A stretch of 64,000 bases of DNA from Pedobacter cryoconitis (GTDB lineage: Bacteria; Bacteroidota; Bacteroidia; Sphingobacteriales; Sphingobacteriaceae). Position numbers and translations under genes: made by a program. Positions 1 through 64,000 of this stretch are shown here, in pieces. The stretch is taken from contig NZ_JACHCG010000001.1 in assembly GCF_014200595.1 (NCBI RefSeq), positions 2,666,001 through 2,730,000 on the forward strand, in the 5' to 3' direction. Below the pieces are notes generated by a model that was given only the letters and a program-made list of their open reading frames with translations, was not told the DNA's origin and did not search any database. Positions within the stretch are counted from its first letter, which is position 1. Every line of letters begins with the position of its first letter.

Positions 1-1754
1 ATTGTTGCTGCTCTCAGCGCATCACTCATCTCTCTTGACTTCTCTAAAGTCACCCCTGGAGGCAATGATACCTGTAACCAGATGGAGCCTTCATCTAATG
101 GCGGCAAAAAGTCTTTTCCAACGATAACGGACAGGACAATGGCGCTGATCAATACTAACACCAGCGGCATAAACACTTTTTTTGGTTTGTCCATGATCTT
201 ACTCAAACGCCTTTCATACCATGCAGTCAGTTTTTCTAACCACGTATTGTGATAGATTTTGCCTGGTTTTCTGTAAACAGCATAAGCGAGCCCCGGTATC
301 AATATTAATGCGACCGCCAATGCACCCAGCAAAGCATAACCTACGGTAAAAGCCATAGGGGTAAATAGTTTTTTCTCTACTCTTTCAAAGGAAAACAAAG
401 GCAGGTAAGCGGTAATAATGATAATCGTCGAAAATAAAATAGGCTTGGCCACGCTTAAAGCTCTCTCACTAATAGAAACCTCTTCCAGTTCTTTATCAGG
501 ATGATCCTCCCTTTTTTTCAGAATAGTTTCCAGCATTACAATCGCGCCATCCACAATAATCCCAAAATCTATTGCTCCCAAAGAAAGCAGATTTGCCGGA
601 ATCTTTGTGAAATGCATCAGGATAAATGCGACCAGTAAAGAAACCGGGATCGTAATGGCGACAATTAATGCACCTCTCCAACTTCCCAGAAAAACAATTA
701 ACACTACGATAACCAATCCCATTCCTTCTAAAAGCGTATGAGAAACAGTGTCGAGTGTGGTATTGATTAAGTTTGTCCTGTCCAGATAAGCGCGAATAGT
801 TACTCCTTCAGGTAAAACACCATGGTTCAGCTCTGCTACCGCTTTATGAATTCCATCGAGTACTACTGAAGGATTTTGTCCCTTCAGCATCACTACAATC
901 CCTGCAATTCCATCAGAATAATCCACATTGCGATCGGTATAACCTGCTACCCCTTTACGTTCTAGTGTACCGTATTTCAGGTCACCCAAGTCTTTGACAA
1001 ATACAGGGACGCCATTGACAGATTTAACGACCACATCTCCTAAAGCAGCTAAATCTTTAACCAGGCCTATCCCGCGCACTACATAACCTTGTTCTCCGCG
1101 GTTTAAAATACTTCCCCCCGCATTGGTATTATTATTACTGATTGCAGTTTGCACATCGGCCAGTGCCACATGATATTGTACTAGTTTAGCCGGATCAATC
1201 TCTAATTGATATTGTGTAGTGATCCCGCCAAAATTGGCCACATCTGCTACGCCCTGTACTTGTTTGATCTTTGGTATAATCGTCCAGTTCTGTAAATCAG
1301 TAAGTTTCCTTAAATCATGATTTTTACTTTCTATAATATACCGGTAGATTTCCCCGGTCGGAGAGGTCAGCGGATCAAGTCCCGGAGCCGCGCCAAAAGG
1401 AAGACTCAGACCAGTTAACCTTTCCTGGATTCTTTGTCTGGCCCAATAATCATCCACACCATCATCAAAAACCATAGTGATTAGTGACAAGCCGAATAAA
1501 CTACGGCTGCGCATCACATGCATACCGGGTAAACCGTTGAGTGCACGTTCTATAGGAATAGAAATTTGCTGTTCTACTTCTTCGGCAGCCAGGCCAGGCA
1601 CCTGGGTAACTACCTGAGAGGTTACATCTGCAATGTCCGGATAAGCTTCTATTGAAAGTTGTTTCCAGGAGTAAAATCCGAATACAGCCAGGAGTACAAA
1701 AAGTGCTGCAAAGAGCCAGCGTTTTTTTATTGCGGTAAAAATTAATTGCTTCAT
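1..1754 (-). CDS. CusA/CzcA-family heavy-metal efflux RND permease, 3' end outside window
   Basis: About 584 N-terminal residues of an inner-membrane RND pump are present; the rest lies beyond the left edge. The start MKQLIFTAIKKRW is the first in-frame ATG. After the first membrane span, the porter-domain text EAYPDIADVTSQVVTQ is typical of the heavy-metal (HME) branch. A membrane segment with IDFGIIVDGAIVMLE near residue 400 holds the acidic proton-relay residues of CusA/CzcA proteins. The adaptor gene lies 20 bp upstream on the same strand, so the two are co-transcribed. The pump should export monovalent or divalent metal cations (Cu/Ag or Co/Zn/Cd) across both membranes with an outer-membrane partner probably encoded beyond the edge. 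The metal cannot be read from this part. Confidence 0.93.
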   Translation of the reverse strand, partial: MKQLIFTAIKKRWLFAALFVLLAVFGFYSWKQLSIEAYPDIADVTSQVVTQVPGLAAEEVEQQISIPIERALNGLPGMHVMRSRSLFGLSLITMVFDDGVDDYWARQRIQERLTGLSLPFGAAPGLDPLTSPTGEIYRYIIESKNHDLRKLTDLQNWTIIPKIKQVQGVADVANFGGITTQYQLEIDPAKLVQYHVALADVQTAISNNNTNAGGSILNRGEQGYVVRGIGLVKDLAALGDVVVKSVNGVPVFVKDLGDLKYGTLERKGVAGYTDRNVDYSDGIAGIVVMLKGQNPSVVLDGIHKAVAELNHGVLPEGVTIRAYLDRTNLINTTLDTVSHTLLEGMGLVIVVLIVFLGSWRGALIVAITIPVSLLVAFILMHFTKIPANLLSLGAIDFGIIVDGAIVMLETILKKREDHPDKELEEVSISERALSVAKPILFSTIIIITAYLPLFSFERVEKKLFTPMAFTVGYALLGALAVALILIPGLAYAVYRKPGKIYHNTWLEKLTAWYERRLSKIMDKPKKVFMPLVLVLISAIVLSVIVGKDFLPPLDEGSIWLQVSLPPGVTLEKSREMSDALRAAT

Positions 1755-1774
1755 ATGATTGGCTTATAGCGTGA

Positions 1775-2905
1775 TTACTTAGCTTCTAATAAATAGAAAC
1801 CACCCTCTGATACGATCCTTTCGCCTTTGGCCAGACCACTTTTAATGACAACACGATCTCCATCTGTACCGCCTGTTTCTACTTTCCTTTTGATATATTT
1901 ACCGTCTGGGTTAACCACGAAAACAAAATTTGCCTCATTCATTTGCAGGATTGCTTTCAGCGGGATCATAATAACTGAAGCAGGTGCATCGATAAAGTTC
2001 ACAGAAACATACATTCCCGGTTTAAGAGTATGATCGCTGTTGTTACATTCGATCAGAACCTGTACACTACGGGTATCTTCGTCTACAATTTCATTGACAT
2101 GGTAGACTTTTCCCTTGATTTTTTTACCAGGAAATGCGGCCACCTCAATCTCACATTCATCTTTTTCATGAATATATCGGATATCTTTTTCCTTAACCTG
2201 GCCCACAATCCATACTTTACTCAGATTAGCAACCGTAGCTACACTGGCTGCATCGTCTTTAATAAACTGACCTAAAACCACTTTATTTTCAATGACTTCA
2301 CCAACAATTGGAGCATGTACAACCAGCGCCTGACCTAAAGACAATTTTTCTGGATTTGCCTTAAATATTTTGATGCCCATAACTGCATTTTCATATTCCT
2401 TTTTTTCAACATCATAGGCAGTTTGTGCTTCTTCTAAATCTTTCATTACACCTACCCCATTGGCCATCAGATCCTTCTGGCGTTTCAAAGTTCTTTCCGC
2501 CTGCTGCATCTGTGATTTCTCCTGAAAAAACACTTTTTGTGCAGCAATAAAATCCGGAGAACTGATTTCAAATAAAGGAGTTTCGGGCGTTGTTTTTAAT
2601 CCCAATTTGAGGTAGCTTTTAGTCACTCTGCCTTGAAAGGGCGGTGCAATTTCGGCGAATTGGGTGGGAATTGCTTTTACTGTTCCGGCAGTCATCATTT
2701 TCATGCTATAAGACTCAGTATCAACATCTATAATTTTAAGTTTACCCTTCAGTACTGAGTTGTCCGGTACAGTAATAACATCACCTTTCATAGTGTAATT
2801 AGCAGCAGGTTCTTTAGCTATTTGCTGTTTGCAGGAAGCAGTTATCCCTATAATGGCCATGGCAATGCCAGTCAAATACGACTGACGATTATTTCTTAAG
2901 TTCAT
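1775..2905 (-). CDS. CusB/CzcB-type periplasmic adaptor lipoprotein of metal efflux pump
   Basis: This 376-residue protein is the membrane-fusion subunit that links the RND permease to an outer-membrane channel. The N-terminus has a short hydrophobic stretch and a lipobox ending ITASC (Cys about 25), so it should be a lipoprotein. A barrel/lipoyl part (TAGTVKAIPTQFAEIAPPFQGRV), a coiled-coil hairpin around 120-170 and a second barrel half (HAPIVGEVIENKVVLGQF) follow in the usual order; the C-terminus has the membrane-proximal domain (VETGGTDGDRVVIKSGLAKGERIV). No His-rich metal-binding N-terminal extension is present. Its start overlaps the end of a 50-codon ORF by 17 nt, which suggests translational coupling to the mgtA operon. 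Confidence 0.93.
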   Translation of the reverse strand: MNLRNNRQSYLTGIAMAIIGITASCKQQIAKEPAANYTMKGDVITVPDNSVLKGKLKIIDVDTESYSMKMMTAGTVKAIPTQFAEIAPPFQGRVTKSYLKLGLKTTPETPLFEISSPDFIAAQKVFFQEKSQMQQAERTLKRQKDLMANGVGVMKDLEEAQTAYDVEKKEYENAVMGIKIFKANPEKLSLGQALVVHAPIVGEVIENKVVLGQFIKDDAASVATVANLSKVWIVGQVKEKDIRYIHEKDECEIEVAAFPGKKIKGKVYHVNEIVDEDTRSVQVLIECNNSDHTLKPGMYVSVNFIDAPASVIMIPLKAILQMNEANFVFVVNPDGKYIKRKVETGGTDGDRVVIKSGLAKGERIVSEGGFYLLEAK

Positions 2906-3041
2906 ATTGTGCTTTGTCTTTGTTTGAGAAATTAGATGATAGGGTATGAAAACGGTATTCCAACCATTCTGCGAGTATGACCACCAGTAGAATTAACACG
3001 ATGGCCAGTATCCATTGTTTGCGGGCAATAATTACAGCCAT
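2889..3041 (-). CDS. Putative 50-residue single-span membrane peptide between mgtA and cusB-like gene
   Basis: This short frame starts with ATG ten bases before the end of the mgtA coding region and ends inside the start of the adaptor gene, so it fills the otherwise non-coding gap. It reads MAVIIARKQW, then a strongly hydrophobic stretch (ILAIVLILLVVILAEWLEY, about residues 11-29) and a charged tail ending QYELKK. The basic residues before the span and the polar tail after it fit a small bitopic membrane protein. Coupled start and stop on both sides support real translation. Small membrane peptides are known partners of P-type ATPases (KdpF, MgtR/MgtS in enterobacteria), but no similarity to any of them is visible. 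Function unknown. Confidence 0.55.
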   Translation of the reverse strand: MAVIIARKQWILAIVLILLVVILAEWLEYRFHTLSSNFSNKDKAQYELKK

Positions 3042-5743
3042 TGGTTAAATCTTTTAATGTACCATCCTTTAATAAGTTGCGTAAGCAGACAGTAGCAAGC
3101 CAGAATTCCAATCAGCCATGGAAAATAGCTCAGTGGCAATTGTTCCATCTTTAATGCACCTGCAAATGGTGAAAACGGTATAAGGATCCCGATAACCATA
3201 ATCAGCGAGGTCAAAGCGACTACTGGTGTGGTTGCCCAGCTCTGAATAAATGGGATTTTACGCGTCCGGATCATATGTACAATCAGTGTCTGGGACAATA
3301 ACCCTTCGATAAACCATCCACTTTGAAATAAGCTTTGATGTTCAGGACTATTCGCTTTGAAAACATAAAACATCACTGCGAACATGGCATAATCAAATAT
3401 TGAGCTGATCGGGCCTATATAAATCATGAACCTCTTAATTCCGGATGCATCCCATTTTTTAGGTTGTTCGATAAACTCTTCATCCATTTTATCCCATGGG
3501 ATGGAGATCTGTGAAACATCGTACAAGAGATTCTGAACCAGAATTTGCACAGGGAGCATTGGCAGGAATGGCAGAAAGGCACTTGCACCTAACATGCTGA
3601 ACATATTACCGAAATTACTGCTGGCAGTCATTTTGATATATTTGATAATATTACCAAAAGTTCTGCGGCCATAGATCACCCCTTTTCTCAAAACCATCAG
3701 GTCTTTTTCCAGCAAAATGATATCGGCACTTTCTTTGGCAATATCTACCGCTGTATCTACACTGATCCCTACATCGGCATCTCTAAGTGCTACAGCATCA
3801 TTGATACCATCACCCATAAAGCCTACGGTGTGGCCTTTTGCCTGCAACATTTTAACCACCCGCGACTTTTGAACCGGACTTAATTTGGCCAGGATAGAAA
3901 CCTCTCCTACTTGTTCCTGTAATTCTGCATCGGTCATTTTCTCCACTTCCGCACCCAACAGGATTTTACTAAAAGGAATACCAACGTCACGGCAGATTTT
4001 TTTAGTAACAATCTCATTATCCCCGGTCAAAACTTTGATGCTCACCCCTAATTTCTGAAGCGCTTCAATAGCGATTTTGGCTGAAGGTTTAGCTGGATCA
4101 AGGAAGCCAATAAAACCGGTAAGGATCATGTTTTTTTCATCCTCTACGCCATAGTTCAGCGCACGGTCGTCAAATTCACGGATAGCAACAAGCAATACCC
4201 GAAGTCCTTCTGCATTGAGTTTTTTTGAGGTCTGAAGGATCATATTCCGCATGGCTGTATCCATAGGAATGACTTTATCAGATTCAATATGCAGTTTTTT
4301 ATCATCTCCGGGATCAAAAGCATGACTACAGAGATCAAGCATTTCTTCTACAGCTCCTTTACAAATCAATAAATGTTTACCATTGCGCTGTTTAAGTATT
4401 ACAGACATTCTGCGCCGATGGAAATCAAATGGGATTTCATCAACTTTTAAAAAATGCTCCTCAACTTTCAGATAATCATGCAGTTCAACATGCTCCAGTA
4501 CAGCAACATCGAGCAGGTTTTTTAGTCCCGTTTGATGAAAGCTATTGAGATAGGCCCATTTGAGTACTTCTTCATCCTCTTGTCCGAAGATATTCAAGTG
4601 TCTTTCCAGGACAATCTTGTCCATAGTGAGTGTACCTGTTTTATCTGTACACAGTACATCCATTGCCCCGATATTCTGGATGGCATTGAGCCTTTTAATA
4701 ATCACTTTGTGCTTACTCATATTAAGCGCGCCTTTAGCAAGATTTGCGGTCACAATCATCGGCAGCATTTCTGGTGTTAATCCAACCGCAACGGCGATTG
4801 CAAAAAGCAGTGCATCCCACCAGTTCCCTTTAACTAACCCATTGATCAGGAAAATCAGCGGTACCATCACCACCATAAAGCTGATGAGCAGATAACTTAC
4901 TTTATTAACACCTTTATCAAAGTTTGTTTCCGCACGTTTACCTACAATTACTTTGCTCAGTGAACCAAAATAGGTTTGATTGCCTGTATTTACAACAATC
5001 GCAGTCGCATAACCACTCACGACATTTGTTCCCATAAAACAGATATTATCTAATTCTACCAGTGGTTTTTCTTCTGCATTGCGGACCGTAAGACTTCTTT
5101 TTTCTACAGGTAAGGACTCTCCGGTCAGCATGGACTGGCTTACAAAAAGATCCTTTGACTGGACAACCCTGCAATCTGCCGGGATCATATCACCAGCGGA
5201 CAGCATAATTAAATCTCCCGGTACTAATTTTTTAATATCCACTTCTTTTTTTCCAGCAATTTTCCGTACCACGGTCGCTGTAGTTTTCACCATACTTTTA
5301 AGCTGTTCGGCCGCACGGTTGCTCCGGTATTCCTGAAAAAACCTTAACAATGAGCTGGCCATCACCATAATACCAACCATCGTAACTGTTTTGTAATCGG
5401 CTTCACCCGGGCTGGCCAACCAGACATCCAGAATAAAAGAGATGATTGCAATAATGAGCAGGATACCAATAAATGGATTTATAAATGCCTGAAACAGCTG
5501 TTTAATCCACGCTGGAGCTTTTTCATGATGCACCTCGTTCAAACCAAAACTGTTTAATCTCTCCTTGGCCTGCATAGCAGACAATCCCTCCATGGAGCTA
5601 TCCAGCATAGCCAGATAAAAGTCCTGGTCTGAGCGGGAAACATTATGAATTTTAGTTGCGGCAGCCTCGTCGCTGCCATTAGACATGATTTTTTTGCTGT
5701 CAGGCAGGACTCTTTTTTTTAATCCTTCTTTTACGATAGTCAT
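3032..5743 (-). CDS. mgtA: Magnesium-translocating P-type ATPase
   Basis: This 903-residue P3B-type ATPase imports Mg2+ across the inner membrane at the cost of ATP. Visible in order are the cation-ATPase N-terminal domain (SSMEGLSAMQAKERLNSFGL), two spans, the actuator motif MLTGESLPVEK, membrane segment 4 (VGLTPEMLPMIV), the phosphorylation motif CTDKTGTLTMDK near residue 365, the nucleotide-domain ICKGAVEEML, the hinge MGDGINDAVALRDADVGIS, and a C-terminal membrane half with IPWDKMDEE and RFMIYIGPISSIFDY, which are hallmarks of MgtA/MgtB rather than Ca2+ or K+ pumps. Length is normal for the family. It sits in a minus-strand operon with mgtC upstream and metal-efflux genes downstream. Confidence 0.95.
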   Translation of the reverse strand: MTIVKEGLKKRVLPDSKKIMSNGSDEAAATKIHNVSRSDQDFYLAMLDSSMEGLSAMQAKERLNSFGLNEVHHEKAPAWIKQLFQAFINPFIGILLIIAIISFILDVWLASPGEADYKTVTMVGIMVMASSLLRFFQEYRSNRAAEQLKSMVKTTATVVRKIAGKKEVDIKKLVPGDLIMLSAGDMIPADCRVVQSKDLFVSQSMLTGESLPVEKRSLTVRNAEEKPLVELDNICFMGTNVVSGYATAIVVNTGNQTYFGSLSKVIVGKRAETNFDKGVNKVSYLLISFMVVMVPLIFLINGLVKGNWWDALLFAIAVAVGLTPEMLPMIVTANLAKGALNMSKHKVIIKRLNAIQNIGAMDVLCTDKTGTLTMDKIVLERHLNIFGQEDEEVLKWAYLNSFHQTGLKNLLDVAVLEHVELHDYLKVEEHFLKVDEIPFDFHRRRMSVILKQRNGKHLLICKGAVEEMLDLCSHAFDPGDDKKLHIESDKVIPMDTAMRNMILQTSKKLNAEGLRVLLVAIREFDDRALNYGVEDEKNMILTGFIGFLDPAKPSAKIAIEALQKLGVSIKVLTGDNEIVTKKICRDVGIPFSKILLGAEVEKMTDAELQEQVGEVSILAKLSPVQKSRVVKMLQAKGHTVGFMGDGINDAVALRDADVGISVDTAVDIAKESADIILLEKDLMVLRKGVIYGRRTFGNIIKYIKMTASSNFGNMFSMLGASAFLPFLPMLPVQILVQNLLYDVSQISIPWDKMDEEFIEQPKKWDASGIKRFMIYIGPISSIFDYAMFAVMFYVFKANSPEHQSLFQSGWFIEGLLSQTLIVHMIRTRKIPFIQSWATTPVVALTSLIMVIGILIPFSPFAGALKMEQLPLSYFPWLIGILACYCLLTQLIKGWYIKRFNQWL

Positions 5744-5779
5744 GATATTATAGATATACAGATAAGCGAAAATTGTTAA

Positions 5780-6358
5780 TTATATCAATTTGAACAGGAG
5801 TACAACCACTCCCACCATCATCAGGCAGGTGCAAAGTGTACGCAGTGTATAGATTAGTTTGTGATGATGCGTTTTACCCAACCATACACCTATGCCTAAA
5901 AACAGCAGAATGAAGACCGGGAACAGGATATTTATATTGTCTTCTGTTCTATCAAGCCATTGAATCGCCATTCCGAAAACGAAAAGGTACATCGCCGAGC
6001 TGAAGGCCAGCAGCAATATATTATTTGCTGTATAATTGATAGTAGTTGCATCTTTCTTGTTTTGAAAATGATCTTTATACATCTTTGCCCCGATAGAAAT
6101 CAGCAGTCCGAGTGCAAGCCAATCCTTTTGATTTGTAGTTAGAGAAGGTGCCCAGCTGGTGATCCACCTTCCCCACAGCAGCATCTGATTTTGGGTTATA
6201 AACAGCAATAATAAGATCAGTATCCAATTTGCCCGGCTGATTATTGAGACTGTTTTACCTGTTAATTTTGCAATCATCAGGTTGTCGGCAGTGATCCCAA
6301 TTGCAATAAATAAGATTGCATATTGTATAATGCCGCATTTTAATAGTAGAAAGGTCAT
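5780..6358 (-). CDS. MntP-like six-span membrane protein in the Mg operon
   Basis: This 192-residue protein is almost entirely hydrophobic with about six predicted spans. The first span reads IAIGITADNLMIAKLTGKT and the third LALGLLISIGAKMYKDHF, a pattern like MntP (DUF204) manganese exporters, in which an Asp in the first span and a G-G-K-M element in the third are conserved. The Asp expected in MntP span 4 is not seen (LAFSSAMYLFVFGMAI), so the transport function is uncertain. It is 34 bp downstream of mgtC and 36 bp upstream of mgtA on the same strand, which argues for a role in divalent-cation balance. It could instead be a diverged relative with another substrate. Confidence 0.5.
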   Translation of the reverse strand: MTFLLLKCGIIQYAILFIAIGITADNLMIAKLTGKTVSIISRANWILILLLLFITQNQMLLWGRWITSWAPSLTTNQKDWLALGLLISIGAKMYKDHFQNKKDATTINYTANNILLLAFSSAMYLFVFGMAIQWLDRTEDNINILFPVFILLFLGIGVWLGKTHHHKLIYTLRTLCTCLMMVGVVVLLFKLI

Positions 6359-6392
6359 TTCCTGAAATCGTTTATAGGTTGTTTATATAGTT

Positions 6393-7109
6393 TTATAAGT
6401 CGTTCTCATCACCAGCCCTGTTCCAGCTGACTTCAGAAACCTCGTGTTCGATAGTTAATCGTCCTGCAATTCGTTCCATAATTGCATCTTCACTACTGTT
6501 AGCCAGTATTTCTGCAACAATTACAGCCTTGCTCGGATCACCATCATCTGTACTTTTAAGTGATCTCAGCAATAACTTATCATCATTACTGGTAAATTGC
6601 AGCAACAGCACTCTCAAATGATTCTCTACATCCTGTCTGCATTTGATAATCAACAGATAAGCCACGGGAATCCTGGTACTCTTTAGTGGTAAACGGCTTA
6701 GTTTTATGCCAACCGGGCGCATGATTACATGTGTCAGAATTACAAAAGTGGTAACGATTGCTGCCTCAGGAATAAACCCTAACCCGCAAGACGCGCCAAC
6801 TGCGGCAGAACACCATAAAGTAGCTGCTGTATTTAGTCCTCTTACGTTCAGGCCATCTTTCATAATGACACCTGCACCCAGAAAACCGATTCCACTGACT
6901 ACATAAGAAATTACCCTTCCGGAAGCATCTCCACCCACTTTTACCCCCAGGGAAACGAACATACAAGCCCCTAAGCAAACCAGCATATTTGTCCTTAACC
7001 CGGCCATTCGTTGTCTCCACTGGCGCTCAGTCCCAATTGCTGCTCCCAGCAAAAAGGCAATGGCAAGTCTTAGTGTAAATTCAATTATTGTCATGACCAT
7101 TCCTCCCAT
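6393..7109 (-). CDS. mgtC: MgtC/SapB-family membrane protein
   Basis: This 238-residue protein has an N-terminal membrane domain with several spans and the MgtC signature LLGAAIGTERQWRQRMAGLRT, followed by GIGFLGAGVIMKDG and GLNTAATLWCSAAVG, and a soluble C-terminal ACT-like part after about residue 150. MgtC proteins help cells grow at low Mg2+; in Salmonella MgtC inhibits the F-type ATP synthase. It is the first long gene of the Mg operon. The start could be codon 1, 4 or 6 (MGGMVMTII); all lie inside the end of the preceding 79-codon frame. A long structured leader suggests control by Mg2+, ATP or an amino acid, as in enterobacterial mgt leaders, but that is inference. Confidence 0.92.
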   Translation of the reverse strand: MGGMVMTIIEFTLRLAIAFLLGAAIGTERQWRQRMAGLRTNMLVCLGACMFVSLGVKVGGDASGRVISYVVSGIGFLGAGVIMKDGLNVRGLNTAATLWCSAAVGASCGLGFIPEAAIVTTFVILTHVIMRPVGIKLSRLPLKSTRIPVAYLLIIKCRQDVENHLRVLLLQFTSNDDKLLLRSLKSTDDGDPSKAVIVAEILANSSEDAIMERIAGRLTIEHEVSEVSWNRAGDENDL

Positions 7110-7330
7110 TTTTTAATTTGTTGAAAAGCCTGTCTGATTACATTCAACAGCGAAGAATAAGCGCTAAAAAAAAGTTGTCTGAAAGAAAGAGATGGAGAAT
7201 AGTTTTGTCTGCTGAAGATATTGTCAGCTATACCAAACGTGATTGTTGGCCTGGTGTCCATACCCACTGGATAATCATAATCTACAATATGACGGGTATA
7301 TTTTGGTTGTGTTTTTGAAAAATTGAACAT
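7091..7330 (-). CDS. Candidate leader ORF overlapping mgtC start (79 codons)
   Basis: This frame begins MFNFSKTQPKYTRHIVDY and ends QQIKKWEEWS, overlapping the mgtC start by 19 nt. It matches no family I recognise and has no membrane span. The overlap with mgtC and its place directly behind a hairpin make it a candidate regulatory leader peptide or a small upstream cistron. It could also be a chance open frame. Its Tyr/Arg/Ser-rich composition is ordinary, so no single-amino-acid attenuation signal stands out. Confidence 0.35.
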   Translation of the reverse strand: MFNFSKTQPKYTRHIVDYDYPVGMDTRPTITFGIADNIFSRQNYSPSLSFRQLFFSAYSSLLNVIRQAFQQIKKWEEWS

Positions 7331-7333
7331 AAC

Positions 7334-7362
7334 TCTGTTTTATGCCACTACCGGCATAACAG
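7334..7362 (-). promoter_or_regulatory. Hairpin in mgtC leader
   Basis: An inverted repeat with arms TTATGCC and GGCATAA separated by six bases, extendable by CTGT/ACAG around a small bulge, sits just upstream of the 79-codon frame. A second pair GGTACT/AGTACC lies at about 7416-7433. Both would form in the predicted leader RNA. There is no U-run directly after them, so they are not simple terminators. Confidence 0.45.
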
Positions 7363-7374
7363 AAGTTACGAGCG

Positions 7375-7455
7375 TTAGCGGGCGGTTAAATAATTAATTG
7401 ATAATGTTTTTGACGGTACTATTGAAAGTACCTTTGAATGGGGGCCTGAGTCCAT
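7375..7455 (-). other. Candidate 26-codon upstream ORF in mgtC leader
   Basis: The frame runs MDSGPHSKVLSIVP to INYLTAR and lies just downstream of the predicted -7 box. It contains two prolines and a hairpin-forming GGTACT/AGTACC pair inside its coding part. Enterobacterial mgt leaders contain two short ORFs that sense ATP and proline; the arrangement here (two short ORFs plus hairpins before mgtC) is analogous in layout only. Confidence 0.3.
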
Positions 7456-7473
7456 AATTTGCTTTTTTTTAAT

Positions 7474-7485
7474 CTGCTGCAAATA
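7474..7485 (-). promoter_or_regulatory. Predicted -7 box for the mgtC operon (TATATTTG)
   Basis: On the minus strand the sequence TTTTATATTTGCAGC contains TATATTTG, matching the Bacteroidota -7 consensus TAnnTTTG. No good TTG -33 element is found at the usual distance, which is compatible with activator-dependent transcription. A start near here would give a leader of roughly 350 nt before mgtC. Confidence 0.45.
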
Positions 7486-8108
7486 TAAAACACCCCATTT
7501 GAAAGGGCCGTTAGAGGACAAACAGAAATTCATTAGAAATTCATTAGAATCAGCCGGGTAGATTCCGGAGTGTACAATTAAGAATAGAGCTGGGTATAAT
7601 GCATGCAGCAGGCCGGATATTCAGTGACGTTATTGATGATTACAGGACGATGTGACTTTATGAATCTGGTGATATTAGCCTGCTCCCCTTCTGAGCATAC
7701 AATTAAATTAGGCAATACATCTTAAAAAATTGGCACCAAATTACATCTTTATTGACTTGTTGCCATCCCAATTTCTCAAGAATAGTACTAAAAACAGTAC
7801 ATAATTAAACATATATAAGTTGGATTTTAAATCAAATTAATAGTTAGTTCATTAATTGATAAAATTTGAACCCAATACGCCATAGCCCATCAACTCCATT
7901 AAACGACAATAACACCAAAAAACAAACAAACATTTTGTTTTAATTAATAAATAAATTTCTTTCTATTTCACACCAACAACAAATCAGAAATATATTAATC
8001 TCCCTGACCAATGCGTTTTTTCATTTTCAATAAACTAATTGGTATAAGAGTTGGAATAAAAAAAATGTATTTAATCAACAGCATTTATAATCATTTAATC
8101 TTCAACTT
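7486..8108. other. Intergenic region without a confident gene
   Basis: This A/T-rich gap separates the mgt leader from the sigma-factor gene. It contains a short direct repeat GAAATTCATTA (two copies at about 7527-7548). On the minus strand, 7578-7715 is open for 45 codons from a TTG (…NLIVCSEGEQANITRF…) with a coding-like composition but no recognisable family. The part from 7740 to 8108 is very A/T-rich and holds no visible gene. Confidence 0.4.
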
Positions 8109-8642
8109 ATGATCAGTAATTCTTTCCCATACCAAGTTAATGACCACAAGTCTTCTTTAAAAACTTTCGCCCTGAATTTCACAAAAAACATGGACGATGC
8201 TGATGACTTAGTTCAGGAAACATTATTAAAAGCTATACGTTACTCCAAACTTTATGTGGAAGGGACGAACCTGAAAGGATGGCTATATACTATAATGAGA
8301 AATACATTTATAAACGATTATAGAAGGATTGTAAAACAACGCAGCATTATAGACACTACAGAAGAAATCAGTTCTGCCCAGCTATATACAAGTGCTTCGC
8401 ATAATCAGGCCAATAATAAGTTTATCAGTGATGATGTAAATAAGGCTCTTGCCATGCTAAGCGTTGAATATTACACCCCTTTCATCAAATATTTTGAAGG
8501 TTATAAATATCATGAAATAGCAGACATGCTGAATATACCTATTGGTACAGTTAAAACCAGAATTCACGTAGCACGTCAATTATTGAAAAGCAACCTGAAA
8601 ATCTACAACCAGGAATTTAAGAAATCAAACAAGTATAACTAA
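8109..8642 (+). CDS. ECF-type RNA polymerase sigma factor
   Basis: This 177-residue protein has the two-domain form of group 4 sigma factors. Region 2 is at about residues 12-75 (NMDDADDLVQETLLKAIRYSK, then LKGWLYTIMRNTFINDYRR) and region 4 at about 115-165 (YTPFIKYFEGYKYHEIADMLNIPIGTVKTRIHVAR), with the helix-turn-helix near its end. No anti-sigma gene is adjacent; both neighbours are unrelated acetyltransferases on the other strand. It lacks the extra domains of FecI-like ECFs found next to SusC genes, so target promoters cannot be guessed with confidence. Confidence 0.93.
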   Translation: MISNSFPYQVNDHKSSLKTFALNFTKNMDDADDLVQETLLKAIRYSKLYVEGTNLKGWLYTIMRNTFINDYRRIVKQRSIIDTTEEISSAQLYTSASHNQANNKFISDDVNKALAMLSVEYYTPFIKYFEGYKYHEIADMLNIPIGTVKTRIHVARQLLKSNLKIYNQEFKKSNKYN

Positions 8643-9163
8643 CTTAAATCCTGGTCGATCATATATACAAAATTTAGCTTTGGAGCTTCACCGAAATAAG
8701 TGACCTGCTCCTCAGCTATTTTAATTGCACCAATACGGCTGATAGCGATTTGTGAACGAATGTTCTCTGCACCAATATGGAACTTAATTTTTGAAACAAA
8801 CTGAGCTATATAATCCAGCATCATTGTCTTAACAGAAAGATTGGTACCCGTCCCCCAATAAGCAGTACCATAAAAGGTATAGCCGATAAAAATTACATTT
8901 TCATTTTCATCATAGTCGTAAAACCTGGTGCTTCCCATTATTTTTCCGGTAGCCTGGTCTATGATTTTAAATGCGCCTTTGCTCTTTATTGCCCCATCGA
9001 AAAAGTTTTGAAACACGTCCTTCTTCCAGCGATCTTTGCTGGGATGTTGTTCCCAGATCTTTGGGTCGGATGCTACAGCATATAATTCTTCAAAGTCAGA
9101 TTCCTTTAACGGTAAAAGGGTAACACGTTCATTTGCTAACTGAGGCTGGATACTAAAATTCAT
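8639..9163 (-). CDS. GNAT N-acetyltransferase, RimJ/RimL-like
   Basis: The 174-residue protein has the layout of RimJ/RimL-type acetyltransferases: LANERVTLLPLKESDFEELYAV at the N-terminus, KIMGSTRFYDYDENENVIFIGYTFYG for the central strands, and the acetyl-CoA loop replaced by YWGTGTNLSVKTMMLDY. It would transfer acetyl from acetyl-CoA to an amine on a small molecule or protein. It overlaps the preceding GNAT gene by four bases (ATGA), so the two are translated together, and its 3' end overlaps the convergent sigma-factor stop by four bases. Confidence 0.88.
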   Translation of the reverse strand: MNFSIQPQLANERVTLLPLKESDFEELYAVASDPKIWEQHPSKDRWKKDVFQNFFDGAIKSKGAFKIIDQATGKIMGSTRFYDYDENENVIFIGYTFYGTAYWGTGTNLSVKTMMLDYIAQFVSKIKFHIGAENIRSQIAISRIGAIKIAEEQVTYFGEAPKLNFVYMIDQDLS

Positions 9164-9690
9164 GAGGCAGGAGTCAATATTTTCTTCATCATGAGATCTG
9201 TTTGCTCATCATTCCCCATTTTGAAGATACGTTTATCAAAAGTAACGAAGCCATTCTTTTCATAAAATCTGATAGCCCGTGAGTTTTCTTCCCATACACC
9301 GAGCCACAAATAGGCCTTATTTTGAAGCATAGCTATTTCAAGTGCTTTACTATAAAGCAGCTGACCGACCATTTTACCATGATGGCTGCTCTTCACATAA
9401 ATACGTTCGATTTCCAGCGCGCTATCATCCTGTAATTCCTTTTGTGTTTTCCCTGAATTTACTTTTAGGTAGCCCACAAGATTTTCATTGTCCAGCGCTA
9501 TAAAGAACATAGAATCCGGATTAGCCAATTCAGCGCTAATCTTTTTTTCAGTGAAACTCTCTTCCAGGTATTTAGCCATATCAGCTTCTGTAGTACTGCT
9601 TGCAAACGATTCTAAAAAGGTCTGCTGTCCTATTTCCCGGATAACTTTAAAATCGTCCGGTGATGCTTTAATAATTTTGATTTGATTCAT
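9160..9690 (-). CDS. GNAT N-acetyltransferase (PaiA-like)
   Basis: This 176-residue acetyltransferase shows the GNAT core: IREIGQQTFLESFASSTTEADM near the N-terminus, LEIERIYVKSSHHGKMVGQLLYSKALEIA for strand 4 and the CoA-binding loop, and YLWLGVWEENSRAIRFYEKNGFVTF at the C-terminus. These features resemble PaiA-type spermidine/polyamine acetyltransferases. A PaiB-like gene lies directly upstream with only one base between them, which strengthens that reading because paiA and paiB are paired in Bacillus. Confidence 0.85.
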   Translation of the reverse strand: MNQIKIIKASPDDFKVIREIGQQTFLESFASSTTEADMAKYLEESFTEKKISAELANPDSMFFIALDNENLVGYLKVNSGKTQKELQDDSALEIERIYVKSSHHGKMVGQLLYSKALEIAMLQNKAYLWLGVWEENSRAIRFYEKNGFVTFDKRIFKMGNDEQTDLMMKKILTPAS

Positions 9691-9691
9691 C

Positions 9692-10297
9692 TTATATTTT
9701 TCTAATATAGTCTGCTATTGCTTTTTCTGAGCTAACATCGCTTTTTTCTAAATGAACAGCTATCCTTTCCCGTTCCATTTCATTTTTATTCTGGCTCACC
9801 TTTTTCTGAGCCTGTAAATCAGTCACTTCCAGATCAAACACAGCAATCCCCCGTATCATTCCTTTTTTGAACTTATCCGACAGCTTGTTCCATTGTTCCA
9901 GGTAACCTTGCTCATAAAATAAAATCATCTGTTCCAACGCTTGTATTTTGGCATCTTCTTCCTGAACGATCCTCGCCTTCCCATAAGCATGGACAGCAAC
10001 ATAGTCCCAGGTAGGCACACTCTCCACTTTATCATAATGAGCCGGAGAAATGTAAGCATGAGGTTCGGAGAAAATGACCAGCGAGGTATTCTCTTCGATG
10101 TAACTCACCTGTTCATTCGCTAATGCAAAATGTGCACTCAATACAAGCTTATCATCATTTTGTGTAATCAAAAACGGAAGCTGTGTAGCGATAGGAAGCC
10201 CTGCTTTCGTAGTCACAATAGTTGCAAAACTATATTGCTTCATGAAGGCTATTCTTTCAGCTTTATCCTCAAATTCAAATTGCCTGGCTACGTACAT
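9692..10297 (-). CDS. PaiB-family FMN-binding negative transcriptional regulator
   Basis: The protein is about 201 residues and begins MYVARQFEFEDKAERIAFMKQYSFATIV, the usual PaiB start. Further features are LVIFSEPHAYISPAHY and VPTWDYVAVHAYGKARI, which belong to the flavin-binding split barrel. A longer frame from TTG at 10330 is less likely because that codon lies inside the predicted -7 box (TACTTTTG). It heads a run with two GNAT genes (PaiB-PaiA-RimJ-like) and is divergent from a MocR-type regulator. In Bacillus PaiAB affects sporulation and protease genes; here a role in polyamine or nitrogen control is only a guess. Confidence 0.88.
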   Translation of the reverse strand: MYVARQFEFEDKAERIAFMKQYSFATIVTTKAGLPIATQLPFLITQNDDKLVLSAHFALANEQVSYIEENTSLVIFSEPHAYISPAHYDKVESVPTWDYVAVHAYGKARIVQEEDAKIQALEQMILFYEQGYLEQWNKLSDKFKKGMIRGIAVFDLEVTDLQAQKKVSQNKNEMERERIAVHLEKSDVSSEKAIADYIRKI

Positions 10298-10324
10298 AAT
10301 CTTATCTAAATAAATGATCTGGTT

Positions 10325-10336
10325 AGACAAAAGTAG
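10325..10336 (-). promoter_or_regulatory. Predicted -7 box of the paiB-like operon (TACTTTTG)
   Basis: TACTTTTG on the minus strand fits TAnnTTTG and places transcription start just inside the longer frame, favouring the ATG at 10297. Confidence 0.4.
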
Positions 10337-10349
10337 CCTGCAATCGGAT

Positions 10350-10358
10350 TATCTTTGT
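10350..10358 (+). promoter_or_regulatory. Predicted -7 box of the MocR-type regulator gene (TATCTTTG)
   Basis: TATCTTTG matches the Bacteroidota -7 consensus about 18 bases before the ATG at 10376. It lies back to back with the paiB promoter, so a regulator bound here could affect both. Confidence 0.45.
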
Positions 10359-10375
10359 AGACCAATTACAAGATA

Positions 10376-11854
10376 ATGAATAGTCCAATTATCAATCAAC
10401 TATTTGAAAGCCTAACCTACGACCGTTCAATCGGGCGGCCTGTCTATCTTCAATTAGCAGACGCACTGTTATCACTGATCAAAAATGGTAAATTGCGTTC
10501 AGGCCAAAAACTCCCGGGCAGCCGTGAGTTGTCAGCCCTTTTAAAAATAAACCGGATTACCGCAGCTAAAGCTTATGAGGAACTACAAATGCAAGGCTGG
10601 CTTGAAAGCGCTGTAGGCCGCGGCACCTTTGTTTCCACTCATGTGGCAGACCACCATCCCGAAACCTTAAAAACAATATCTCCAGCCTCATCAAAGATTG
10701 CAGGTTTCATATTTCAACCCAGAGATTACCCCAACAGCATCCTGGAAACACCCATACCCGGCTTACACTTAGACGACGGTTACCCTGACCCAAGGCTTTC
10801 ACCCTTAAAGGAATTTTACCGTGCCTATCGAAATCAACTCACCAGAAGCGGCTTATACCCTAAATTCGGCAATTACGGAAATCCTGCCGGCCCCTACCCA
10901 TACCGGCAAGCCATAGCCGAATACCTTAACACGACCAGAGGACTTAAAACTACTGCCGAAAATATACTTTCAGTGAGAGGCACCTTAATGGGTATTAACC
11001 TGATCTGCAATGCCCTGATCAGTCCCGGAGATATTGTCGTTTCTGAAATTCCCGGATGGAGGCGCGCCGAACATAACTTTCTGCACGCAGGCGCTAAACT
11101 GATCGGCGTCCCCGTAGATGAACACGGGCTAATGGTAGATGAGCTCCGTAAGATCTGCACAAAACAAAAAATCAGGATGGTCTACGTCACACCCCATCAC
11201 CAATACCCTACTACAGTCTCCCTGAGAATTGACCGGAGACTGGAATTGCTCAGGCTCTCCAATGAATATGGCTTCATTATTTTTGAGGACGACTACGATT
11301 TTGATTTCCACTTCAAGCACCGCCCGCTCCTGCCACTGGCCAGCGCAGATGAAAACGGAATGGTAATTTATTGCGGTTCCTTCAGCAAAAGCTTTTCCCC
11401 GGCCTTTCGCATGGGATATCTGGTTGCTGCCGAAAACGTGATTGAACACCTCGCTAAAGTCCGCATACTACTCGACAGGCAAGGTGACCACGTGCTGGAC
11501 AATACCATGGCTGATTTACTAAATGACGGTACCGTTCAACGTTACCTCAGAAAAACACTTTCAGTCTATCAGGAGCGCCGTGACTTCTTTTGCGATTTGC
11601 TCAGCAATGAACTTAAAGAAGCCGTCAAATTTACTATACCCGAAGGTGGTATGTCGGTATGGACAGCCTTTGACAAAACAATAGACCTGGAGAAACTCTC
11701 AAAAAATGCTTACCGGGAAGGCTTACATTTATCAGATGGAAAAACGCATCAATATGCCGATTACAATGATAATGCTATTCGTTTAGGCTTTGCATCCTCC
11801 ACTAAAGAAGATCTGGCAAGAAGCGTAGAAATCATAAGAAAATTGATTTTATAA
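10376..11854 (+). CDS. MocR/PdxR-type PLP-dependent transcriptional regulator
   Basis: The 492-residue protein fuses an N-terminal GntR winged helix (about 15-80: LADALLSLIKNGKLRSGQKLPGSRELSALLKINRITAAKAYEEL) to a fold-type I aminotransferase domain. The PLP lysine is in CGSFSKSFSPAFRMGY (about residue 336), preceded by IIFEDDYDFDF with the pyridine-binding Asp. MocR regulators sense PLP or aminated ligands and control divergent genes. The neighbour across the shared promoter is the PaiB-PaiA unit, which is therefore its likely target. Confidence 0.93.
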   Translation: MNSPIINQLFESLTYDRSIGRPVYLQLADALLSLIKNGKLRSGQKLPGSRELSALLKINRITAAKAYEELQMQGWLESAVGRGTFVSTHVADHHPETLKTISPASSKIAGFIFQPRDYPNSILETPIPGLHLDDGYPDPRLSPLKEFYRAYRNQLTRSGLYPKFGNYGNPAGPYPYRQAIAEYLNTTRGLKTTAENILSVRGTLMGINLICNALISPGDIVVSEIPGWRRAEHNFLHAGAKLIGVPVDEHGLMVDELRKICTKQKIRMVYVTPHHQYPTTVSLRIDRRLELLRLSNEYGFIIFEDDYDFDFHFKHRPLLPLASADENGMVIYCGSFSKSFSPAFRMGYLVAAENVIEHLAKVRILLDRQGDHVLDNTMADLLNDGTVQRYLRKTLSVYQERRDFFCDLLSNELKEAVKFTIPEGGMSVWTAFDKTIDLEKLSKNAYREGLHLSDGKTHQYADYNDNAIRLGFASSTKEDLARSVEIIRKLIL

Positions 11855-11940
11855 AGCAATATCATCAATAAACCCTAACACAGCTAACCACCTCAAATAA
11901 ACCATTGCTCAGCACAATGCGGTTATTACATCAAATGAAA

Positions 11941-12019
11941 AAAAACCGCAACTTGTATATGCAGACCTTGCGCCTATTTCAGGGCGCGCCAGTCAAATAT
12001 ACAAGTTGCAGTTTTTTTT
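11941..12019. terminator. Bidirectional terminator between regulator and histidine kinase
   Basis: A 13-bp perfect inverted repeat (GCAACTTGTATAT at 11948-11960 with its complement at 11997-12009) is flanked by A-rich and T-rich runs and encloses an inner GCGCC/GGCGC pair. It serves both the plus-strand regulator gene and the convergent minus-strand kinase gene, whose stop codon lies in the T-run. Confidence 0.8.
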
Positions 12020-13403
12020 ACCTATCTGAAGAAACCATCACATGTGCCATGACAATGGTAAACTCACTCCCTGCCCCTACTACAGACTTCACTTCAATCT
12101 CCCCATGATGCATCCCCACAATCTTTTCCGTCAGCGATAACCCGATCCCATTCCCCGCACTAAACCCCTTATTCTTTCCCCTGTAAAAAGCAGAAAATAT
12201 ACGATCAATCTCGTCCTGCTCAATCCCTATTCCTGAATCCTTAAACCCAAGTATAACTGACCCCTGATCAAAATTGATACTCACCACACACCGATGATCA
12301 GCAGAAAACTTACATGCATTCTCCATTAGGTTAATGAACGCAACCTTCAGCAAATACTCATTTCCCCTGACAGATATCTCACTATCATCATCAATCTCTT
12401 TATCAAAAACAATATCAATCTTATAATCCTCAAACCCCTTAAGAACCGCTTCCCTTGCATCCATCAATAACTCGTCCGTCCTCAGCACCTTCATACTTAC
12501 CGTAGTCTGATCATAACTCGCTTTCGCCAAATCGAGTAAACCATTAGACAACTTCACTAATCTTTGCGCATCACTCAACGACAACCGGATCACCTCCTTA
12601 TACTCCGCCACACTGCGTTCCCTGATTAAAGCCAGCTGTAACTCCCCTACAATAGTTGCCAGCGGAGTCCTCAACTCATGAGAAATATTACTTACAAAAC
12701 TTCGCTGTCCATCAAAAGACTGCTCCAGCCTATCCAGCATATTATTAAAAGTAGTGGCCAGCTCACCAATCTCATCCCGCTCATTCTTGACATGTACCCG
12801 CTTGTACAAATTAGTCGCAGTAATCTCCTCCACCTTATCCACAATCTCCGCAACCGGATTCAGCGCTTTCCCCACAAAATAATACCCCGCAGCGATCGTC
12901 AAACTGATAATAATGATAAAAGAAATGATCAAAGTATACTTAAACTCCTCCAAACGCGTCAACCCATATTTATCATTTGCTGCCGCTGTAATTACATAAG
13001 TCCTTCCCTTGTGCAGATATAAAAGCCCTACAACCTGTAAAGACTCCTGCTCAAAAGTTATTTCCTTTTGAAGAATAATCTGATTGATCATCTGTCTGGT
13101 TTCTTTAACCTTATCTATTTGTACTGCATCATGATACAGTAAATTGAACGAAGTATCATAAACAGCAACCTCTTCCTCAAACAAAGAATTTAAAGAATTC
13201 TTATAAATCAACTGTAATACCGTGGGCGGAACTTTTGCATCAAAAAGCAAATTTGCTTTCGTAATCGCTTCTCTTTTAAGATGCTTATAATATTGATCCT
13301 TCCTGCTCTGCGCTGTAGAAATATAAATAAACACTGCAAATGCCAAAAGCAAAGCACCAAAAAGCGTTAAAAACAACAACAAAAGTTTCGCTCTTATCTT
13401 CAT
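12018..13403 (-). CDS. Sensor histidine kinase
   Basis: This 461-residue membrane kinase has one N-terminal span (about 7-28), a periplasmic sensor part of about 125 residues, a second span (FKYTLIISFIIIISLTIAAGYY), a HAMP linker, a HisKA domain with the phospho-acceptor in NISHELRTPLATI, and a HATPase domain with N-box LMENACKFS, G1 KDSGIGIEQ and G2 GNGIGLSLTEKI. The response-regulator stop and kinase start overlap by four bases. It phosphorylates that regulator. The periplasmic sensor resembles no ligand domain I can name. The divergent susCD pair is a possible target. Confidence 0.94.
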   Translation of the reverse strand: MKIRAKLLLLFLTLFGALLLAFAVFIYISTAQSRKDQYYKHLKREAITKANLLFDAKVPPTVLQLIYKNSLNSLFEEEVAVYDTSFNLLYHDAVQIDKVKETRQMINQIILQKEITFEQESLQVVGLLYLHKGRTYVITAAANDKYGLTRLEEFKYTLIISFIIIISLTIAAGYYFVGKALNPVAEIVDKVEEITATNLYKRVHVKNERDEIGELATTFNNMLDRLEQSFDGQRSFVSNISHELRTPLATIVGELQLALIRERSVAEYKEVIRLSLSDAQRLVKLSNGLLDLAKASYDQTTVSMKVLRTDELLMDAREAVLKGFEDYKIDIVFDKEIDDDSEISVRGNEYLLKVAFINLMENACKFSADHRCVVSINFDQGSVILGFKDSGIGIEQDEIDRIFSAFYRGKNKGFSAGNGIGLSLTEKIVGMHHGEIEVKSVVGAGSEFTIVMAHVMVSSDR

Positions 13404-14083
13404 CCCTCTTTAAATATAAAACCCATTCCCGGTTTAGTATGAATCAGTTTCACCTCGTAATTCTTATCTATCTTTTTCCTTAAATAATTGATATACACAT
13501 CAATGAAATTCGTCCCTGAATCAAACGTATCCCAAACCTTCTCTGCAATTTCTGTTCTGGACAATACCCTTTCAGAATTCCCCATCATATATTCAAGCAA
13601 ACGAAACTCCTTAGGGGTCAAATCTATCTGTACATCATTCCTTTTAACCAGCTTGGTTTCCAGGTTCATTTCCAAATCTGCAAAACGCAAAATAAAACCC
13701 TGGTTGAAAGTATTGTTCTGTGTCTGATTTCTTTTAATTAAGGCGCGTATCCTGGCATGCAATTCCCTGAAATCAAAAGGCTTAACAAGGTAATCGTCCG
13801 CGCCTGCATCAAAACCTTCCACTTTATCATCTGTAGTCCCTAAAGCAGTCAGCATAATAATAGGAATATCCGGTCTGGCAATACGCACTTCCTTACAGAG
13901 ATCAATACCATTGATCTTCGGAAGGATTAAATCCATGAGAATCAGATCGTAAGTTTTCGTCAAAGCAAGCTTCTTCCCCATTTCTCCATCAAAGGCAAGT
14001 GTGATATGAAATCCAAGTTCCTCCAATCCCTTTTTGATCAGTTCAGCTACTCTTTGTTCATCTTCAATAACCAGTATGTCCAT
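13400..14083 (-). CDS. OmpR/PhoB-family response regulator
   Basis: About 227 residues: receiver domain with DILVIEDEQRVAELIKKGL, phosphorylated Asp in YDLILMDLILPKING and switch Lys in DDYLVKPFDFRELHARI, followed by a C-terminal winged helix (DLTPKEFRLLEYMMGNSERVLSRTEIAEKVW, TNFIDVYINYLRKKID). A longer frame from TTG at 14104 exists, but the ATG at 14083 is directly before the conserved first strand. Its gene is upstream of and overlapping the kinase gene and divergent from susC. Confidence 0.94.
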   Translation of the reverse strand: MDILVIEDEQRVAELIKKGLEELGFHITLAFDGEMGKKLALTKTYDLILMDLILPKINGIDLCKEVRIARPDIPIIMLTALGTTDDKVEGFDAGADDYLVKPFDFRELHARIRALIKRNQTQNNTFNQGFILRFADLEMNLETKLVKRNDVQIDLTPKEFRLLEYMMGNSERVLSRTEIAEKVWDTFDSGTNFIDVYINYLRKKIDKNYEVKLIHTKPGMGFIFKEG

Positions 14084-14104
14084 TACGCTATAATTAAACG
14101 ACAA

Positions 14105-14464
14105 ATGTGAACATTATTTTTCACAGCCTGTTTAAAATCCCCGGTTTTAAGCCTCTTTTAATCTAACTTTAATATAACAGCATCAACACTGTCTCTTCCC
14201 TTAAATAATATCAATCAGATATTATCATTTGATCATTTTCAGCGCAAATAAAACGGTTTTTCCATTGCAATGCCAGCAAAAGATAAACTCTTCATTAACA
14301 TGCTATTAACAATAGGTAACGAACCTGTTGCCAAAGACGCATTTAATATCAAAAAAAACCGCAAAAGTTTAAATACACATAATACTAAATTGGTTTAGTT
14401 TTAATAAACAAAGTTTAGTATTGCTGTGTAAAATCAAAACACATAACAACCTAAATCCACATCA
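14105..14464. promoter_or_regulatory. Divergent regulatory region between response regulator and susC
   Basis: This 360-bp A/T-rich gap contains an imperfect palindrome: AATACTAAA at 14381-14389 and TTTAGTATT at 14414-14422, extended outward by TACACA/TGTGTA around a one- to two-base bulge, with a 24-nt spacer. TAGTATTG at 14416-14423 is a possible weak -7 box for susC, so the right arm overlaps the promoter. The rest holds no gene. Confidence 0.5.
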
Positions 14465-17400
14465 ATGAAACAGCTTTACAAGCAATTAAAACAAGTAATA
14501 ACTGTTGTGTTATTTTTGCTTGCCCCGATGACCTTAGCGGCGCAAATTAAAATATCAGGTACAGTTAGTGACGAAACCAAACAGTCCTTACCCGGGGTAA
14601 GTGTTTTGGTTGATGGAACCAAACAAGGTACAGTAACAGACATGAACGGCCACTTTCTTTTAACCGCAAAAAAAGGGCAGACAGTATCCTTTCAATACCT
14701 GGGATATGAAAAAAAACAAATCATTATTGGCGATGAGGCTGTCATTAATGTAATACTAAAAGGTGATAGCAAAGCACTTTCTGAAGTTGTAGTTACCGCT
14801 TTAGGTATCAAAAAAGACACTAAAAGAATTGGTTATGCCCTACAGACTGTTGACGGTGACGATTTGCTAAAAGCACGTGATCCGAATCCAATCGGCGGTT
14901 TGATAGGAAAGGTAGCTGGTTTATCTGTTGGCCCTTCTCCGGAGGTATTGAGAGAGCCGAACGTGATGATCCGTGGTGATAAGTTAACCTTATATGTGAT
15001 TGACGGATTTCCTATCAATACCGATACCTGGAATATCAGTCCTGACGACATTGAAACTTATACTGTATTAAAAGGCCCTGCTGCTGCTGCTTTATATGGT
15101 AGCCGCGCGGTAAATGGTGCGATATTGATTACGACTAAAAAAGGCGATAAGAATAAAAAAGGACTGACCGTTGATTTCAACAGCAGTACAGTAATTAATA
15201 GTGGATTTTTGACTTTCCCTCGTATACAAAATTCATTTGGTGCTGGTGAAAACACACAGTACGTATTTGTAGACGGTAAAGGTGGTGCACCAGGTGGTGT
15301 GGATGGAGATTATGACGTTTGGGGGCCTTATTTTGCCGGACAGTTGATTCCTCAGTATGATAGCCCGGTAATTAATGGCGTAAGACAAGCGACTCCATAT
15401 ACAGCCAGAGGTAAAAACAATTTAAAGAACTTCTTAAAAACTGGATATCAAACCAATAACAACGTCTCTTTAAGTGCTAACGGTGAGACTTATACCACAA
15501 GATTTTCAGTTTCACAATCAAAACAATCGAGTTATATTCCGAATAGCGGGCTTAACATTGTCAATTTCAACATGTATGGTTCATTCAATCCAAGCCCAAG
15601 GTTGAAAATTGAAGGTAACCTTGATTTTAACAGACAATTTACGGATAACTTTCCTGATGCGGATTATGGACCTTCAAGTTTAATCTATAGTACAGCAATC
15701 TGGACTGGTGCAGACTGGGATGTAAATGCACCGGATATTAAAGCAATCTGGCAACCAGGTAAAGAAGGTGTTCAATCGCAGTTTGCGGAATATCAACGTT
15801 ACCATAATCCTTATCTGATGACAGAAAAGTGGTTGCGCGGACATTATAAAAATGATGTGTACGGTTATCTTTCTGCAAACTTCAAAATTGATAACCATTT
15901 AAATGCAACACTTCGTTCTCAATTTGATACTTACAGTATCTTACGTACAGAAAAACTTCCATTCTCTGCTCACCCTTACGGACGTGAAGGAAATCAGGGG
16001 GACTATCGTGAAGACAGACGTAATTTATTTGAAAACAACAATGAGTTGTTATTAAACTTCAATTATAACGTCAAAAACTTTGTCAACCTTTCTGGTTTGG
16101 TGGGAACAAATCTTCGTACCTTATCTTATAATTCAAGCTGGACTTCTACTGATTACCTGAATGTTCCTGAAGTTTATTCTTTCAGTAACTCTAAAAACCC
16201 AGTACAGTCTACCAGTTTTAACTCAAGCATGATGGTGCTGAGTGGTTATTTCTCATTGGATGCTGCTTTCGGTAAGTATGCAACCCTATCTACAACAAGC
16301 AGGATAGATAAGTCATCAGCTTTCCAGACGCCAACCACTTATTATTATCCAAGTGTATCATTGGCAACTGTAATTTCGGATTATATCAAAATGCCAAATC
16401 TTATTTCATTCCTGAAAGCAAGAGCATCATTCTCCAATGTACGTACTGACGCAACCAGTGCAAGTATAGGCCCTGCTCCTTTTAGTTCAATCACAGCATT
16501 TGGTGGACAAACAGGATCTAACCTGACGAACAATCCACTGGGTTATGGCAATACCTATATGTCTCCTTATAATGGGCCAAACTATTCTTTGAATACAGCA
16601 TTTAATATCAATAAACCATATAACAATCAGGCTGCTGGTTATGGCCCGGATTATTTGTATCAAAATGGTATTAAAACTACTACACGTGTGAATTATGAAG
16701 AAGGTTTTGATATCAAATTCTTAGAAAACAGATTAGGTTTAAGTGCTACGGCTTTCCAGTACATAGATGGGCCACAGGTTTTAGCGAACCAGATTTCTAC
16801 TGCTACGGGTTATAATATATTATATCTGAATGCTTTAAAAACAAAAAAGACTGGTTATGAAGTTTCCCTGAGTGGCACACCGATTAAAGATATGGGTGGC
16901 TTTGGCTGGGATGTTTTGGTTAACTGGTCAACTTATAAGCGCGTTTATAAAGAACTACCTAAAGGACAGGATACTTATCAGACTTTTTTCAAAGAGGGAG
17001 ATCGTACAGATAAATTGTATGGAACTGCTTTCGTCAGAACTAAAGATGGACAAATTATTAATGATGCGGCTGGAAAGCCATTAGTTAATGGTGGTGCGAA
17101 TCAATATCTGGGGAACCTGAATTCAGATTATTCATGGAGTATTTACAACAAGTTTCACTACAAAAGCTGGAGTTTAGGTGTGCAGTTTGATGGTAGCGTA
17201 GGTGGAAAAACTATTGATTATATGCATAATAAAACTATGCGTGGTGGTTCAAATATCGAAACTGCCCAGGGTGCTTTGGGTGATGCACGTTACCAGGATT
17301 GGGCTAATTATGGCAAGAAGGGTTATAATGGTACTTATGTAGGTGAAGGTGTAGTGATTTCTAATGGTGCATCTATCAACTATGATTCTAAAACTGGTGC

Positions 17401-17746
17401 GATCCTGAATTACGGGGACCTTGCTTTTGCGCCAAATACAAATAAGGTATTTGTTCAGGATTATGTAAGTAAGTATTATAATTTCGATGAGGCCAACCTG
17501 ATGAGCAAAACTTTCGCGAAACTTCGCGAGGTTACGCTTGGATTCGACCTTCCTAAGAAATTACTTGCGGGTACATTCATTCATAAAGCTTCTGTGTCTT
17601 TAGTAGGCCGTAATTTATTATACTTCTATAAAGACAAAAGATTTAAGGATGTTGATTTAGATCAGTATAACGGAGAAACTCCGCTTACTGGCTTACAATC
17701 ACCTACAGTACGTAGTTATGGATTCAACATCAACGTTACATTATAA
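14465..17746 (+). CDS. SusC/RagA-family TonB-linked outer membrane transporter
   Basis: This 1093-residue outer-membrane protein has a signal peptide (VITVVLFLLAPMTLAAQ), a carboxypeptidase-regulatory-like domain (about 28-110: KISGTVSDETKQSLPGVSVLVDGT), the SusC signature LSEVVVTALGIKKDTKRIGYALQTVDGDD, a plug domain with RGDKLTLYVIDGFPI and GPAAAALYGSRAVNGAILITTKKG, and a long beta-barrel ending SYGFNINVTL. It imports an oligomeric nutrient with energy from TonB, using the SusD lipoprotein encoded 8 bp downstream as lid. No glycosidase or peptidase lies nearby, so the substrate (glycan or peptide) cannot be named. Confidence 0.96.
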   Translation: MKQLYKQLKQVITVVLFLLAPMTLAAQIKISGTVSDETKQSLPGVSVLVDGTKQGTVTDMNGHFLLTAKKGQTVSFQYLGYEKKQIIIGDEAVINVILKGDSKALSEVVVTALGIKKDTKRIGYALQTVDGDDLLKARDPNPIGGLIGKVAGLSVGPSPEVLREPNVMIRGDKLTLYVIDGFPINTDTWNISPDDIETYTVLKGPAAAALYGSRAVNGAILITTKKGDKNKKGLTVDFNSSTVINSGFLTFPRIQNSFGAGENTQYVFVDGKGGAPGGVDGDYDVWGPYFAGQLIPQYDSPVINGVRQATPYTARGKNNLKNFLKTGYQTNNNVSLSANGETYTTRFSVSQSKQSSYIPNSGLNIVNFNMYGSFNPSPRLKIEGNLDFNRQFTDNFPDADYGPSSLIYSTAIWTGADWDVNAPDIKAIWQPGKEGVQSQFAEYQRYHNPYLMTEKWLRGHYKNDVYGYLSANFKIDNHLNATLRSQFDTYSILRTEKLPFSAHPYGREGNQGDYREDRRNLFENNNELLLNFNYNVKNFVNLSGLVGTNLRTLSYNSSWTSTDYLNVPEVYSFSNSKNPVQSTSFNSSMMVLSGYFSLDAAFGKYATLSTTSRIDKSSAFQTPTTYYYPSVSLATVISDYIKMPNLISFLKARASFSNVRTDATSASIGPAPFSSITAFGGQTGSNLTNNPLGYGNTYMSPYNGPNYSLNTAFNINKPYNNQAAGYGPDYLYQNGIKTTTRVNYEEGFDIKFLENRLGLSATAFQYIDGPQVLANQISTATGYNILYLNALKTKKTGYEVSLSGTPIKDMGGFGWDVLVNWSTYKRVYKELPKGQDTYQTFFKEGDRTDKLYGTAFVRTKDGQIINDAAGKPLVNGGANQYLGNLNSDYSWSIYNKFHYKSWSLGVQFDGSVGGKTIDYMHNKTMRGGSNIETAQGALGDARYQDWANYGKKGYNGTYVGEGVVISNGASINYDSKTGAILNYGDLAFAPNTNKVFVQDYVSKYYNFDEANLMSKTFAKLREVTLGFDLPKKLLAGTFIHKASVSLVGRNLLYFYKDKRFKDVDLDQYNGETPLTGLQSPTVRSYGFNINVTL

Positions 17747-17754
17747 TTTCTAAT

Positions 17755-19341
17755 ATGAAAAAGATATTCAAACTTTATTCTTTGCTACCTCTTTTACTTG
17801 TGATTACCATCTCGGGATGCAAGAAGGACTTCGAAGAGAAAACGATCAATAATAATAAACCAAATGCGGTACAGGCATCTTTACTATTAAATGGGATCTT
17901 AACTGGCAATGGCCTGGTAGAAGGTCCAAATGATTCTAAAGAAACCAATAATCAGTATTACCTGAATAACTATGATTATTATGGCAACAACCGCTATGAT
18001 TTCAAATACGGTGATGATTATTATACGGTGTTAAAAAACGTCGTTGAGATGGAAAAACAGGCAGCTAAGGCCGGATCTGCTATTAATTCTTATGCTGCGC
18101 TTGGAAAGTTCTTTAAGGCTTACCTGTTCACCAAAATGAGTATGGAAATGGGAGATATTCCGATGACCGATGCGCTGGCCGGGATAGCGAACCTTACTCC
18201 TGCTTATGATACACAGAAAAATGTGATGTTACAGTCTCTGGCTTTATTGGAAAGTGCCAACACAGATTTAACAACTTTAATCGCAGCAAAAGAGAATATA
18301 CTTGCCGGAGATATCTATTTTAATGGTGATTTGCTGAAATGGCAAAAACTTGTAAATACTTTCAGAATCCGTCTGCTGATCCAGCTGAGTAAAAGAGCCG
18401 ATGATGATGCACAACTCAATGTGAAAAAACAATTCTCTGATATTGTCAGCAATAGGACTAAATATCCTATCATGGAAAGTGCTGCTGATAACATGCAATA
18501 TATTTATATATCTCCGACGAACTATTATCCGCAGAACCCTGATAATTTTGGACAGAGCGGATCGAGAAAAAACACTTCGGCTACTTATATCAGTTTATTG
18601 ACGAAACTAAAAGATCCAAGGGTATTTGTAGCTGCCGAACCTTCGCGTTATCAGGTAGATTCTTTAAAACTGAGCCCTACAGACTTCTCTTCTTTTATCG
18701 GAGCTGATGCAGGGCAGGATCTTGGTATCATGTATAACAACGCAGGTTTACAGAAGTATTCATTCTTAAATAGAAAACGTTATTATTCAACTTATACTGG
18801 TGAACCAAGTATTCAGGTTGGTTATGCTGAGCTGATGTTCAATATTGCTGAGGGGATATATCGCGGATGGGCTGCTGGTGATGCAGAGAGCTATTATACT
18901 GCTGGTATCAAAAGTTCTATGGATTCTTATAAGATCCCTACGGGTACAGGGACTTTTACGGCTTATTTCTATCGCCCGGGTTCAACTAACGTTGCTTTAC
19001 CTGCCAACTATGATACTTATACTATCAATGTAAATTGGGATACCTATTACAATCAGCCTGAAGTAAAGTATAATACAGCAACTGCACTTAAACAGATTGT
19101 ACAGCAAAAGTACCTGGCTTTATTCCGTCATTCAGGGCTGGAGTCTTATTTTACTTATCGCCGTACGGGTTTCCCTGCTTTCACAACTGGACCGGGCACT
19201 GGAAATGGCGGACGTATTGCAACGCGCTTTCAGTATCATGAGTATGAACGTACTGCAAATGCGGCAAATTATCAAATTGCTATACAGAGTCAGTATGGTG
19301 GCAATGATGATATTAATGGTATCATGTATATTTTGAAATAG
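17755..19341 (+). CDS. SusD/RagB-family nutrient-binding outer membrane lipoprotein
   Basis: The 528-residue protein starts with a lipoprotein signal ending TISGC (Cys 22) followed by KKD. TPR-like helices (YAALGKFFKAYLFTKMSMEMGDIPMTDAL) and the C-terminal part (QKYLALFRHSGLESYFTYRRTGFPAF) are typical of the SusD-like family, in particular the SusD/RagB branch with the F-R-x-G-x-E/Y-x-Y motif. It binds substrate at the surface and closes the SusC channel. The two genes form a two-gene unit ended by a strong terminator. Confidence 0.96.
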   Translation: MKKIFKLYSLLPLLLVITISGCKKDFEEKTINNNKPNAVQASLLLNGILTGNGLVEGPNDSKETNNQYYLNNYDYYGNNRYDFKYGDDYYTVLKNVVEMEKQAAKAGSAINSYAALGKFFKAYLFTKMSMEMGDIPMTDALAGIANLTPAYDTQKNVMLQSLALLESANTDLTTLIAAKENILAGDIYFNGDLLKWQKLVNTFRIRLLIQLSKRADDDAQLNVKKQFSDIVSNRTKYPIMESAADNMQYIYISPTNYYPQNPDNFGQSGSRKNTSATYISLLTKLKDPRVFVAAEPSRYQVDSLKLSPTDFSSFIGADAGQDLGIMYNNAGLQKYSFLNRKRYYSTYTGEPSIQVGYAELMFNIAEGIYRGWAAGDAESYYTAGIKSSMDSYKIPTGTGTFTAYFYRPGSTNVALPANYDTYTINVNWDTYYNQPEVKYNTATALKQIVQQKYLALFRHSGLESYFTYRRTGFPAFTTGPGTGNGGRIATRFQYHEYERTANAANYQIAIQSQYGGNDDINGIMYILK

Positions 19342-19378
19342 TCTTAATGATTGTTTAATATAGTTTGCATTTTTATTT

Positions 19379-19403
19379 GAAAGGCGGAATTGTTCCGCCT
19401 TTC
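19379..19403 (+). terminator. Terminator after susD
   Basis: Perfect 11-bp stem GAAAGGCGGAA/TTCCGCCTTTC with a TTG loop and flanking T-rich sequence, 38 bp after the susD stop. Confidence 0.85.
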
Positions 19404-19474
19404 TCATTTTCAATGAATTAGATTTGGACAGATAAATAATCCAAGGTTTTTATTGAATTTATTTTCATATTTAA

Positions 19475-19504
19475 TTGCATCTTAATATTTATTTTCTATC
19501 TTTG
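19475..19504 (+). promoter_or_regulatory. Promoter of tRNA-Lys (TTG-N19-TATCTTTG)
   Basis: A TTG -33 element and TATCTTTG -7 box are separated by 19 bases, a full match to the Bacteroidota housekeeping promoter. Transcription would begin about 20-25 bases before the tRNA. Confidence 0.65.
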
Positions 19505-19531
19505 CACCTCCTTAAACAAAGGGAATTGATT

Positions 19532-19604
19532 GATTCCGTAGCTCAGCTGGTAGAGCATTACACTTTTAATGTAGTGGTCCTGGGTTCGAATCCCAGCGGG
19601 ATCA
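19532..19604 (+). tRNA. tRNA-Lys (anticodon TTT)
   Basis: A 73-nt cloverleaf is visible. The acceptor arms GATTCCG and CGGGATC pair with one G-T; D-arm sequence GCTCAGCTGGTAGAGC; anticodon stem TTACA/TGTAG with loop CTTTTAA giving anticodon TTT at 19565-19567; T-arm GGTTCGAATCC; discriminator A. CCA is not encoded. A terminator follows. Its 3' part is duplicated at 20940-21001. Confidence 0.96.
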
Positions 19605-19649
19605 CGAAAACCTCAATGCAAATTGAGGTTTTTTGCGTTAAAGAATATT
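19588..19649 (+). repeat. Left copy of 62-bp tRNA-3'-end direct repeat (att-like)
   Basis: This stretch covers the last 17 bases of tRNA-Lys, its terminator hairpin and the following GCGTTAAAGAATATT. It matches 20940-21001 in 58 of 62 positions. Two of the four differences (A to G and T to C) are compensatory in the hairpin stem. Such a duplication of a tRNA 3' end is the usual footprint of tyrosine-recombinase integration, or of an old tandem tRNA duplication. Confidence 0.75.
19607..19634 (+). terminator. Terminator after tRNA-Lys
   Basis: Stem AACCTCAAT/ATTGAGGTT with a four-base loop followed by a T-run. Confidence 0.8.
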
Positions 19650-19772
19650 AGGGTTCGGTTCAGAAATTGGATCAGACCAAATCCCAAACAAATATGGCTT
19701 GGACATATTGAATTCCTCTTCCGAATAAAAATCTCCAAATACCAGATTATTCAGAAAACAATCACCAAACAT
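19638..19772 (-). other. Possible 44-codon ORF or gene remnant
   Basis: A minus-strand frame (MFGDCFLNNLVFGDFYSEEE… ending PNPNIL) fills most of the gap between the tRNA terminator and the antitoxin gene. Its composition looks protein-like and the frame is also open upstream of the Met, but it matches nothing I recognise and its stop lies in the repeated segment. It may be the tail of a lost gene of the inserted segment. Confidence 0.25.
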
Positions 19773-19811
19773 TTTTTCATTTCTATTTAGATTTTCGCTA
19801 AATTTACTATT

Positions 19812-20036
19812 ATGAATATACAGGCAGAGAAACTAAATGTGTTACAGCAGATTATTAATTCTGATGATGTGAACCTTATCAAAGATATTAAATCATTAAT
19901 AAGCAGCAGAGACATTGACTGGTTTGATAGCTTGAGTAAAACTCAACAGAATGATATTTCTGAAGGAATACGTCAGCTTGATAATGGGAATGTTTTTAGT
20001 CATGAAGAGGCAAAAAACAGATTTGGTTATAAATAA
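19812..20036 (+). CDS. Antitoxin of a RelE/ParE-type toxin-antitoxin pair
   Basis: The 74-residue protein has a short helical N-terminus (EKLNVLQQIINSDDVNLIKDIKSLI) and the tail WFDSLSKTQQNDISEGIRQLDNGNVFSHEEAKNRFGYK, the layout of short Bacteroidota antitoxins that precede RelE/ParE toxins. Its stop overlaps the toxin start (TAATG), as is usual for such pairs. It would bind and neutralise the toxin and probably repress the shared promoter. The pair is cargo between the two tRNA-end repeats. Confidence 0.82.
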   Translation: MNIQAEKLNVLQQIINSDDVNLIKDIKSLISSRDIDWFDSLSKTQQNDISEGIRQLDNGNVFSHEEAKNRFGYK

Positions 20037-20338
20037 TGACGATTATCTGGTCTCAAAAAGCAGGTGAAACCTTTCAAAGAAATATTGACTATCTTAAAGA
20101 CAATTGGACGCAGAACGAAGTTGACAAGTTTGTTGCCAGAGTATTCGAGTATCTTGAAATTCTGAGTAGCGAACCTTTCATCGCTCGTAGAACCTATAAA
20201 ACTAAAGACACCTATATTGGTGTAATCATCCCTCATATTTCTATTGTCTACAGAATTAAACCCAGAAAAAATCTTCTTGAAATCGTAACTTTCATTGATA
20301 ATAGACAGAGTTTAAAAAAGAACAGACGTTTCCTTTAA
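20036..20338 (+). CDS. RelE/ParE-superfamily toxin
   Basis: The 100-residue basic protein has the RelE/ParE fold pattern: IIWSQKAGETFQRNIDYLKDNWTQNEVDKFVARVFEYLEIL for the helical hairpin, then GVIIPHISIVYRIKPRKNLLEIVTFIDNRQSLKK for the C-terminal sheet. The single Arg/Lys-rich C-terminus (NRQSLKKNRRFL) fits the family. Whether it cuts ribosome-bound mRNA (RelE) or poisons gyrase (ParE) cannot be told. It overlaps the antitoxin gene by one base. Confidence 0.85.
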   Translation: MTIIWSQKAGETFQRNIDYLKDNWTQNEVDKFVARVFEYLEILSSEPFIARRTYKTKDTYIGVIIPHISIVYRIKPRKNLLEIVTFIDNRQSLKKNRRFL

Positions 20339-20350
20339 TATAACAAGCAA

Positions 20351-20815
20351 ATGCCCACAATATATTTAAGTACATTCATTCTGGCAACACCAGAAATTGT
20401 ATTTGATCTTTCCCGGAGTATCGATTTGCATCAGATATCTACAAAACAAACTCATGAAGAGGTAATTGCAGGAAGATTGTCTGGATTAATAGAATTAGGT
20501 GAATCTGTTACATGGCGGGCAAAACATTTTGGTTTTTTTCAGGAATTGACATCAAAAATCACGGCTTTTGAAAAACCAAATTCATTTACTGATGAGATGG
20601 TCAGTGGCGCATTCAAATCATTCAAGCACATACATAAATTCGAACCTACACATAATGGAACGATAATGGTTGATATTTTTTCTTACATCTCCCCATTAGG
20701 AACGTTAGGAAAACTTGCTGACTATCTTTTTCTAAAAAAATATATGAAAAATCTTTTAATAAATCGTAATCTGATCATAAAGGAGTATGCAGAGAATAGA
20801 GATTCTATTCTCTAA
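20351..20815 (+). CDS. SRPBCC-family (START-like) ligand-binding protein
   Basis: This 154-residue protein starts 12 bp after the toxin gene. The pattern TIYLSTFILATPEIVFDLSRSIDLHQIST, then GESVTWRAKHFGFFQELTSKITAFEKPNSFTDEMVSGAFKSFKHIHKFE and a C-terminal amphipathic helix, is that of SRPBCC proteins related to polyketide cyclase/CoxG-like single-domain binders. The ligand is unknown. Whether it belongs functionally with the toxin-antitoxin pair is unclear; the spacing allows co-transcription. Confidence 0.8.
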   Translation: MPTIYLSTFILATPEIVFDLSRSIDLHQISTKQTHEEVIAGRLSGLIELGESVTWRAKHFGFFQELTSKITAFEKPNSFTDEMVSGAFKSFKHIHKFEPTHNGTIMVDIFSYISPLGTLGKLADYLFLKKYMKNLLINRNLIIKEYAENRDSIL

Positions 20816-20939
20816 ATTCACACCTTTAATCTATAGCATTTGCAGCTAAAACGTATAGAAAAAATGGTGAGCGATTCGGTGAGTACCAAATCAAAAACCT
20901 CCCATATACTGAATAAACCCTGATTTTCACACTAGCTGT
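20816..20939. other. Gap before right tRNA-end repeat, with GGTGAG direct repeat
   Basis: GGTGAG occurs at 20866-20871 and 20878-20883 (12-bp period). A 25-codon open frame without a start (KNGERFGEYQIKNLPYTE before the stop at about 20920) may be the tail of a lost gene such as an integrase, but no family can be assigned. Confidence 0.25.
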
Positions 20940-21001
20940 GAATCCCAGCGAGATCACGAAAGCCTCAATGAAAATTGAGGCTTTTTGCGTTAAAGAATAT
21001 T
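20940..21001 (+). repeat. Right copy of 62-bp tRNA-3'-end direct repeat (att-like)
   Basis: The copy carries 17 bases of the tRNA-Lys 3' end (with one change in the acceptor stem), the terminator hairpin with a compensatory base-pair change, and the downstream 15 bases. The upstream part is not tRNA-like, so this is a fragment and not a second tRNA. Confidence 0.75.
20959..20986 (+). terminator. Terminator hairpin in right repeat copy
   Basis: AGCCTCAAT/ATTGAGGCT with a four-base loop and T-run; a base-pair variant of the tRNA-Lys terminator. Confidence 0.7.
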
Positions 21002-21166
21002 TCTATCCCCTGCTATTTTCAACTTCATTCCGGATCAAATCATAAACTTGTGGATCAGGGATTAAATTTCAAGTTTTGGGTTTGATATTTTCTTAGTTCA
21101 AAGCAGATGGTTACGATTCTTTAATAAGCCAATTACTTCCTGATTTTATAGTTCAATTTATCATTA

Positions 21167-21412
21167 TTAAACGCCCTGATTACTTTGATAAGAGATCGGC
21201 CAACGCTTCAGCGGAATTCTTAGGGGGAGGAAAGATCCTGATTTTTCCAGGCTTGCAACTTTTACGAAAGTTCTCTGATGCCTTTCGGTTTCCATTGATT
21301 GTTTCATTGTGCCCAGTACAGAACTTTTGAAACAACCTGTACTCCAAACTGCTGCTTTAAAAATGAAATCGCCCAGGATTCCCTTTGAAAATTTACCCGT
21401 TAAACTTCCCAT
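21167..21412 (-). CDS. Short hypothetical protein, possibly a truncated gene
   Basis: The frame from the Met at 21412 gives about 81 residues starting MGSLTGKFSKGILGDFIFK and containing GTMKQSMETERHQRTFVKVA. The G-x-F-S-K-G-x-L-G-[DN] start and the KQS-x-x-T-E-x-x-x-R pattern faintly recall short repetitive Bacteroidota proteins, but I cannot name a family. The 10-bp tandem repeat lies directly 5' of it. A longer start at 21436 is possible. Confidence 0.3.
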   Translation of the reverse strand: MGSLTGKFSKGILGDFIFKAAVWSTGCFKSSVLGTMKQSMETERHQRTFVKVASLEKSGSFLPLRIPLKRWPISYQSNQGV

Positions 21413-21480
21413 AATAAATAAATGCTTTTCCACCAATGTAAGCTATTAGCGTTAAAGATTATCCTGATGCGTAAAAAATG

Positions 21481-21528
21481 TCCGCAATTGTCCGCAGCTG
21501 TCTGCAATTGTCCGCAGTTGTCCGTAGG
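21481..21528 (+). repeat. 10-bp tandem repeat, about five units (TCCGCARYTG)
   Basis: Units TCCGCAATTG, TCCGCAGCTG, TCTGCAATTG, TCCGCAGTTG and a partial TCCGTAGG follow each other without gaps. The unit is close to one helical turn, so equivalent bases face the same side of the DNA. No gene is seen within it. Confidence 0.9.
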
Positions 21529-21928
21529 TTAGTCAAAGGGGAAATTATAATTTCATTAATCTTCATCCGGTTATGACCTGGTTGTGCCTGAGTGGTGGTC
21601 GGGATGACACCAGATTGAGAACAGGCTTTAAGCATACTTACTCTAAGTCATTTCAACTAGTTGTTTTGACTTGGACTTGCCATGGACTCACGTTACTTTA
21701 GCATTGCTCTTACCCTAACGAGTACTCGGACAGTACCCGGGCAGTACCCGGCCGATATAGAGTTATTATTTAGCTATTTTGAATTTATTTACTAATAGCC
21801 CGGCCTTGTTTCGGCTGAGTCATTCCCATGCCAATTGAAAGCTTTCAGCGCAACTTCCACAGGCATAAGAGCATCCGTGATAGCAAAGACTTTCTGTTTA
21901 GCGTGTCAAAAATATAATTCAGAGCGAT
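21529..21928. other. Gene-free stretch with an 11-bp tandem repeat
   Basis: At 21721-21753 three units AGTACTCGGAC, AGTACCCGGGC and AGTACCCGGCC are arranged in tandem. The surrounding sequence has no convincing open frame on either strand. Confidence 0.7.
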
Positions 21929-22108
21929 ATGAAAAAAGAAACTAAAGACAATCTTAACGAACTTCCAAAAACATGCGTTGCCGAATTATCTGATAATGAG
22001 CGTCTAAATAAAGATATATTTCATTCTGATTTTGATAAACTTAAACTCTTTACCAAAATGTTACGCACAAATAATCTTTTCAATAAGGCAGTGATTATTC
22101 ATAAGTAG
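21929..22108 (+). CDS. 59-residue partner protein of a nucleotidyltransferase locus
   Basis: The frame reads MKKETKDNLNELPKTCVAEL… and ends KMLRTNNLFNKAVIIHK, with a helical, charged composition. It lies five bases before a broken nucleotidyltransferase gene. In Bacteroidota, small proteins of this kind commonly precede such enzymes (recollection of gene order, not a search), which would suit an antitoxin or accessory role. The frame itself seems intact. Confidence 0.5.
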   Translation: MKKETKDNLNELPKTCVAELSDNERLNKDIFHSDFDKLKLFTKMLRTNNLFNKAVIIHK

Positions 22109-22113
22109 TTTAT

Positions 22114-22390
22114 ATGGACTTTTTAGATGAAGTATTACTGCGATTTTGGAGTTCTTTAAATAATCATAAAATATATTATGGTTGGTGGATTTGCTACTAG
22201 ATTTCATGGTTTTAACCAAAGTACTGATGACCTGGATATTTGGTTGTACGATACCCTGGATAATAGAAAAAATCTAAGGGCTGCACCTTTTTGGAATGTC
22301 TTGACCTCGCCTCTATTGCAGTCTTTGAAGATATAAAAGTTCCTTTTTTTGCATAATACCTGCTTAACAAACAGAAAGATAAAAGGAAAA
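22114..22390 (+). pseudogene. Decayed minimal nucleotidyltransferase (internal deletion and frameshifts)
   Basis: Three pieces of one protein appear in shifting frames. MDFLDEVLLRFWSSLNNHKIYY is in frame 1 from 22114. VGGFATRFHGFNQSTDDLDIWLYDTLDNRKNLRAA is in frame 2 from 22178 and holds the nucleotidyltransferase G-G-x-A and D-x-D (DLDIW) motifs. CLDLASIAVFEDIKVPFFA returns to frame 1 from 22297 and matches the usual C-terminal region. About 60-70 residues that normally link the second and third pieces are missing. The gene is therefore inactive as a full enzyme. Confidence 0.75.
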
Positions 22391-22404
22391 ATAAAAAGTA
22401 TCAA

Positions 22405-23064
22405 TTATTTCTCTGACAGCATAGGCATCTTGTGAATAAAATCCTTACTATATAAATTATCAATAAAGAATTTCGCCAGCAGTTTGCGGCTCATCTGGAA
22501 CGGCTTTGGTGTATGATCATAAGTTACAGCTAACGTTCCAATTGTTTCGTTTTCATTTAAGCCGGCAGGTCTGGCAATAGTCCAATTTGTTCCGGATGTC
22601 TGAATTAAATCTTCCTGAGCATTATGGTCGGCAAATATAACCTTGAAATTGGTGAGCCTGACCAATACCTTCACATACCATGGCGTATATTTCCAGGAAT
22701 TTCCCACTCCAACAGAGGATAAGATTAATATACGTTTAACTCCGTATTCATTCATCACCCGCACCACATTAATCATGCTTTTTTCAAGGATACGCGGCGC
22801 ATTTATTTTCCGGAAAGAAATGGCTTCTCCCCTGGTTAAAGGACTTAACAAACTGAGGACCACATCGCATCCTTCCATCGCTTTTCGGATATCATCGATG
22901 TTTACAGGAAGCCCTTCCACAATAGTTAGTCTATCATGCTTAACAACGATCTTTGCTGGATTTCTAACCAAGGCAACCACTTCGTAACCTTTTTCCAATG
23001 CCATTGGTATCGCGTGTTTACCAGTTCTGCCAGTAGCACCTAATATTAATATTTTTCTTGACAT
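22405..23064 (-). CDS. NmrA/SDR-like NAD(P)-binding protein
   Basis: This 219-residue atypical SDR begins MSRKILILGATGRTGKHAI with the GxxGxxG dinucleotide-binding loop and has VVALVRNPAKI (NADP-type Arg after strand 2) and VKRILILSSVGVG. It lacks the classical YxxxK in standard position and is short, like BVR-B/NmrA-type proteins. Related proteins are NADPH sensors or flavin/quinone reductases. It lies 7 bp after an SDR gene under a common AraC-type regulator gene. Confidence 0.88.
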   Translation of the reverse strand: MSRKILILGATGRTGKHAIPMALEKGYEVVALVRNPAKIVVKHDRLTIVEGLPVNIDDIRKAMEGCDVVLSLLSPLTRGEAISFRKINAPRILEKSMINVVRVMNEYGVKRILILSSVGVGNSWKYTPWYVKVLVRLTNFKVIFADHNAQEDLIQTSGTNWTIARPAGLNENETIGTLAVTYDHTPKPFQMSRKLLAKFFIDNLYSKDFIHKMPMLSEK

Positions 23065-23071
23065 AGTCTTT

Positions 23072-23902
23072 CTATACGTTCAATTTCCCGATTTTTATGC
23101 TCTCATCCCACAACTTTGATGCTACACTAGCATCTAAATCTATTCTCTCTTTTATTGCCGGTTTTGCAACCTTTGGAAAGAAATAGCCAGCGTCCCTTCC
23201 ATCGGTATCAGCCAGCGCAATCACATTCACAATGGCACTTTCAATACTATTTGCCAATATTGGCCCCAAAACAAGGAACATAAGTCTCATAATACCCTTT
23301 ACCTTTCTATCAATGCCTGTTTTCACCATTCCTGCATTCACAACGTTAATTGGTATTGAACCGCCATATCGTTTACTGAATTCCTGAGCATGCATATGAA
23401 TGGCGAGCTGATTTCGTCCTATACTGTTAAACAGTGAATAATTGGTTTTCATTTGTAAGTCGTCAAAATTGATAGTGGCACCTCTCCTCAGCGGGCCACC
23501 AACAATAATTACTTTTCCCCGTCCACTTTTCAATTCATCCACTAATAGATAATCCAGCATAAACTTACATAAGTAATTTACAGCAAAGCTCTCGTACAAC
23601 CCATCTTTCGTCTCCTGTCTTTCAGAATTGAGTGTACCCGTGGCCTGAATCAATATATCTATTTTATTGGTTATTTTTTTTATGCCCAGAGCCAGGGCCT
23701 TCATCCCTTCGATAGAAGAAACATCGGCGGCAATAAATCTTGCATTAGTACCATTAATTTTGGAAAGCTCCTCAGCGATCTTCCTGCCTTTATCTGCGTC
23801 ACGCCCTTGAAATATGATATCATTACCCTGTTTAGCCAGTGCTATGGCAACAGCATATCCAATGCCACCAGTTCCACCAGTAATTACGATTGTTTTCTTC
23901 AT
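23072..23902 (-). CDS. SDR-family protein with altered catalytic motif
   Basis: The 276-residue protein shows the SDR cofactor loop TGGTGGIGYAVA, the DV pair (AADVSSIEGMKAL), and strand 5-6 (GRGKVIIVGGPLRRG). In the position of the catalytic Y-x-x-x-K the sequence is NSIGRNQLAIHMHA, so neither Tyr nor Lys is present, and the Ser of strand 5 reads VGG. It most resembles retinol-dehydrogenase-like SDRs of the WW-domain oxidoreductase type. It may bind NADP(H) without usual catalysis. Probably co-transcribed with the NmrA-like gene. Confidence 0.85.
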   Translation of the reverse strand: MKKTIVITGGTGGIGYAVAIALAKQGNDIIFQGRDADKGRKIAEELSKINGTNARFIAADVSSIEGMKALALGIKKITNKIDILIQATGTLNSERQETKDGLYESFAVNYLCKFMLDYLLVDELKSGRGKVIIVGGPLRRGATINFDDLQMKTNYSLFNSIGRNQLAIHMHAQEFSKRYGGSIPINVVNAGMVKTGIDRKVKGIMRLMFLVLGPILANSIESAIVNVIALADTDGRDAGYFFPKVAKPAIKERIDLDASVASKLWDESIKIGKLNV

Positions 23903-23948
23903 GCATCAAAGTTAGACCTTACTTAACGCTGCGAATAGCCCGCATGGG

Positions 23949-24986
23949 TTAAATAATGGCCCGATCAGGTAATAAAGTCTGATGTGGCAAGTAACCAAAC
24001 TGTCTTTTATAAGCCTGAGAAAACTTACTTAGATTAGTATAGCCTATTTTTAAACCTACCTCCCCAATGGTGTGTTTCCGCCCTTCGATTAAAACCCGGG
24101 CATAAGCTAACCGGTGATACTGATAAAATTCAAAAACAGGCATACCGAAAACAGAATGGAACAGGGTTTTTAATTTGGAAGCGCTCATCCCAGCTTGTTT
24201 CGCCAAAACATCCACGGTTGGATATTCCATGTCCTCCATATCAAGTAATTGTTCTCTTATCCTAAAAATAGCTTCTATATCGCTTTGATGTTTAAATTCA
24301 GCTAAATTTGAATTAGCTTGTATGTCAAAAGCCGAAAAAAGATGACTAAGTATATCATATGCAATTGCCTTCATTCGTAAATTGAGAGGGCCGGAATCTA
24401 TTTTAAGGATAAACAGATTTAGTGCAGATTGTAAAATCACAGGCTTAACATGCTCGAACTTAAAAAGCGGTAGTTCAAATAAGCGCTGCTGTGAAAATAT
24501 AGAATCAGAATGGAATGTCTTTTTAAGCCAGTCAGAGTGTATCACAAATGAGACGATCTTAAACCGTTGCCGGATCTTGAACAATGACTTTAACTCTACA
24601 TGAGCATTATAGAGAAGAACGCCTGGAGTCGAAATTTGGTAATACCTGGAATCATACTTTACCATGGTATCTAAGTGGGAATCTGGCAGGTATAACTTTA
24701 TGAACAGATAATCCGGAGGAATGTTAAGTTCCAGCTTTGAGATACTTAAGTTTGATTTTACCTCAGTTAAAGCCATGATAAGGCCTTCTTCCAGAATAAA
24801 TAATTTGATTGAGCCTTCATCCGCAGAACCGTTCAGGATTAAGCTATTATTTTCAACAGTACCACCAACTTGCGCAGCGATGTCTGTCAAATACTGGACC
24901 GGATCAACCCTCTGAGAATAAATCATACTCAAAGGTACATTATTATAGCAGGAAAAATATTTTACAGCTGATCTGGATACAGCCAT
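23949..24986 (-). CDS. AraC-family transcriptional regulator
   Basis: The 345-residue protein has an N-terminal ligand part of about 240 residues and a C-terminal double helix-turn-helix (VDVLAKQAGMSASKLKTLFHSVFGMPVFEFYQYHRLAYARVLI and TIGEVGLKIGYTNLSKFSQAYKRQFGYLPHQTL). The start is uncertain: a Met at 24926 (MIYSQRVDPV) is as good as 24986, and TACCTTTG just before it could be a -7 box. It is upstream of the two SDR-type genes on the same strand and is their likely regulator. Confidence 0.92.
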   Translation of the reverse strand: MAVSRSAVKYFSCYNNVPLSMIYSQRVDPVQYLTDIAAQVGGTVENNSLILNGSADEGSIKLFILEEGLIMALTEVKSNLSISKLELNIPPDYLFIKLYLPDSHLDTMVKYDSRYYQISTPGVLLYNAHVELKSLFKIRQRFKIVSFVIHSDWLKKTFHSDSIFSQQRLFELPLFKFEHVKPVILQSALNLFILKIDSGPLNLRMKAIAYDILSHLFSAFDIQANSNLAEFKHQSDIEAIFRIREQLLDMEDMEYPTVDVLAKQAGMSASKLKTLFHSVFGMPVFEFYQYHRLAYARVLIEGRKHTIGEVGLKIGYTNLSKFSQAYKRQFGYLPHQTLLPDRAII

Positions 24987-24994
24987 TTAAATTA

Positions 24995-25025
24995 CAAACT
25001 CCGCAGGTTTTCCTGCGGGAGTTTG
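24995..25025 (-). terminator. Hairpin after serine hydrolase gene
   Basis: CAAACTCCGCAGG and CCTGCGGGAGTTTG form a 13-bp stem with one bulged base and a TTTT/AAAA loop, 55 bp downstream of the hydrolase stop. A U-run is weak. Confidence 0.6.
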
Positions 25026-25079
25026 TCAGATAAACACAGCCCCGGCAATAACTGATACACAGTGCTACCCGTTAGCTAT

Positions 25080-26138
25080 TTATTTCAAAATAGTATCATA
25101 AATCCCATTCAAAAGGTCTTGTCTCATTTTTGAATTCCTTTGATCCAGAAGTATGATGATACCCCAATTTTTTATTCTATTATAACAAATAATCGATGAT
25201 TGTCCCATAGAATCGCCTGATTTCAAATAAATCGTATTCTTATCGTCTGTCCCAATATTTAGTCCTAATCCCATTTCTCTATTTTTATCCTTATAGTACA
25301 TTTTTTCACTAATTATCGCAGCCTCTCCTATTGAAGTTTTCTCATTTAAGACTGCTTTTAAATACTTAACCATATCAGAAGCATTAGATTTTATTAATCC
25401 AGCAGGTGCTGTAATATTCCATTTAAAGAATTCCTGAATACCGCCTTCAGGATTATGGGCAGTTGTCTTGTTTTTCACGTTAAAGTCTTTCGTAAATGTA
25501 TTTGACATCTTTAACGGTTTAATCATTTTCTCCCGGATAATTTCATCGTAACTCTTGCCATACACCTTTTCTAGTATTTGTCCGAGTAAAGTATACCCAA
25601 TCGTAGAATAACGGTATTTACCATAATCTTTAAGTTCAGTACAATTATTGATTATAGTTGTCAGCGTTTCTATAGTTACATTGTTTACAGGCTGTTGCGG
25701 ATTTAGTTCTATTAACTTTGCAAAATCTATATCTGGCAAACCGGATTGATGAGATGCCAGGTCTGAAATTTTTATTTTGTTCTTAAGGTTTTCATGTAAT
25801 ACAAACGCTTTTGGAAGGAAACGGTCTATATAATCATTCGTTTTAATTTTATGCTCAACTACAGCTTGCGCAATTAAATTTGAGGTTAAAATTTTAGTTA
25901 TAGATGCGATTTCGAATAGGGAATTTTTATCAATCTTAGTTTGACTTTCTGCATTCAAATTGCCATAAGATGTATAGTATTCTTCATTACTTTTGATAAA
26001 ACCAACGCTAATACCTACGTTAGGATTTTTTTTATAATTATCTTTTATTAATGAATCAATTCTTTGCGGGATGTCTTGTCCAAAAGAAACGTTGCTTACT
26101 AATAATAGCGCTGCTAAAAATTTTAATGAGGTTTTCAT
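25080..26138 (-). CDS. Exported serine hydrolase of the class C beta-lactamase family
   Basis: The 352-residue protein has a signal peptide ending NVSFGQ and the penicillin-binding-like fold. The active-site S-x-x-K is in FEIASITKILTSNL (about residue 78). The Y-x-N element reads YRYSTIGYTLLGQILEKVYG, with Thr in place of Asn. A KSG-type triad is seen as YLKSGDSMGQ. Proteins of this group are periplasmic esterases or D-amino-acid peptidases rather than true lactamases. Its promoter region carries paired repeats that may bind an AraC-type regulator. Confidence 0.9.
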   Translation of the reverse strand: MKTSLKFLAALLLVSNVSFGQDIPQRIDSLIKDNYKKNPNVGISVGFIKSNEEYYTSYGNLNAESQTKIDKNSLFEIASITKILTSNLIAQAVVEHKIKTNDYIDRFLPKAFVLHENLKNKIKISDLASHQSGLPDIDFAKLIELNPQQPVNNVTIETLTTIINNCTELKDYGKYRYSTIGYTLLGQILEKVYGKSYDEIIREKMIKPLKMSNTFTKDFNVKNKTTAHNPEGGIQEFFKWNITAPAGLIKSNASDMVKYLKAVLNEKTSIGEAAIISEKMYYKDKNREMGLGLNIGTDDKNTIYLKSGDSMGQSSIICYNRIKNWGIIILLDQRNSKMRQDLLNGIYDTILK

Positions 26139-26239
26139 TGTACCGGGTTTTAGGTTAAAAATTATTTCGATACAAATATGTGGAAGGGATCAAGGCTGTG
26201 CGACCGAATAAAAGTAGTCGAACTCATTTGTTTCAAAAA

Positions 26240-26278
26240 ACAAGTATGAGTAATTAAAAAGACAAGTACGAATAATTA
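26240..26278 (-). promoter_or_regulatory. 22-bp-spaced direct repeats upstream of the serine hydrolase
   Basis: ACAAGTATGAGTAATTA (26240-26256) and ACAAGTACGAATAATTA (26262-26278) agree in 15 of 17 bases and are two helical turns apart, the spacing of AraC-type half sites. They lie about 100 bp upstream of the hydrolase start and 13 bp after the neighbouring AraC-type gene. Confidence 0.5.
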
Positions 26279-26290
26279 CAAAAAACTGTT

Positions 26291-27427
26291 TTACAGACTT
26301 TTACGATAATAAGTAGGTGTATTACCTGTGTGTTTTTTAAAGGCCGTATTGAAAGAAGATTTTGAATTAAAACCTACTTCGTATAGAATTTCTAAAACAG
26401 TGACCTTACTTTTCGTAACATCTCTTAAAATATCCATAGCATTTTCTATACGATAGGTATTCACGAAATCATAAAAATGCTGTTCTAATTTATGATTGAT
26501 TAAAACTGATAAGTCCCGAACAGGAATTTTAAGGTCTTTAGAGACATCCTGAATAGTTAAAGAAGGATTAAGAAATGGCTTTTCTTCTATCATATATCTC
26601 TTTAATTTCAGTAAGTCTTCATTGTACTCTTTTTCACGTACAACTAATTGCACACTATTTTTGTCTTCGGAAATAATATGCGCTACAAGTTTTAATCTTG
26701 AATCGATATTTCTAAACAGGCCTGGATTATTTAATGCTTTATATAAATACCAAAAAACAATGATCAGCTCAAATAAGAAAAGTCCAGTTTTTAACCATTC
26801 GGAAATGTTAGGATATTCAGTAAATTTAAAGATGTTTTTTAACAGCGCAACAAAATAAAAAGCTGACAGTGCCGCAGTAAACTGAAATAGCCAATTAAGC
26901 GACTCCATACTTGCTCCTGCATAATTTTCAAGGTATATTTTTTTTGCTTTTCTTAATATCATAAAAGCCGCAATGATGTATAATATAATTTGAATATGTA
27001 CTAAAATATGATTGAACTGTATTTCCGGCATACTACTGCTTCTTTTAAGGAAGCTAATTTTAGAAGCCAGGCTGACAGTATAAAAGCGAGGTAATAAAAT
27101 CAGATTGGCTATTAAAAAAGTAATCCCATGAATTAGATGCTTGGGTTTTAGCCTAAAATCGACATAACAGACGGATAAGACGTATAAATAAAATGCTGGA
27201 AGTTGTAAGAAAAAAACAGAGCTAATAAAAACTCTTGCATTTAAAGGGATTTCAAAAAAGTAGCCCAAATTTATGCTAAGATCAATTGCATTTAAAACCA
27301 GAAAAAAAGCAAAAAGACGATTACTTAACTTATGTTCTGTTTTGACTGTAACCAGAAAAAATGATAGAAATAATGAAATGAACATCGCTATTACAGCGAT
27401 TATAACTGATAAATTAATTTTGTCCAT
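26291..27427 (-). CDS. Membrane-anchored AraC-type regulator
   Basis: The 378-residue protein has six to seven hydrophobic spans in its first 230 residues (for example LSVIIAVIAMFISLFLSFFLV and IIVFWYLYKAL) and a C-terminal AraC DNA-binding domain (LTIQDVSKDLKIPVRDLSVLINHKLEQHFYDFVNTYRIENAMDIL, VTVLEILYEVGFNSKSSFNTAFKKHTGNTPTYYRKSL). Such fusions would sense a signal in or across the inner membrane. It lies directly upstream of the exported serine hydrolase on the same strand, so regulation of that gene is plausible. Confidence 0.92.
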   Translation of the reverse strand: MDKINLSVIIAVIAMFISLFLSFFLVTVKTEHKLSNRLFAFFLVLNAIDLSINLGYFFEIPLNARVFISSVFFLQLPAFYLYVLSVCYVDFRLKPKHLIHGITFLIANLILLPRFYTVSLASKISFLKRSSSMPEIQFNHILVHIQIILYIIAAFMILRKAKKIYLENYAGASMESLNWLFQFTAALSAFYFVALLKNIFKFTEYPNISEWLKTGLFLFELIIVFWYLYKALNNPGLFRNIDSRLKLVAHIISEDKNSVQLVVREKEYNEDLLKLKRYMIEEKPFLNPSLTIQDVSKDLKIPVRDLSVLINHKLEQHFYDFVNTYRIENAMDILRDVTKSKVTVLEILYEVGFNSKSSFNTAFKKHTGNTPTYYRKSL

Positions 27428-27533
27428 TAATTATTTTTCATTGCTTGTTTTCAGGAAATTATTTGGTCACTTAATATGGCTAATTTAACCAATTTTTACA
27501 ATTATTATTTATAATCTAAAACTTCCTGTCTGC

Positions 27534-28367
27534 TTACTGTTGCTGCCTGAAGTTCATCGGACTCAATTTCCTCATGCTTTTGAAAAAGTGCGACAAATGG
27601 CTCTCATCTGTAAATCCAAATTCGTCAGCGATATACTTCATACTTAACGAAGGATCCTTCAGCCGCTTTTCAATAAGCTTTATTCGGTATTCATTTATAT
27701 AGATCCGATAGCTGATATTAAACTTATTTCTAAAATAGTCACTGAAATAGGTAACAGCAATATTAAAGTGAGGAGCAATATGCTTGATCCTGATCAGTGA
27801 AGGATCATAAATATGCTGATGAATATAAGAAATCAGTTCCTCCTTGCCGGGCTCACCATCATCAATACGGATACTCAATTTTGCTGCTGCTTCCCTGATC
27901 AGTCCGAATATAGACAGGATCTGGTAATAAACCAGTGGAGAAGAAGCAACGTCTTTGCGGCAATTATAATCCACAATATTTTCTATGATCTTCCGGAGAA
28001 TAGAAATACACGGCTCGTCCATTTTCAGTTTCACTTCTTTCAGCAGCTTATGGCTCATGATAGCTTCTGGGGTAGACAAGTTTAATGCATCCGGCCTGTT
28101 CATCTTATGTCCTGCAAAGTAACTGTCTGTAAATTTGATGAAAGTAAAATGCGTACTTCTCTTAATTTCAAAATGGTGGTGATCTTCAGGACTCAGAATA
28201 AATAAGTCTCCTGTAGTATATGGGATTTTATTGTTGTTTAGCAGATGAATCCCACAACCTTTACGGATGTACACAAGCTCATAATAAGTATGGCTATGTG
28301 CAGGCAGGTGGAATACTTTTTCTTCAAAATCATGTATTACTAACTGATCAAACTGTGTTTTCTTCAT
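27534..28367 (-). CDS. AraC-family transcriptional regulator (cupin type)
   Basis: About 277 residues: an N-terminal cupin-like domain (HDFEEKVFHLPAHSHTYYELVYIRKGCGIHLLNNNKIPYTTGDLFILSPEDHHHF) and a C-terminal AraC domain (PHFNIAVTYFSDYFRNKFNISYRIYINEYRIKLIEKRL, YIADEFGFTDESHLSHFFKSMRKLSPMNFRQQ). The ATG at 28367 gives MKKTQFDQLVIHDFEE; a frame from TTG at 28379 is less likely. It is divergent from the amidohydrolase operon and is its probable regulator. Confidence 0.92.
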   Translation of the reverse strand: MKKTQFDQLVIHDFEEKVFHLPAHSHTYYELVYIRKGCGIHLLNNNKIPYTTGDLFILSPEDHHHFEIKRSTHFTFIKFTDSYFAGHKMNRPDALNLSTPEAIMSHKLLKEVKLKMDEPCISILRKIIENIVDYNCRKDVASSPLVYYQILSIFGLIREAAAKLSIRIDDGEPGKEELISYIHQHIYDPSLIRIKHIAPHFNIAVTYFSDYFRNKFNISYRIYINEYRIKLIEKRLKDPSLSMKYIADEFGFTDESHLSHFFKSMRKLSPMNFRQQQ

Positions 28368-28515
28368 AAAGGCCCGCAAAGATTAGGATAAATCTACAAC
28401 AAAACACCAGATTTCTACAAAGCAAACAAAATAGCTTTACCGAGTTTTGTAAGAAAGCCGGGATTATAACGCTCAGAAAAACAAAGCATCGCTTCTGAAG
28501 GTTAGTAATAAGCAC

Positions 28516-29898
28516 ATGAAAAACAATATTCCAATGAAAAATATAATCATCACAGGAACTTTATTACTCAGCACAACTCTGCTGATGCCTTCCTTCAAAA
28601 GTGCAGATTTATCCGATAATGGCGGAACTTTATTGAAAGACGTTACATTGATCGATGGCAACGGTGGCAAGCCGCAAGACCATATGGATATCCTGATACA
28701 AGGTGACAGCATAGCCGCGATAGGCAGCAAGTTGAAGACTGCCGGGCTGCATGTTATTGACCTTAAAGGTAAAACCATTATGCCAGCACTCATCAGTGCG
28801 CATATGCATATTGGTACATTGAAAGGGACAAGCACTAAAGCTGAAAATTATACACGAGACAATATTATCGCCCAGCTGAAAAAATATCAGGACTATGGTG
28901 TTAACAATGTTATGATCATGGGTACCGACCGGCCGCAGTTATTTGAAAGTGGTCTTCGTGATTCTTCAGCGAACGGCTTACTGCCTGGTGCACGGATACA
29001 TTCCGCTGGTTATGGTTTTGGCGTTCCTAAAGGTGCGCCGCCCGTAGAATTTGGAATGGACAATGTATTCCGTCCTGCCTCCGCAGCACAAGTACCCGCA
29101 GAAATGGACAGCCTGTTAAAGACAAAACCAGAAGTGGTAAAGATGTGGGTAGATGATTTTGGTGGTAAGTTTACGAAGATGAAGCCCGAAATCTATCAGC
29201 GGATTATCACCGAGGCACACCAGCGCAATCTGCGTGTAGCAGCACATGCTTATTATCTGAGCGATGCGCGCAAACTCGTTAATGATGGCCTTGATATTAT
29301 CGGACACAGTATCAGGGACAGTGTCATCGATGATGCACTGGTACAGCAGATGAAAGCGAAAAATGTAGTTTACATCCCTACCTTGTCGCTGGATGAATTT
29401 GCTTATATCTACGCGCGTAAACCGGAATGGCTCAACGATCCTTTTTTCAAAAATTCACTGGAACCCGGCGTATATGAAATGATTACTTCAGAGAAATACC
29501 AGAACGACCTGAAAAATTCACCGGATTATGCTAAAAATGTAAAGGCTTTTGAAACGGCGCTTAAAAACCTTAAAAAGCTCAATGATGCAGGTATCCTGAT
29601 AGCGATGGGTACAGATAGTGGCGCTACGCCAGTAAGGGCGCAGGGTTTTAGCGAACATCTTGAACTGGAACTGATGGTACAGGCTGGATTAACTCCATTA
29701 CAAGCTATTACTTCAGGTACAAGAAATGCGGCTAAAGTGTTAAAGATCGACCAGAAATACGGTACCATAGCAAAAGGGAAAATAGCAGATTTGCTGATCA
29801 CAGATGCCAATCCAGCTACGGACATTAAAAATACCCGCAAAATCTTCGCCGTGTACAAAGCGGGAAAAGAAGTGAGCAAAGGGCCATTAAAAAAATAA
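28516..29898 (+). CDS. Exported amidohydrolase-family protein
   Basis: This 460-residue protein has an N-terminal signal sequence (IIITGTLLLSTTLLMPSFKS) and the imidazolonepropionase/prolidase-like amidohydrolase fold. Metal ligands are visible in MPALISAHMHIG (H-x-H), AAHAYYLSDA, GHSIRD and the terminal Asp in AMGTDSGATP. A Met at 28534 is an alternative start. It would hydrolyse an amide or cyclic amide in the periplasm. It is first in an apparent three-gene operon with an MRJP-like protein and an aldo/keto reductase; the shared substrate is unknown. Confidence 0.92.
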   Translation: MKNNIPMKNIIITGTLLLSTTLLMPSFKSADLSDNGGTLLKDVTLIDGNGGKPQDHMDILIQGDSIAAIGSKLKTAGLHVIDLKGKTIMPALISAHMHIGTLKGTSTKAENYTRDNIIAQLKKYQDYGVNNVMIMGTDRPQLFESGLRDSSANGLLPGARIHSAGYGFGVPKGAPPVEFGMDNVFRPASAAQVPAEMDSLLKTKPEVVKMWVDDFGGKFTKMKPEIYQRIITEAHQRNLRVAAHAYYLSDARKLVNDGLDIIGHSIRDSVIDDALVQQMKAKNVVYIPTLSLDEFAYIYARKPEWLNDPFFKNSLEPGVYEMITSEKYQNDLKNSPDYAKNVKAFETALKNLKKLNDAGILIAMGTDSGATPVRAQGFSEHLELELMVQAGLTPLQAITSGTRNAAKVLKIDQKYGTIAKGKIADLLITDANPATDIKNTRKIFAVYKAGKEVSKGPLKK

Positions 29899-29913
29899 GA
29901 TATAATAAATACA

Positions 29914-31038
29914 ATGAAATATATTATCCGGGTATCTTTTTTACTCTTAAGTATAGGTCCATGCAGTAAGCTAATAGCACAGCAGCAACAACCAGAAGTA
30001 ATTGCAAGAATAATACCTCCTGCACCCGATATGTCTGGTATCGCTGTAACTTCAGACAACAGGGTATTTCTGGGTTTTCCACGTCATGCTGACAACCACC
30101 AGTCATTTGCGCTTGCAGAATTAATTGATGGGAAGCCTGTCCCCTTCCCAAATGCAGCATATGTCTATCCATCATCCAAATCCTTCAAGGACTGGCTGGT
30201 ATCACCACATGGTTTATATATGGATAAAAATGATGTATTGTGGATTTTGGATGATGGTAAGCGTGATGGAATAAAAGAAATACCGGAAGGTGCCGCCAAA
30301 GTGGTTGCTTTGGATAGCAAGACAAAGAAGATTCTCCATACACTGGTGATCCCAAAGCCAGTACTTTCTGATGATGCTCATTACAATGACCTGCGGGTAG
30401 ATCTGTCACATGGCGCGCAAGGTACAGTATACATTGCAAATTCTGGTTTCGGAGAGCGTTACTCCTTACTGGTTATAGATGTGGCAACTGGTAAAACGAG
30501 AGAAGTTTTGCTTAACCATTACAGCACCTCGCCCGAACCTGGATTTATGGCCTTTTTGGAGGGTAAACCTCTCAACTATAGTTTTAAAGAACAAACCTTT
30601 CCCTCTGGTGGCATCGATGGTTTAGCACTCAGCCCCGATAGTAAAACATTATACTGGACAGCGATCACTGGTCGCCGGATGTACAGCCTGCCCACGTCAA
30701 ATCTGAGCAATCCAGCTATCAGCACACAGCAGCTAAGTGATTCGGTGAAATATGAAGGCGAACATCCTGCCTGCGACGGATTGGCGGAAGATGAAAAAGG
30801 AAACATCTATTTTGGTGCCTTTGAGCAGCAATCTCTTGTACAGCGAACAGCCGACGGCAAATATCATTTGCTTGCGCACGATAAAGATAACTTTGTCTGG
30901 CCCGACGGCCTGGCTTATCGAAACGGTTATTTGTATGTGACTCTGGGACAGTGGAACCGTCTCCCCAGCTATAACAAGGGTAAAGATTTACGGAAACCTC
31001 CATACCTGGTGGAACGTATTAAAGTGAACGCGAATTAA
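29914..31038 (+). CDS. L-dopachrome tautomerase-related (major royal jelly/yellow family) protein
   Basis: The 374-residue exported protein (signal peptide near 1-22) has a six-bladed propeller pattern: DMSGIAVTSDNRVFLGFPRHADNHQSFALAEL, WLVSPHGLYMDKNDVLWILDDG, GIDGLALSPDSKTLYWTAITGRRMYSLP and FVWPDGLAYRNGYLYVTLGQWNRLPSY. This fits the MRJP/yellow family of bacteria. Reported relatives are sugar lactonase-like or of unknown function. It lies 15 bp after the amidohydrolase gene. Confidence 0.88.
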   Translation: MKYIIRVSFLLLSIGPCSKLIAQQQQPEVIARIIPPAPDMSGIAVTSDNRVFLGFPRHADNHQSFALAELIDGKPVPFPNAAYVYPSSKSFKDWLVSPHGLYMDKNDVLWILDDGKRDGIKEIPEGAAKVVALDSKTKKILHTLVIPKPVLSDDAHYNDLRVDLSHGAQGTVYIANSGFGERYSLLVIDVATGKTREVLLNHYSTSPEPGFMAFLEGKPLNYSFKEQTFPSGGIDGLALSPDSKTLYWTAITGRRMYSLPTSNLSNPAISTQQLSDSVKYEGEHPACDGLAEDEKGNIYFGAFEQQSLVQRTADGKYHLLAHDKDNFVWPDGLAYRNGYLYVTLGQWNRLPSYNKGKDLRKPPYLVERIKVNAN

Positions 31039-31064
31039 TAGATCATATATTAAAAAAAAGAAAA

Positions 31065-32111
31065 ATGGAATACAGACAATTAGGCGCATCGGGATTACAT
31101 GTACCAGTACTTAGTTTTGGAACAGCCACATTTGGTGGTGGCAATGATTTTTTCAAAGCCTGGGGAAGTACAGAAGCCGAAGAAGCAAAAAGACTAATCG
31201 ATATTTGCCTGGAAGCAGGTGTCAACTTTTTTGATACCGCAGATATCTATTCAGACGGACTGGCAGAAGAAGTACTTGGAAAAGCTATCGCCGGTAAACA
31301 AAGAGATAAACTGATCCTTTCTACTAAATCAACCTTTACTTTTGGTGAAGGGCCAAACAACCAGGGTTCATCCCGTTTTCATATTTTGAAACAGATTGAG
31401 GGTAGTTTGAAGCGTCTGGGTACCGACTATATCGATGTGTATCACATGCATGGTTTTGATGGAAATACCCCAGTGGAGGAAACACTGAGAACATTGGATG
31501 ACCTGGTACAAAGTGGTAAAGTACGTTATATTGCCGCCTCCAACTTCTCCGGATGGCACTTGATGAAATCGCTGGCAGCCTCGGAGAAAAACAGCTGGAA
31601 CCGCTATGTTGCTCATCAGGTTTATTACTCGCTGGCAAATCGTGAATATGAATGGGAGCTGATGCCGCTTGGACTTGATCAAAATGTAGGCGCTATTATC
31701 TGGTCGCCTCTTTCTGCTGGCCGGTTAGGTGGCAAATATGGCCGCAATAAGCCTGTTCCAAAAGAAGGAAGAGTAGCACAGGGTGGCAGTCCGGTTCCAG
31801 AGATGGTGGTTAAAGAAGAGGTATTTTACAACACTATTGATGCATTAGAAGAAGTAGCTGAAGAAACAAATAAAACAGTAGCACAAGTTGCCCTGAACTG
31901 GTTGTTACAACGACCAACGGTATCCAGTATTATTATTGGCGCCCGTAATGAGGAACAACTGAAACAAAATCTGGAGGCTATTGGGTGGAACCTTAGCACA
32001 GATCAGGTGAAGAAACTGGATGAAGCCAGCACTGTACCGCCAACTTACCCTTACTGGCATCAATGGCAGAATAAATCCCTGAATCCTACACCGGATTTCT
32101 ATGGCAAATAA
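31065..32111 (+). CDS. Aldo/keto reductase
   Basis: This 348-residue NADPH-dependent oxidoreductase has the AKR tetrad: Asp and Tyr in VNFFDTADIYSDGLAEEVLGKAI, Lys in LILSTKSTFTFG, His in DVYHMHGFDG. The cofactor region IIIGARNEEQLKQNLEAIGW and the SNFSGW element support the family of large AKRs (Tas/YajO-like). It reduces aldehydes or ketones in the cytoplasm. Third gene of the amidohydrolase operon, ended by a hairpin. Confidence 0.94.
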   Translation: MEYRQLGASGLHVPVLSFGTATFGGGNDFFKAWGSTEAEEAKRLIDICLEAGVNFFDTADIYSDGLAEEVLGKAIAGKQRDKLILSTKSTFTFGEGPNNQGSSRFHILKQIEGSLKRLGTDYIDVYHMHGFDGNTPVEETLRTLDDLVQSGKVRYIAASNFSGWHLMKSLAASEKNSWNRYVAHQVYYSLANREYEWELMPLGLDQNVGAIIWSPLSAGRLGGKYGRNKPVPKEGRVAQGGSPVPEMVVKEEVFYNTIDALEEVAEETNKTVAQVALNWLLQRPTVSSIIIGARNEEQLKQNLEAIGWNLSTDQVKKLDEASTVPPTYPYWHQWQNKSLNPTPDFYGK

Positions 32112-32117
32112 AAACAG

Positions 32118-32140
32118 GAGGGTGTCTCAAAAACACCCTC
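32118..32140 (+). terminator. Terminator after aldo/keto reductase
   Basis: GAGGGTGT/ACACCCTC stem of 8 bp with a seven-base loop, directly after the stop codon. Confidence 0.7.
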
Positions 32141-32217
32141 ATATTGTCACAGTTACCCCCTCATACCTATACCCTATTCGTTTAACTTTATGCTAATATT
32201 TAAGTAATGCAAAGAAA

Positions 32218-32484
32218 ATGAGAAAGATCAGAATCATGGGCATATCTCAATAGATGGTATAATCCAGCAGGAAAATGGCGAAGGTTTCACGCATGGCGGA
32301 TGGACAACACCTTATCGGACTCCAGCTGGATTAGAAGCCGTTGTCTACCCGGTATTGCTGGGTCGTGGTAAACGCTTTTTTTCGGACAGCGCCAATCCGC
32401 GAGAACTCGCCTTCCTTAATACGAAGGTTACCCACAGGCGTGCTCATCAATACTTACCAGCACCTTGAACCGCTGCACTCTTAA
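32218..32484 (+). pseudogene. Decayed RibD/dihydrofolate-reductase-like gene
   Basis: Pieces in three frames give MRKIRIMG, HISIDGIIQQENGEGFTHGGWTT…GLEAVV, directly joined to YPVLLGRGKRFFSDSANPRELAF, and then GVLINTYQHLEPLHS. These are the start and end of a RibD C-terminal-type reductase of about 190 residues. One base is lost near 32238, about 100 residues are deleted before YPVLLG, and a further shift lies near 32436. The gene is not functional. Confidence 0.8.
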
Positions 32485-32831
32485 ATCCGTCGGAAAAACT
32501 AATGTTTTCTGAAAAGCATTAGTTTTTCACTCTCGCCTGCTCCTCGCTTGCTCCTTTTTGATGTGCCAATTCACACATCCTTAACAATTTGCTATTCAAG
32601 CAATTCGTCATCTTCTATCAATACATCTGTCATCTGTGTTACCAATCTCTCCGATTGTCTTATGATCGGCCTAAAGGCTTTTCAGTCGTCTTTCAATACG
32701 GGTATCACCAACTGCCGCCCCTGTTAACTTAAAAAAAGGGTTCAGACCGATATTACCATAGATCAATTTTCTCATCCATTTAACCGGGGATATTTGACTA
32801 TGAATTTAAACAATCACAAATAATTATTGAA
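32485..32831. other. Intergenic stretch with degenerate coding-like fragments
   Basis: A 12-bp inverted repeat GAAAAACTAATG/CATTAGTTTTTC (32493-32504, 32517-32528) could end transcription. On the minus strand, short open pieces such as MCELAHQKGASEEQARVKN and one starting MRKLIYGNIGLNPFF at about 32772 look like remains of genes, but I cannot assign them. Confidence 0.35.
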
Positions 32832-33122
32832 ATGGAAAAGGAATTGATCGTAAAGTGGAAAATCAAAGAAAGCGAAACAGCTGACATACTGAACCTCTTG
32901 CCGGAGCTGGCAGACAAGACAAGAAACGAGAAAGGAAATATTTCATACCATATCTACCAATCGGCGGATAATGCGAATGAACTCTTTTTACACGAGCGCT
33001 ACGCAGATGCTGATGCACTTGAGATCCATAAAAATTCTGAGCATTACCAGCAAATTGTACTTGGTCAGATTATTCCAAACCTGGAAATCAGGGAGGTCAC
33101 CCTGCTAAAAAAACTGTTTTAA
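32832..33122 (+). CDS. Antibiotic biosynthesis monooxygenase-type (ABM) protein
   Basis: The 96-residue protein has the ferredoxin-like ABM pattern: ELIVKWKIKESETADILNLLPELADKTRNEKGNISYHIYQSADNANELFLHERYADADALEIHKNSEHYQQIV. Proteins like YgiN oxidise quinols or act on small aromatic or reactive compounds as dimers. A DJ-1-type gene follows 56 bp downstream on the same strand, which supports a reactive-electrophile or quinone role. Confidence 0.9.
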   Translation: MEKELIVKWKIKESETADILNLLPELADKTRNEKGNISYHIYQSADNANELFLHERYADADALEIHKNSEHYQQIVLGQIIPNLEIREVTLLKKLF

Positions 33123-33178
33123 CAGTACATATTTTAACCTATCAGTCTCATTATTTATAATATCAAACTAATTTAATC

Positions 33179-33850
33179 ATGTCAAAAAAAATCTTATTCA
33201 TAGTTTCCAATAGCAAAGTGATTGGCAAAAAAAATAGAGCAACAGGTGTATTTCTTGATGAAGTTGCCCATCCTTACGTAGAGTTTGATGCAGCAGGCTA
33301 CCATATTGATTTTGCAAGCATCACCGGAGAAGAACCTGGGTTAGACAATCTTGAAGCAAAGGAAGAGCCTTTAAATGCGAAATTCCTGCAAGATGGCGGA
33401 TGGGAAAAGATGAAGAACAACCGTAAACTTGCTGAAGTGGATGCAAGCATTTATGATGCAATCTTTGTTCCCGGTGGTTTGGCTCCTATGGTAGATATGC
33501 CGGAAAATCCTTTACTAAAAAAAGTAATTGCAGAAGCCTATGAAAGAAATGCCGTTGTTGGTGCGGTATGTCACGGCCCGGTATCGCTGCTCAATGTAAA
33601 ACTCAGTGACGGAACATTCTTGCTTAAAGATAAAAACGTTACCTCTTTCACTAACGAGGAAGAGAACAACTATGCTAAAGACGATGTCCCATTTTTATTG
33701 GAGTCGGCTCTTACAGCTCAAGGTGCAAAGTTTCATGGAGCTATCCCCTGGTCTTCGCACAGTATAGCTGACGGAAACCTTGTAACCGGTCAAAATCCCG
33801 CCTCTGCGCGTGAAACAGCTCAAAAGATAATCGCAATTTTAGAAGTTTAA
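33179..33850 (+). CDS. DJ-1/PfpI-superfamily Hsp31-like protein
   Basis: This 223-residue type 1 glutamine-amidotransferase-like protein has the conserved Glu in TGVFLDEVAHPYVEF, the nucleophile Cys in AVVGAVCHGPVSLLN (about residue 136) with its following His, and the cap segment typical of Hsp31-like proteins. Members detoxify glyoxals or act as chaperones. A second relative with a signal peptide is encoded at 44433-45212. Confidence 0.92.
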   Translation: MSKKILFIVSNSKVIGKKNRATGVFLDEVAHPYVEFDAAGYHIDFASITGEEPGLDNLEAKEEPLNAKFLQDGGWEKMKNNRKLAEVDASIYDAIFVPGGLAPMVDMPENPLLKKVIAEAYERNAVVGAVCHGPVSLLNVKLSDGTFLLKDKNVTSFTNEEENNYAKDDVPFLLESALTAQGAKFHGAIPWSSHSIADGNLVTGQNPASARETAQKIIAILEV

Positions 33851-33867
33851 TGCTGCCTGGAATAAAT

Positions 33868-33905
33868 ATTTAAGTTGATCCTGTTTAGACGGGGTCAACT
33901 TAAAT
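33868..33905. terminator. Bidirectional terminator
   Basis: A 14-bp stem ATTTAAGTTGATCC/GGGTCAACTTAAAT with one G-T pair and a ten-base loop lies between the convergent DJ-1 and Crp-type genes. Confidence 0.75.
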
Positions 33906-33919
33906 TCTACGATAAGATA

Positions 33920-34510
33920 CTATTGGTGAGCCAGTTCTTTTCTGATACGGCTTAAACTCTCCGTAGTTATTCCCAAATAAGACGCAAGATGGTAATTTTT
34001 GATGCTTTGCTCAATCTGCGGATAGGTTTTAACAAACCTCAGGTATTTTTCCTTTGCCGGAAGCGCCAGGTCAGAAAGTATTCTTTTTTGAAAACTCGAA
34101 AAGAAACGTTCCATTTTTTTTCTGTAAAAAGTCTCAATTGCAGGAACTTCATGATATAATTTCTCCATGCTTTCCCTGGATATCTGAAATATTTCGGCTT
34201 CCTGAATACACTCAATATAAAGCATCGATTTTTCACCAGTAAAAAAAGCCGTATAATCACTTATCCACCAGTCATTCACAGCAAACTGAACTGTATATTC
34301 TTTTCCTGCTTCATCCAGGAAAAACGTCCTTAAGCATCCACTGCGTACATAGTATTGATAAGAGACAGACTGCCCGGCGCTCAGGAGTATATCTCCTTTA
34401 CTAATCAGGATTTTCTTGAATTTATTAAAGACTACTTCTTCTTCAGCTGCTGAAAAATTTACTCCTTTGAATATTTCACTGAGTATAGAGTTTTGCATAT
34501 GGCGTTCCAT
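33920..34510 (-). CDS. Crp/Fnr-family transcriptional regulator
   Basis: The 196-residue protein has a cyclic-nucleotide-binding-like barrel (KILISKGDILLSAGQSVSYQYYVRSGCLRTFFLDEAGKEYTVQFAVNDWWISDYTAFFTGEKS) and a C-terminal winged helix (KNYHLASYLGITTESLSRIRKELA). No Cys cluster for a 4Fe-4S centre is present. This subgroup is common in Bacteroidota and often controls neighbouring stress genes. The alternative start at 34498 (MQNSILSEIF) is likely the true one. Confidence 0.92.
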   Translation of the reverse strand: MERHMQNSILSEIFKGVNFSAAEEEVVFNKFKKILISKGDILLSAGQSVSYQYYVRSGCLRTFFLDEAGKEYTVQFAVNDWWISDYTAFFTGEKSMLYIECIQEAEIFQISRESMEKLYHEVPAIETFYRKKMERFFSSFQKRILSDLALPAKEKYLRFVKTYPQIEQSIKNYHLASYLGITTESLSRIRKELAHQ

Positions 34511-34518
34511 TAAAACTG

Positions 34519-34701
34519 TTAAACGTTATGCTTTAAAAAACAGCCCCAGTTTCTTAGTGCAGTGATTACAGGAATAATCCCCTTACCACTGATCAGGTTA
34601 GCTGCCCGCTCTACTTGACAGGAAAAAAAAGTATCTACTGATATATAATCCTGACTGTCAATGTTTTCCTTGAAATTTTCTTCCATAACGTTAGTTAACA
34701 T
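34519..34701 (-). CDS. Small hypothetical protein upstream of Crp-type gene
   Basis: A 60-codon frame (MLTNVMEENFKENIDSQDYI… ending CFLKHNV) ends eight bases before the Crp-type gene and starts about 30 bases after a -7-like TACATTTG at 34728-34735. No family is recognised. It may be a small leading gene of the same transcript or a chance frame. Confidence 0.35.
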   Translation of the reverse strand: MLTNVMEENFKENIDSQDYISVDTFFSCQVERAANLISGKGIIPVITALRNWGCFLKHNV

Positions 34702-34863
34702 TCATTACTTAACGGTGTACTCCTATGCAAATGTAATTGCTAATTCAATATCTTGTCGTTGTTATTATAAGTATAGCCGATTTTTCTGCAATTTGTTTGG
34801 GTCGCAAATGACTGATTACCAGCATCTCTTACCAATAGATACTATCACATGAAATAAAAGACG

Positions 34864-35329
34864 AAAAAATATTAAAAATTGGCATCATTGGAACTGCGAA
34901 CATGGCACATTCCTTTACAGAATATTTGCTTATTGGGAATTCAATGCGAGTCAGTTCGATACTTCTATAGCTGCAAGATTAAGACATCAGGAAGGTGTTG
35001 TGGCACAACTAAATTGTAGTTTTAACACTGCTCCGCATAGAAATCTCCGTGTTATCGGATCAAAGGAGATCATCTCCTGTGGTTATAATAATCATACCAA
35101 TGCCGATACAGGCTTTATCGGGTTAAAAACAGGAATAGACTGGGATTACAAATTAAAGAAAATACCGGTTTCCTACGGAAATGGGCTTTTATTCGAGGCA
35201 GAGCACTTTTATTCAAGTATCAAGTCTTTCAATCATGCTTATACTGGTACTAGCGCAGAAGAATCTCTTGACAACACCAATACATTAATAGAAAATTATC
35301 AAAAGCGCAAGGAGAAACGTAAAAAGTGA
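34864..35329 (+). pseudogene. Decayed Gfo/Idh/MocA-family oxidoreductase
   Basis: The N-terminal Rossmann strand ILKIGIIGTANMAHSFTE lies in one frame and then meets a stop; from about 34930 another frame reads WEFNASQFDTSIAARLRHQEGVVAQLNCSFNTAPHRNLRVIG, followed by the rest of the C-terminal domain to 35329. Some 170 residues from the middle of the enzyme are missing and no start codon precedes the first piece. The C-terminal 109 residues remain open from a GTG at 35000 but cannot bind cofactor. Confidence 0.8.
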
Positions 35330-35797
35330 TGTGCTGTCAGCAGATTACGACGCTGCTATGGTGAAAGTATTTAATGAGAGAAAAATGATTTGTAAAAAAC
35401 AAATATTTATCATTCTGTAAATCCAGCTTAATTATACCCTATAAATACCCGTCCAGGACAATCTTAAATATTCGTTTTTACAGGTTATAAAGCAGTTTAA
35501 CTATTTTTCAAAAGAAATTATATTTCAAAAAACAACTCTTATCAATCATATAAATAACTAATATTATATAAAATAAATTTAAAAATTTAAAATAAACTTG
35601 CATTGACATTATATTTTTCATAATTTGTAATTAATTACTTAATAAAAGCAAATAAATTAATACCAAAACAAGATCAATTATCCATTTTTACTGATTAAAT
35701 ATATAAACAACTCTGTATTAATTACATGTATAAATTCTTTAGGAGTAATCTGAAAATCCTTAAAAGAGTAGGAAAAATTTAAACTAAAACCATTATT
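35330..35797. other. A/T-rich region upstream of graspetide precursor
   Basis: About 470 bp without an open frame. It is strikingly A/T-rich from 35500 to 35720 and must contain the promoter of the precursor gene. I see no confident TAnnTTTG box. Confidence 0.5.
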
Positions 35798-35983
35798 ATG
35801 ACTTTAAAACCATTTAAAATTGTTCAGGAAAGCAATGTCCTTAACAGCGAAGAATTGAAAAAAATCATGGGTGGAAAGCTGGCGCCTGATGATTCTTCTT
35901 CTTCAAGTTCGTCATCTTCAAGTTCAAGCAGTTCATCTTCTATTACTGATAGTGATAGCGACAGTGACAGTGATAGTGATTAG
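35798..35983 (+). CDS. Graspetide precursor (grasp-with-spasm type) with Ser-tract and Ser-Asp repeat core
   Basis: The 61-residue peptide starts MTLKPFKIVQESNVLNSEEL, then KKIMGGK at residues 21-27, the GG-type leader end seen in Bacteroidota RiPP precursors. The core is LAPDD, sixteen consecutive serines (33-48), ITD and five Ser-Asp pairs (52-61). Graspetides are made by ATP-grasp ligases that join Ser/Thr or Lys side chains to Asp/Glu side chains; this core offers 22 hydroxyls and eight acids. The serine tract uses both TCN (12) and AGY (4) codons, so it is not simple triplet slippage. ATP-grasp and SPASM genes follow. The product is unknown. Confidence 0.85.
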   Translation: MTLKPFKIVQESNVLNSEELKKIMGGKLAPDDSSSSSSSSSSSSSSSSITDSDSDSDSDSD

Positions 35984-35997
35984 TAATTGATTTAGTA

Positions 35998-36033
35998 TTT
36001 AATTCAGGCAGCATTGCAGCTGCCTGAATTAAA
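35998..36033 (+). terminator. Intercistronic hairpin between precursor and ATP-grasp gene
   Basis: A perfect 15-bp stem (TTTAATTCAGGCAGC at 35998-36012 with its complement at 36019-36033) and a six-base loop follows the precursor stop by 14 bp. Without a long T-run it probably acts as partial terminator or mRNA stabiliser, giving more precursor than enzyme. Confidence 0.7.
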
Positions 36034-36103
36034 CTTTCATTAAGCTCTCCATATCATCTAACAACTTAAAGCCTTTTTAATTAAACAGTTTTAAAAAAAA
36101 TGA

Positions 36104-37078
36104 ATGGTTCTAATACTTACTAAAAACAATGATGGTAGCTCTAATGGCATAATTGACTGGCTAACTTACTATAAAAAAGAATTCATAAGAGTAAATGGCA
36201 ATGATGATTATACCAGAATTGTAGAAATTACTTCTGATAAAATTATTATAGAACAGCAAGGCAAACAATATGACCTTCTAACTTGTGATAGTGTCTGGTA
36301 TAGACGAAATAGCTTTTCAGCTCAATCTTTTGGTATAAAAATAAAAAACTCAATCGTTGAAAATGTAATAGCAGGCGACCGTGATTATGCAAAAAAACAA
36401 CTTCTTGCTGAATCAAATGTACTCACCGAATATCTTTATTATTTAATTGAACAAAACATAGAAAAACGATTTGGTGGATATTTCTCATCCAATGTCAACA
36501 AATTAATTATCCTCGAAAAAGCGAAGCGCTTTGGCTTGAAAATTACAGAAAACTTTATTATTTCTGATCGGAAAAAGCTGGAAGAAAAGATTAATAGCAA
36601 TGGTAACTTAATTACTAAATCTTTTGACAATGGCGTATATGCACTTAAAAAGGAATATGGATACTTTTCCTATACAGAAAGAGTAAACACAGAGGAAGCT
36701 GCTAAATTCTCTTCTACTTTCTTCCCATCCTTACTCCAAAAAGAAATAAGAAAAAATTACGAGCTAAGGGTATTTTATTTGGCCGGCAAATTTTATTCAA
36801 CGGTAATTTTTTCCCAGAAAAATGAATCAACCAGCGTAGACAGTAGAAAACATTCAAAAGAACTTCCCCGACATCTTCCTTATCAGTTACCAAATGAGAT
36901 AGAAGATAAACTGCAATTGTTAATGATAGATTTGCATCTTAAAATGGGATCGATTGATATGATTGTTGACCGGGAGGGGAATTACATATTTCTGGAGGTA
37001 AACCCGGTTGGACAATTCACTTTCTACTCTAATAAATGTAATTATTTTCTGGAAAGAGAGCTTGCCCGCTTATTATAA
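36104..37078 (+). CDS. gwsG: ATP-grasp peptide maturase, grasp-with-spasm system
   Basis: The 324-residue ligase resembles MvdC/MvdD and GwsG proteins. It starts MVLILTKNNDGSSNGIIDWL, has the RiPP ATP-grasp element SVWYRRNSF, nucleotide-binding segments ITKSFDNGVYALKKEYGY and ELRVFYLAGKFYSTVIFSQ, and the metal-binding end LLMIDLHLKMGSIDMIVDREGNYIFLEVNPVGQFTF. It should activate Asp side chains of the precursor with ATP and join them to Ser/Thr hydroxyls. A stretch of 120 bp with a hairpin separates it from the precursor gene. Confidence 0.93.
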   Translation: MVLILTKNNDGSSNGIIDWLTYYKKEFIRVNGNDDYTRIVEITSDKIIIEQQGKQYDLLTCDSVWYRRNSFSAQSFGIKIKNSIVENVIAGDRDYAKKQLLAESNVLTEYLYYLIEQNIEKRFGGYFSSNVNKLIILEKAKRFGLKITENFIISDRKKLEEKINSNGNLITKSFDNGVYALKKEYGYFSYTERVNTEEAAKFSSTFFPSLLQKEIRKNYELRVFYLAGKFYSTVIFSQKNESTSVDSRKHSKELPRHLPYQLPNEIEDKLQLLMIDLHLKMGSIDMIVDREGNYIFLEVNPVGQFTFYSNKCNYFLERELARLL

Positions 37079-37099
37079 ACAATTTTATTAACAAAGAAC

Positions 37100-37309
37100 A
37101 TGGACCATTTTGAAAAAGTTATTCTTACCGACGATCAAAAAAAAACATTGCCACTGTTTTATAATTTTGTACATTATAAAAAATTAGATTCTACTTTTTA
37201 TAATTTTTCACCTCCTTATTCTGAAAGACTTAGAACTTATGCGATTTATTCGCAGGCAAATAAGCTGATCTCTAAAATTGTTGACTTTTCTCAAATTGAA
37301 GAAGAATGA
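37100..37309 (+). CDS. Small unknown protein of the graspetide cluster
   Basis: The 69-residue protein starts MDHFEKVILTDDQKKTLPLF and has a Tyr/Phe-rich middle (YNFVHYKKLDSTFYNFSPPYSERLRTYAIYSQ) and a helical acidic end. It lies 21 bp after the ATP-grasp gene and overlaps the SPASM gene by four bases (ATGA). It does not look like a precursor (no GG end or acid/hydroxyl core). A scaffold or leader-binding role is possible but only inferred. Confidence 0.7.
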   Translation: MDHFEKVILTDDQKKTLPLFYNFVHYKKLDSTFYNFSPPYSERLRTYAIYSQANKLISKIVDFSQIEEE

Positions 37310-38361
37310 TTCAAACCTCTCAATATTTAAAAGAATTTGCCGGCAAGTACCTTTACATCTATGCTGATATTTTTTTTGTAAAAGGCTATACCAGAACAAT
37401 GGTTTGCGATTTGAACAAAAATAAATGGTTTTTTATTGAAAATGATTATTATGATATAGTGATCGAGTTCAAATCTAGAAAAATCAATGATGTTATCAAC
37501 TTAGTTTCAGAAGCATCCGCCAGTCAACTCTGTTTATTTATAGAAAGCTTTATTGATAATGATTTTGCGGAAATTGTAGATGACATATCAAACTTCCCGC
37601 CACTAAAACTGGAATATGATTCCCCTAACCCCATTAATAATGCGATAATTGATATAGATGAACAGAGTAATTATGATGTGGATAAACTGTCTGCCGAGTT
37701 AGACAAACTGAATTGTAAATTTCTCCAAATCAGAATTTATTATGCGCCCGACATCAGTTTTATTACTGAACTGATCTTGAAGTTCAGTTCCCGGGACCTT
37801 AACAGTATCCAGCTTTTACTAAAATATCAAGATAGTATAACCTTGGCTCAATATCAGTCTTTAACAGTATCCTTCCCGATGATTTCGTTCACAATTTACA
37901 GCTCTCCATTTAACAAAATTTATGAATCTGACCTGAATATTATTTTGAACACCCTTGGATATGTGCATTATATAAAACAAGAAATTACTTCATGCAATTC
38001 ATGTGGAATAATTAATCAGGCCGTAATGACTCTGCCTGCTGAAGTTCATTTATTTATGGAAAATATCACCCATAATAATTGTCTGAACAGAAAAATATCA
38101 ATTGATATTAACGGAGAAATTAAAAATTGTCCTTCCATGGAGACATCATACGGAAATACAAATCAGACTTCCCTGATCGAAATAGCTGAAAATAAAGATT
38201 TTCAGTCACTGTGGACGATAAATAAAGATCAGATTTCTGTTTGCCAGGATTGTGAATATAGATATGTATGCAGTGATTGCAGAGCTTATACAGTTGACGG
38301 CATTATGTCCAAACCCTCTAAATGTAATTATGACCCCTATCAGGGACAATGGACTAACTAA
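37306..38361 (+). CDS. gwsS: SPASM-domain peptide maturase, grasp-with-spasm system
   Basis: This 351-residue protein carries C-terminal Cys-rich SPASM elements: SCNSCG, NNCLNRKISIDINGEIKNCPSM and VCQDCEYRYVCSDCRAY, which should hold auxiliary iron-sulfur clusters. The N-terminal two thirds have a radical-SAM-like strand/helix rhythm but no CX3CX2C motif, as is usual for this family. Its role with the ATP-grasp partner is not established; it may help recognise the precursor or alter the core. Spacing to the genes before and after is four bases overlap and three bases gap. Confidence 0.92.
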   Translation: MIQTSQYLKEFAGKYLYIYADIFFVKGYTRTMVCDLNKNKWFFIENDYYDIVIEFKSRKINDVINLVSEASASQLCLFIESFIDNDFAEIVDDISNFPPLKLEYDSPNPINNAIIDIDEQSNYDVDKLSAELDKLNCKFLQIRIYYAPDISFITELILKFSSRDLNSIQLLLKYQDSITLAQYQSLTVSFPMISFTIYSSPFNKIYESDLNIILNTLGYVHYIKQEITSCNSCGIINQAVMTLPAEVHLFMENITHNNCLNRKISIDINGEIKNCPSMETSYGNTNQTSLIEIAENKDFQSLWTINKDQISVCQDCEYRYVCSDCRAYTVDGIMSKPSKCNYDPYQGQWTN

Positions 38362-38364
38362 CAC

Positions 38365-39339
38365 ATGATGATAATGAGAATATTTTTAAGTTTATTTTTA
38401 TGCTTGTTTACTTTCACAAACATGGGGTTTAGCCAGAATAATTTCTATAATTTGTATACTAAGGCTTATCAATATTACAATGATAAGAAGTATAAAGATG
38501 CCGGCACTTTTTTCAGTAAAGCATATTTAGATAATTATAAAACTAAAAAAATTGAATCCATAGCCGGTGCGGGATATAATGCGGCATGCTCATGGTCTTT
38601 AGCCAAGCAACCGGATTCAGCATTTTACATCTTAAATAAAGCCGTCAATGATGAAAGATTTCTAACGTTTTACACCCAATTACCTAAAGATAGTGATTTC
38701 GATAATCTGCGTAATGATCCAAGATGGAAAAAAATAACAAGTATTTATCTGAAAACAAAGGAAACTTTTGAGAAAGGACAGAATAAAGAAATTACAGATT
38801 TACTAGCGAATGTACGTAAGACTGATCAGGAAGAAAGATTAAAGGCATTGGATTATGAAAAAAAATATGGAGGACAATCTACTGAAGCTAAAAATAAATG
38901 GGCAGAAGTAGAAAAACTGGATGTTATTAATTTCAAAACGGTAAGTCATATTATTGATTCCCTTGGCTGGCCAGGTCCAAAACTTATTGGTTATGAAGGA
39001 GCTCAGACTTTATTTCTTGTTATCCAACATTCCTCATTAGAGAATCAATTAAAGTATTTGCCAATTTTAAAACAAGCTGTAAAAAAAGGAGATGCCATGC
39101 CAGGTTCCCTTGCTTATCTGGAAGATAGGATTTCTATAAAACAAAAGCTTCCGCAAAAATATGGCACACAACTGGTGAGAGATGGATCAACTGGTAAGAT
39201 CCTTTACCCTGCCCGACTCCTGGATCCGAGAAATATCGATAAACTAAGAGAGGCAGCAGGTCTGGAGCCAATTGAAAATTATCTCCGGAATAATGGAGCA
39301 GACTGGGATCTGGAAGAATATATTAAAAAGCATCCTTAG
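38365..39339 (+). CDS. Exported TPR/DUF6624-like protein at the end of the graspetide cluster
   Basis: The 324-residue protein has a signal peptide ending MGFSQ, a helical TPR-like half (YQYYNDKKYKDAGTFFSKAYLDNYKTKKIESIAGAGYNAACSWSLAKQPDSAFYILNKA) and a C-terminal domain with LGWPGPKLIGYEGAQTLFLVIQHSSLENQLKYLPILKQA, YLEDRISIKQKLPQKYGTQ and LLDPRNIDKLREAAGLEPI, which fits DUF6624. It begins three bases after gwsS, so it is part of the operon. It could be a periplasmic partner, immunity factor or target of the peptide; no transporter or protease gene is in the cluster. Confidence 0.8.
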   Translation: MMIMRIFLSLFLCLFTFTNMGFSQNNFYNLYTKAYQYYNDKKYKDAGTFFSKAYLDNYKTKKIESIAGAGYNAACSWSLAKQPDSAFYILNKAVNDERFLTFYTQLPKDSDFDNLRNDPRWKKITSIYLKTKETFEKGQNKEITDLLANVRKTDQEERLKALDYEKKYGGQSTEAKNKWAEVEKLDVINFKTVSHIIDSLGWPGPKLIGYEGAQTLFLVIQHSSLENQLKYLPILKQAVKKGDAMPGSLAYLEDRISIKQKLPQKYGTQLVRDGSTGKILYPARLLDPRNIDKLREAAGLEPIENYLRNNGADWDLEEYIKKHP

Positions 39340-39422
39340 CATAAAAAAACCTGTATATAATAAGTCAAGAGCCTATGACGAGGATAATAGAAAATCAGAT
39401 CAACATATTTTTCAGTAAAATA

Positions 39423-39794
39423 TTAGTTCTTTAACCTTAAAAAAATCTCGGGATTATCTTTATTAATCATATTCTGTCTCCAGATTCTTCCATTAGCCTG
39501 ATAAGAAAATATGGCGTATAATGTCCTGCTGTTCTTACTCTTTTTTACATATAGTTCTTTCACTACTCTGCTTGCGGCAAGTTCGTGCCCAACTAATTGT
39601 CTATTTATATAAATATTGTGCAAAAAAATAACCAAAGCCACAGCTGGCCCACCTATAAAAAGTACAAATAAAAATGAAATTAATTTTCGCCATTTACCAT
39701 GGTCAAACCATATAAATTCTAATGCAATTATTGATAACACCTCAATTATGACTAGCCATAAAACCATATCAAAACCATCCCTCCCAAAAAGCAT
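39423..39794 (-). CDS. Hypothetical small membrane protein
   Basis: The 123-residue protein has two or three hydrophobic spans in the first half (LWLVIIEVLSIIALEFIWF and LISFLFVLFIGGPAVALVIFL) and a soluble C-terminal half with SRTLYAIFSYQANGRIWRQNMI. The tail resembles DUF3592-like domains weakly. It is convergent with the graspetide operon and divergent from the bufferin-type operon. No function can be given. Confidence 0.6.
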   Translation of the reverse strand: MLFGRDGFDMVLWLVIIEVLSIIALEFIWFDHGKWRKLISFLFVLFIGGPAVALVIFLHNIYINRQLVGHELAASRVVKELYVKKSKNSRTLYAIFSYQANGRIWRQNMINKDNPEIFLRLKN

Positions 39795-39852
39795 GTCATA
39801 CTGCTCTTAAACCATCAAAACACACTTTTCTGAAAAAAAAATAAAAAAGTTT

Positions 39853-39879
39853 GTAAGGATGGCTTCTTTCCTGCGACCA
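39853..39879 (+). promoter_or_regulatory. Possible ECF-sigma promoter of the bufferin-type operon
   Basis: GTAAGG (39853-39858), a 15-base spacer and CGACC (39874-39878) lie 42 bases upstream of the precursor start. The form resembles ECF-dependent promoters and recalls the GTAACC/CGAA promoter of SigF-controlled operons of this kind in Caulobacter. No TAnnTTTG box is present. Confidence 0.35.
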
Positions 39880-39920
39880 ATGTCAAAACAAAACAATAAT
39901 AAATTCTAAAAATTGACACA

Positions 39921-40271
39921 ATGGAAAAGAAAAAAAACATCCTGAGAAGTACTATTATCGCTAGCGCAATTATCGCAGTATCAGGTCTGAGTGCAAACGC
40001 AAACAGCATGTTCCGTTACAGTAACCTGGGTTCGGGAGAAGTAGTAAGAACAAACTTGTCGAAACAAGCTAGTGGTGCAAACTCCCTGGAATTGAGCTGT
40101 GGCGCAAAGTCTAAAACAGACTCTACAAAAACAGGTAAAGACGGGAAATGCGGAGAAGGCAAATGTGGCGCCTCTAAAACTAAAGCCGGTAAAGGTAAAG
40201 ATGGTAAGTGCGGCGAAGGTAAATGTGGTGCAGGAAAAACCAAAACTACTTCTGCTCCTAAAAAAGGATAA
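39921..40271 (+). CDS. hvfA: MNIO-type RiPP precursor, HvfA/bufferin-like
   Basis: The 116-residue precursor has a Sec signal peptide (about 1-29, ending SANANS), a linker with Cys60, and two copies of GKDGKCGEGKCGA (residues 72-84 and 92-104), each with an EGKCG motif. Cys77, 82, 97 and 102 are the likely modification sites. In HvfA/bufferin systems the DUF692 enzyme turns such cysteines into oxazolone-thioamide or thiooxazole groups that bind copper, and the peptide is exported by Sec. The Lys-rich tail (KTKTTSAPKKG) is usual. Confidence 0.9.
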   Translation: MEKKKNILRSTIIASAIIAVSGLSANANSMFRYSNLGSGEVVRTNLSKQASGANSLELSCGAKSKTDSTKTGKDGKCGEGKCGASKTKAGKGKDGKCGEGKCGAGKTKTTSAPKKG

Positions 40272-40280
40272 GTAAATTTT

Positions 40281-40339
40281 AAGAGTGTTGGCCATCAATA
40301 CGGAAACAATTAGTGACCGGACCTTTGGACAACACTCTT
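40281..40339 (+). terminator. Hairpin between RiPP precursor and DUF692 gene
   Basis: AAGAGTGTTG (40281-40290) pairs with CAACACTCTT (40330-40339), extendable by CCA/TGG after one mismatch. A T-rich end follows. It may attenuate expression of the downstream maturation genes relative to the precursor. Confidence 0.55.
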
Positions 40340-40361
40340 TCTCACCTTAAAAAATGTTGTT

Positions 40362-41192
40362 ATGGTAGGCATCGGTTTTAGAAAAGATTTTGCAGAAGAA
40401 ATGCTGCAAAACAACATCATTCAACCTGCATTTATAGAAGTAGCCCCGGAAAACTGGATTGGTGTAGGCGGCTTCTGGAAAAAAAAGTTCAGACAAGCTC
40501 TGGAAAAATATCCTTTATACACGCATGGTTTATCCCTTTCCATTGGCAGTCCGGATCCCCTGGATTTCCAGTTTCTGAAAAAAGTAAAAGCATTCCTTAA
40601 GGAAACCAATGCACAAATCTATTCAGAACACTTAAGTTACTCCAAATGTGACAATGCACATCTTTATGACCTCCTTCCTATCCCCTTTACCCATGATGCT
40701 GTAAAACATGTGGCCGAAAGGATCCGGATGGTGCAGGATGTGCTGGAAAGAAAAATAGCCATTGAAATTGTCAGCTATTACAGCCCGGTAGCCCCGGAAA
40801 TAACTGAAATTGAATTTATCAATAACATTCTTGCTGAAGTCAATTGTGACCTGCTACTGGATGTAAATAATGTTTATGTCAATGCTTTCAACCATAATTA
40901 CGACGCAAAACAATTTATTGATCTTCTGCCAATGGAACGCGTAAGTTATATCCATATGGCTGGTCATCACCAAGTATCAGAAAACCTGATTATAGATACG
41001 CATGGAGAAGCAATTATTGATCCTGTATTTGATCTGTTTGACTATACTATGCACCGTCTAAAAAGAGATGTACCTGTGTTATTGGAGCGGGATTTCAATA
41101 TTCCTGAACTGGAGGAACTACAGGAAGAAATGATCCGGTTAAATGAGATTAAAACGGCAGCATTAAAATCAACGTCTTATGTTACTGCTTGA
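40362..41192 (+). CDS. hvfB: DUF692 multinuclear non-heme iron oxidative enzyme (MNIO), HvfB-like
   Basis: The 276-residue TIM-barrel enzyme holds the metal-ligand motifs of DUF692: AFIEVAPENWIG, YTHGLSLSIGSPDPLD, IYSEHLSYS, LLLDVNNVYVNAFNHNY, SYIHMAGHH, IIDTHGEAI and VLLERDFNIPEL. It would bind two or three iron ions and oxidatively modify the cysteines of the HvfA-like precursor in the cytoplasm before export. The gene follows the precursor and overlaps the partner gene by 14 bases. Confidence 0.94.
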   Translation: MVGIGFRKDFAEEMLQNNIIQPAFIEVAPENWIGVGGFWKKKFRQALEKYPLYTHGLSLSIGSPDPLDFQFLKKVKAFLKETNAQIYSEHLSYSKCDNAHLYDLLPIPFTHDAVKHVAERIRMVQDVLERKIAIEIVSYYSPVAPEITEIEFINNILAEVNCDLLLDVNNVYVNAFNHNYDAKQFIDLLPMERVSYIHMAGHHQVSENLIIDTHGEAIIDPVFDLFDYTMHRLKRDVPVLLERDFNIPELEELQEEMIRLNEIKTAALKSTSYVTA

Positions 41193-41934
41193 ACAAACAC
41201 ACCTTAATCAATTGGCATTGGCCAGTTACTGCCGTACAGGGATTCTGGAAGATATTCCGGGAATCAATATTGAAAACATCGGCCATTACCGTCGCCTGGT
41301 ATTTAATGCTATAGATGACATGTTACAATCCGCATTCCCGCTAAGCCATGAGTTGCTCAAAGCTGGTGAGTGGCAAATGATTACCCACGATTTTTTCAGC
41401 AACCATGCTTGCCAGTCACCACAAGTTTGGTATATGCCCCGGGAGTTTTATGAATACCTGGAACAAACCCGTCCGCAAATACTGAATAAATATCCTGTCT
41501 TACTAGAGTTATTATGGTTTGAATGGCTGGAAGTAGAGCTTTTTATGATGGAAGACCAGGAGATCAACTATAGTATAACAGGAAATATTGAACAGGATAG
41601 AATCATACTAAACCCGGAAATACACTTTCAGCATTTTAACTTTCCGGTACATCTTAAAAAGGCGAAAAAAATTACAGCAGCAGCTAAAGGAGATTATTAC
41701 CTGTGCATACACCGTATACCAGAAACCGGAGATGTTAGTTTTACAGATCTTTCTCCTGCCTTTGTCCGTCTACTGGAGCTTTTATCAGAGAAACCTCAAA
41801 CTGCGGCTGCACTTATTGACGGTTTATGTGAAGAGCTGAAAATTGAACAAACTATTGAAACTACAACCATGTGCCAGAATTTCATCTTGATGGCGATGGA
41901 ATCACGGCTGATCATCGGCTTTAAAAATGACTAA
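41179..41934 (+). CDS. hvfC: DUF2063-type precursor-recognition partner, HvfC-like
   Basis: The 251-residue protein has an N-terminal DUF2063 helical domain (LASYCRTGILEDIPGINIENIGHYRRLVFNAIDDMLQSAFPLSHELLKAGEWQMITHDFFSNHACQSPQVWYMPREFYEYL) and a C-terminal winged part (LSPAFVRLLELLSEKPQTAAALIDGLCEEL). Such partners present the precursor to the DUF692 oxidase. The 14-base overlap with the oxidase gene and the one-to-two-base spacing to the DoxX gene show tight coupling. Confidence 0.92.
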   Translation: MLLLEQTHLNQLALASYCRTGILEDIPGINIENIGHYRRLVFNAIDDMLQSAFPLSHELLKAGEWQMITHDFFSNHACQSPQVWYMPREFYEYLEQTRPQILNKYPVLLELLWFEWLEVELFMMEDQEINYSITGNIEQDRIILNPEIHFQHFNFPVHLKKAKKITAAAKGDYYLCIHRIPETGDVSFTDLSPAFVRLLELLSEKPQTAAALIDGLCEELKIEQTIETTTMCQNFILMAMESRLIIGFKND

Positions 41935-41936
41935 AA

Positions 41937-42374
41937 ATGAAAATCAAACAAACATATAGCTATCTGAGTGATCAGCTTAAAAAAGCAGATTTCTTACCCC
42001 TTTTACTAATCAGGTTAACGCTGGCTTATGGCTTTTACACCCCGGCCAGAATGAAATGGAATGATATTAATGCTATTGGAGAATGGTTTGGCACTATAGG
42101 AATTCCCGCTCCTTATTTCAACGCCTGCCTGGCAGCAGGTACGGAAGCTTTAGGTGTAGTATTACTTATATTAGGACTGGGCACCCGTCTCATCAGTATT
42201 CCTTTAATGATTACGATGATTGTAGCCATTGTAACTGTACATTGGGCCAATGGCTTTGAAGCAGGAGAAAACGGATACGAGATTCCTATGTATTATCTGC
42301 TCATGTTATTCACGCTGTTAATCCTTGGGCCTGGAAAAGCAAGTCTTGATGAATTAATACGTAAAAAAAATTAG
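41937..42374 (+). CDS. hvfD: DoxX-family membrane protein, HvfD-like
   Basis: This 145-residue protein has four spans and the DoxX pattern LLLIRLTLAYGFYTPARMKWNDINAIGEWFGTIGIPAPYFNACLAAGTEALGVVLLILGLGTRLISIPLMITMIVAIVTVHWANGF. DoxX proteins end most HvfABCD/bufferin operons; their role is unclear, perhaps in redox steps in the membrane. It starts two bases after the HvfC-like stop. Confidence 0.93.
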   Translation: MKIKQTYSYLSDQLKKADFLPLLLIRLTLAYGFYTPARMKWNDINAIGEWFGTIGIPAPYFNACLAAGTEALGVVLLILGLGTRLISIPLMITMIVAIVTVHWANGFEAGENGYEIPMYYLLMLFTLLILGPGKASLDELIRKKN

Positions 42375-42462
42375 CATATGCCTATCGTTTTCAGTTGAAA
42401 AATCTGACTGTGTCCATAAAAATTTATAAAACTGGTACTTTATTATACGTTATAAGCAGCTG

Positions 42463-42470
42463 TATATTTG
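42463..42470 (+). promoter_or_regulatory. -7 box (TATATTTG) of the PfpI-like gene
   Basis: TATATTTG matches TAnnTTTG. Because it overlaps an upstream TTG codon at 42468, transcription must start after it, which settles the ATG at 42519 as translation start. Confidence 0.55.
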
Positions 42471-42518
42471 TCTTATAACATAGGAACACTAAAATTTTCA
42501 ATCCTAAAAAATAATGAT

Positions 42519-43142
42519 ATGCATATTGCCATTCTTACCTTCGATGGATTCAATGAACTGGATTCATTCATCGCATTAGGTATTCTTAACCGAATCAAAA
42601 CACCAGGCTGGCGCGTCTCTATCGCCTCTCCGACAGCAAAAGTCCGCTCTATGATCGGAGTTGTAATTGAAGCACAGGCCACACTGGAAGAAGCATGTTT
42701 AGCGGATGCAGTTATCTTTGGCAGCGGTACAAAAACCCGTGAAGTTATCGAAGATCAAGAGCTTATGGCCCGCTTAAAATTTGACCCGGCGCGGCAGTTA
42801 CTAGCGGCACAGTGTTCCGGAACACTTACCATGGCTAAACTCGGTTTACTCAATGGTACACCTGCCTGTACTGACCTGAAAACCAAGCCATGGGTTACAG
42901 CTGCTGGTGTAGATGTTTTAAACCAACCTTTCTTCGCTAATGGCAATGTGGCCACTACTGGCGGCTGTTTAGCTTCACACTATCTTGCAGCATGGATTAT
43001 TGCCCGGCTGGAAGGAATCGAGGCTGTCAAAAACGCCCTAAATTATGTTGTACCAGTTGGAGAAAAAGAAGAATACATTGAGCGTGCCTTGCGTAACATT
43101 ATGCCTTACCTACCAGTGGAGGCAGAACTTTTGAAAAAATAG
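42519..43142 (+). CDS. DJ-1/PfpI-family protein
   Basis: About 207 residues: MHIAILTFDGFNELDSFIALGIL carries the conserved Glu-containing first strand of PfpI proteins, and the nucleophile elbow is QLLAAQCSGTLTMAKLGLL (Cys about residue 105). HYLAAWIIARLEG near the end is typical of the ThiJ/PfpI subgroup close to isonitrile hydratase-like and AraC-associated domains. A longer frame from TTG at 42468 is rejected because of the promoter position. Function may be glyoxal or reactive-carbonyl detoxification. Confidence 0.88.
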   Translation: MHIAILTFDGFNELDSFIALGILNRIKTPGWRVSIASPTAKVRSMIGVVIEAQATLEEACLADAVIFGSGTKTREVIEDQELMARLKFDPARQLLAAQCSGTLTMAKLGLLNGTPACTDLKTKPWVTAAGVDVLNQPFFANGNVATTGGCLASHYLAAWIIARLEGIEAVKNALNYVVPVGEKEEYIERALRNIMPYLPVEAELLKK

Positions 43143-43144
43143 AA

Positions 43145-43185
43145 TATACGCCAGGTTCATACCGGATACGAACCTGACGTATATA
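43145..43185 (+). terminator. Terminator-like hairpin after PfpI gene
   Basis: TATACG-C-CAGGTTC and GAACCTG-A-CGTATA pair with one mismatch and an 11-base loop, directly after the stop codon. Confidence 0.6.
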
Positions 43186-43423
43186 GTAAAATAGCTCCAT
43201 TGGTTACCACAATATAACCAGCTTCCAAACCAGACAAAACAGGTAAGTAATTTTGATTTCCCTGCCCCGGCATAACCATTCTGGGTGAAAAGCTCTGATC
43301 TGAATTTCTAACTCATACCCCGCTTCCTTTCCATCAGTCAAAATCGATGATTAAGCTATAACACTACAAAACAACCACTCAAGACCAATCTGAAATATCA
43401 CTAAATTTTGTATCTCTTAAAAG

Positions 43424-44422
43424 CTATTTTGAAATCACAACTTTTCCTTTACTCTTTCCTGATTCAAAATATTCATGTGCTGCAACTATATGATCAAAAT
43501 TAAACTCAGCAGGATCAACATGTATCTTTAATTTACCTTGTTCAATCCAATCAGCTATAACCTTTAAATTTGTACCAAATCTGGTTTTAAGATCGCGTAT
43601 ATCAGCTGCAATTGGAATAACCAGAAATACGACATGAAAACTTGCCGCTTTCAGATGTATCGGGGTCAGATCAGCCTCTGTTAAAGCAATTGTAGTGACA
43701 ACAACGCCATAAGGCTTAACCGTCTGAAAGCTATTTGCCAGGTTTTGATTACCAACGGTATCAAAAACAACATCAAAGCCTTCTCCACCAGTAAATCTCT
43801 GCACGAATTCTTCAGTTGACTCTTTATTATAGTTAATAGCATGATCAGCTCCAAAACTTAATACTTTAGCGATATCATTATCATTAGACACTACAGCATA
43901 TACCTGGGCACCAGCGAGTTTAGCAAACTGAACTCCCATATGCCCTACACCACCCACCCCACCATAAACCAATACCTTTTGTCCTGGTTGTACATTTGCC
44001 CTTTCAAAAATTGCCTCATAAGCAGTTAATGCAACTAATGGAACAGCCGCAACATCTTTATAGCTAATGTGCTTTGGGGCTTTAGCCAGCAACCGGTAAT
44101 CTGCCACTAATAATTCGGCTAAAGCACCACCCGATTCCCCAAGTCCGCCTACCCAGCCAAATACAAAATCACCACGTTTAAAATCGCCAGCATTTAGTCC
44201 TGCTTCTTCTACAATCCCAGCTACATCCCCATGCAATACAGCTGGAAAAGCAGGAACTAAGGCTGGCATACTACCTTTACGCAAATGGATATCTATTGGG
44301 TTAATAGAGGTTGCCAGTACATTGATCAGCACCTGGCCCTCTTTAGGTACAGGTATAGCTTGTTTAATATTTTCAAAAACTTCGGAAGCTTCTCCGAACT
44401 TATTAATTACAATTGATTTCAT
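43424..44422 (-). CDS. Zinc-independent MDR-type NADPH:quinone oxidoreductase-like enzyme
   Basis: The 332-residue medium-chain reductase has the GroES-like N-terminus (VLINVLATSINPIDIHLRKGSMPALVPAFPAVLHGDVAGIVEEAG) and the NADP-binding loop VLVYGGVGGVGHMGVQFAKLAGAQVYAVVSN. The Cys/His ligands of zinc alcohol dehydrogenases are absent. It would reduce quinones or enones. The DJ-1-like gene lies 10 bp upstream on the same strand, so they share a transcript. Confidence 0.93.
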   Translation of the reverse strand: MKSIVINKFGEASEVFENIKQAIPVPKEGQVLINVLATSINPIDIHLRKGSMPALVPAFPAVLHGDVAGIVEEAGLNAGDFKRGDFVFGWVGGLGESGGALAELLVADYRLLAKAPKHISYKDVAAVPLVALTAYEAIFERANVQPGQKVLVYGGVGGVGHMGVQFAKLAGAQVYAVVSNDNDIAKVLSFGADHAINYNKESTEEFVQRFTGGEGFDVVFDTVGNQNLANSFQTVKPYGVVVTTIALTEADLTPIHLKAASFHVVFLVIPIAADIRDLKTRFGTNLKVIADWIEQGKLKIHVDPAEFNFDHIVAAHEYFESGKSKGKVVISK

Positions 44423-44432
44423 TTTTTCTATT

Positions 44433-45212
44433 TTAATCTTTATGGATGGATAAGGCAGTGATCAAAGCCTCAGCTACCTTAATTGCAGATGCCGGATTTT
44501 GTCCGGTGATTAAAGTACCATCGGTTACCACAAATGGGTTCCAGTCATCAGCCTTTAAATAGTTTGCCCCCTTTTCTTTCAGCATATCTTCTAAAAGAAA
44601 AGGAATATATTTTTTAGTCTGACCAGCCTCTTCTTCAGTGTTTGCATAACCTGTTACTTTTTTATCTTTGATCAGCGGAATTCCAGCTTTGGTTTTTACA
44701 TTTTTTAGTGCTACAGGCCCATGGCAGACAAAAGAAACAGGTTTTCCAGAGTTATAAAATGATTCTATCAGACTTATAGAATACTTATTATCAGGCAAAT
44801 CCCACATCGGCCCATGCCCTCCAGGATAAAACACGGCATCATAATTCTTTGCATTTACTTTGCTGAGCGTAAGGGTATGATGAAGGACGTTCTGTGCGTT
44901 AGGATCATCCAAAAACCGCTTTACATCCTTAGTGGTATAGTCTGGCAGTGTACTTCTGGGATCAATTGGAGACTGCCCGCCTTTAGGTGAAACCACGGTA
45001 ATCTCCACTCCGCTTTCTTTCAGCAGATAATAAGGCGTAGCAAATTCTTCAATCCAGATCCCCGTTTTATCCCCACTGTTTTTGACTTCTTCATTTGATG
45101 TCACTACAAAAAGTATTTTCTTTCCTTTTAAAGATTCGTTGTGCTGAGCGTATCCTTTCACTTGCAGTATGAAAAGAAAAAGAGCGAATATGTATTTAGC
45201 AATTAATTTCAT
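44433..45212 (-). CDS. Exported DJ-1/PfpI-superfamily Hsp31-like protein
   Basis: The 259-residue protein carries a signal peptide (YIFALFLFILQVKGYAQ), unlike the other two DJ-1-type proteins of this window. It has TGIWIEEFATPYYLL with the conserved Glu, the segment AVFYPGGHGPMWDL, and the nucleophile Cys in VSFVCHGPVALKNV. Export suggests protection of periplasmic components from reactive carbonyls. It precedes the quinone-oxidoreductase-like gene and follows an AraC-type regulator gene. Confidence 0.92.
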   Translation of the reverse strand: MKLIAKYIFALFLFILQVKGYAQHNESLKGKKILFVVTSNEEVKNSGDKTGIWIEEFATPYYLLKESGVEITVVSPKGGQSPIDPRSTLPDYTTKDVKRFLDDPNAQNVLHHTLTLSKVNAKNYDAVFYPGGHGPMWDLPDNKYSISLIESFYNSGKPVSFVCHGPVALKNVKTKAGIPLIKDKKVTGYANTEEEAGQTKKYIPFLLEDMLKEKGANYLKADDWNPFVVTDGTLITGQNPASAIKVAEALITALSIHKD

Positions 45213-45289
45213 TTTTTTTTAATTTTTTGGGTGTTTTATTCCTTACCGCCTATTTTAAACACAGCAGTAATTATTAATTATTTTTTAAT

Positions 45290-46180
45290 TTAGTTGATAT
45301 GCTTGTGCTTAAACTGACTCGGGCTCAGGCCAGATTCCTTTTTAAAGAGTCTTGAAAAATAAGGTGGATTCTCGAAGCCAAGCAAATAAGATATTTCTGA
45401 GACAGAGAGATCCGAGTCTTTCAGCATATTTTTAGCCTCGGAAACAAGGTAGATATGAATAAGCTCTATAGCGGTTTTCCCGGTCTCCTGTTTTAACAAA
45501 TCGCTTAAATAACCAGGAGAAAGATTCAATTCCTCAGCCATAAACTTCACTGTAGGGAAACCATATTTTTTTAAACTGCCTTTTTGGAAATAGGAATACA
45601 GTTTCTCATTAAATCTGGTCACCATTTTCCCTGAAAGTTCCTTGCGATTAAGAAATTGTCTTTTATAAAACCTCTTTGCATATTTCAGGATAGAATCTAT
45701 ATGGCTTAGAATAATTTCGCGGCTATACTCATCCTGACTATTTTCATATTCAGTTTCTATTTTATAATATAAATCCCATATCGTTTGCTCTTCTTTAGGA
45801 GATAAATGGAGCGCCTCATTAACCTCGTAATCAAAAAAACTATATTTTTTAATTTCATGATATAAAGGGTGTCCATTCAACAGATCTTCATGAAAATGAA
45901 TTGTAAAAGCCTCTTCCTGAAAACCGACATCTTTAATCTCAATAAGTTGGTTTGGCTTAAAAAACAACATTGAACCTAATTGATGATCATATTCGGTCTT
46001 CCCATAAATAAGCTGACCCGCATTTATCTTTTTAAATACAATCAAATAAAAATCACTGGTAAACTCTACGTGTTTAATAGACTCCGAATAGGTGCAGGAA
46101 ACCAGGCTCAGCATTGGATTTTCTGGCAAAGCATAGTTATTGCTTTTGTGTAATTCGCTTAAAGTTTTGAAATGTTTCAT
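45290..46180 (-). CDS. AraC-family transcriptional regulator
   Basis: The 296-residue protein has a cupin-like N-terminal part (SKFDFYLIVFKK-type strands around 40-110) and a C-terminal AraC domain (FPTVKFMAEELNLSPGYLSDLLKQETGKTAIELIHIYLVSEAKNMLKDSDLSVSEISYLLGFENPPYFSRLFKKESGLSPSQFKHKH). It lies 78 bp upstream of the DJ-1/oxidoreductase pair and downstream of the SDR gene on the same strand. It is a candidate to bind the 41-nt box found at the SDR and TetR promoters. Confidence 0.93.
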   Translation of the reverse strand: MKHFKTLSELHKSNNYALPENPMLSLVSCTYSESIKHVEFTSDFYLIVFKKINAGQLIYGKTEYDHQLGSMLFFKPNQLIEIKDVGFQEEAFTIHFHEDLLNGHPLYHEIKKYSFFDYEVNEALHLSPKEEQTIWDLYYKIETEYENSQDEYSREIILSHIDSILKYAKRFYKRQFLNRKELSGKMVTRFNEKLYSYFQKGSLKKYGFPTVKFMAEELNLSPGYLSDLLKQETGKTAIELIHIYLVSEAKNMLKDSDLSVSEISYLLGFENPPYFSRLFKKESGLSPSQFKHKHIN

Positions 46181-46216
46181 GACCTTATGATAATGAACCC
46201 CTAATTAGATTGTTAA

Positions 46217-46234
46217 TAGTTAAGCACTTAACTA
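46217..46234. promoter_or_regulatory. 18-bp perfect palindrome upstream of AraC-type gene
   Basis: TAGTTAAG-CA-CTTAACTA lies 37 bases upstream of the regulator ATG. A dimeric repressor or the regulator itself might bind here. Confidence 0.45.
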
Positions 46235-46248
46235 ATATAGTTAAATTA

Positions 46249-47067
46249 TTATTTCCCATGTGCATCAATTGCAGCTTTCTCCCAGGTTAACCATGTTTCA
46301 ATTCGTTGCGCATATACTTCCCTGGTTATAGCGAAAGCCACTCTACCTAAAAATAAACGCAAAGGAGGATCTGACTCATCTATTAGCTTCAGGATTGTTG
46401 GTACTGTTGCTTTCGGATCTCCAAAATTTGAAGGTGTGAATTGCTGATAGGTTTCAGTTTTAATAATGTCATATTCGGTTAAAGGACTCGCATGAAGTGA
46501 AGAAAGGCCACTCCAATCTGTATTAAATCCATTTGGTTCCAAAATGGTTACTTTAATTCCGAACTGACTTACCTCAGCAGCCAGTGATTCGCTTAAGCCT
46601 TCTACTGCCCATTTAGATGCGGTATATAAACCAACCACTGGAGACGACACGACACCTAAGAGACTTGACAACTGAACAATATGACCGTTATTTTGAGCTC
46701 TCATTACGGGTAGTACTGCCTGAGTCATCCATAAGAGCCCGAATACATTCGTTTCAAACTGACTGCGGGCCTCTAATTCGCTAGTTTCCTCAATCGCACC
46801 AAATAAACCGTATCCGGCATTATTTATAAGTACATCAATTCTTCCAAAATGAGCCTTTGCTATTTCAACAGCCCGCAGACAATCTTCCCTGTTATTGACG
46901 TCTAATTTTAAAGGTAATATTGCATCTTTATATACGTCAGCCAAATCATTTAAACTATCGATACTTCGTGCCGTTGCAATCACCTGATCACCCCGCTTTA
47001 AAAATGCTTCTGTCCATATTCTGCCAAAGCCTCTGGAGGCTCCTGTAATCATGATAATTTTTACCAT
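46249..47067 (-). CDS. Classical SDR-family oxidoreductase
   Basis: This 272-residue enzyme shows the full SDR set: TGASRGFGRIW cofactor loop, NNAGYG, catalytic Ser in VQLSSLLGV and Y-x-x-x-K in GLYTASKWAVEG. The pattern is that of the common Bacteroidota SDRs that reduce small carbonyls with NADPH. A 41-nt sequence shared with the TetR/RND promoter lies just upstream of its -7 box. Confidence 0.94.
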   Translation of the reverse strand: MVKIIMITGASRGFGRIWTEAFLKRGDQVIATARSIDSLNDLADVYKDAILPLKLDVNNREDCLRAVEIAKAHFGRIDVLINNAGYGLFGAIEETSELEARSQFETNVFGLLWMTQAVLPVMRAQNNGHIVQLSSLLGVVSSPVVGLYTASKWAVEGLSESLAAEVSQFGIKVTILEPNGFNTDWSGLSSLHASPLTEYDIIKTETYQQFTPSNFGDPKATVPTILKLIDESDPPLRLFLGRVAFAITREVYAQRIETWLTWEKAAIDAHGK

Positions 47068-47089
47068 TTTTATTGTTTTTATTTCTTAT

Positions 47090-47156
47090 CAAAATTACAT
47101 TGACAGGCCCAGGATCATTTATACAAAACAAGGGATTACAGATACTTTTCCACTAT
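47090..47156 (-). promoter_or_regulatory. SDR promoter with shared upstream box (copy 1)
   Basis: The -7 box is TAATTTTG at 47090-47097. Upstream by 18 bases lies a 41-nt element (47116-47156) with end blocks CATTTATACAAAACA and ACAGATACTTTTCCACTAT (plus-strand reading), identical to the end blocks at 54895-54935. An activator site for an AraC-type protein is likely. Confidence 0.65.
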
Positions 47157-47176
47157 TAACGACATAGTATATAGAT

Positions 47177-48340
47177 TTAAACAGGCTTCCAGTTTGGAAA
47201 ACGCTTTTCCATTAAACTTCTCATTCCTATCATGATCAAACCAAGAATGCCAAAACACATTCCTACCCAGGGAGACATTTGAACTCCTTTAGTCGCAATT
47301 ACCCAACCGCTCACAATTGTTCCGGTAGAAATCCCCAGGTTGCCAAATGAAGTGGCCAAACTATTTGCAAATTCTAATGTATTGGGTGCCGCAGAGATTA
47401 CATAGGCTCCGGAATTCAGGAAACAAGGTGCATATAAGAAGCCCCAGAGTGCAATAACGAATATATTAATGTAAATGTTTGTACCTGAATAATACAGTGC
47501 AAAAGGAATTAGTATTGTCCCGGAAAGGAAAAAAGCAGCAGTTTTAGGAATACTTCTGCTCAGCATTTTACCAGCAACCCAATTGGAAAATATGCCGGTC
47601 ACACCAAATAGAAAAAGCATATAACTTATCATTTTCTCGTCCATGTTTTTAATTTCCCCAAGGTAATCTGCGAAATAACTATAGGTTGAAAACCAGGCCG
47701 CGATCATTAAGAAATTGACCACACCACTGATTAAAAAGGACGGCTTCTTTAAAATCTGAAGCTGGCTGCCATAAGTTTTTTTAGCCAATACAGGCATTGA
47801 AGGTAACGTTCTCCATAAACCAAAAAGAGCCGCGGCACTTACAGTTGTTTGCACCATAAATGAGGTTCTCCAGTTAAATACACCAGCCAGATAAGTAGCC
47901 AGAGGAACTGTAGTGACCATCGAAATCGCAATTCCTCCAATAACAATTCCCATCAATTGGTGTTCAGACTTTTTATCCCCGGAGGAAACCGCAGCAGCAA
48001 TTGCTGTAGAAATAAAAACAGGCTGTAAAAAAGCAGGCAATAAACGCACGGTCATTAATAACCAGAAAGGCGGAGCAAAAGAAGAAACAATTCCGGTAAT
48101 TAAAAATATAGAGATCGCTGTTAACATGATCGTTTTACGGTTAAAACCCGAAGTAAACAGGGTCATGAATGGCCCTGTTAAAGCAATGATCATCGCAAAA
48201 GCGCTTAATAATATTCCAGCTTTATCGATAGAAATCCCATAATGTGCAGCAATTTGTGGCAGTATGCCGATTATTCCAAATTCAGTAGTAATGATGCCTA
48301 TTACGCCCAGGCATCCTGTATAGGCTATTTTCTTGTTCAT
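47177..48340 (-). CDS. MFS transporter, AraJ/DHA1-like
   Basis: The 387-residue protein has twelve hydrophobic spans and MFS features: GIITTEFGIIGILPQIAAHYGISIDKAG at the start, ALTGPFMTLFTSGFNRKTIML between spans 2 and 3, and a second half starting about residue 200. It resembles sugar/drug exporters of the AraJ/YdhP type. It lies 12 bp after the outer-membrane factor gene and so belongs to the pump operon; export of the same or a related toxic compound is plausible. Confidence 0.9.
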   Translation of the reverse strand: MNKKIAYTGCLGVIGIITTEFGIIGILPQIAAHYGISIDKAGILLSAFAMIIALTGPFMTLFTSGFNRKTIMLTAISIFLITGIVSSFAPPFWLLMTVRLLPAFLQPVFISTAIAAAVSSGDKKSEHQLMGIVIGGIAISMVTTVPLATYLAGVFNWRTSFMVQTTVSAAALFGLWRTLPSMPVLAKKTYGSQLQILKKPSFLISGVVNFLMIAAWFSTYSYFADYLGEIKNMDEKMISYMLFLFGVTGIFSNWVAGKMLSRSIPKTAAFFLSGTILIPFALYYSGTNIYINIFVIALWGFLYAPCFLNSGAYVISAAPNTLEFANSLATSFGNLGISTGTIVSGWVIATKGVQMSPWVGMCFGILGLIMIGMRSLMEKRFPNWKPV

Positions 48341-48352
48341 TTTAGTTTTTAT

Positions 48353-49762
48353 TTAATACCCACCTCCCACACTCCGATAAAGTTCTACCGTTGCGTTGAG
48401 CTGAGCTGCTTTTACATTGGCCAGCTCCAATTCACTCTGTAAAAAATTACTTTGAGCGGTAATCACTTCCAGATAATTTGCCATTCCGCTTTTGAATAAG
48501 AGTACTGCATTGGTCACTGCCTGCCGCAGCACATTTACTCTTGAATTTGCGATGCTGTACTGCGACTTTAATTTTTCAATTTTAACCAGCTCGTCAGCAA
48601 CTTCTGCAACTGCGGTTAAGACTGTTTGACGAAAGCCGATAACCACCTTTTCTCTATCAATTTTGGCTAATTCATAAGCCGTCTTTAACTGTCTGCGCTG
48701 AAAAACCGGCTGTGTTATTCCACCAGCAACTACTCCAAATAAAGAGGCGGGTATATTGAACCAATTACTCGATTTAAATGAATTAATACCACCACTAGCT
48801 GTTATACTTAAAGAAGGATACAGACTAGCCTTACTCACGCCTACCTTTGCATTTGCTGCTGACAAAGCATATTCAAAAGCTTTCACATCTGGTCTGCGTC
48901 CAACCATTTCTGATGGTACACCGGCTGATAAATGAACAGCTATTTTAGTTTTTTCAAGGGTAGCTAATCGCTTAATCGCTGATGGGTTTTCGCCTGTCAG
49001 CAAGCGAAGCGCATTTTCCTGAATTTCTATATTCTGTTCAAGTTGAGGGATGAGCTGAGCAGTAACGAACCGCTGCGCTTCTGCCTGTTGTATAGCCAGA
49101 GAATTGGCCTGACCGGCATCAAACTGGAACTTGATAATCCGCAAAGTACTATCATTCAATGTCAGGTTTTTTTGAGCAGTCCGGAGTTGTGAATCCATCA
49201 TCAGTAACCGGTAATATCCTTGCGCTATATTGGCAATCAACCTGGTCTGAATTGCTTTTTTAGCCTCGGTACTTTGCAAATATGCGGCTAAAGCAGCTTG
49301 TTTTTGTCTGCTGATTTTACCCCAGATATCCGCTTCCCAGTTCAGTCCGAGATTCGTATTGAAATCTTCGATATGATTTGTTCCCAGAAACTCACTCCCA
49401 CTTAACCCACTTAAACTGTTACTTGAAGGCCTGTTGGAACTGGCAGTAAGCTGTAATATTAATGCGGGAGTATTGCCCAGTTTAGCTTGTTTGAAAAGCA
49501 GTTCAGCACTTTCTATATTTTTGAGTGCAGTCTGCATATCATAATTTCTGATCAAAGCCTTATCTATCAGCTTTAGAACTTCCTCTTCTGCTATAAACTC
49601 TTTGATAGAAACAGAAGCTATACTTGCAGAATCAGTAATTTCAGCTCCCCTGAAATTTTCAGGGATTGCTGATTGAGGCAATGGAATATCTTTAGATATT
49701 TTGCAGGCGCTTAAAAAAGCCAGCAGTATTAAAAGAGTATATAAATTTATAAGTTGTTTCAT
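48353..49762 (-). CDS. Outer membrane efflux lipoprotein (NodT/OprM type)
   Basis: The 469-residue TolC-like protein starts with a lipobox LLAFLSACKISKD (Cys 20) and has two OEP repeats, including IHTNLGLNWEADIWGKISRQKQAALAAYLQSTEA, and MVGRRPDVKAFEYALSAANAKVGVSKASLYPSLSITASGG, signature parts of NodT-family channels. It forms the outer-membrane exit duct of the RND pump whose permease and adaptor genes precede it on the same strand. Confidence 0.95.
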   Translation of the reverse strand: MKQLINLYTLLILLAFLSACKISKDIPLPQSAIPENFRGAEITDSASIASVSIKEFIAEEEVLKLIDKALIRNYDMQTALKNIESAELLFKQAKLGNTPALILQLTASSNRPSSNSLSGLSGSEFLGTNHIEDFNTNLGLNWEADIWGKISRQKQAALAAYLQSTEAKKAIQTRLIANIAQGYYRLLMMDSQLRTAQKNLTLNDSTLRIIKFQFDAGQANSLAIQQAEAQRFVTAQLIPQLEQNIEIQENALRLLTGENPSAIKRLATLEKTKIAVHLSAGVPSEMVGRRPDVKAFEYALSAANAKVGVSKASLYPSLSITASGGINSFKSSNWFNIPASLFGVVAGGITQPVFQRRQLKTAYELAKIDREKVVIGFRQTVLTAVAEVADELVKIEKLKSQYSIANSRVNVLRQAVTNAVLLFKSGMANYLEVITAQSNFLQSELELANVKAAQLNATVELYRSVGGGY

Positions 49763-49773
49763 TGAATCGTTAA

Positions 49774-50667
49774 TTAATTAGTGTGTATTTCAAGTTTCCC
49801 TGTTTCATGAACAGGATGATGATCATGAGCAGATAGCTCTTCCCTGTTCATCACTGCTACTGGTATACCTGTCACCTTTTCCTGTAAAAACTGGAAGATG
49901 ACAAACAGTACAGGAATGATAAATAATCCTAAAATTACTCCAGTAACCATTCCGCCGGCGGCACCAATACTAATCGAGTGGTTACCCAAAGCCGAAGGCC
50001 CGGAAGCCCGCATCATTGGAATCAGCCCTACCACAAAAGCCAGAGAGGTCATAATGATTGGACGAAGCCTTAATTTAGCGGCCTCCAAAGAAGCAGCAAT
50101 CAGATCCTGCCCAGCATTTCTTCGTTGAACAGCAAATTCAACAATCAGAATAGCATTTTTTGCAAGCAGACCAATTAACATGACCAGCGCTACCTGTACA
50201 TAAATATTGTTTTCTATTCCGGTTAAGCCGATCGCTGCAAATACCCCAAATATTCCTGTAGGAATAGACAAAATCACAGCCAGAGGTAAAATATAGCTCT
50301 CATACTGTGCTGCTAAAAGGAAGTATACAAATATCAGACATAAAGCAAAGATGATCACAGATTGTCCTCCGGAAGTAATCTCTTCTTTTGTGATACCAGT
50401 AAATTCATAAGCAAACCCTGACGGTAATTGTTGCGCTGCAACTTCTTCGACCGCTCTGATAGCATCACCCGAACTGTAACCAGGTTTAGGCATTGCATTA
50501 ATCCCGATAGAATTAAACAGATTATAACGGGACACCGTTTCAGGCCCATAAACCCTTTTCAGTTTGACAAGGGTATTGATCGGTACGTTTTCACCAGACC
50601 TGTTTTTCACAAATACATTATCCATAGAAGAAGGATCAGCACGGTCGGCCACATCAGCCTGTACCAT
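49774..50667 (-). CDS. C-terminal part of RND permease (split by frameshift)
   Basis: This 297-residue frame is the last third of an AcrB/MexB-type (HAE1) permease: VMVQADVADRADPSSMDNVFVKNRSGENVPINTLVKL, then the membrane half with IFVYFLLAAQYESYILPLAVILSIP, LIGLLAKNAILIVEFA, RLRPIIMTSLAFVVGLIPM. It begins with an ATG that overlaps the stop of the N-terminal frame (TAATG). A restart at that ATG would give a separate chain; adding one T would restore one protein of about 1070 residues. Confidence 0.85.
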   Translation of the reverse strand: MVQADVADRADPSSMDNVFVKNRSGENVPINTLVKLKRVYGPETVSRYNLFNSIGINAMPKPGYSSGDAIRAVEEVAAQQLPSGFAYEFTGITKEEITSGGQSVIIFALCLIFVYFLLAAQYESYILPLAVILSIPTGIFGVFAAIGLTGIENNIYVQVALVMLIGLLAKNAILIVEFAVQRRNAGQDLIAASLEAAKLRLRPIIMTSLAFVVGLIPMMRASGPSALGNHSISIGAAGGMVTGVILGLFIIPVLFVIFQFLQEKVTGIPVAVMNREELSAHDHHPVHETGKLEIHTN

Positions 50668-52988
50668 TACCCTGTAATACTTTCCAAACCTGTTAAAATC
50701 CGAAGCTTGTGCACTACCAAAAAAGCCTGCATCGTACTCAATACATCCCGCACAGAAACGTTTAACTGCTCAATTTTAGCTTCATCCAGTTGTAGTTCCA
50801 ACTGCGGATAATCCGATTTGAAAGTAGTAAAGGCCATTGCTATTTCCGGCCGTTTCATTAGCTCACTAATAAAGTTAGTTGCCACGCCGCTAAATTTACC
50901 CAGGTTCCCACCAGTTTTATCCTGTAGTACCATATCTAAACCATCGATATTACTGAAACCCGGAACAGTTGGAAAAGTAAACACAAAGAAATTTGCACCT
51001 TTAACAGTAGCGAGTTTCTCTCTTATGGAATCCATAATCTTATTGATATCCTTAAGCGCTCCACGTTTTTCAGCAGGCTTTAACAGAATAAACAACGCGC
51101 CGGCTGATGGACTATTTGAAGAAGTGAGCAAGTTATAACCAGATAATGCAGCGAACAGTTTAGTATAAGCCATTGGCTTTAATAAAACTTCCGTTTCCTT
51201 TAGGATCGTTGTACTCCTGTCCATTGAAGCACCTGCCGGGAGCGACATAGAAACAACCACAAACCCCTGGTCTTCTGAAGGAATAAATCCTGTACGTGTT
51301 TTTTTTATCATTAAAACTGTAAAAGCCATCACAATAAATAACCCCAGAATACCAACCCATTTTGCCCGGATCAAAAACCTCAGACTACTTGTATATCTGT
51401 TGGTCAAAGCATCAAAACTAGTATTAAAACTTTTAAAGAATCGTTGCTTAAAAGTCGTTTTAGTACCTGGCTCATGACTTACAGCATGATTTTCTTTTAA
51501 GAACAAAGCACATAATGCCGGACTTAGTGTTAGTGCATTAATAGCTGAGATCACAATAGCAATAGCCAGGGTAAAGGCAAATTGTCTGTAGAAAACCCCG
51601 GTAGAACCTTCCATAAAACCAACAGGTAAAAATACCGCACTCATCACCAGGGTAATTGAAATGATTGCGCCCGTGATTTCGTGCATAGCGGCAGCAGTAG
51701 CAGCTTTTGGAGGAAGGTGTTTATGCTCCATCTTTGCATGTACAGCTTCGACTACTACAATCGCATCATCTACCACAATACCAATAGCCAGTACCAAGGC
51801 AAATAAGGTTAGTAAGTTAATAGAGAAGCCAAAAAACTTCATAAAAAAGAATGTTCCTAAAATCGCAACCGGAACAGCAATCGCCGGGATCAGCGTAGAA
51901 CGAAAATCCTGTAAAAAGATGTACACAACGATAAATACCAGGATAAACGCCTCAATCAAAGTATGAATTACCTGTTCAATAGATTGATCTAAAGAGGTTT
52001 TGGTACTATAAACAAGGTCATACTTAATGCCTTTAGGGAAATTTTTCTCCGCCTTTTTCATGAATGCCTCAATTCCGATCTGGATATCGTTTGCATTAGA
52101 ACCACTCAATTGCTGAACGGCAATACTTAATGCCGTTTTACTATCATTACGGGTAAGATTTGAATAGGTATAAGACCCAAGTTCTATTCTGGCTACATCT
52201 TTGAGCCGCAAAAATGAACCATCAGCATTGGAGCGGATAATGATATTTTCATATTCTTCTGGTTTATTCAACTTTCCTTTATATTTTAGGACATATTCAA
52301 AAGCATTTTTACTGCTTTCCCCAAATTTCCCTGGGGCAGCTTCCAGATTTTTGTCTTTAATTATGGCCATGACCTCATTTGGCGTTAGCTTATAGGTAGC
52401 CATTTGTGCAGGATTCAGCCATACACGCATGGAGTAATCTTTACTTCCGCCAATTATATTTGCCTGCCCTACTCCCTGAATTCTTTTCAACTCAGGGATC
52501 AGATTGATCTGGGAATAATTAGCGAGGAATGTCTGGTCGTAAACCTTTTCATCGGAACTGCTGATACCCAGAACCATGATTATACTATTCTGTTGTTTTG
52601 CCGTGGTCACGCCAGCCTGGATAACTTCTTCGGGTAGCTGGCTGGTTGCTTGTGAAACACGGTTTTGAACGTTTACTGCTGCCTGATCCGGATCAGTACC
52701 TAATTTGAAGTAAACTGAAATCACCAATGAACCATCATTACTGGCAGTTGAGCTCATATAAGTCATATTTTCAACCCCATTAATTGATTCCTCCAAAGAA
52801 GGAGCTACTGAGCGCAGTACAGTTTCGGCATTTGCACCCGGATACAGGGCGGTCACTTGTACGGCAGGCGGAGCTATATCCGGAAATTGTTGCAGGGGTA
52901 ATTTAGTAAGTCCAAGCACGCCCAATATGACCAGTAAAATGGAAATAACGGTAGCTAAGACGGGTCTATTTATAATTTTTTTAAACAT
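50667..52988 (-). CDS. N-terminal part of AcrB/MexB-type RND permease (frameshifted)
   Basis: The 773-residue frame starts MFKKIINRPVLATVISILLVILG and has ALYPGANAETVLRSVAPSLEESINGVENMTYMSS, LVLAIGIVVDDAIVVVEAVHAKME with the proton-relay Asp pair of span 4, and GFIPSEDQGFVVVSMSLPAGAS. Near residue 748 the text DVLSTMQAF should continue FGSAQASDFNRFGKYYRVMVQA but a run of six T (50719-50724) is one base short and leads to LVVHKLRILTG and a stop. Either the gene is broken, slips, restarts, or the base is a sequencing error. Confidence 0.9.
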   Translation of the reverse strand: MFKKIINRPVLATVISILLVILGVLGLTKLPLQQFPDIAPPAVQVTALYPGANAETVLRSVAPSLEESINGVENMTYMSSTASNDGSLVISVYFKLGTDPDQAAVNVQNRVSQATSQLPEEVIQAGVTTAKQQNSIIMVLGISSSDEKVYDQTFLANYSQINLIPELKRIQGVGQANIIGGSKDYSMRVWLNPAQMATYKLTPNEVMAIIKDKNLEAAPGKFGESSKNAFEYVLKYKGKLNKPEEYENIIIRSNADGSFLRLKDVARIELGSYTYSNLTRNDSKTALSIAVQQLSGSNANDIQIGIEAFMKKAEKNFPKGIKYDLVYSTKTSLDQSIEQVIHTLIEAFILVFIVVYIFLQDFRSTLIPAIAVPVAILGTFFFMKFFGFSINLLTLFALVLAIGIVVDDAIVVVEAVHAKMEHKHLPPKAATAAAMHEITGAIISITLVMSAVFLPVGFMEGSTGVFYRQFAFTLAIAIVISAINALTLSPALCALFLKENHAVSHEPGTKTTFKQRFFKSFNTSFDALTNRYTSSLRFLIRAKWVGILGLFIVMAFTVLMIKKTRTGFIPSEDQGFVVVSMSLPAGASMDRSTTILKETEVLLKPMAYTKLFAALSGYNLLTSSNSPSAGALFILLKPAEKRGALKDINKIMDSIREKLATVKGANFFVFTFPTVPGFSNIDGLDMVLQDKTGGNLGKFSGVATNFISELMKRPEIAMAFTTFKSDYPQLELQLDEAKIEQLNVSVRDVLSTMQAFLVVHKLRILTGLESITG

Positions 52989-52998
52989 GATTTGTAAA

Positions 52999-54135
52999 TT
53001 ATCTTGATGTAGTTTTAGTCGGATCTTGTTTTACTTTTTCCGGTTTGATCACCTCTCCTTCTTTCAGTTTGTCGATACCATCAAAAACTATCTGATCTCC
53101 TGCTTTTAAACCTTCTTTTACCAGGTAATTAGTACCTTCGGTTCCCAAAATGGTGATCGGTATTTTACTCACTTTATTATTGCTGTCCACAGTGTAGACA
53201 AACATTTTATCCTGAATTTCTATAGTAGAAGATTGTGGGATCAGAATAGCATCCGGATGGATCATGGACAATCTCAATTTACCGGTATTTCCAGATTTTA
53301 AAAGCCCTTGTGGATTAGGAAAAGTAGCTCTTAAAGCAATTGAACCTGTTTGCTTATCAAATTGTCCATCTACCATATCAATCTGGCCTTCTTGCTGATA
53401 AACTGTTTTATCTGAGAGTACCAGGGAAACACGAGGTAATTTTTTCAGTCTTTCTGGTATAGATTTACCTGGATATTTATCATTAAAATTGATAAAATCA
53501 TCCTCTCCTAAAGAAAAGTAGACATGAACTTCATGAGCGTCTGAAAGTAGTGTAAGCGGAATCAGATCACTTATACTGATTAAACTACCTTGCTTTTTAG
53601 GCAGACGGCCAACAAAGCCGCTTACAGGTGCTTTGATCAAGGTATAGCCTAAGTTTATGTTTGCTGTTGCGACTGCCGCTTTAGCTTGTTCAACATTGGC
53701 TTTTGCTGATTGATAGTTTGATTTAGCTGTTTTAAGCTGAAAATCAGCAATCACTTTATTGGCTACTAAAGGTATAAGCTTTTCAACTTCAAGTTGTGCA
53801 TTGATCAGGGTTGCTTTCGCAGATTCCAAAGAACCTTTAGCATTATTGACCGCTTCCTGAAATGGCCGTTCGTCAATTTTAAATAGTGGTTCTCCTTTTT
53901 CTACCCTGGCACCTTCATTGACAAAGATCTGCTCCAGGATACCAGAAACCTGGGGTCGTATTTCTAAATCAATTGTTCCCTGGATCGAAGCAGGAAATTC
54001 CTGGTAGGTAGTTTCATTGCTGGAAACTAAACGTATTACAGGCAAAGATGGAGGCGAAGCAGCTTGGTTTTGCTGGTTTTTCCCAGCACATCCTGCCAGG
54101 AATATAGCTAAAAGTAATATCAGTAAAGGTTTCAT
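52999..54135 (-). CDS. AcrA/MexA-type periplasmic adaptor lipoprotein
   Basis: About 378 residues from the ATG at 54135: MKPLLILLLAIFLAGCAGK is a lipoprotein signal with Cys 16. A frame from 54195 would put 20 extra residues before the signal and is rejected. The body has IDLEIRPQVSGILEQIFVNEGARVEKGEPLFKIDERPFQEAV, a coiled-coil hairpin (about 85-145) and NINLGYTLIKAPVSGFVGRLPKKQGSLIS. It connects the RND permease to the NodT-type channel. Second gene of the TetR-led operon. Confidence 0.95.
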   Translation of the reverse strand: MKPLLILLLAIFLAGCAGKNQQNQAASPPSLPVIRLVSSNETTYQEFPASIQGTIDLEIRPQVSGILEQIFVNEGARVEKGEPLFKIDERPFQEAVNNAKGSLESAKATLINAQLEVEKLIPLVANKVIADFQLKTAKSNYQSAKANVEQAKAAVATANINLGYTLIKAPVSGFVGRLPKKQGSLISISDLIPLTLLSDAHEVHVYFSLGEDDFINFNDKYPGKSIPERLKKLPRVSLVLSDKTVYQQEGQIDMVDGQFDKQTGSIALRATFPNPQGLLKSGNTGKLRLSMIHPDAILIPQSSTIEIQDKMFVYTVDSNNKVSKIPITILGTEGTNYLVKEGLKAGDQIVFDGIDKLKEGEVIKPEKVKQDPTKTTSR

Positions 54136-54222
54136 TGTGTTATTAAATTGTTTAACGATGTTAATTTTTGATGAATAAAAAAGATTGTATTTCATTATTT
54201 TAAATTGCTGTTATGTAGTATT

Positions 54223-54822
54223 TCATTCTTCGATGTATTTAATTATACCTCTGATTGCGTCTTTCAGAATACGCTGATTCATCGCTTCATCACGACCTTT
54301 ATTGACCAGGTTAATAGAGATAAGCCCATGGATTACAGACCAGAAAGTATAATACTTTCTACAGACCAGATTTTCGGTAAAATTTTCAACAGTAATTAGC
54401 TTTTCTATGACCTGAAAGAAAAGGTTATCGGTCGCTTCGGCTTCAGCCAATGACTTTTTAAATACACAGACATTCATGTCCACACCATACATGAGTTGAT
54501 AAAGTGCTTTATTTTTAAATGCGAAATTCCAGTAGGTCTTCCACATTGCTTCAAGCTGCTCTTCAGCTTTATTATGCTCAGCTCGCGCTAACCTGATCTC
54601 TGCCGCCAGGCTAATAAATCCTATACGGGTGAGTTCAATCAAAATACCTTCTTTATTTTCAAAATATTCGTAGATGATTGGAGCTGTGTATTCTATCCTG
54701 TCAGCAATTTTTCTCATACTTAGCGCATTCCACCCTTCCCTTTTTACGATCTCCAAAGCTGATTCAAGAATGTTAAGTCTCGTTTCATCTTTTTGCCTTG
54801 CAATTCTGTCTTTACTTCCCAT
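54223..54822 (-). CDS. TetR/AcrR-family regulator of the RND operon
   Basis: The 199-residue repressor has an N-terminal helix-turn-helix (RLNILESALEIVKREGWNALSMRKIADRIEYTAPIIYEYFENKEGILIELTRIGF) and a helical ligand domain. It lies 87 bp upstream of the adaptor on the same strand and probably represses its own operon until an inducing drug binds. Its promoter carries the same 41-nt element as the SDR gene. Confidence 0.94.
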   Translation of the reverse strand: MGSKDRIARQKDETRLNILESALEIVKREGWNALSMRKIADRIEYTAPIIYEYFENKEGILIELTRIGFISLAAEIRLARAEHNKAEEQLEAMWKTYWNFAFKNKALYQLMYGVDMNVCVFKKSLAEAEATDNLFFQVIEKLITVENFTENLVCRKYYTFWSVIHGLISINLVNKGRDEAMNQRILKDAIRGIIKYIEE

Positions 54823-54868
54823 GAAATCTGGTATTATTTCAATTAATTTTCAATAACTATTCAGACAC

Positions 54869-54935
54869 CAAAAGTATAGGCTGGTATTTAAGGCCATTTA
54901 TACAAAACAGGGAAAGACAGATACTTTTCCACTAT
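54869..54935 (-). promoter_or_regulatory. TetR/RND operon promoter with shared upstream box (copy 2)
   Basis: The -7 box TACTTTTG (54869-54876) is followed upstream, again after 18 bases, by the 41-nt element at 54895-54935 sharing 34 of 41 bases with copy 1. Element, spacing and orientation are the same in both promoters. Confidence 0.65.
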
Positions 54936-55057
54936 AACCAGCCAAGGACGATGACATCGGCGCAATTCTTTGGATAATGATTGAAATGTCCTGAAAAAAC
55001 CAAAAAGCATCCTGTCAGGTGTATTAAAGTCCGGGGACCTTTGGAGAAAAAATAATT

Positions 55058-55504
55058 ATGAAAAATCACATTGTTCCTGAGGTCGGAATGCCTCAAATTA
55101 TTGGCGCAGTTATAATCGCCACTTTGTATATCAGTATATTTTCAATGGTCAGGGAAGAAAACCGGACAAGAATGAATGCGGTAGTACTCGCAGGTGCTGG
55201 CGCCGCATATCTAAGCAGTGGTCTTGGACCGTGGGAATTTGTTTTCTGCACCATTATATCGATTGTAGCTTATAAAGGTTTAACCCGAAACTATATGATT
55301 GGTATTGGCTGGCTATTACACACTGGCTGGGATCTGGTACATCATTTATATGCTGATGCAATTGTACCTATGGATCCTGCCTCATCTTTTGGATGTATGA
55401 TATGTGATCCTATAATGGCTATATGGTTTTTCTTTGGTGCACCAGATATATGGGCTGTCCTGCGTAAAAAATTTGGAAGCGGAAAGCTGGAAACATATAT
55501 TTGA
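55058..55504 (+). CDS. DUF6010-family membrane protein
   Basis: The 148-residue protein has four hydrophobic stretches (QIIGAVIIATLYISIFSMV, MNAVVLAGAGAAYLSSGLGPWEFVF, IISIVAYKGLTRNYMIGIGWLLHTGWDLVHHLY, IMAIWFFFGAPDIWAVL) and the DUF6010 marks GWLLHTGWDLVHHLYADAIVPMDPASSFGCMICD. The His/Asp and Cys residues could bind a metal. Function is unknown. An AraC-type regulator gene follows. Confidence 0.85.
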   Translation: MKNHIVPEVGMPQIIGAVIIATLYISIFSMVREENRTRMNAVVLAGAGAAYLSSGLGPWEFVFCTIISIVAYKGLTRNYMIGIGWLLHTGWDLVHHLYADAIVPMDPASSFGCMICDPIMAIWFFFGAPDIWAVLRKKFGSGKLETYI

Positions 55505-55515
55505 GCTATAAGTCT

Positions 55516-56442
55516 ATGGACGAAGGCGAAAAAATAAACATATATGGTACCAGGGCATTTACTTCAAAGTTTATGCCCCTGGTTGAACAGAATCATTCTA
55601 TTCGTTATGATTATGACCGGTTTCTAATCATGAGGATAGAAGAGATGTATCCTTATACTAATCACCGTGTGCCTCCCACAAGGTCATTAAACGATATCAT
55701 CTTATTTATTACCGATGGTGAGGCACAAATGAATATTGGTACTGAATCTTATCTTGCCGTTAAACATAATATATTACATATACCATCCGGACAGATTTTC
55801 TCTTTCGAGAAATATGATACCAGTAAATCTACTAATGGATTCTTAATTATCTTTAGTAAGGGCATCCTTTCCGGGGATTACGACAATGCGGGAATACTTT
55901 CAGCATCCGGTCTGCTTGATTTTGCAGGCCCCCCTTTGATTAGCCTTGAACAAGAATCTTCCAGTTTTGCTGCTCAATTGCTTGAACGGATATTTAAAGA
56001 AAATAATGAAAATGGATTAACCCGTTTGGAAATTATAAGAAGTTATTTTCTGGCTTTTATATTGGAAATCAGAAAGGAAAGCAGTGGTGATACCGTTTTA
56101 AAGAAGTCTGCATCAATAAAATTGGTCAAAGACTTCATCAATTTGGTTACCCTGCATGTTAAAAAGAAGAAGCAGGTTAGCGATTATGCCCTGCTTCTTC
56201 ATATTAGTCCGAACCATTTAAGTAAAGTGATGAAAAAATTCACTAACAAATCTCCAACCAAGTGGATAGATGAAGCTTTAATCCTCGAAGCAAAAGTCCT
56301 CCTTTTTCAGACCAACATGAGTATCAATGAAATTTCATTTTCCTTGGGAGTATTTGATCCTTCTTATTTTAGCCGCCTGTTTAAAAGATACGAAGGTATT
56401 TCACCTCTCTCGTTCAGAAACGAGATCAGAAAGATCAATTAA
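55516..56442 (+). CDS. AraC-family transcriptional regulator
   Basis: About 308 residues from the ATG at 55516 (a TTG at 55501 is an alternative). The N-terminus is cupin-like (TRSLNDIILFITDGEAQMNIGTESYLAVKHNILHIPSGQIFSFEKYD) and the C-terminus an AraC domain (QVSDYALLLHISPNHLSKVMKKFTNKSPTKWIDEALILEAKVLL, MSINEISFSLGVFDPSYFSRLFKRYEGISPLSFRNEIR). It is the second candidate activator of the pump/SDR promoters. Confidence 0.93.
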   Translation: MDEGEKINIYGTRAFTSKFMPLVEQNHSIRYDYDRFLIMRIEEMYPYTNHRVPPTRSLNDIILFITDGEAQMNIGTESYLAVKHNILHIPSGQIFSFEKYDTSKSTNGFLIIFSKGILSGDYDNAGILSASGLLDFAGPPLISLEQESSSFAAQLLERIFKENNENGLTRLEIIRSYFLAFILEIRKESSGDTVLKKSASIKLVKDFINLVTLHVKKKKQVSDYALLLHISPNHLSKVMKKFTNKSPTKWIDEALILEAKVLLFQTNMSINEISFSLGVFDPSYFSRLFKRYEGISPLSFRNEIRKIN

Positions 56443-56457
56443 CACTTATTAATCGGT

Positions 56458-57429
56458 TCAAAGAGAATCTGTTAATCCAAAAAATTTAATGGCTTCCAGC
56501 GGAGCGTCAAAATTACTGCTAGTTTTACCCATTAGCCTTGGAAATCTGAATTTTTGTTGAGGAATAACATGCCCGCCTCCCACAATGGTAATCAATTCAA
56601 CTGCTGATTTACCTGATGAGTTCCAGCGCTGAAGTTCAACTGATGTCGGATCATTTACTTTATGACTTGGAAAAACCTTATTTTCAGGAGATGCATTCGT
56701 CGCGTTACGTTCCACAAAATATTCAGCGGTAGCTTTAGCAGAAATTGCTGTACCAACCTTTTGTATCCCAAACAAAGTTACTGGTCCTCCCAGGTAAGGA
56801 TTTATTCCATCTTCTGTTCCTGTTACGAGCATAACTCTTGAAGTAGCCCCTTTACCAATAAATGAAAAAGTTTCGGGCGTTGGCAGATTAGCACTTATAG
56901 CGCAGATTGCATTCACCATTTCTGGTTTTTCCAATGCCAGCCTGATCGCTACCTGTCCTCCATTGGAGAATCCAAAAATAAATACTTTTTTAGGATCTAT
57001 ATGTTGCTCTTTCCCGAATCTATCGACTAAGGCTTCAATAAAACCCACATCATCAATATTTTCCTTTTTTGCCTCAAAAGGAGAATTTTTGCGCAAGTCA
57101 TTCCAATTGCCTTTATAACCATCAGGATAAACAACAATAAATCCGTACTGATCGGCTAGTTTATCCAGTTCATAGCCGCTCCATTCTCTCATGCGGACTG
57201 AGTTCATGCCTGTACCATGCATTGCAAAAATGATCCCCGGTTTAGCAACCAGCTTTTTTGGGATATAGGTCAGATAATTTCGATCCTGATGACTCACATG
57301 GATCTTCCCAGAATGAATCTTTCCGCTTAACTGAGGTTCAGCAGGTACAGGTGAATAAACAAAATAAAAATAAGCTACAGCCCCAAGGAGCAATAGAATT
57401 CCGAGTATTAAAAAAATTTTAGTGATCAT
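56458..57429 (-). CDS. Membrane-anchored alpha/beta hydrolase (LpqC/PHB-depolymerase-like esterase)
   Basis: The 323-residue protein has an N-terminal membrane anchor (KIFLILGILLLLGAVAYFYFVY) and a hydrolase domain: oxyanion region IIFAMHGTGMNSVRMREWSGYELDKLADQYGFIVVYPDG, nucleophile Ser in FIFGFSNGGQVAIRLA, and a late His in VGGGHVIPQQ. This fits the poly(3-hydroxybutyrate)-depolymerase/feruloyl-esterase-like family. It is divergent from an HxlR regulator, whose operator-like palindrome lies between them. Confidence 0.9.
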   Translation of the reverse strand: MITKIFLILGILLLLGAVAYFYFVYSPVPAEPQLSGKIHSGKIHVSHQDRNYLTYIPKKLVAKPGIIFAMHGTGMNSVRMREWSGYELDKLADQYGFIVVYPDGYKGNWNDLRKNSPFEAKKENIDDVGFIEALVDRFGKEQHIDPKKVFIFGFSNGGQVAIRLALEKPEMVNAICAISANLPTPETFSFIGKGATSRVMLVTGTEDGINPYLGGPVTLFGIQKVGTAISAKATAEYFVERNATNASPENKVFPSHKVNDPTSVELQRWNSSGKSAVELITIVGGGHVIPQQKFRFPRLMGKTSSNFDAPLEAIKFFGLTDSL

Positions 57430-57443
57430 ATGATTAAATTTAT

Positions 57444-57459
57444 GACTACAAATTTATTT
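57444..57459 (-). promoter_or_regulatory. -7 box of the hydrolase gene (TAAATTTG)
   Basis: On the minus strand AAATAAATTTGTAG contains TAAATTTG, a match to TAnnTTTG about 20 bases before the hydrolase ATG. Confidence 0.4.
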
Positions 57460-57468
57460 ACATTTGCT

Positions 57469-57509
57469 TACCTTTTGATACTAGTAAACAAAAGGTTACC
57501 AGTAACCTT
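57469..57509. promoter_or_regulatory. Operator-like palindromes between hydrolase and HxlR genes
   Basis: AAGGTTAC-CA-GTAACCTT (57492-57509) is a perfect 18-bp palindrome. An overlapping pair TTACCTTTTG/CAAAAGGTTA with one mismatch lies at about 57469-57498. HxlR proteins bind such dimeric sites and usually repress the divergent gene. Confidence 0.55.
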
Positions 57510-57525
57510 ATAGTTAGTTATAACA

Positions 57526-57897
57526 ATGGAAAAATCGTGCGAAGGTCCGAACATTACTTCTGAAGATTGCTCAGCGCTAGTTATGGCCGTAGGTGATGCA
57601 CTTTATGCAGTAGGCGGAAAATGGAAATTAAGAGTGATTATTGGTCTGTCAGGGAGCAATAAAAGATTTAATGAATTAAGACGTATTATTCCAGGCATAT
57701 CGGCCAGGGTATTGTCTAATGAATTGAAGGAGTTAGAAATGAACGGATTCGTTAAAAGGAATGTTTATGCAGAAGACTCTCCGGTAATGGTGGAATACGA
57801 GTTGACCGCTTATAGTTCCAGCTTAAAAGATGTAGTCAAGTCATTAAGTGAATGGGGCATTATGCACCGTGAGCGAATAAAAAAATCACGGACGTAA
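57526..57897 (+). CDS. HxlR-family winged-helix regulator
   Basis: The 123-residue protein shows the HxlR pattern: AVGDALYAVGGKWKLRVIIGLSGSNKRFNELRRIIPGISARVLSNELKELEMNGFVKRNVYAEDSPVMVEYELTAYSSSLKDVVKSLSEWGIMH. The N-terminal Cys (about residue 5) and a second at residue 14 could make it redox- or electrophile-responsive. The likely target is the divergent esterase gene. Confidence 0.93.
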   Translation: MEKSCEGPNITSEDCSALVMAVGDALYAVGGKWKLRVIIGLSGSNKRFNELRRIIPGISARVLSNELKELEMNGFVKRNVYAEDSPVMVEYELTAYSSSLKDVVKSLSEWGIMHRERIKKSRT

Positions 57898-57948
57898 CCG
57901 CATCAACCACTAACTAATGGCTTGTCACGAAGATAATCCTTACAATCG

Positions 57949-57998
57949 AATGAGTAAGCCTGCCCTGAATTAAGCTAAGACTCACTCATTTTTTTTGT
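57949..57998 (+). terminator. Possible terminator after HxlR gene
   Basis: AATGAGT/ACTCATT with a 28-base loop and a long T-run (57989-57996). The large loop lowers confidence. Confidence 0.4.
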
Positions 57999-58007
57999 TT
58001 TTCCTCC

Positions 58008-58913
58008 TTAACTACCTTTTGCAATAAACCCCGGTACTCCAGTTTTCACCACTGCGTTGAATCTCTGCCTGGTCTGAATACTATTGATTTCATCGAAAGC
58101 GTCTTGTGGCAAAAAAGAGATGTCAAAGTTCTCTTGTGCACGGGCCGCAGTCCGGGGTGTAGTCAATAAAGCCGTTCCACGCTGAATTGCCCAGGCCAGC
58201 AATACCTGAGCGGGTGTCTTTCCAACCCTTGCAGCAACCGACAAAACAGCCGGATCTTCGAGCGGCCCTGGTTTTATTCCATGTCCCAATGGTGCAAAAG
58301 CCAAAAACACAATCCCCTTTTCCTTGCAGAATTCCAAAAGTTCCGTTTCTGGCAAATACGGATGCGACTCGACCTGAACCACCGCAGGCTTAATTCTCGC
58401 TGCTTCATAAATAGGCAATAATTCGTTTAGGCTGATATCGGACAATCCAATAGCCCTGCATCTGCCACTGTCAACAAGCTTTTCCATTGCCCTCCACGTA
58501 TCAAGTAAAGTAACCTCACGATCGTAAATAACATTACCGTTTTCATCCCGTGGATCCTGCTCCGCTCCCGGTTGAAATGCGAACGGAGTGTGAATGAGAT
58601 AGAGATCCAGGTAGGTAAGGCCAAGTCTGTTCAGACTTGCCTGAAATGCCGCCTCCACGCGATCAGGCCGATGATTCGTATTCCACAACTTTGTGGTCAC
58701 AAATATCTCTTCGCGGCTGAGACCTTCGGCTGAAAGTCCTGCCTGCAATGCCTCTCCTACCGCGCTTTCATTTCGGTATCTTTCTGCGCAATCAAAGTGT
58801 CGGAATCCAGCTTTTAGTGCATCTCTGGTAGCACTTATAGTCTCTGCTGCGTCGGGAATCAGCGTACCAAATCCGAGTACAGGCATGTGGATAGTGTTAT
58901 TTGTTGTCTCCAT
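58008..58913 (-). CDS. Aldo/keto reductase (AKR, small 2,5-diketogluconate-reductase-like)
   Basis: The 301-residue enzyme has the AKR tetrad: Asp and Tyr in HFDCAERYRNESAVGEAL, Lys in IFVTTKLWNTNH, His in LYLIHTPFAF. The segment PAVVQVESHPYLPETELLEFCKEKGI and the cofactor end (LLTTPRTAARAQENF) are typical. It reduces aldehydes, ketones or keto-sugars with NADPH in the cytoplasm. Its composition is somewhat G/C-richer than its neighbours. Confidence 0.94.
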   Translation of the reverse strand: METTNNTIHMPVLGFGTLIPDAAETISATRDALKAGFRHFDCAERYRNESAVGEALQAGLSAEGLSREEIFVTTKLWNTNHRPDRVEAAFQASLNRLGLTYLDLYLIHTPFAFQPGAEQDPRDENGNVIYDREVTLLDTWRAMEKLVDSGRCRAIGLSDISLNELLPIYEAARIKPAVVQVESHPYLPETELLEFCKEKGIVFLAFAPLGHGIKPGPLEDPAVLSVAARVGKTPAQVLLAWAIQRGTALLTTPRTAARAQENFDISFLPQDAFDEINSIQTRQRFNAVVKTGVPGFIAKGS

Positions 58914-59038
58914 TTTTATATACTTTAATCAAATCATACTACAAATTACGGCAGGAAATTTCAGGTAATTGTGTGATCTGCATCACATTCTTTTAGCCTG
59001 ATTTCATCTTAACTTTACAGCAAAAGAAAACCAAATCA

Positions 59039-59539
59039 ATGTTAACAGATATTATTCGTAAAGACCTGGAAGTTCTCTTTTGCGGAATCAATCCTGGCTT
59101 AAAATCAGCGTTGGACGGACATCATTTTTCCGGACGAAATAATCGTTTTTGGAAGGTTTTACACCATGCTGGCTTTACACCTTATGAAATTGACCCTGTA
59201 AATGACGCAACTATCCTGGATTCAGGTTATGGCCTGACTACAGCGGTGGCCAGGGCAACAACCCGCGCAGATGAACTTTCAAAAGACGAATTTCAAAACT
59301 CTATGGAAGCATTTAAAAGCAAAATGATTTACTTCCGCCCGAAATATATTGCTTTTCTGGGCAAGGCAGCCTACCTGGCTTTTTCAGGGAAAAAGCAGAT
59401 TTCATGGGGTTATCAGGCCGAAGATTTCTGTGGGGCGAAAGTCTGGGTACTACCTAATCCGAGTGGCTTAAACCGTGGATTTACCCTTAGTGACCTCATT
59501 AGTTGTTACAAGGAATTATTTCAACAACTTAAACTATAG
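59039..59539 (+). CDS. mug: G/U mismatch-specific DNA glycosylase
   Basis: The 166-residue protein is a Mug/TDG-type glycosylase: the catalytic motif G-I-N-P-G-L in VLFCGINPGLKSALDGHHFSGRNNRFWKVLHHAGFTP with the activating Asn, and the intercalation segment LPNPSGLNRGF near the C-terminus. It removes uracil or etheno-cytosine opposite guanine during base-excision repair. A TAACTTTA box at about 59013-59020 may be its promoter. Confidence 0.94.
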   Translation: MLTDIIRKDLEVLFCGINPGLKSALDGHHFSGRNNRFWKVLHHAGFTPYEIDPVNDATILDSGYGLTTAVARATTRADELSKDEFQNSMEAFKSKMIYFRPKYIAFLGKAAYLAFSGKKQISWGYQAEDFCGAKVWVLPNPSGLNRGFTLSDLISCYKELFQQLKL

Positions 59540-59577
59540 CTGACTTTCTGTGTTATAAAAGCGATAAAACCAGCATT

Positions 59578-60156
59578 ATGAAAAAAACAATCTACTTTCT
59601 TACTACCTGTGCAATAATATTTGTGAGCTGTACCAGCAATAAAGATTCTACAGCTGCTGCTGATAGTGTAAACAGGGTTAAAGATATAACTCCCAATACG
59701 ATGGCCACAGGTACACTGGGCGTAAAAGTCTCTGATGCAGAATTTGCAACAAGAGCCGCATCTAATGGAATGGCAGCAGTTGAATTCAGTAAAATTGCGG
59801 CTGAAAATGCTTCAAATGTTCAACTAAAATATTTTGCCAGAATGATAGTCAGGGATTATGAGAAAACAAATAAGGAATTAGCCTCAATCGCTGCAAAGAA
59901 AAACATTACACTTCCCCTGACGCTGGACGAGCAAGATCAGAAGAAATCAATTGAATTAAATGAAAAATCCAAAGCAGACTTTGATAAAGCTTATATAGAG
60001 ACTATAACAGGTAAGAATAAAAAAGCATTGAAGCTGGTACAAGATGAATCAAAAGATGGTAAAGATGCAGAGGTCAGGGCCTTTGCAACTAAAACTGTTT
60101 CAATTGCACAATCACACCTGGATATGATCAATGTAATTCATGATAGTCTGAAATAG
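59578..60156 (+). CDS. DUF4142-family lipoprotein
   Basis: The 192-residue protein begins with a lipoprotein signal IIFVSCTSNK (Cys 18) and has the DUF4142 ferritin-like helical bundle: DAEFATRAASNGMAAVEFSKIAAENASNVQLKYFARMIVRDYEKTNKELASIA and TKTVSIAQSHLDMINVIH. Function is unknown; relatives are common stress-related periplasmic proteins in Bacteroidota. Confidence 0.9.
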   Translation: MKKTIYFLTTCAIIFVSCTSNKDSTAAADSVNRVKDITPNTMATGTLGVKVSDAEFATRAASNGMAAVEFSKIAAENASNVQLKYFARMIVRDYEKTNKELASIAAKKNITLPLTLDEQDQKKSIELNEKSKADFDKAYIETITGKNKKALKLVQDESKDGKDAEVRAFATKTVSIAQSHLDMINVIHDSLK

Positions 60157-60331
60157 AATTACTTCAACTGTCCGGCAGTGTACGTTTACCGTTCGATAAT
60201 GAACGCATCGATTAATGATTAAAAATTAAAACACTGAAAAACAATGATTTAAAACAAAAACAACTCTTGGCATAAACTTAGTAAATTGCAGTTCAATTGT
60301 ATTTGTTTTTAATTGATAAATCATTGCTGAC

Positions 60332-62704
60332 ATGTTCAGACTCAACTTAAAAATCGCTTTGCGTAATCTCTGGAGAAACAAGACTTCCTCTGTGATTAAT
60401 ATAATTGGTCTGGCTATAGGTTTATCTGCCTGTCTGCTACTGCTGCTTTATGTGAATTACGAAAGGAATTTTGACCGCCACTTTAAGGACGCGGACAAAA
60501 TCTACCAGGTGATGACCAATTTCCAGGATGCTACCGGAAAGATTACCAGTACAGGTGTATCACCAGGAAATGGAATCGCAATGGCTATTAAGGCCAAAAT
60601 ACCTGAGGTAGATGTGATCACCCGTATTGGTGGTGGTGATAGATCACTCATTGCCAATCAGCAAAAAGTATTTAAAAGAACGGACCTCTTTGCAGACCCG
60701 GAAATATTGAAAGTTTTTAGTTACGAATTTATAGCCGGCAATCCCAACACTGCACTGAATACACCAAATTCGGTTATATTAACAGCGGAAACTGCGAAAA
60801 TTTTATTCGGCACAACAGATGCCCTGAACAAAACGGTCAGGTATAAAAATACAAATAATTTAAAGGTTACCGGTGTAATCAAAGATCTGCCTGCCAATAC
60901 TTCCCTCAGGTTTGATTATTTGATGCCCTGGTCTTTTTTTGAAAGCATAAACAACTATGTTAAAAATCCTGGCTGGGGAGATTTTAGCTTTCTGGCCATG
61001 GCTAAAGTTAATAATCCGGCCAATATTGACCTGATTAATGCTAAAGTAAAAAAGCTTTTCAATGAAAATTATACCGCGCAAAAGAATGAGAATTTCCTGT
61101 TCCCGTTATCGGATAGACATTTATATGGTGAATTTCTGAACGGTAAAAGTATAGGTGGCGATATAGATCGCATCTATTTATTTATTGCATTGGCTTTTGG
61201 TATTTTGCTTATCGCTTGTATCAATTTCATGAACATGGCCACGGCCAAATCAGAGCGCAGGGCAAAGGAAGTGGGTATCAAGAAAACTATTGGTGCAACA
61301 CGGGGTTCTTTGGTTACTCAATTCCTGACCGAAGCTATGGTGCTGACTACAGTAGCGGTGCTGATTGCTACCGCTATTGTTGAAGTCAGTTTACCACTAT
61401 TCAATAAACTGCTGGAAATAGATATTACAATTCACTATAACAATACAGGTTATTGGCTGGGCATTCTGACAGTAGCATTAGTGACCGGCATTTTATCCGG
61501 GACTTATCCGGCACTATTCCTTTCTTCCTTTAATCCGGTTCAAACTTTAAAAAAGAAAACCGCAAGCGCAAAATCTATTCCTGTCAATCTGAGGCAGGTA
61601 CTGGTAGTGGGACAGTTTTGTTTTGCTATTATGCTGGTCATCGCTACCATGGTGATCTATAATCAGATGCAGTTTATCAAAAACAGACCAGTAGGGTATA
61701 ACATCAACTTAATGGCTGAGATGCCTCAGGATGGTGAACTGTCTGGTAAGTTCGAATTGTTTAAAGCGCAAGTGTTAAAAACCGGCGCAGTGACTGCCGT
61801 AAACCAGTCATCCCAGAGCATGATCAGAGTAGGTAACTGGTTTTATGGTCTTGAATGGCCGGGAATGGAAGCCAGAGGAAAGGAAATTGTTTTCAACCGC
61901 CTTCAGACCTCTTATGATTTTGTGAAAACAAGCGGTGTAGAGTTGATAGCAGGCCGTGATTTCTCCAGAGATTTTGCCTCAGATACGGCGGCAATTCTAT
62001 TGAGCAGTACAGCGGTAAAGGTCATGAAGCTTAAAAACCCTGTAGGGATGACCGTAAAACTCTTTGGGAACCAATTAAAGGTAATTGGCATTTTTAAAGA
62101 TTTTAACTGGGATTCTCCTTATCAGCCGGGCCGCCAGATGGTGATCAATTTTAGTAAAAATGAGGGCGGAAACATTAATATGCAGTTAAATCCTGCCAAT
62201 AGTCTAAGTAAAAACATAGAGCTGATTTCGGCCGTTGCCAAAAATATCAATCCTGAATATCCGGTAGAAATTGGATTTGTCAATGAACTGTACGCAAGGA
62301 AAATGCATTCAGAGAAAATCCTGGGCATTCTGGCCAACCTGTTTGGTGGTATAGCGATACTGATCTCTTGTATGGGGCTTTATGGCCTGGTTAGTTACAG
62401 CGCAGAACAGCGTACCAAAGAGTTTGGTGTACGTCGCGTACTGGGCGCGTCAGTTGGCAATATTATGAACCTGCTCTCAGTTTCCTTTCTGAAAATGGTA
62501 TTTGTCGCTGCATGTATTGGCGTTCCTTTAGCTTACTACCTGATGAACAGATGGCTCACTAGTTTTGAATTCAGAACAACTGTATCTTTTTCAATTATAT
62601 TGATATCCATAGCAGGAACTACAATCATCGCATTTTTAACTATCAGTTTCCAGGCCTATAAGGCTGCAAAAGCTAACCCTGTCGAAGCGCTGAAGTATGA
62701 ATAA
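60332..62704 (+). CDS. MacB/FtsX-type ABC transporter permease
   Basis: This 790-residue permease has two MacB-like periplasmic domains and eight spans in the Bacteroidota arrangement. The N-terminus LKIALRNLWRNKTSSVINIIGLAIGLSACLLLLLYVNYERNFD is typical, the central FtsX core begins IYLFIALAFGILLIACINFMNMATAKSERRAKEVGIKKTIGA and the second core ISCMGLYGLVSYSAEQRTKEFGVRRVLGAS. No ATPase gene is adjacent. Such orphan permeases may work with a remote LolD/MacB-like ATPase in export or lipoprotein handling. Confidence 0.94.
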   Translation: MFRLNLKIALRNLWRNKTSSVINIIGLAIGLSACLLLLLYVNYERNFDRHFKDADKIYQVMTNFQDATGKITSTGVSPGNGIAMAIKAKIPEVDVITRIGGGDRSLIANQQKVFKRTDLFADPEILKVFSYEFIAGNPNTALNTPNSVILTAETAKILFGTTDALNKTVRYKNTNNLKVTGVIKDLPANTSLRFDYLMPWSFFESINNYVKNPGWGDFSFLAMAKVNNPANIDLINAKVKKLFNENYTAQKNENFLFPLSDRHLYGEFLNGKSIGGDIDRIYLFIALAFGILLIACINFMNMATAKSERRAKEVGIKKTIGATRGSLVTQFLTEAMVLTTVAVLIATAIVEVSLPLFNKLLEIDITIHYNNTGYWLGILTVALVTGILSGTYPALFLSSFNPVQTLKKKTASAKSIPVNLRQVLVVGQFCFAIMLVIATMVIYNQMQFIKNRPVGYNINLMAEMPQDGELSGKFELFKAQVLKTGAVTAVNQSSQSMIRVGNWFYGLEWPGMEARGKEIVFNRLQTSYDFVKTSGVELIAGRDFSRDFASDTAAILLSSTAVKVMKLKNPVGMTVKLFGNQLKVIGIFKDFNWDSPYQPGRQMVINFSKNEGGNINMQLNPANSLSKNIELISAVAKNINPEYPVEIGFVNELYARKMHSEKILGILANLFGGIAILISCMGLYGLVSYSAEQRTKEFGVRRVLGASVGNIMNLLSVSFLKMVFVAACIGVPLAYYLMNRWLTSFEFRTTVSFSIILISIAGTTIIAFLTISFQAYKAAKANPVEALKYE

Positions 62705-62708
62705 AAAT

Positions 62709-62741
62709 GACTTTGGGCTATAAAACCAGTAGCCCAAAGTC
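62709..62741. terminator. Bidirectional terminator
   Basis: A perfect 12-bp stem GACTTTGGGCTA/TAGCCCAAAGTC with a nine-base loop lies between the convergent permease and radical SAM genes; the radical SAM stop codon is inside it. Confidence 0.75.
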
Positions 62742-64000
62742 TCTTAATGTATAAATTGGTTTTGAATACCAGAACAATTCAAAATATTCCATTGTCGTTT
62801 CAAAATCAGTTTTGATTTCCTGAAAGGTATAGATCTTCGTATTGGAAACTTCTATTTTCTGTAAGATTGAAGTCAGCCATTCCCCTTCATTTTTATTGGT
62901 CTGAATCGTAAAGGTTTCTTTTTTATCATGAAATGTCAAAATCATAGTTTCCAGAGCATTGCCTTTTTTACTCTTTGAAAAGCATTTGGTATCTGGCTTC
63001 CCTCCTAACCAAACCACTTTAGCGGTTGGCTTAGTATCAAACTTACTTTCTTCCTTTAAAGCTTGCGCTATAAAATCTGAAGGGATTGTTACTTTGGGGA
63101 TCTTAAAATCAAACCAGTCCTGTAGTTTGTAATCCAGGCAAATGCCATGCATGAAATTAAAAAGCGATTTCTTTAAACCAAAGCTAAATTTATTATGGTC
63201 AATTCCAGTTTTATCGATATAATTGATATCATTATTAGCAAAGGTTCCAATAACTTCAGTTTCTTTAACTACGCCAAATCTTTCCGGGAACATACCCACA
63301 GGACTATGAGCGGTCATCGCAAACTGATGCCAGAAGCCAGATTGTAAAACACCTGCTTCAAACAGTTGTCTCACCATTTCCATGCTATCTACAGTTTCCT
63401 GAATAGTTTGTGTGGGATATCCATACATCAGATAAGCATGAACCAATACTCCCGCTTCCGTCAGATTTCTCGTAACCCGGGCCACTTGTTCAACCGAAAC
63501 TCCTTTATCAATGAGCTTTAACAACCTATCAGATGCTACTTCTAAACCACCAGAAACAGCTATACAGCCAGATGCTTTTAGTAAAATACATAAGTCTTTG
63601 GTAAAGCTTTTCTCAAAACGGATATTTGTCCACCAGCTTACAGAGATTTCTCTTCTTAAAATTTCCAATGCAACTTCACGCATCAGGGCCGGTGGTGCAG
63701 CCTCATCTACAAAGTGAAAACCGTTCTGTCCTGTTTTTTCACTTAATTCTTCAATCCGGTCTACGATCAGTTTAGCTGCAACAGGTTCATAAACCTTAAT
63801 ATAATCTAAAGAAATATCACAAAATGTACATTTTCCCCAATAACATCCATGCGCCATGGTCAACTTGTTCCAGCGGCCGTCACTCCACATCCGGTGCATT
63901 GGATTTACAATTTCTATGACCGAAATGTATTGATCGAGTTGTAAATCACTATAATCAGGCGTTCCTACATCAAACTGCTTATAGTCACTTCTTAAAGCAT
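62718..64000 (-). CDS. Radical SAM protein, 5' end outside window
   Basis: The frame stays open to the right edge (…YKQFDVGTPDYSDLQLDQYISVIEIVNPMHRMW), so the Met at 63899 is internal. The cluster motif is GCYWGKCTFCDI, with CX4CX2C spacing rather than CX3CX2C. Further radical SAM parts are GFHFVDEAAPPALMREVALEIL, SGGLEVASDRLLKLIDKGV and GVLVHAYLMYGYPTQTIQETVDSM. The missing N-terminus may hold a B12-binding domain, as in similar proteins. The substrate is unknown. Confidence 0.88.
   Translation of the reverse strand, partial: ALRSDYKQFDVGTPDYSDLQLDQYISVIEIVNPMHRMWSDGRWNKLTMAHGCYWGKCTFCDISLDYIKVYEPVAAKLIVDRIEELSEKTGQNGFHFVDEAAPPALMREVALEILRREISVSWWTNIRFEKSFTKDLCILLKASGCIAVSGGLEVASDRLLKLIDKGVSVEQVARVTRNLTEAGVLVHAYLMYGYPTQTIQETVDSMEMVRQLFEAGVLQSGFWHQFAMTAHSPVGMFPERFGVVKETEVIGTFANNDINYIDKTGIDHNKFSFGLKKSLFNFMHGICLDYKLQDWFDFKIPKVTIPSDFIAQALKEESKFDTKPTAKVVWLGGKPDTKCFSKSKKGNALETMILTFHDKKETFTIQTNKNEGEWLTSILQKIEVSNTKIYTFQEIKTDFETTMEYFELFWYSKPIYTLRDFGLLVL

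Follow-up and report, generated by a model that had tools for sequence, protein, structure and literature searches.

Graspetide synthetases phosphorylate an Asp or Glu side chain of their precursor peptide, which is then attacked by the side chain of a Ser, Thr or Lys residue, as described in the available portion of PMC13097080. The microviridins (MdnB/MdnC) share the ATP-grasp family and the expected ester chemistry with the system treated below but involve two ATP-grasps and contain a lactam besides lactones (available portion of PMC8939145). In rosaritide (MirA/MirB/MirC, group 21), Ser8 is linked to Asp22, Ser9 to Asp26 and Thr11 to Asp24; the acceptors are the acids of a D-x-D-x-D motif and not the other Asp pair of the peptide, and Thr23 and Ser25 are dispensable.

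A further lineage, Branch 5 of Makarova et al. (2022; PMC8939145, in the portion available), consists of a Bacteroidetes ATP-grasp and a SPASM protein with very diverse precursors, and a small "LPL" protein encoded directly 5′ of the SPASM gene was suggested there to be a chaperone. It apparently corresponds to group 14 of Carter et al. (2026; PMC13097080), for which the available portion reports no characterised member. Eleven graspetide clusters were refactored in PMC9576775, whose available portion names groups 2, 7, 8 and 19 and one unnumbered group, and not group 14. In the open-licence literature searched, we found neither a characterised product of this family nor a match to the term "grasp-with-spasm"; lactone formation by its TIGR04192 enzymes is therefore an extrapolation from other ATP-grasp groups.

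A grasp-with-spasm cluster from Pedobacter cryoconitis

The cluster described here lies in a 64,000-nt stretch (the window, i.e., the whole of the DNA analysed) of a 6.35 Mb genome in 17 contigs (Table 1). The ATP-grasp reached 313.8 bits against TIGR04192 (cut-off 230) and the SPASM protein 310.6 bits against TIGR04193 (cut-off 175). Upstream lies a precursor with a GG leader and with hydroxyl and acidic residues in its core, and a small ORF overlapping the SPASM start matches the LPL type by position and motif. The first-pass annotation had called a graspetide cluster from the letters alone, and both enzymes bear this out, far above the NCBIfam cut-offs. The solved relatives of the ATP-grasp include AMdnB (7m4s), 5ig9, 5ig8 and CdnC (7mgv); its scores against the MvdC/MvdD-type synthetase profiles of microviridin biosynthesis were 113.4 (TIGR04185, cut-off 425) and 107 (TIGR04184, cut-off 475). 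Leader and core motifs of the microviridins differ from those found here as well.

Table 1. Features of the cluster, in positions of the window
Feature	Positions	Strand	Remark or basis
Precursor peptide gene, 61 aa	35798..35983	+	Leader residues 1-26 ending GG, core 27-61
16-serine tract, proposed donor hydroxyls	35894..35941	+	No tandem array by Tandem Repeats Finder
T-D-(S-D)5 tail, alternating Asp carboxylates proposed as acceptors	35945..35980	+	
RNA hairpin, precursor stop to ATP-grasp start; likely attenuator or partial terminator	35998..36033	+	
ATP-grasp graspetide synthetase (TIGR04192)	36104..37078	+	Profile score
69-aa small ORF in LPL-family position, contains LPL	37100..37309	+	Sequence and gene position
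SPASM_w_grasp protein (TIGR04193)	37306..38361	+	Profile score
TPR + DUF6624 protein	38365..39339	+	Pfam profile PF20329

Like other grasp-with-spasm clusters, the locus combines an ATP-grasp, an LPL-type ORF directly 5′ of the SPASM gene and a GG precursor upstream in a family with highly variable cores. It differs in a core that is mostly Ser followed by (Ser-Asp), without Cys, and in having no adjacent transporter, and such a core is absent from the descriptions of these clusters in the available portions of PMC8939145 and PMC13097080. We conclude that the cluster is real and apparently intact, that it belongs to a known kind whose chemistry is unexplored, and that its core is extreme.

Matches to TIGR04193 occurred in three overlapping samples, each count including the genome itself: in 33 of 148 relatives at E<=0.001, in 68 of 399 genomes of the family at E<=1e-20 and in 31 of 395 genomes of the class at E<=1e-30. 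A contig scan with the window's SPASM protein as query returned one locus; another SPASM protein, P0009, shares 64% identity with it. The same genome holds a second grasp-with-spasm cluster (C1:2004405-2008361; L001, L046) with a different precursor, an ORF in the LPL position and a DUF6624 gene; its surroundings hold, on the opposite strand, an R2K-like ATP-grasp that scored 19.3 bits against a cut-off of 26.2, together with a GT2-like gene at 22.9 bits (cut-off 23.3). Upstream of the precursor in the window, a 109-aa ORF (35000-35329) had no Pfam or NCBIfam match.

The precursor gene and the hairpin behind it

The precursor reads MTLKPFKIVQESNVLNSEELKKIMGG^KLAPDD-S16-I-TD(SD)5, with GG at residues 25-26 and a core of 35 residues. 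Reading the sequence upheld the earlier description of a 61-residue peptide with a GG leader end, sixteen consecutive serines and a T-D-(S-D)5 tail. Its leader may be said to resemble TIGR04149 (GG_sam_targ_CFB), at 18 bits (17.7 in the genome search) against a cut-off of 25, and we do not assign it to that family.

The interval between precursor and ATP-grasp (35981-36103) folds with a z-score of -4.0 relative to 200 dinucleotide shuffles. A terminator consensus scan of 35300-39600 reported the hairpin as its only site but provides no evidence by itself, since shuffled sequences gave 1.8 sites on average. We compared 67 clusters, the window included, with 40-260 nt between the end of the nearest candidate precursor and the ATP-grasp: a significant hairpin was present in this interval in 57 of them with dinucleotide shuffles (58 in an earlier run with single-letter shuffles), compared with 3 of 67 control stretches of equal length taken just upstream of the precursor. 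The hairpins vary in sequence between clusters and are better conserved in place and fold; such an element could help to find precursors that have been missed. A precursor followed by a hairpin is the arrangement expected in peptide operons where the precursor must outnumber the enzymes. The earlier reading of precursor and ATP-grasp as one operon is thus backed across clusters.

Core order gave a second, family-wide line of evidence. From 147 candidates kept, 89 were non-redundant, 87 of these had enough residues and 86 remained once the window's own core was set aside; hydroxyl residues preceded acids in 70 of the 86. Together, the hairpin and this donor-before-acceptor order across the family support a real precursor gene. 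Acid spacings of 6 and 7 were enriched in family cores (z 3.3 and 3.1), and D-x-D spacing was rejected as a family rule (spacing 2, z 0.0 without the window).

The serine tract, the Ser-Asp tail and related cores

Both halves of the core are beyond chance for its composition: among 20,000 shuffles of its own letters, the S16 run was reached twice and the run of six (S/T)D units three times. To place it among relatives we used 128 stretches, nearly all picked for a SPASM gene, and found 125 ATP-grasp genes of more than 250 aa in 120 of them; a SPASM neighbour at all 125 follows by construction, because the stretches had been fetched for a TIGR04193 match. They yielded 165 GG candidates, 157 of them unique, from 95 loci. 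The other 25 loci lacked a candidate under our criterion, by which the start is the innermost ATG that fits; it can shorten leaders and admits some clear non-precursors. Among the 157 distinct candidates near the 125 ATP-grasp genes, only the window's precursor contained a Ser run of at least 4 or at least 3 consecutive (S/T)(D/E) units, and its core ranked first among the extracted candidates in S+T+D+E content.

Among these candidates the poly-Ser/(SD)n pattern is confined to the window in its strict form, and a related plan occurs elsewhere. In the cluster with the closest ATP-grasp (L141, Sphingobacterium sp. PCS056; precursor P0006, VSVATTSFSNSFTTSTKSGGGDSDSFDSDSDASRSIDEL), a Ser/Thr block is followed by DSDSFDSDSD; it differs from the window in the mixed residues of the block, a GGG spacer and a glycosyltransferase-like gene downstream. 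Looser versions of a hydroxyl block followed by an S/D-rich tail were found in L050, L119, L126 and L051. With such Ser/Thr-block and (S)D-rich cores in related clusters, the first-pass annotation's notion of an isolated core type could not be kept. In a tree of the 125 ATP-grasps (quick method), the window, L141 and the long-branched L056 formed a set of three with support 97, and L119, L126 and L051 formed another with support 94. Since this plan occurs in separate ATP-grasp sets, we infer from the sequences that the core type probably arose or persisted more than once. The likeness between the cores of the window and L141 may, however, be coincidence, because L056, the third member of their set, has a long branch and a different core. 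Other arrangements were seen as well: the precursors of L149, L154 and L059, from one ATP-grasp branch, have cores of repeated units (HDNSN or xxSxxD, for instance) in which donors and acceptors are regularly spaced, and the L060, L150 and L151 clusters each carry at least four precursor genes in tandem, whose cores are related.

Wider searches returned few relatives. No orthologue of the whole precursor was found in 145 genus genomes, where the best match after its own copy (E 6.6e-28) had E 0.0027 and most of the matches listed were of leader length. Of 399 family genomes, only the one that holds the window contained DSDSDSD encoded with AGY serines, and there only in the precursor gene; the pattern read backwards as a control gave two matches in that genome and none in the other genomes listed. 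A profile search with six precursors, in which 8000 candidates were scored, returned five of the six inputs and P0007, which is related to the precursor of L051. In a set of 5.8 billion proteins the sole match, P0001 (E 0.33), has no GG leader, looks eukaryotic and was rejected; absence from this set means little, because the window's own precursor was not returned either. "Polyserine" with RiPP terms was not found among the matches listed in the open-licence literature.

Such a core could also be the product of replication slippage that inflated and degraded it, so that what remains is a stretch of low complexity with little or no modification. The first-pass annotation had dismissed simple slippage on account of the mixed serine codons, an argument that holds for the serine tract, which gave no array in Tandem Repeats Finder and uses five codons from both Ser blocks (TCT6 TCA5 AGT3 TCG1 AGC1), and fails for the tail, which contains a recognisable 6-bp array (35947-35980, 5.7 copies, 85% matches). 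The tail departs from the repeat in three third-position T/C changes, a number insufficient to demonstrate selection. This array, and the lack of an equal-length counterpart among the 157 candidates or, for the AGY pattern, in the 399 family genomes, favour slippage; the enzyme ORFs, however, are open and of full length, the hairpin is present and the nearest relative, L141, has a similar core plan. We consider a slippage remnant unlikely.

Proposed chemistry, partner protein and neighbouring genes

The first-pass annotation had also considered cross-links between serine tract and Asp tail, for which rosaritide offers an experimental precedent: its Ser/Ser/Thr donors lie upstream, its acceptors form D-x-D-x-D, and the Thr and Ser between them are idle. 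It also depends on a partner protein, as proposed for the window's system, and differs in being actinobacterial, with a TIGR04187 enzyme, a PPIase-type partner, three links and a mixed core. By this analogy, several esters from the serine tract to the Asps would be the likeliest modification. Thioether formation in this core was rejected, as it has no Cys and the SPASM protein no radical SAM motif.

That protein had been called a SPASM maturase in the first-pass annotation, and a figure legend in the available portion of PMC8939145 labels it a radical SAM enzyme. Our results do not support a radical SAM role. In the best 120 of 341 homologues, the window's protein (P0008) included, CxxxCxxC was found in none within the first 200 residues, whereas the cysteines of a SPASM auxiliary cluster are kept (CxxCx5CxxC in 120 of 120, C-x9-16-G-x4-C in 119 of 120). 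The structure model, for which 84 of those 120 were used, predicts an RRE-like domain (about 14-91) with a winged-helix fold like that of known RRE domains, a degenerate barrel and a SPASM domain (about 260-330); a PDB sequence search gave a sole match at E 0.34. According to this model, the protein is probably a partner protein, and TIGR04193-type proteins look like retired radical SAM enzymes reused as partners with their Fe-S ligands kept.

From what was observed directly (gene content, families, hairpin, cores of relatives, the missing radical SAM motif and the predicted RRE fold), we infer every chemical step of a mechanism that we hold with moderate confidence: the locus would make a graspetide in which serine-tract donors are esterified to tail Asps, with the SPASM protein as leader-binding partner. 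The precursor would probably be in excess over the enzymes, because the hairpin after its stop codon would end many transcripts. Judging from the model and the gene position, the SPASM protein would bind the leader (residues 1-26) through its RRE-like domain and act in delivery, perhaps together with the LPL-type small protein. In the alternating (S-D) tail, the side chains of the Asps would be phosphorylated by the ATP-grasp and attacked by hydroxyls of the S16 tract, which would give several ester (lactone) bridges from donor strand to acceptor strand; the serines between the tail Asps would probably take no part, like their counterparts in rosaritide. As many as six links would be possible; the calculated mass of residues 27-61 is 3389.30 Da without links and 3281.24 Da with six. 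Cleavage at GG and export would fall to a C39 transporter whose gene lies outside the cluster. By analogy this ester ladder is the best, though unproven, reading of the locus. Against it weigh the sub-threshold TIGR04149 score of the precursor, the lack of family-wide enrichment of the D-x-D spacing and the absence of a C39 transporter gene from the cluster.

Two other fates of the core were weighed. Two more Asps near the leader (Asp31-Asp32), together with the acid- and Ser-rich sequence, would suit a flexible polyanion, a metal or surface binder in which the ATP-grasp makes few or other bonds, e.g., at this pair. The hydroxyl-before-acid order common to family cores speaks indirectly against it, as does the use of the D-x-D-x-D acids rather than the other Asp pair in rosaritide, and we regard it as very unlikely. 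Alternatively, the serine tract could mainly accept glycans, with O-glycosylation of the core either alone or beside a few ATP-grasp links. We kept this explanation because glycosyltransferase-like genes directly follow the SPASM gene in L141 (470-2209, GT2-like, 23.0 bits, cut-off 23.3), L051 (2460-3335, Branch, 94 bits, cut-off 23.4), L129 (5712-6395, GT25, 29.0 bits, cut-off 24) and L140 (1579-2292, GT25, 26.2 bits, cut-off 24), which suggests sugar decoration in a subset of clusters; the GT2-like gene near the genome's second cluster points the same way. For the window it is quite unlikely: no glycosyltransferase-like gene was found among its ORFs scanned (35000-43142), only 4 of 85 downstream genes were recognised as such (most of the 85 being grouped by BLAST alone), and the alternating Asp tail would be left unexplained.

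Work on graspetides seeks to explain how one ATP-grasp pairs which Ser/Thr with which Asp/Glu. With 16 identical donors and six evenly spaced acceptors the core holds almost no information, so its product would report whether the register comes from the core or from enzyme and partner; as the most extreme core in the survey it offers a clean natural test of how the enzyme chooses partners in ester formation. More tentatively, and with considerable doubt, it might be a natural minimal graspetide, S16 being zipped to alternating Asps by up to six successive esters. The complex of enzyme and partner, rather than any motif in the core, would then set the register, and the leader-binding delivery subunit would be a protein of radical SAM descent that lost catalysis. 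The product would be the first found described for this Bacteroidota family in the open-licence literature searched, and the system would give a concrete role to a non-radical SPASM protein.

The remaining genes were compared across clusters as well. An ORF of at least 40 aa directly upstream of the SPASM gene was found in 111 of 125 clusters, 77 of these ORFs containing [LVIF]P[LVIF]; the window's 69-aa ORF had no Pfam or NCBIfam match. The DUF6624 protein (60.7 bits, cut-off 27) has a signal-peptide-like N terminus by eye; such downstream genes formed one BLAST group in 9 of 85 clusters, window included (Pfam-checked in the window, L046 and L114), and may be the "cluster 23" of Makarova. Profile scans found no C39 transporter in the window's cluster and eight C39 matches elsewhere in the genome. 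In other clusters one group accounted for 51 of 85 downstream genes, the members shown being about 730 aa long with a DCGPTCL start, which marks them as putative C39 transporters.

Adjoining the cluster, at 39921-41934, lies an HvfA/HvfB/HvfC-like set with DoxX beside it (41937-42374). It comprises a KCGExKCG precursor (NF050137, 37.7 bits, cut-off 19.5; full-length NF050188, 33.6 bits, below its cut-off of 95), a MNIO enzyme (NF003818, 390.6 bits, cut-off 360) and an HvfC-like protein (141.3 bits, cut-off 142), and these matches suggest an oxazolone/thioamide metallophore pathway.
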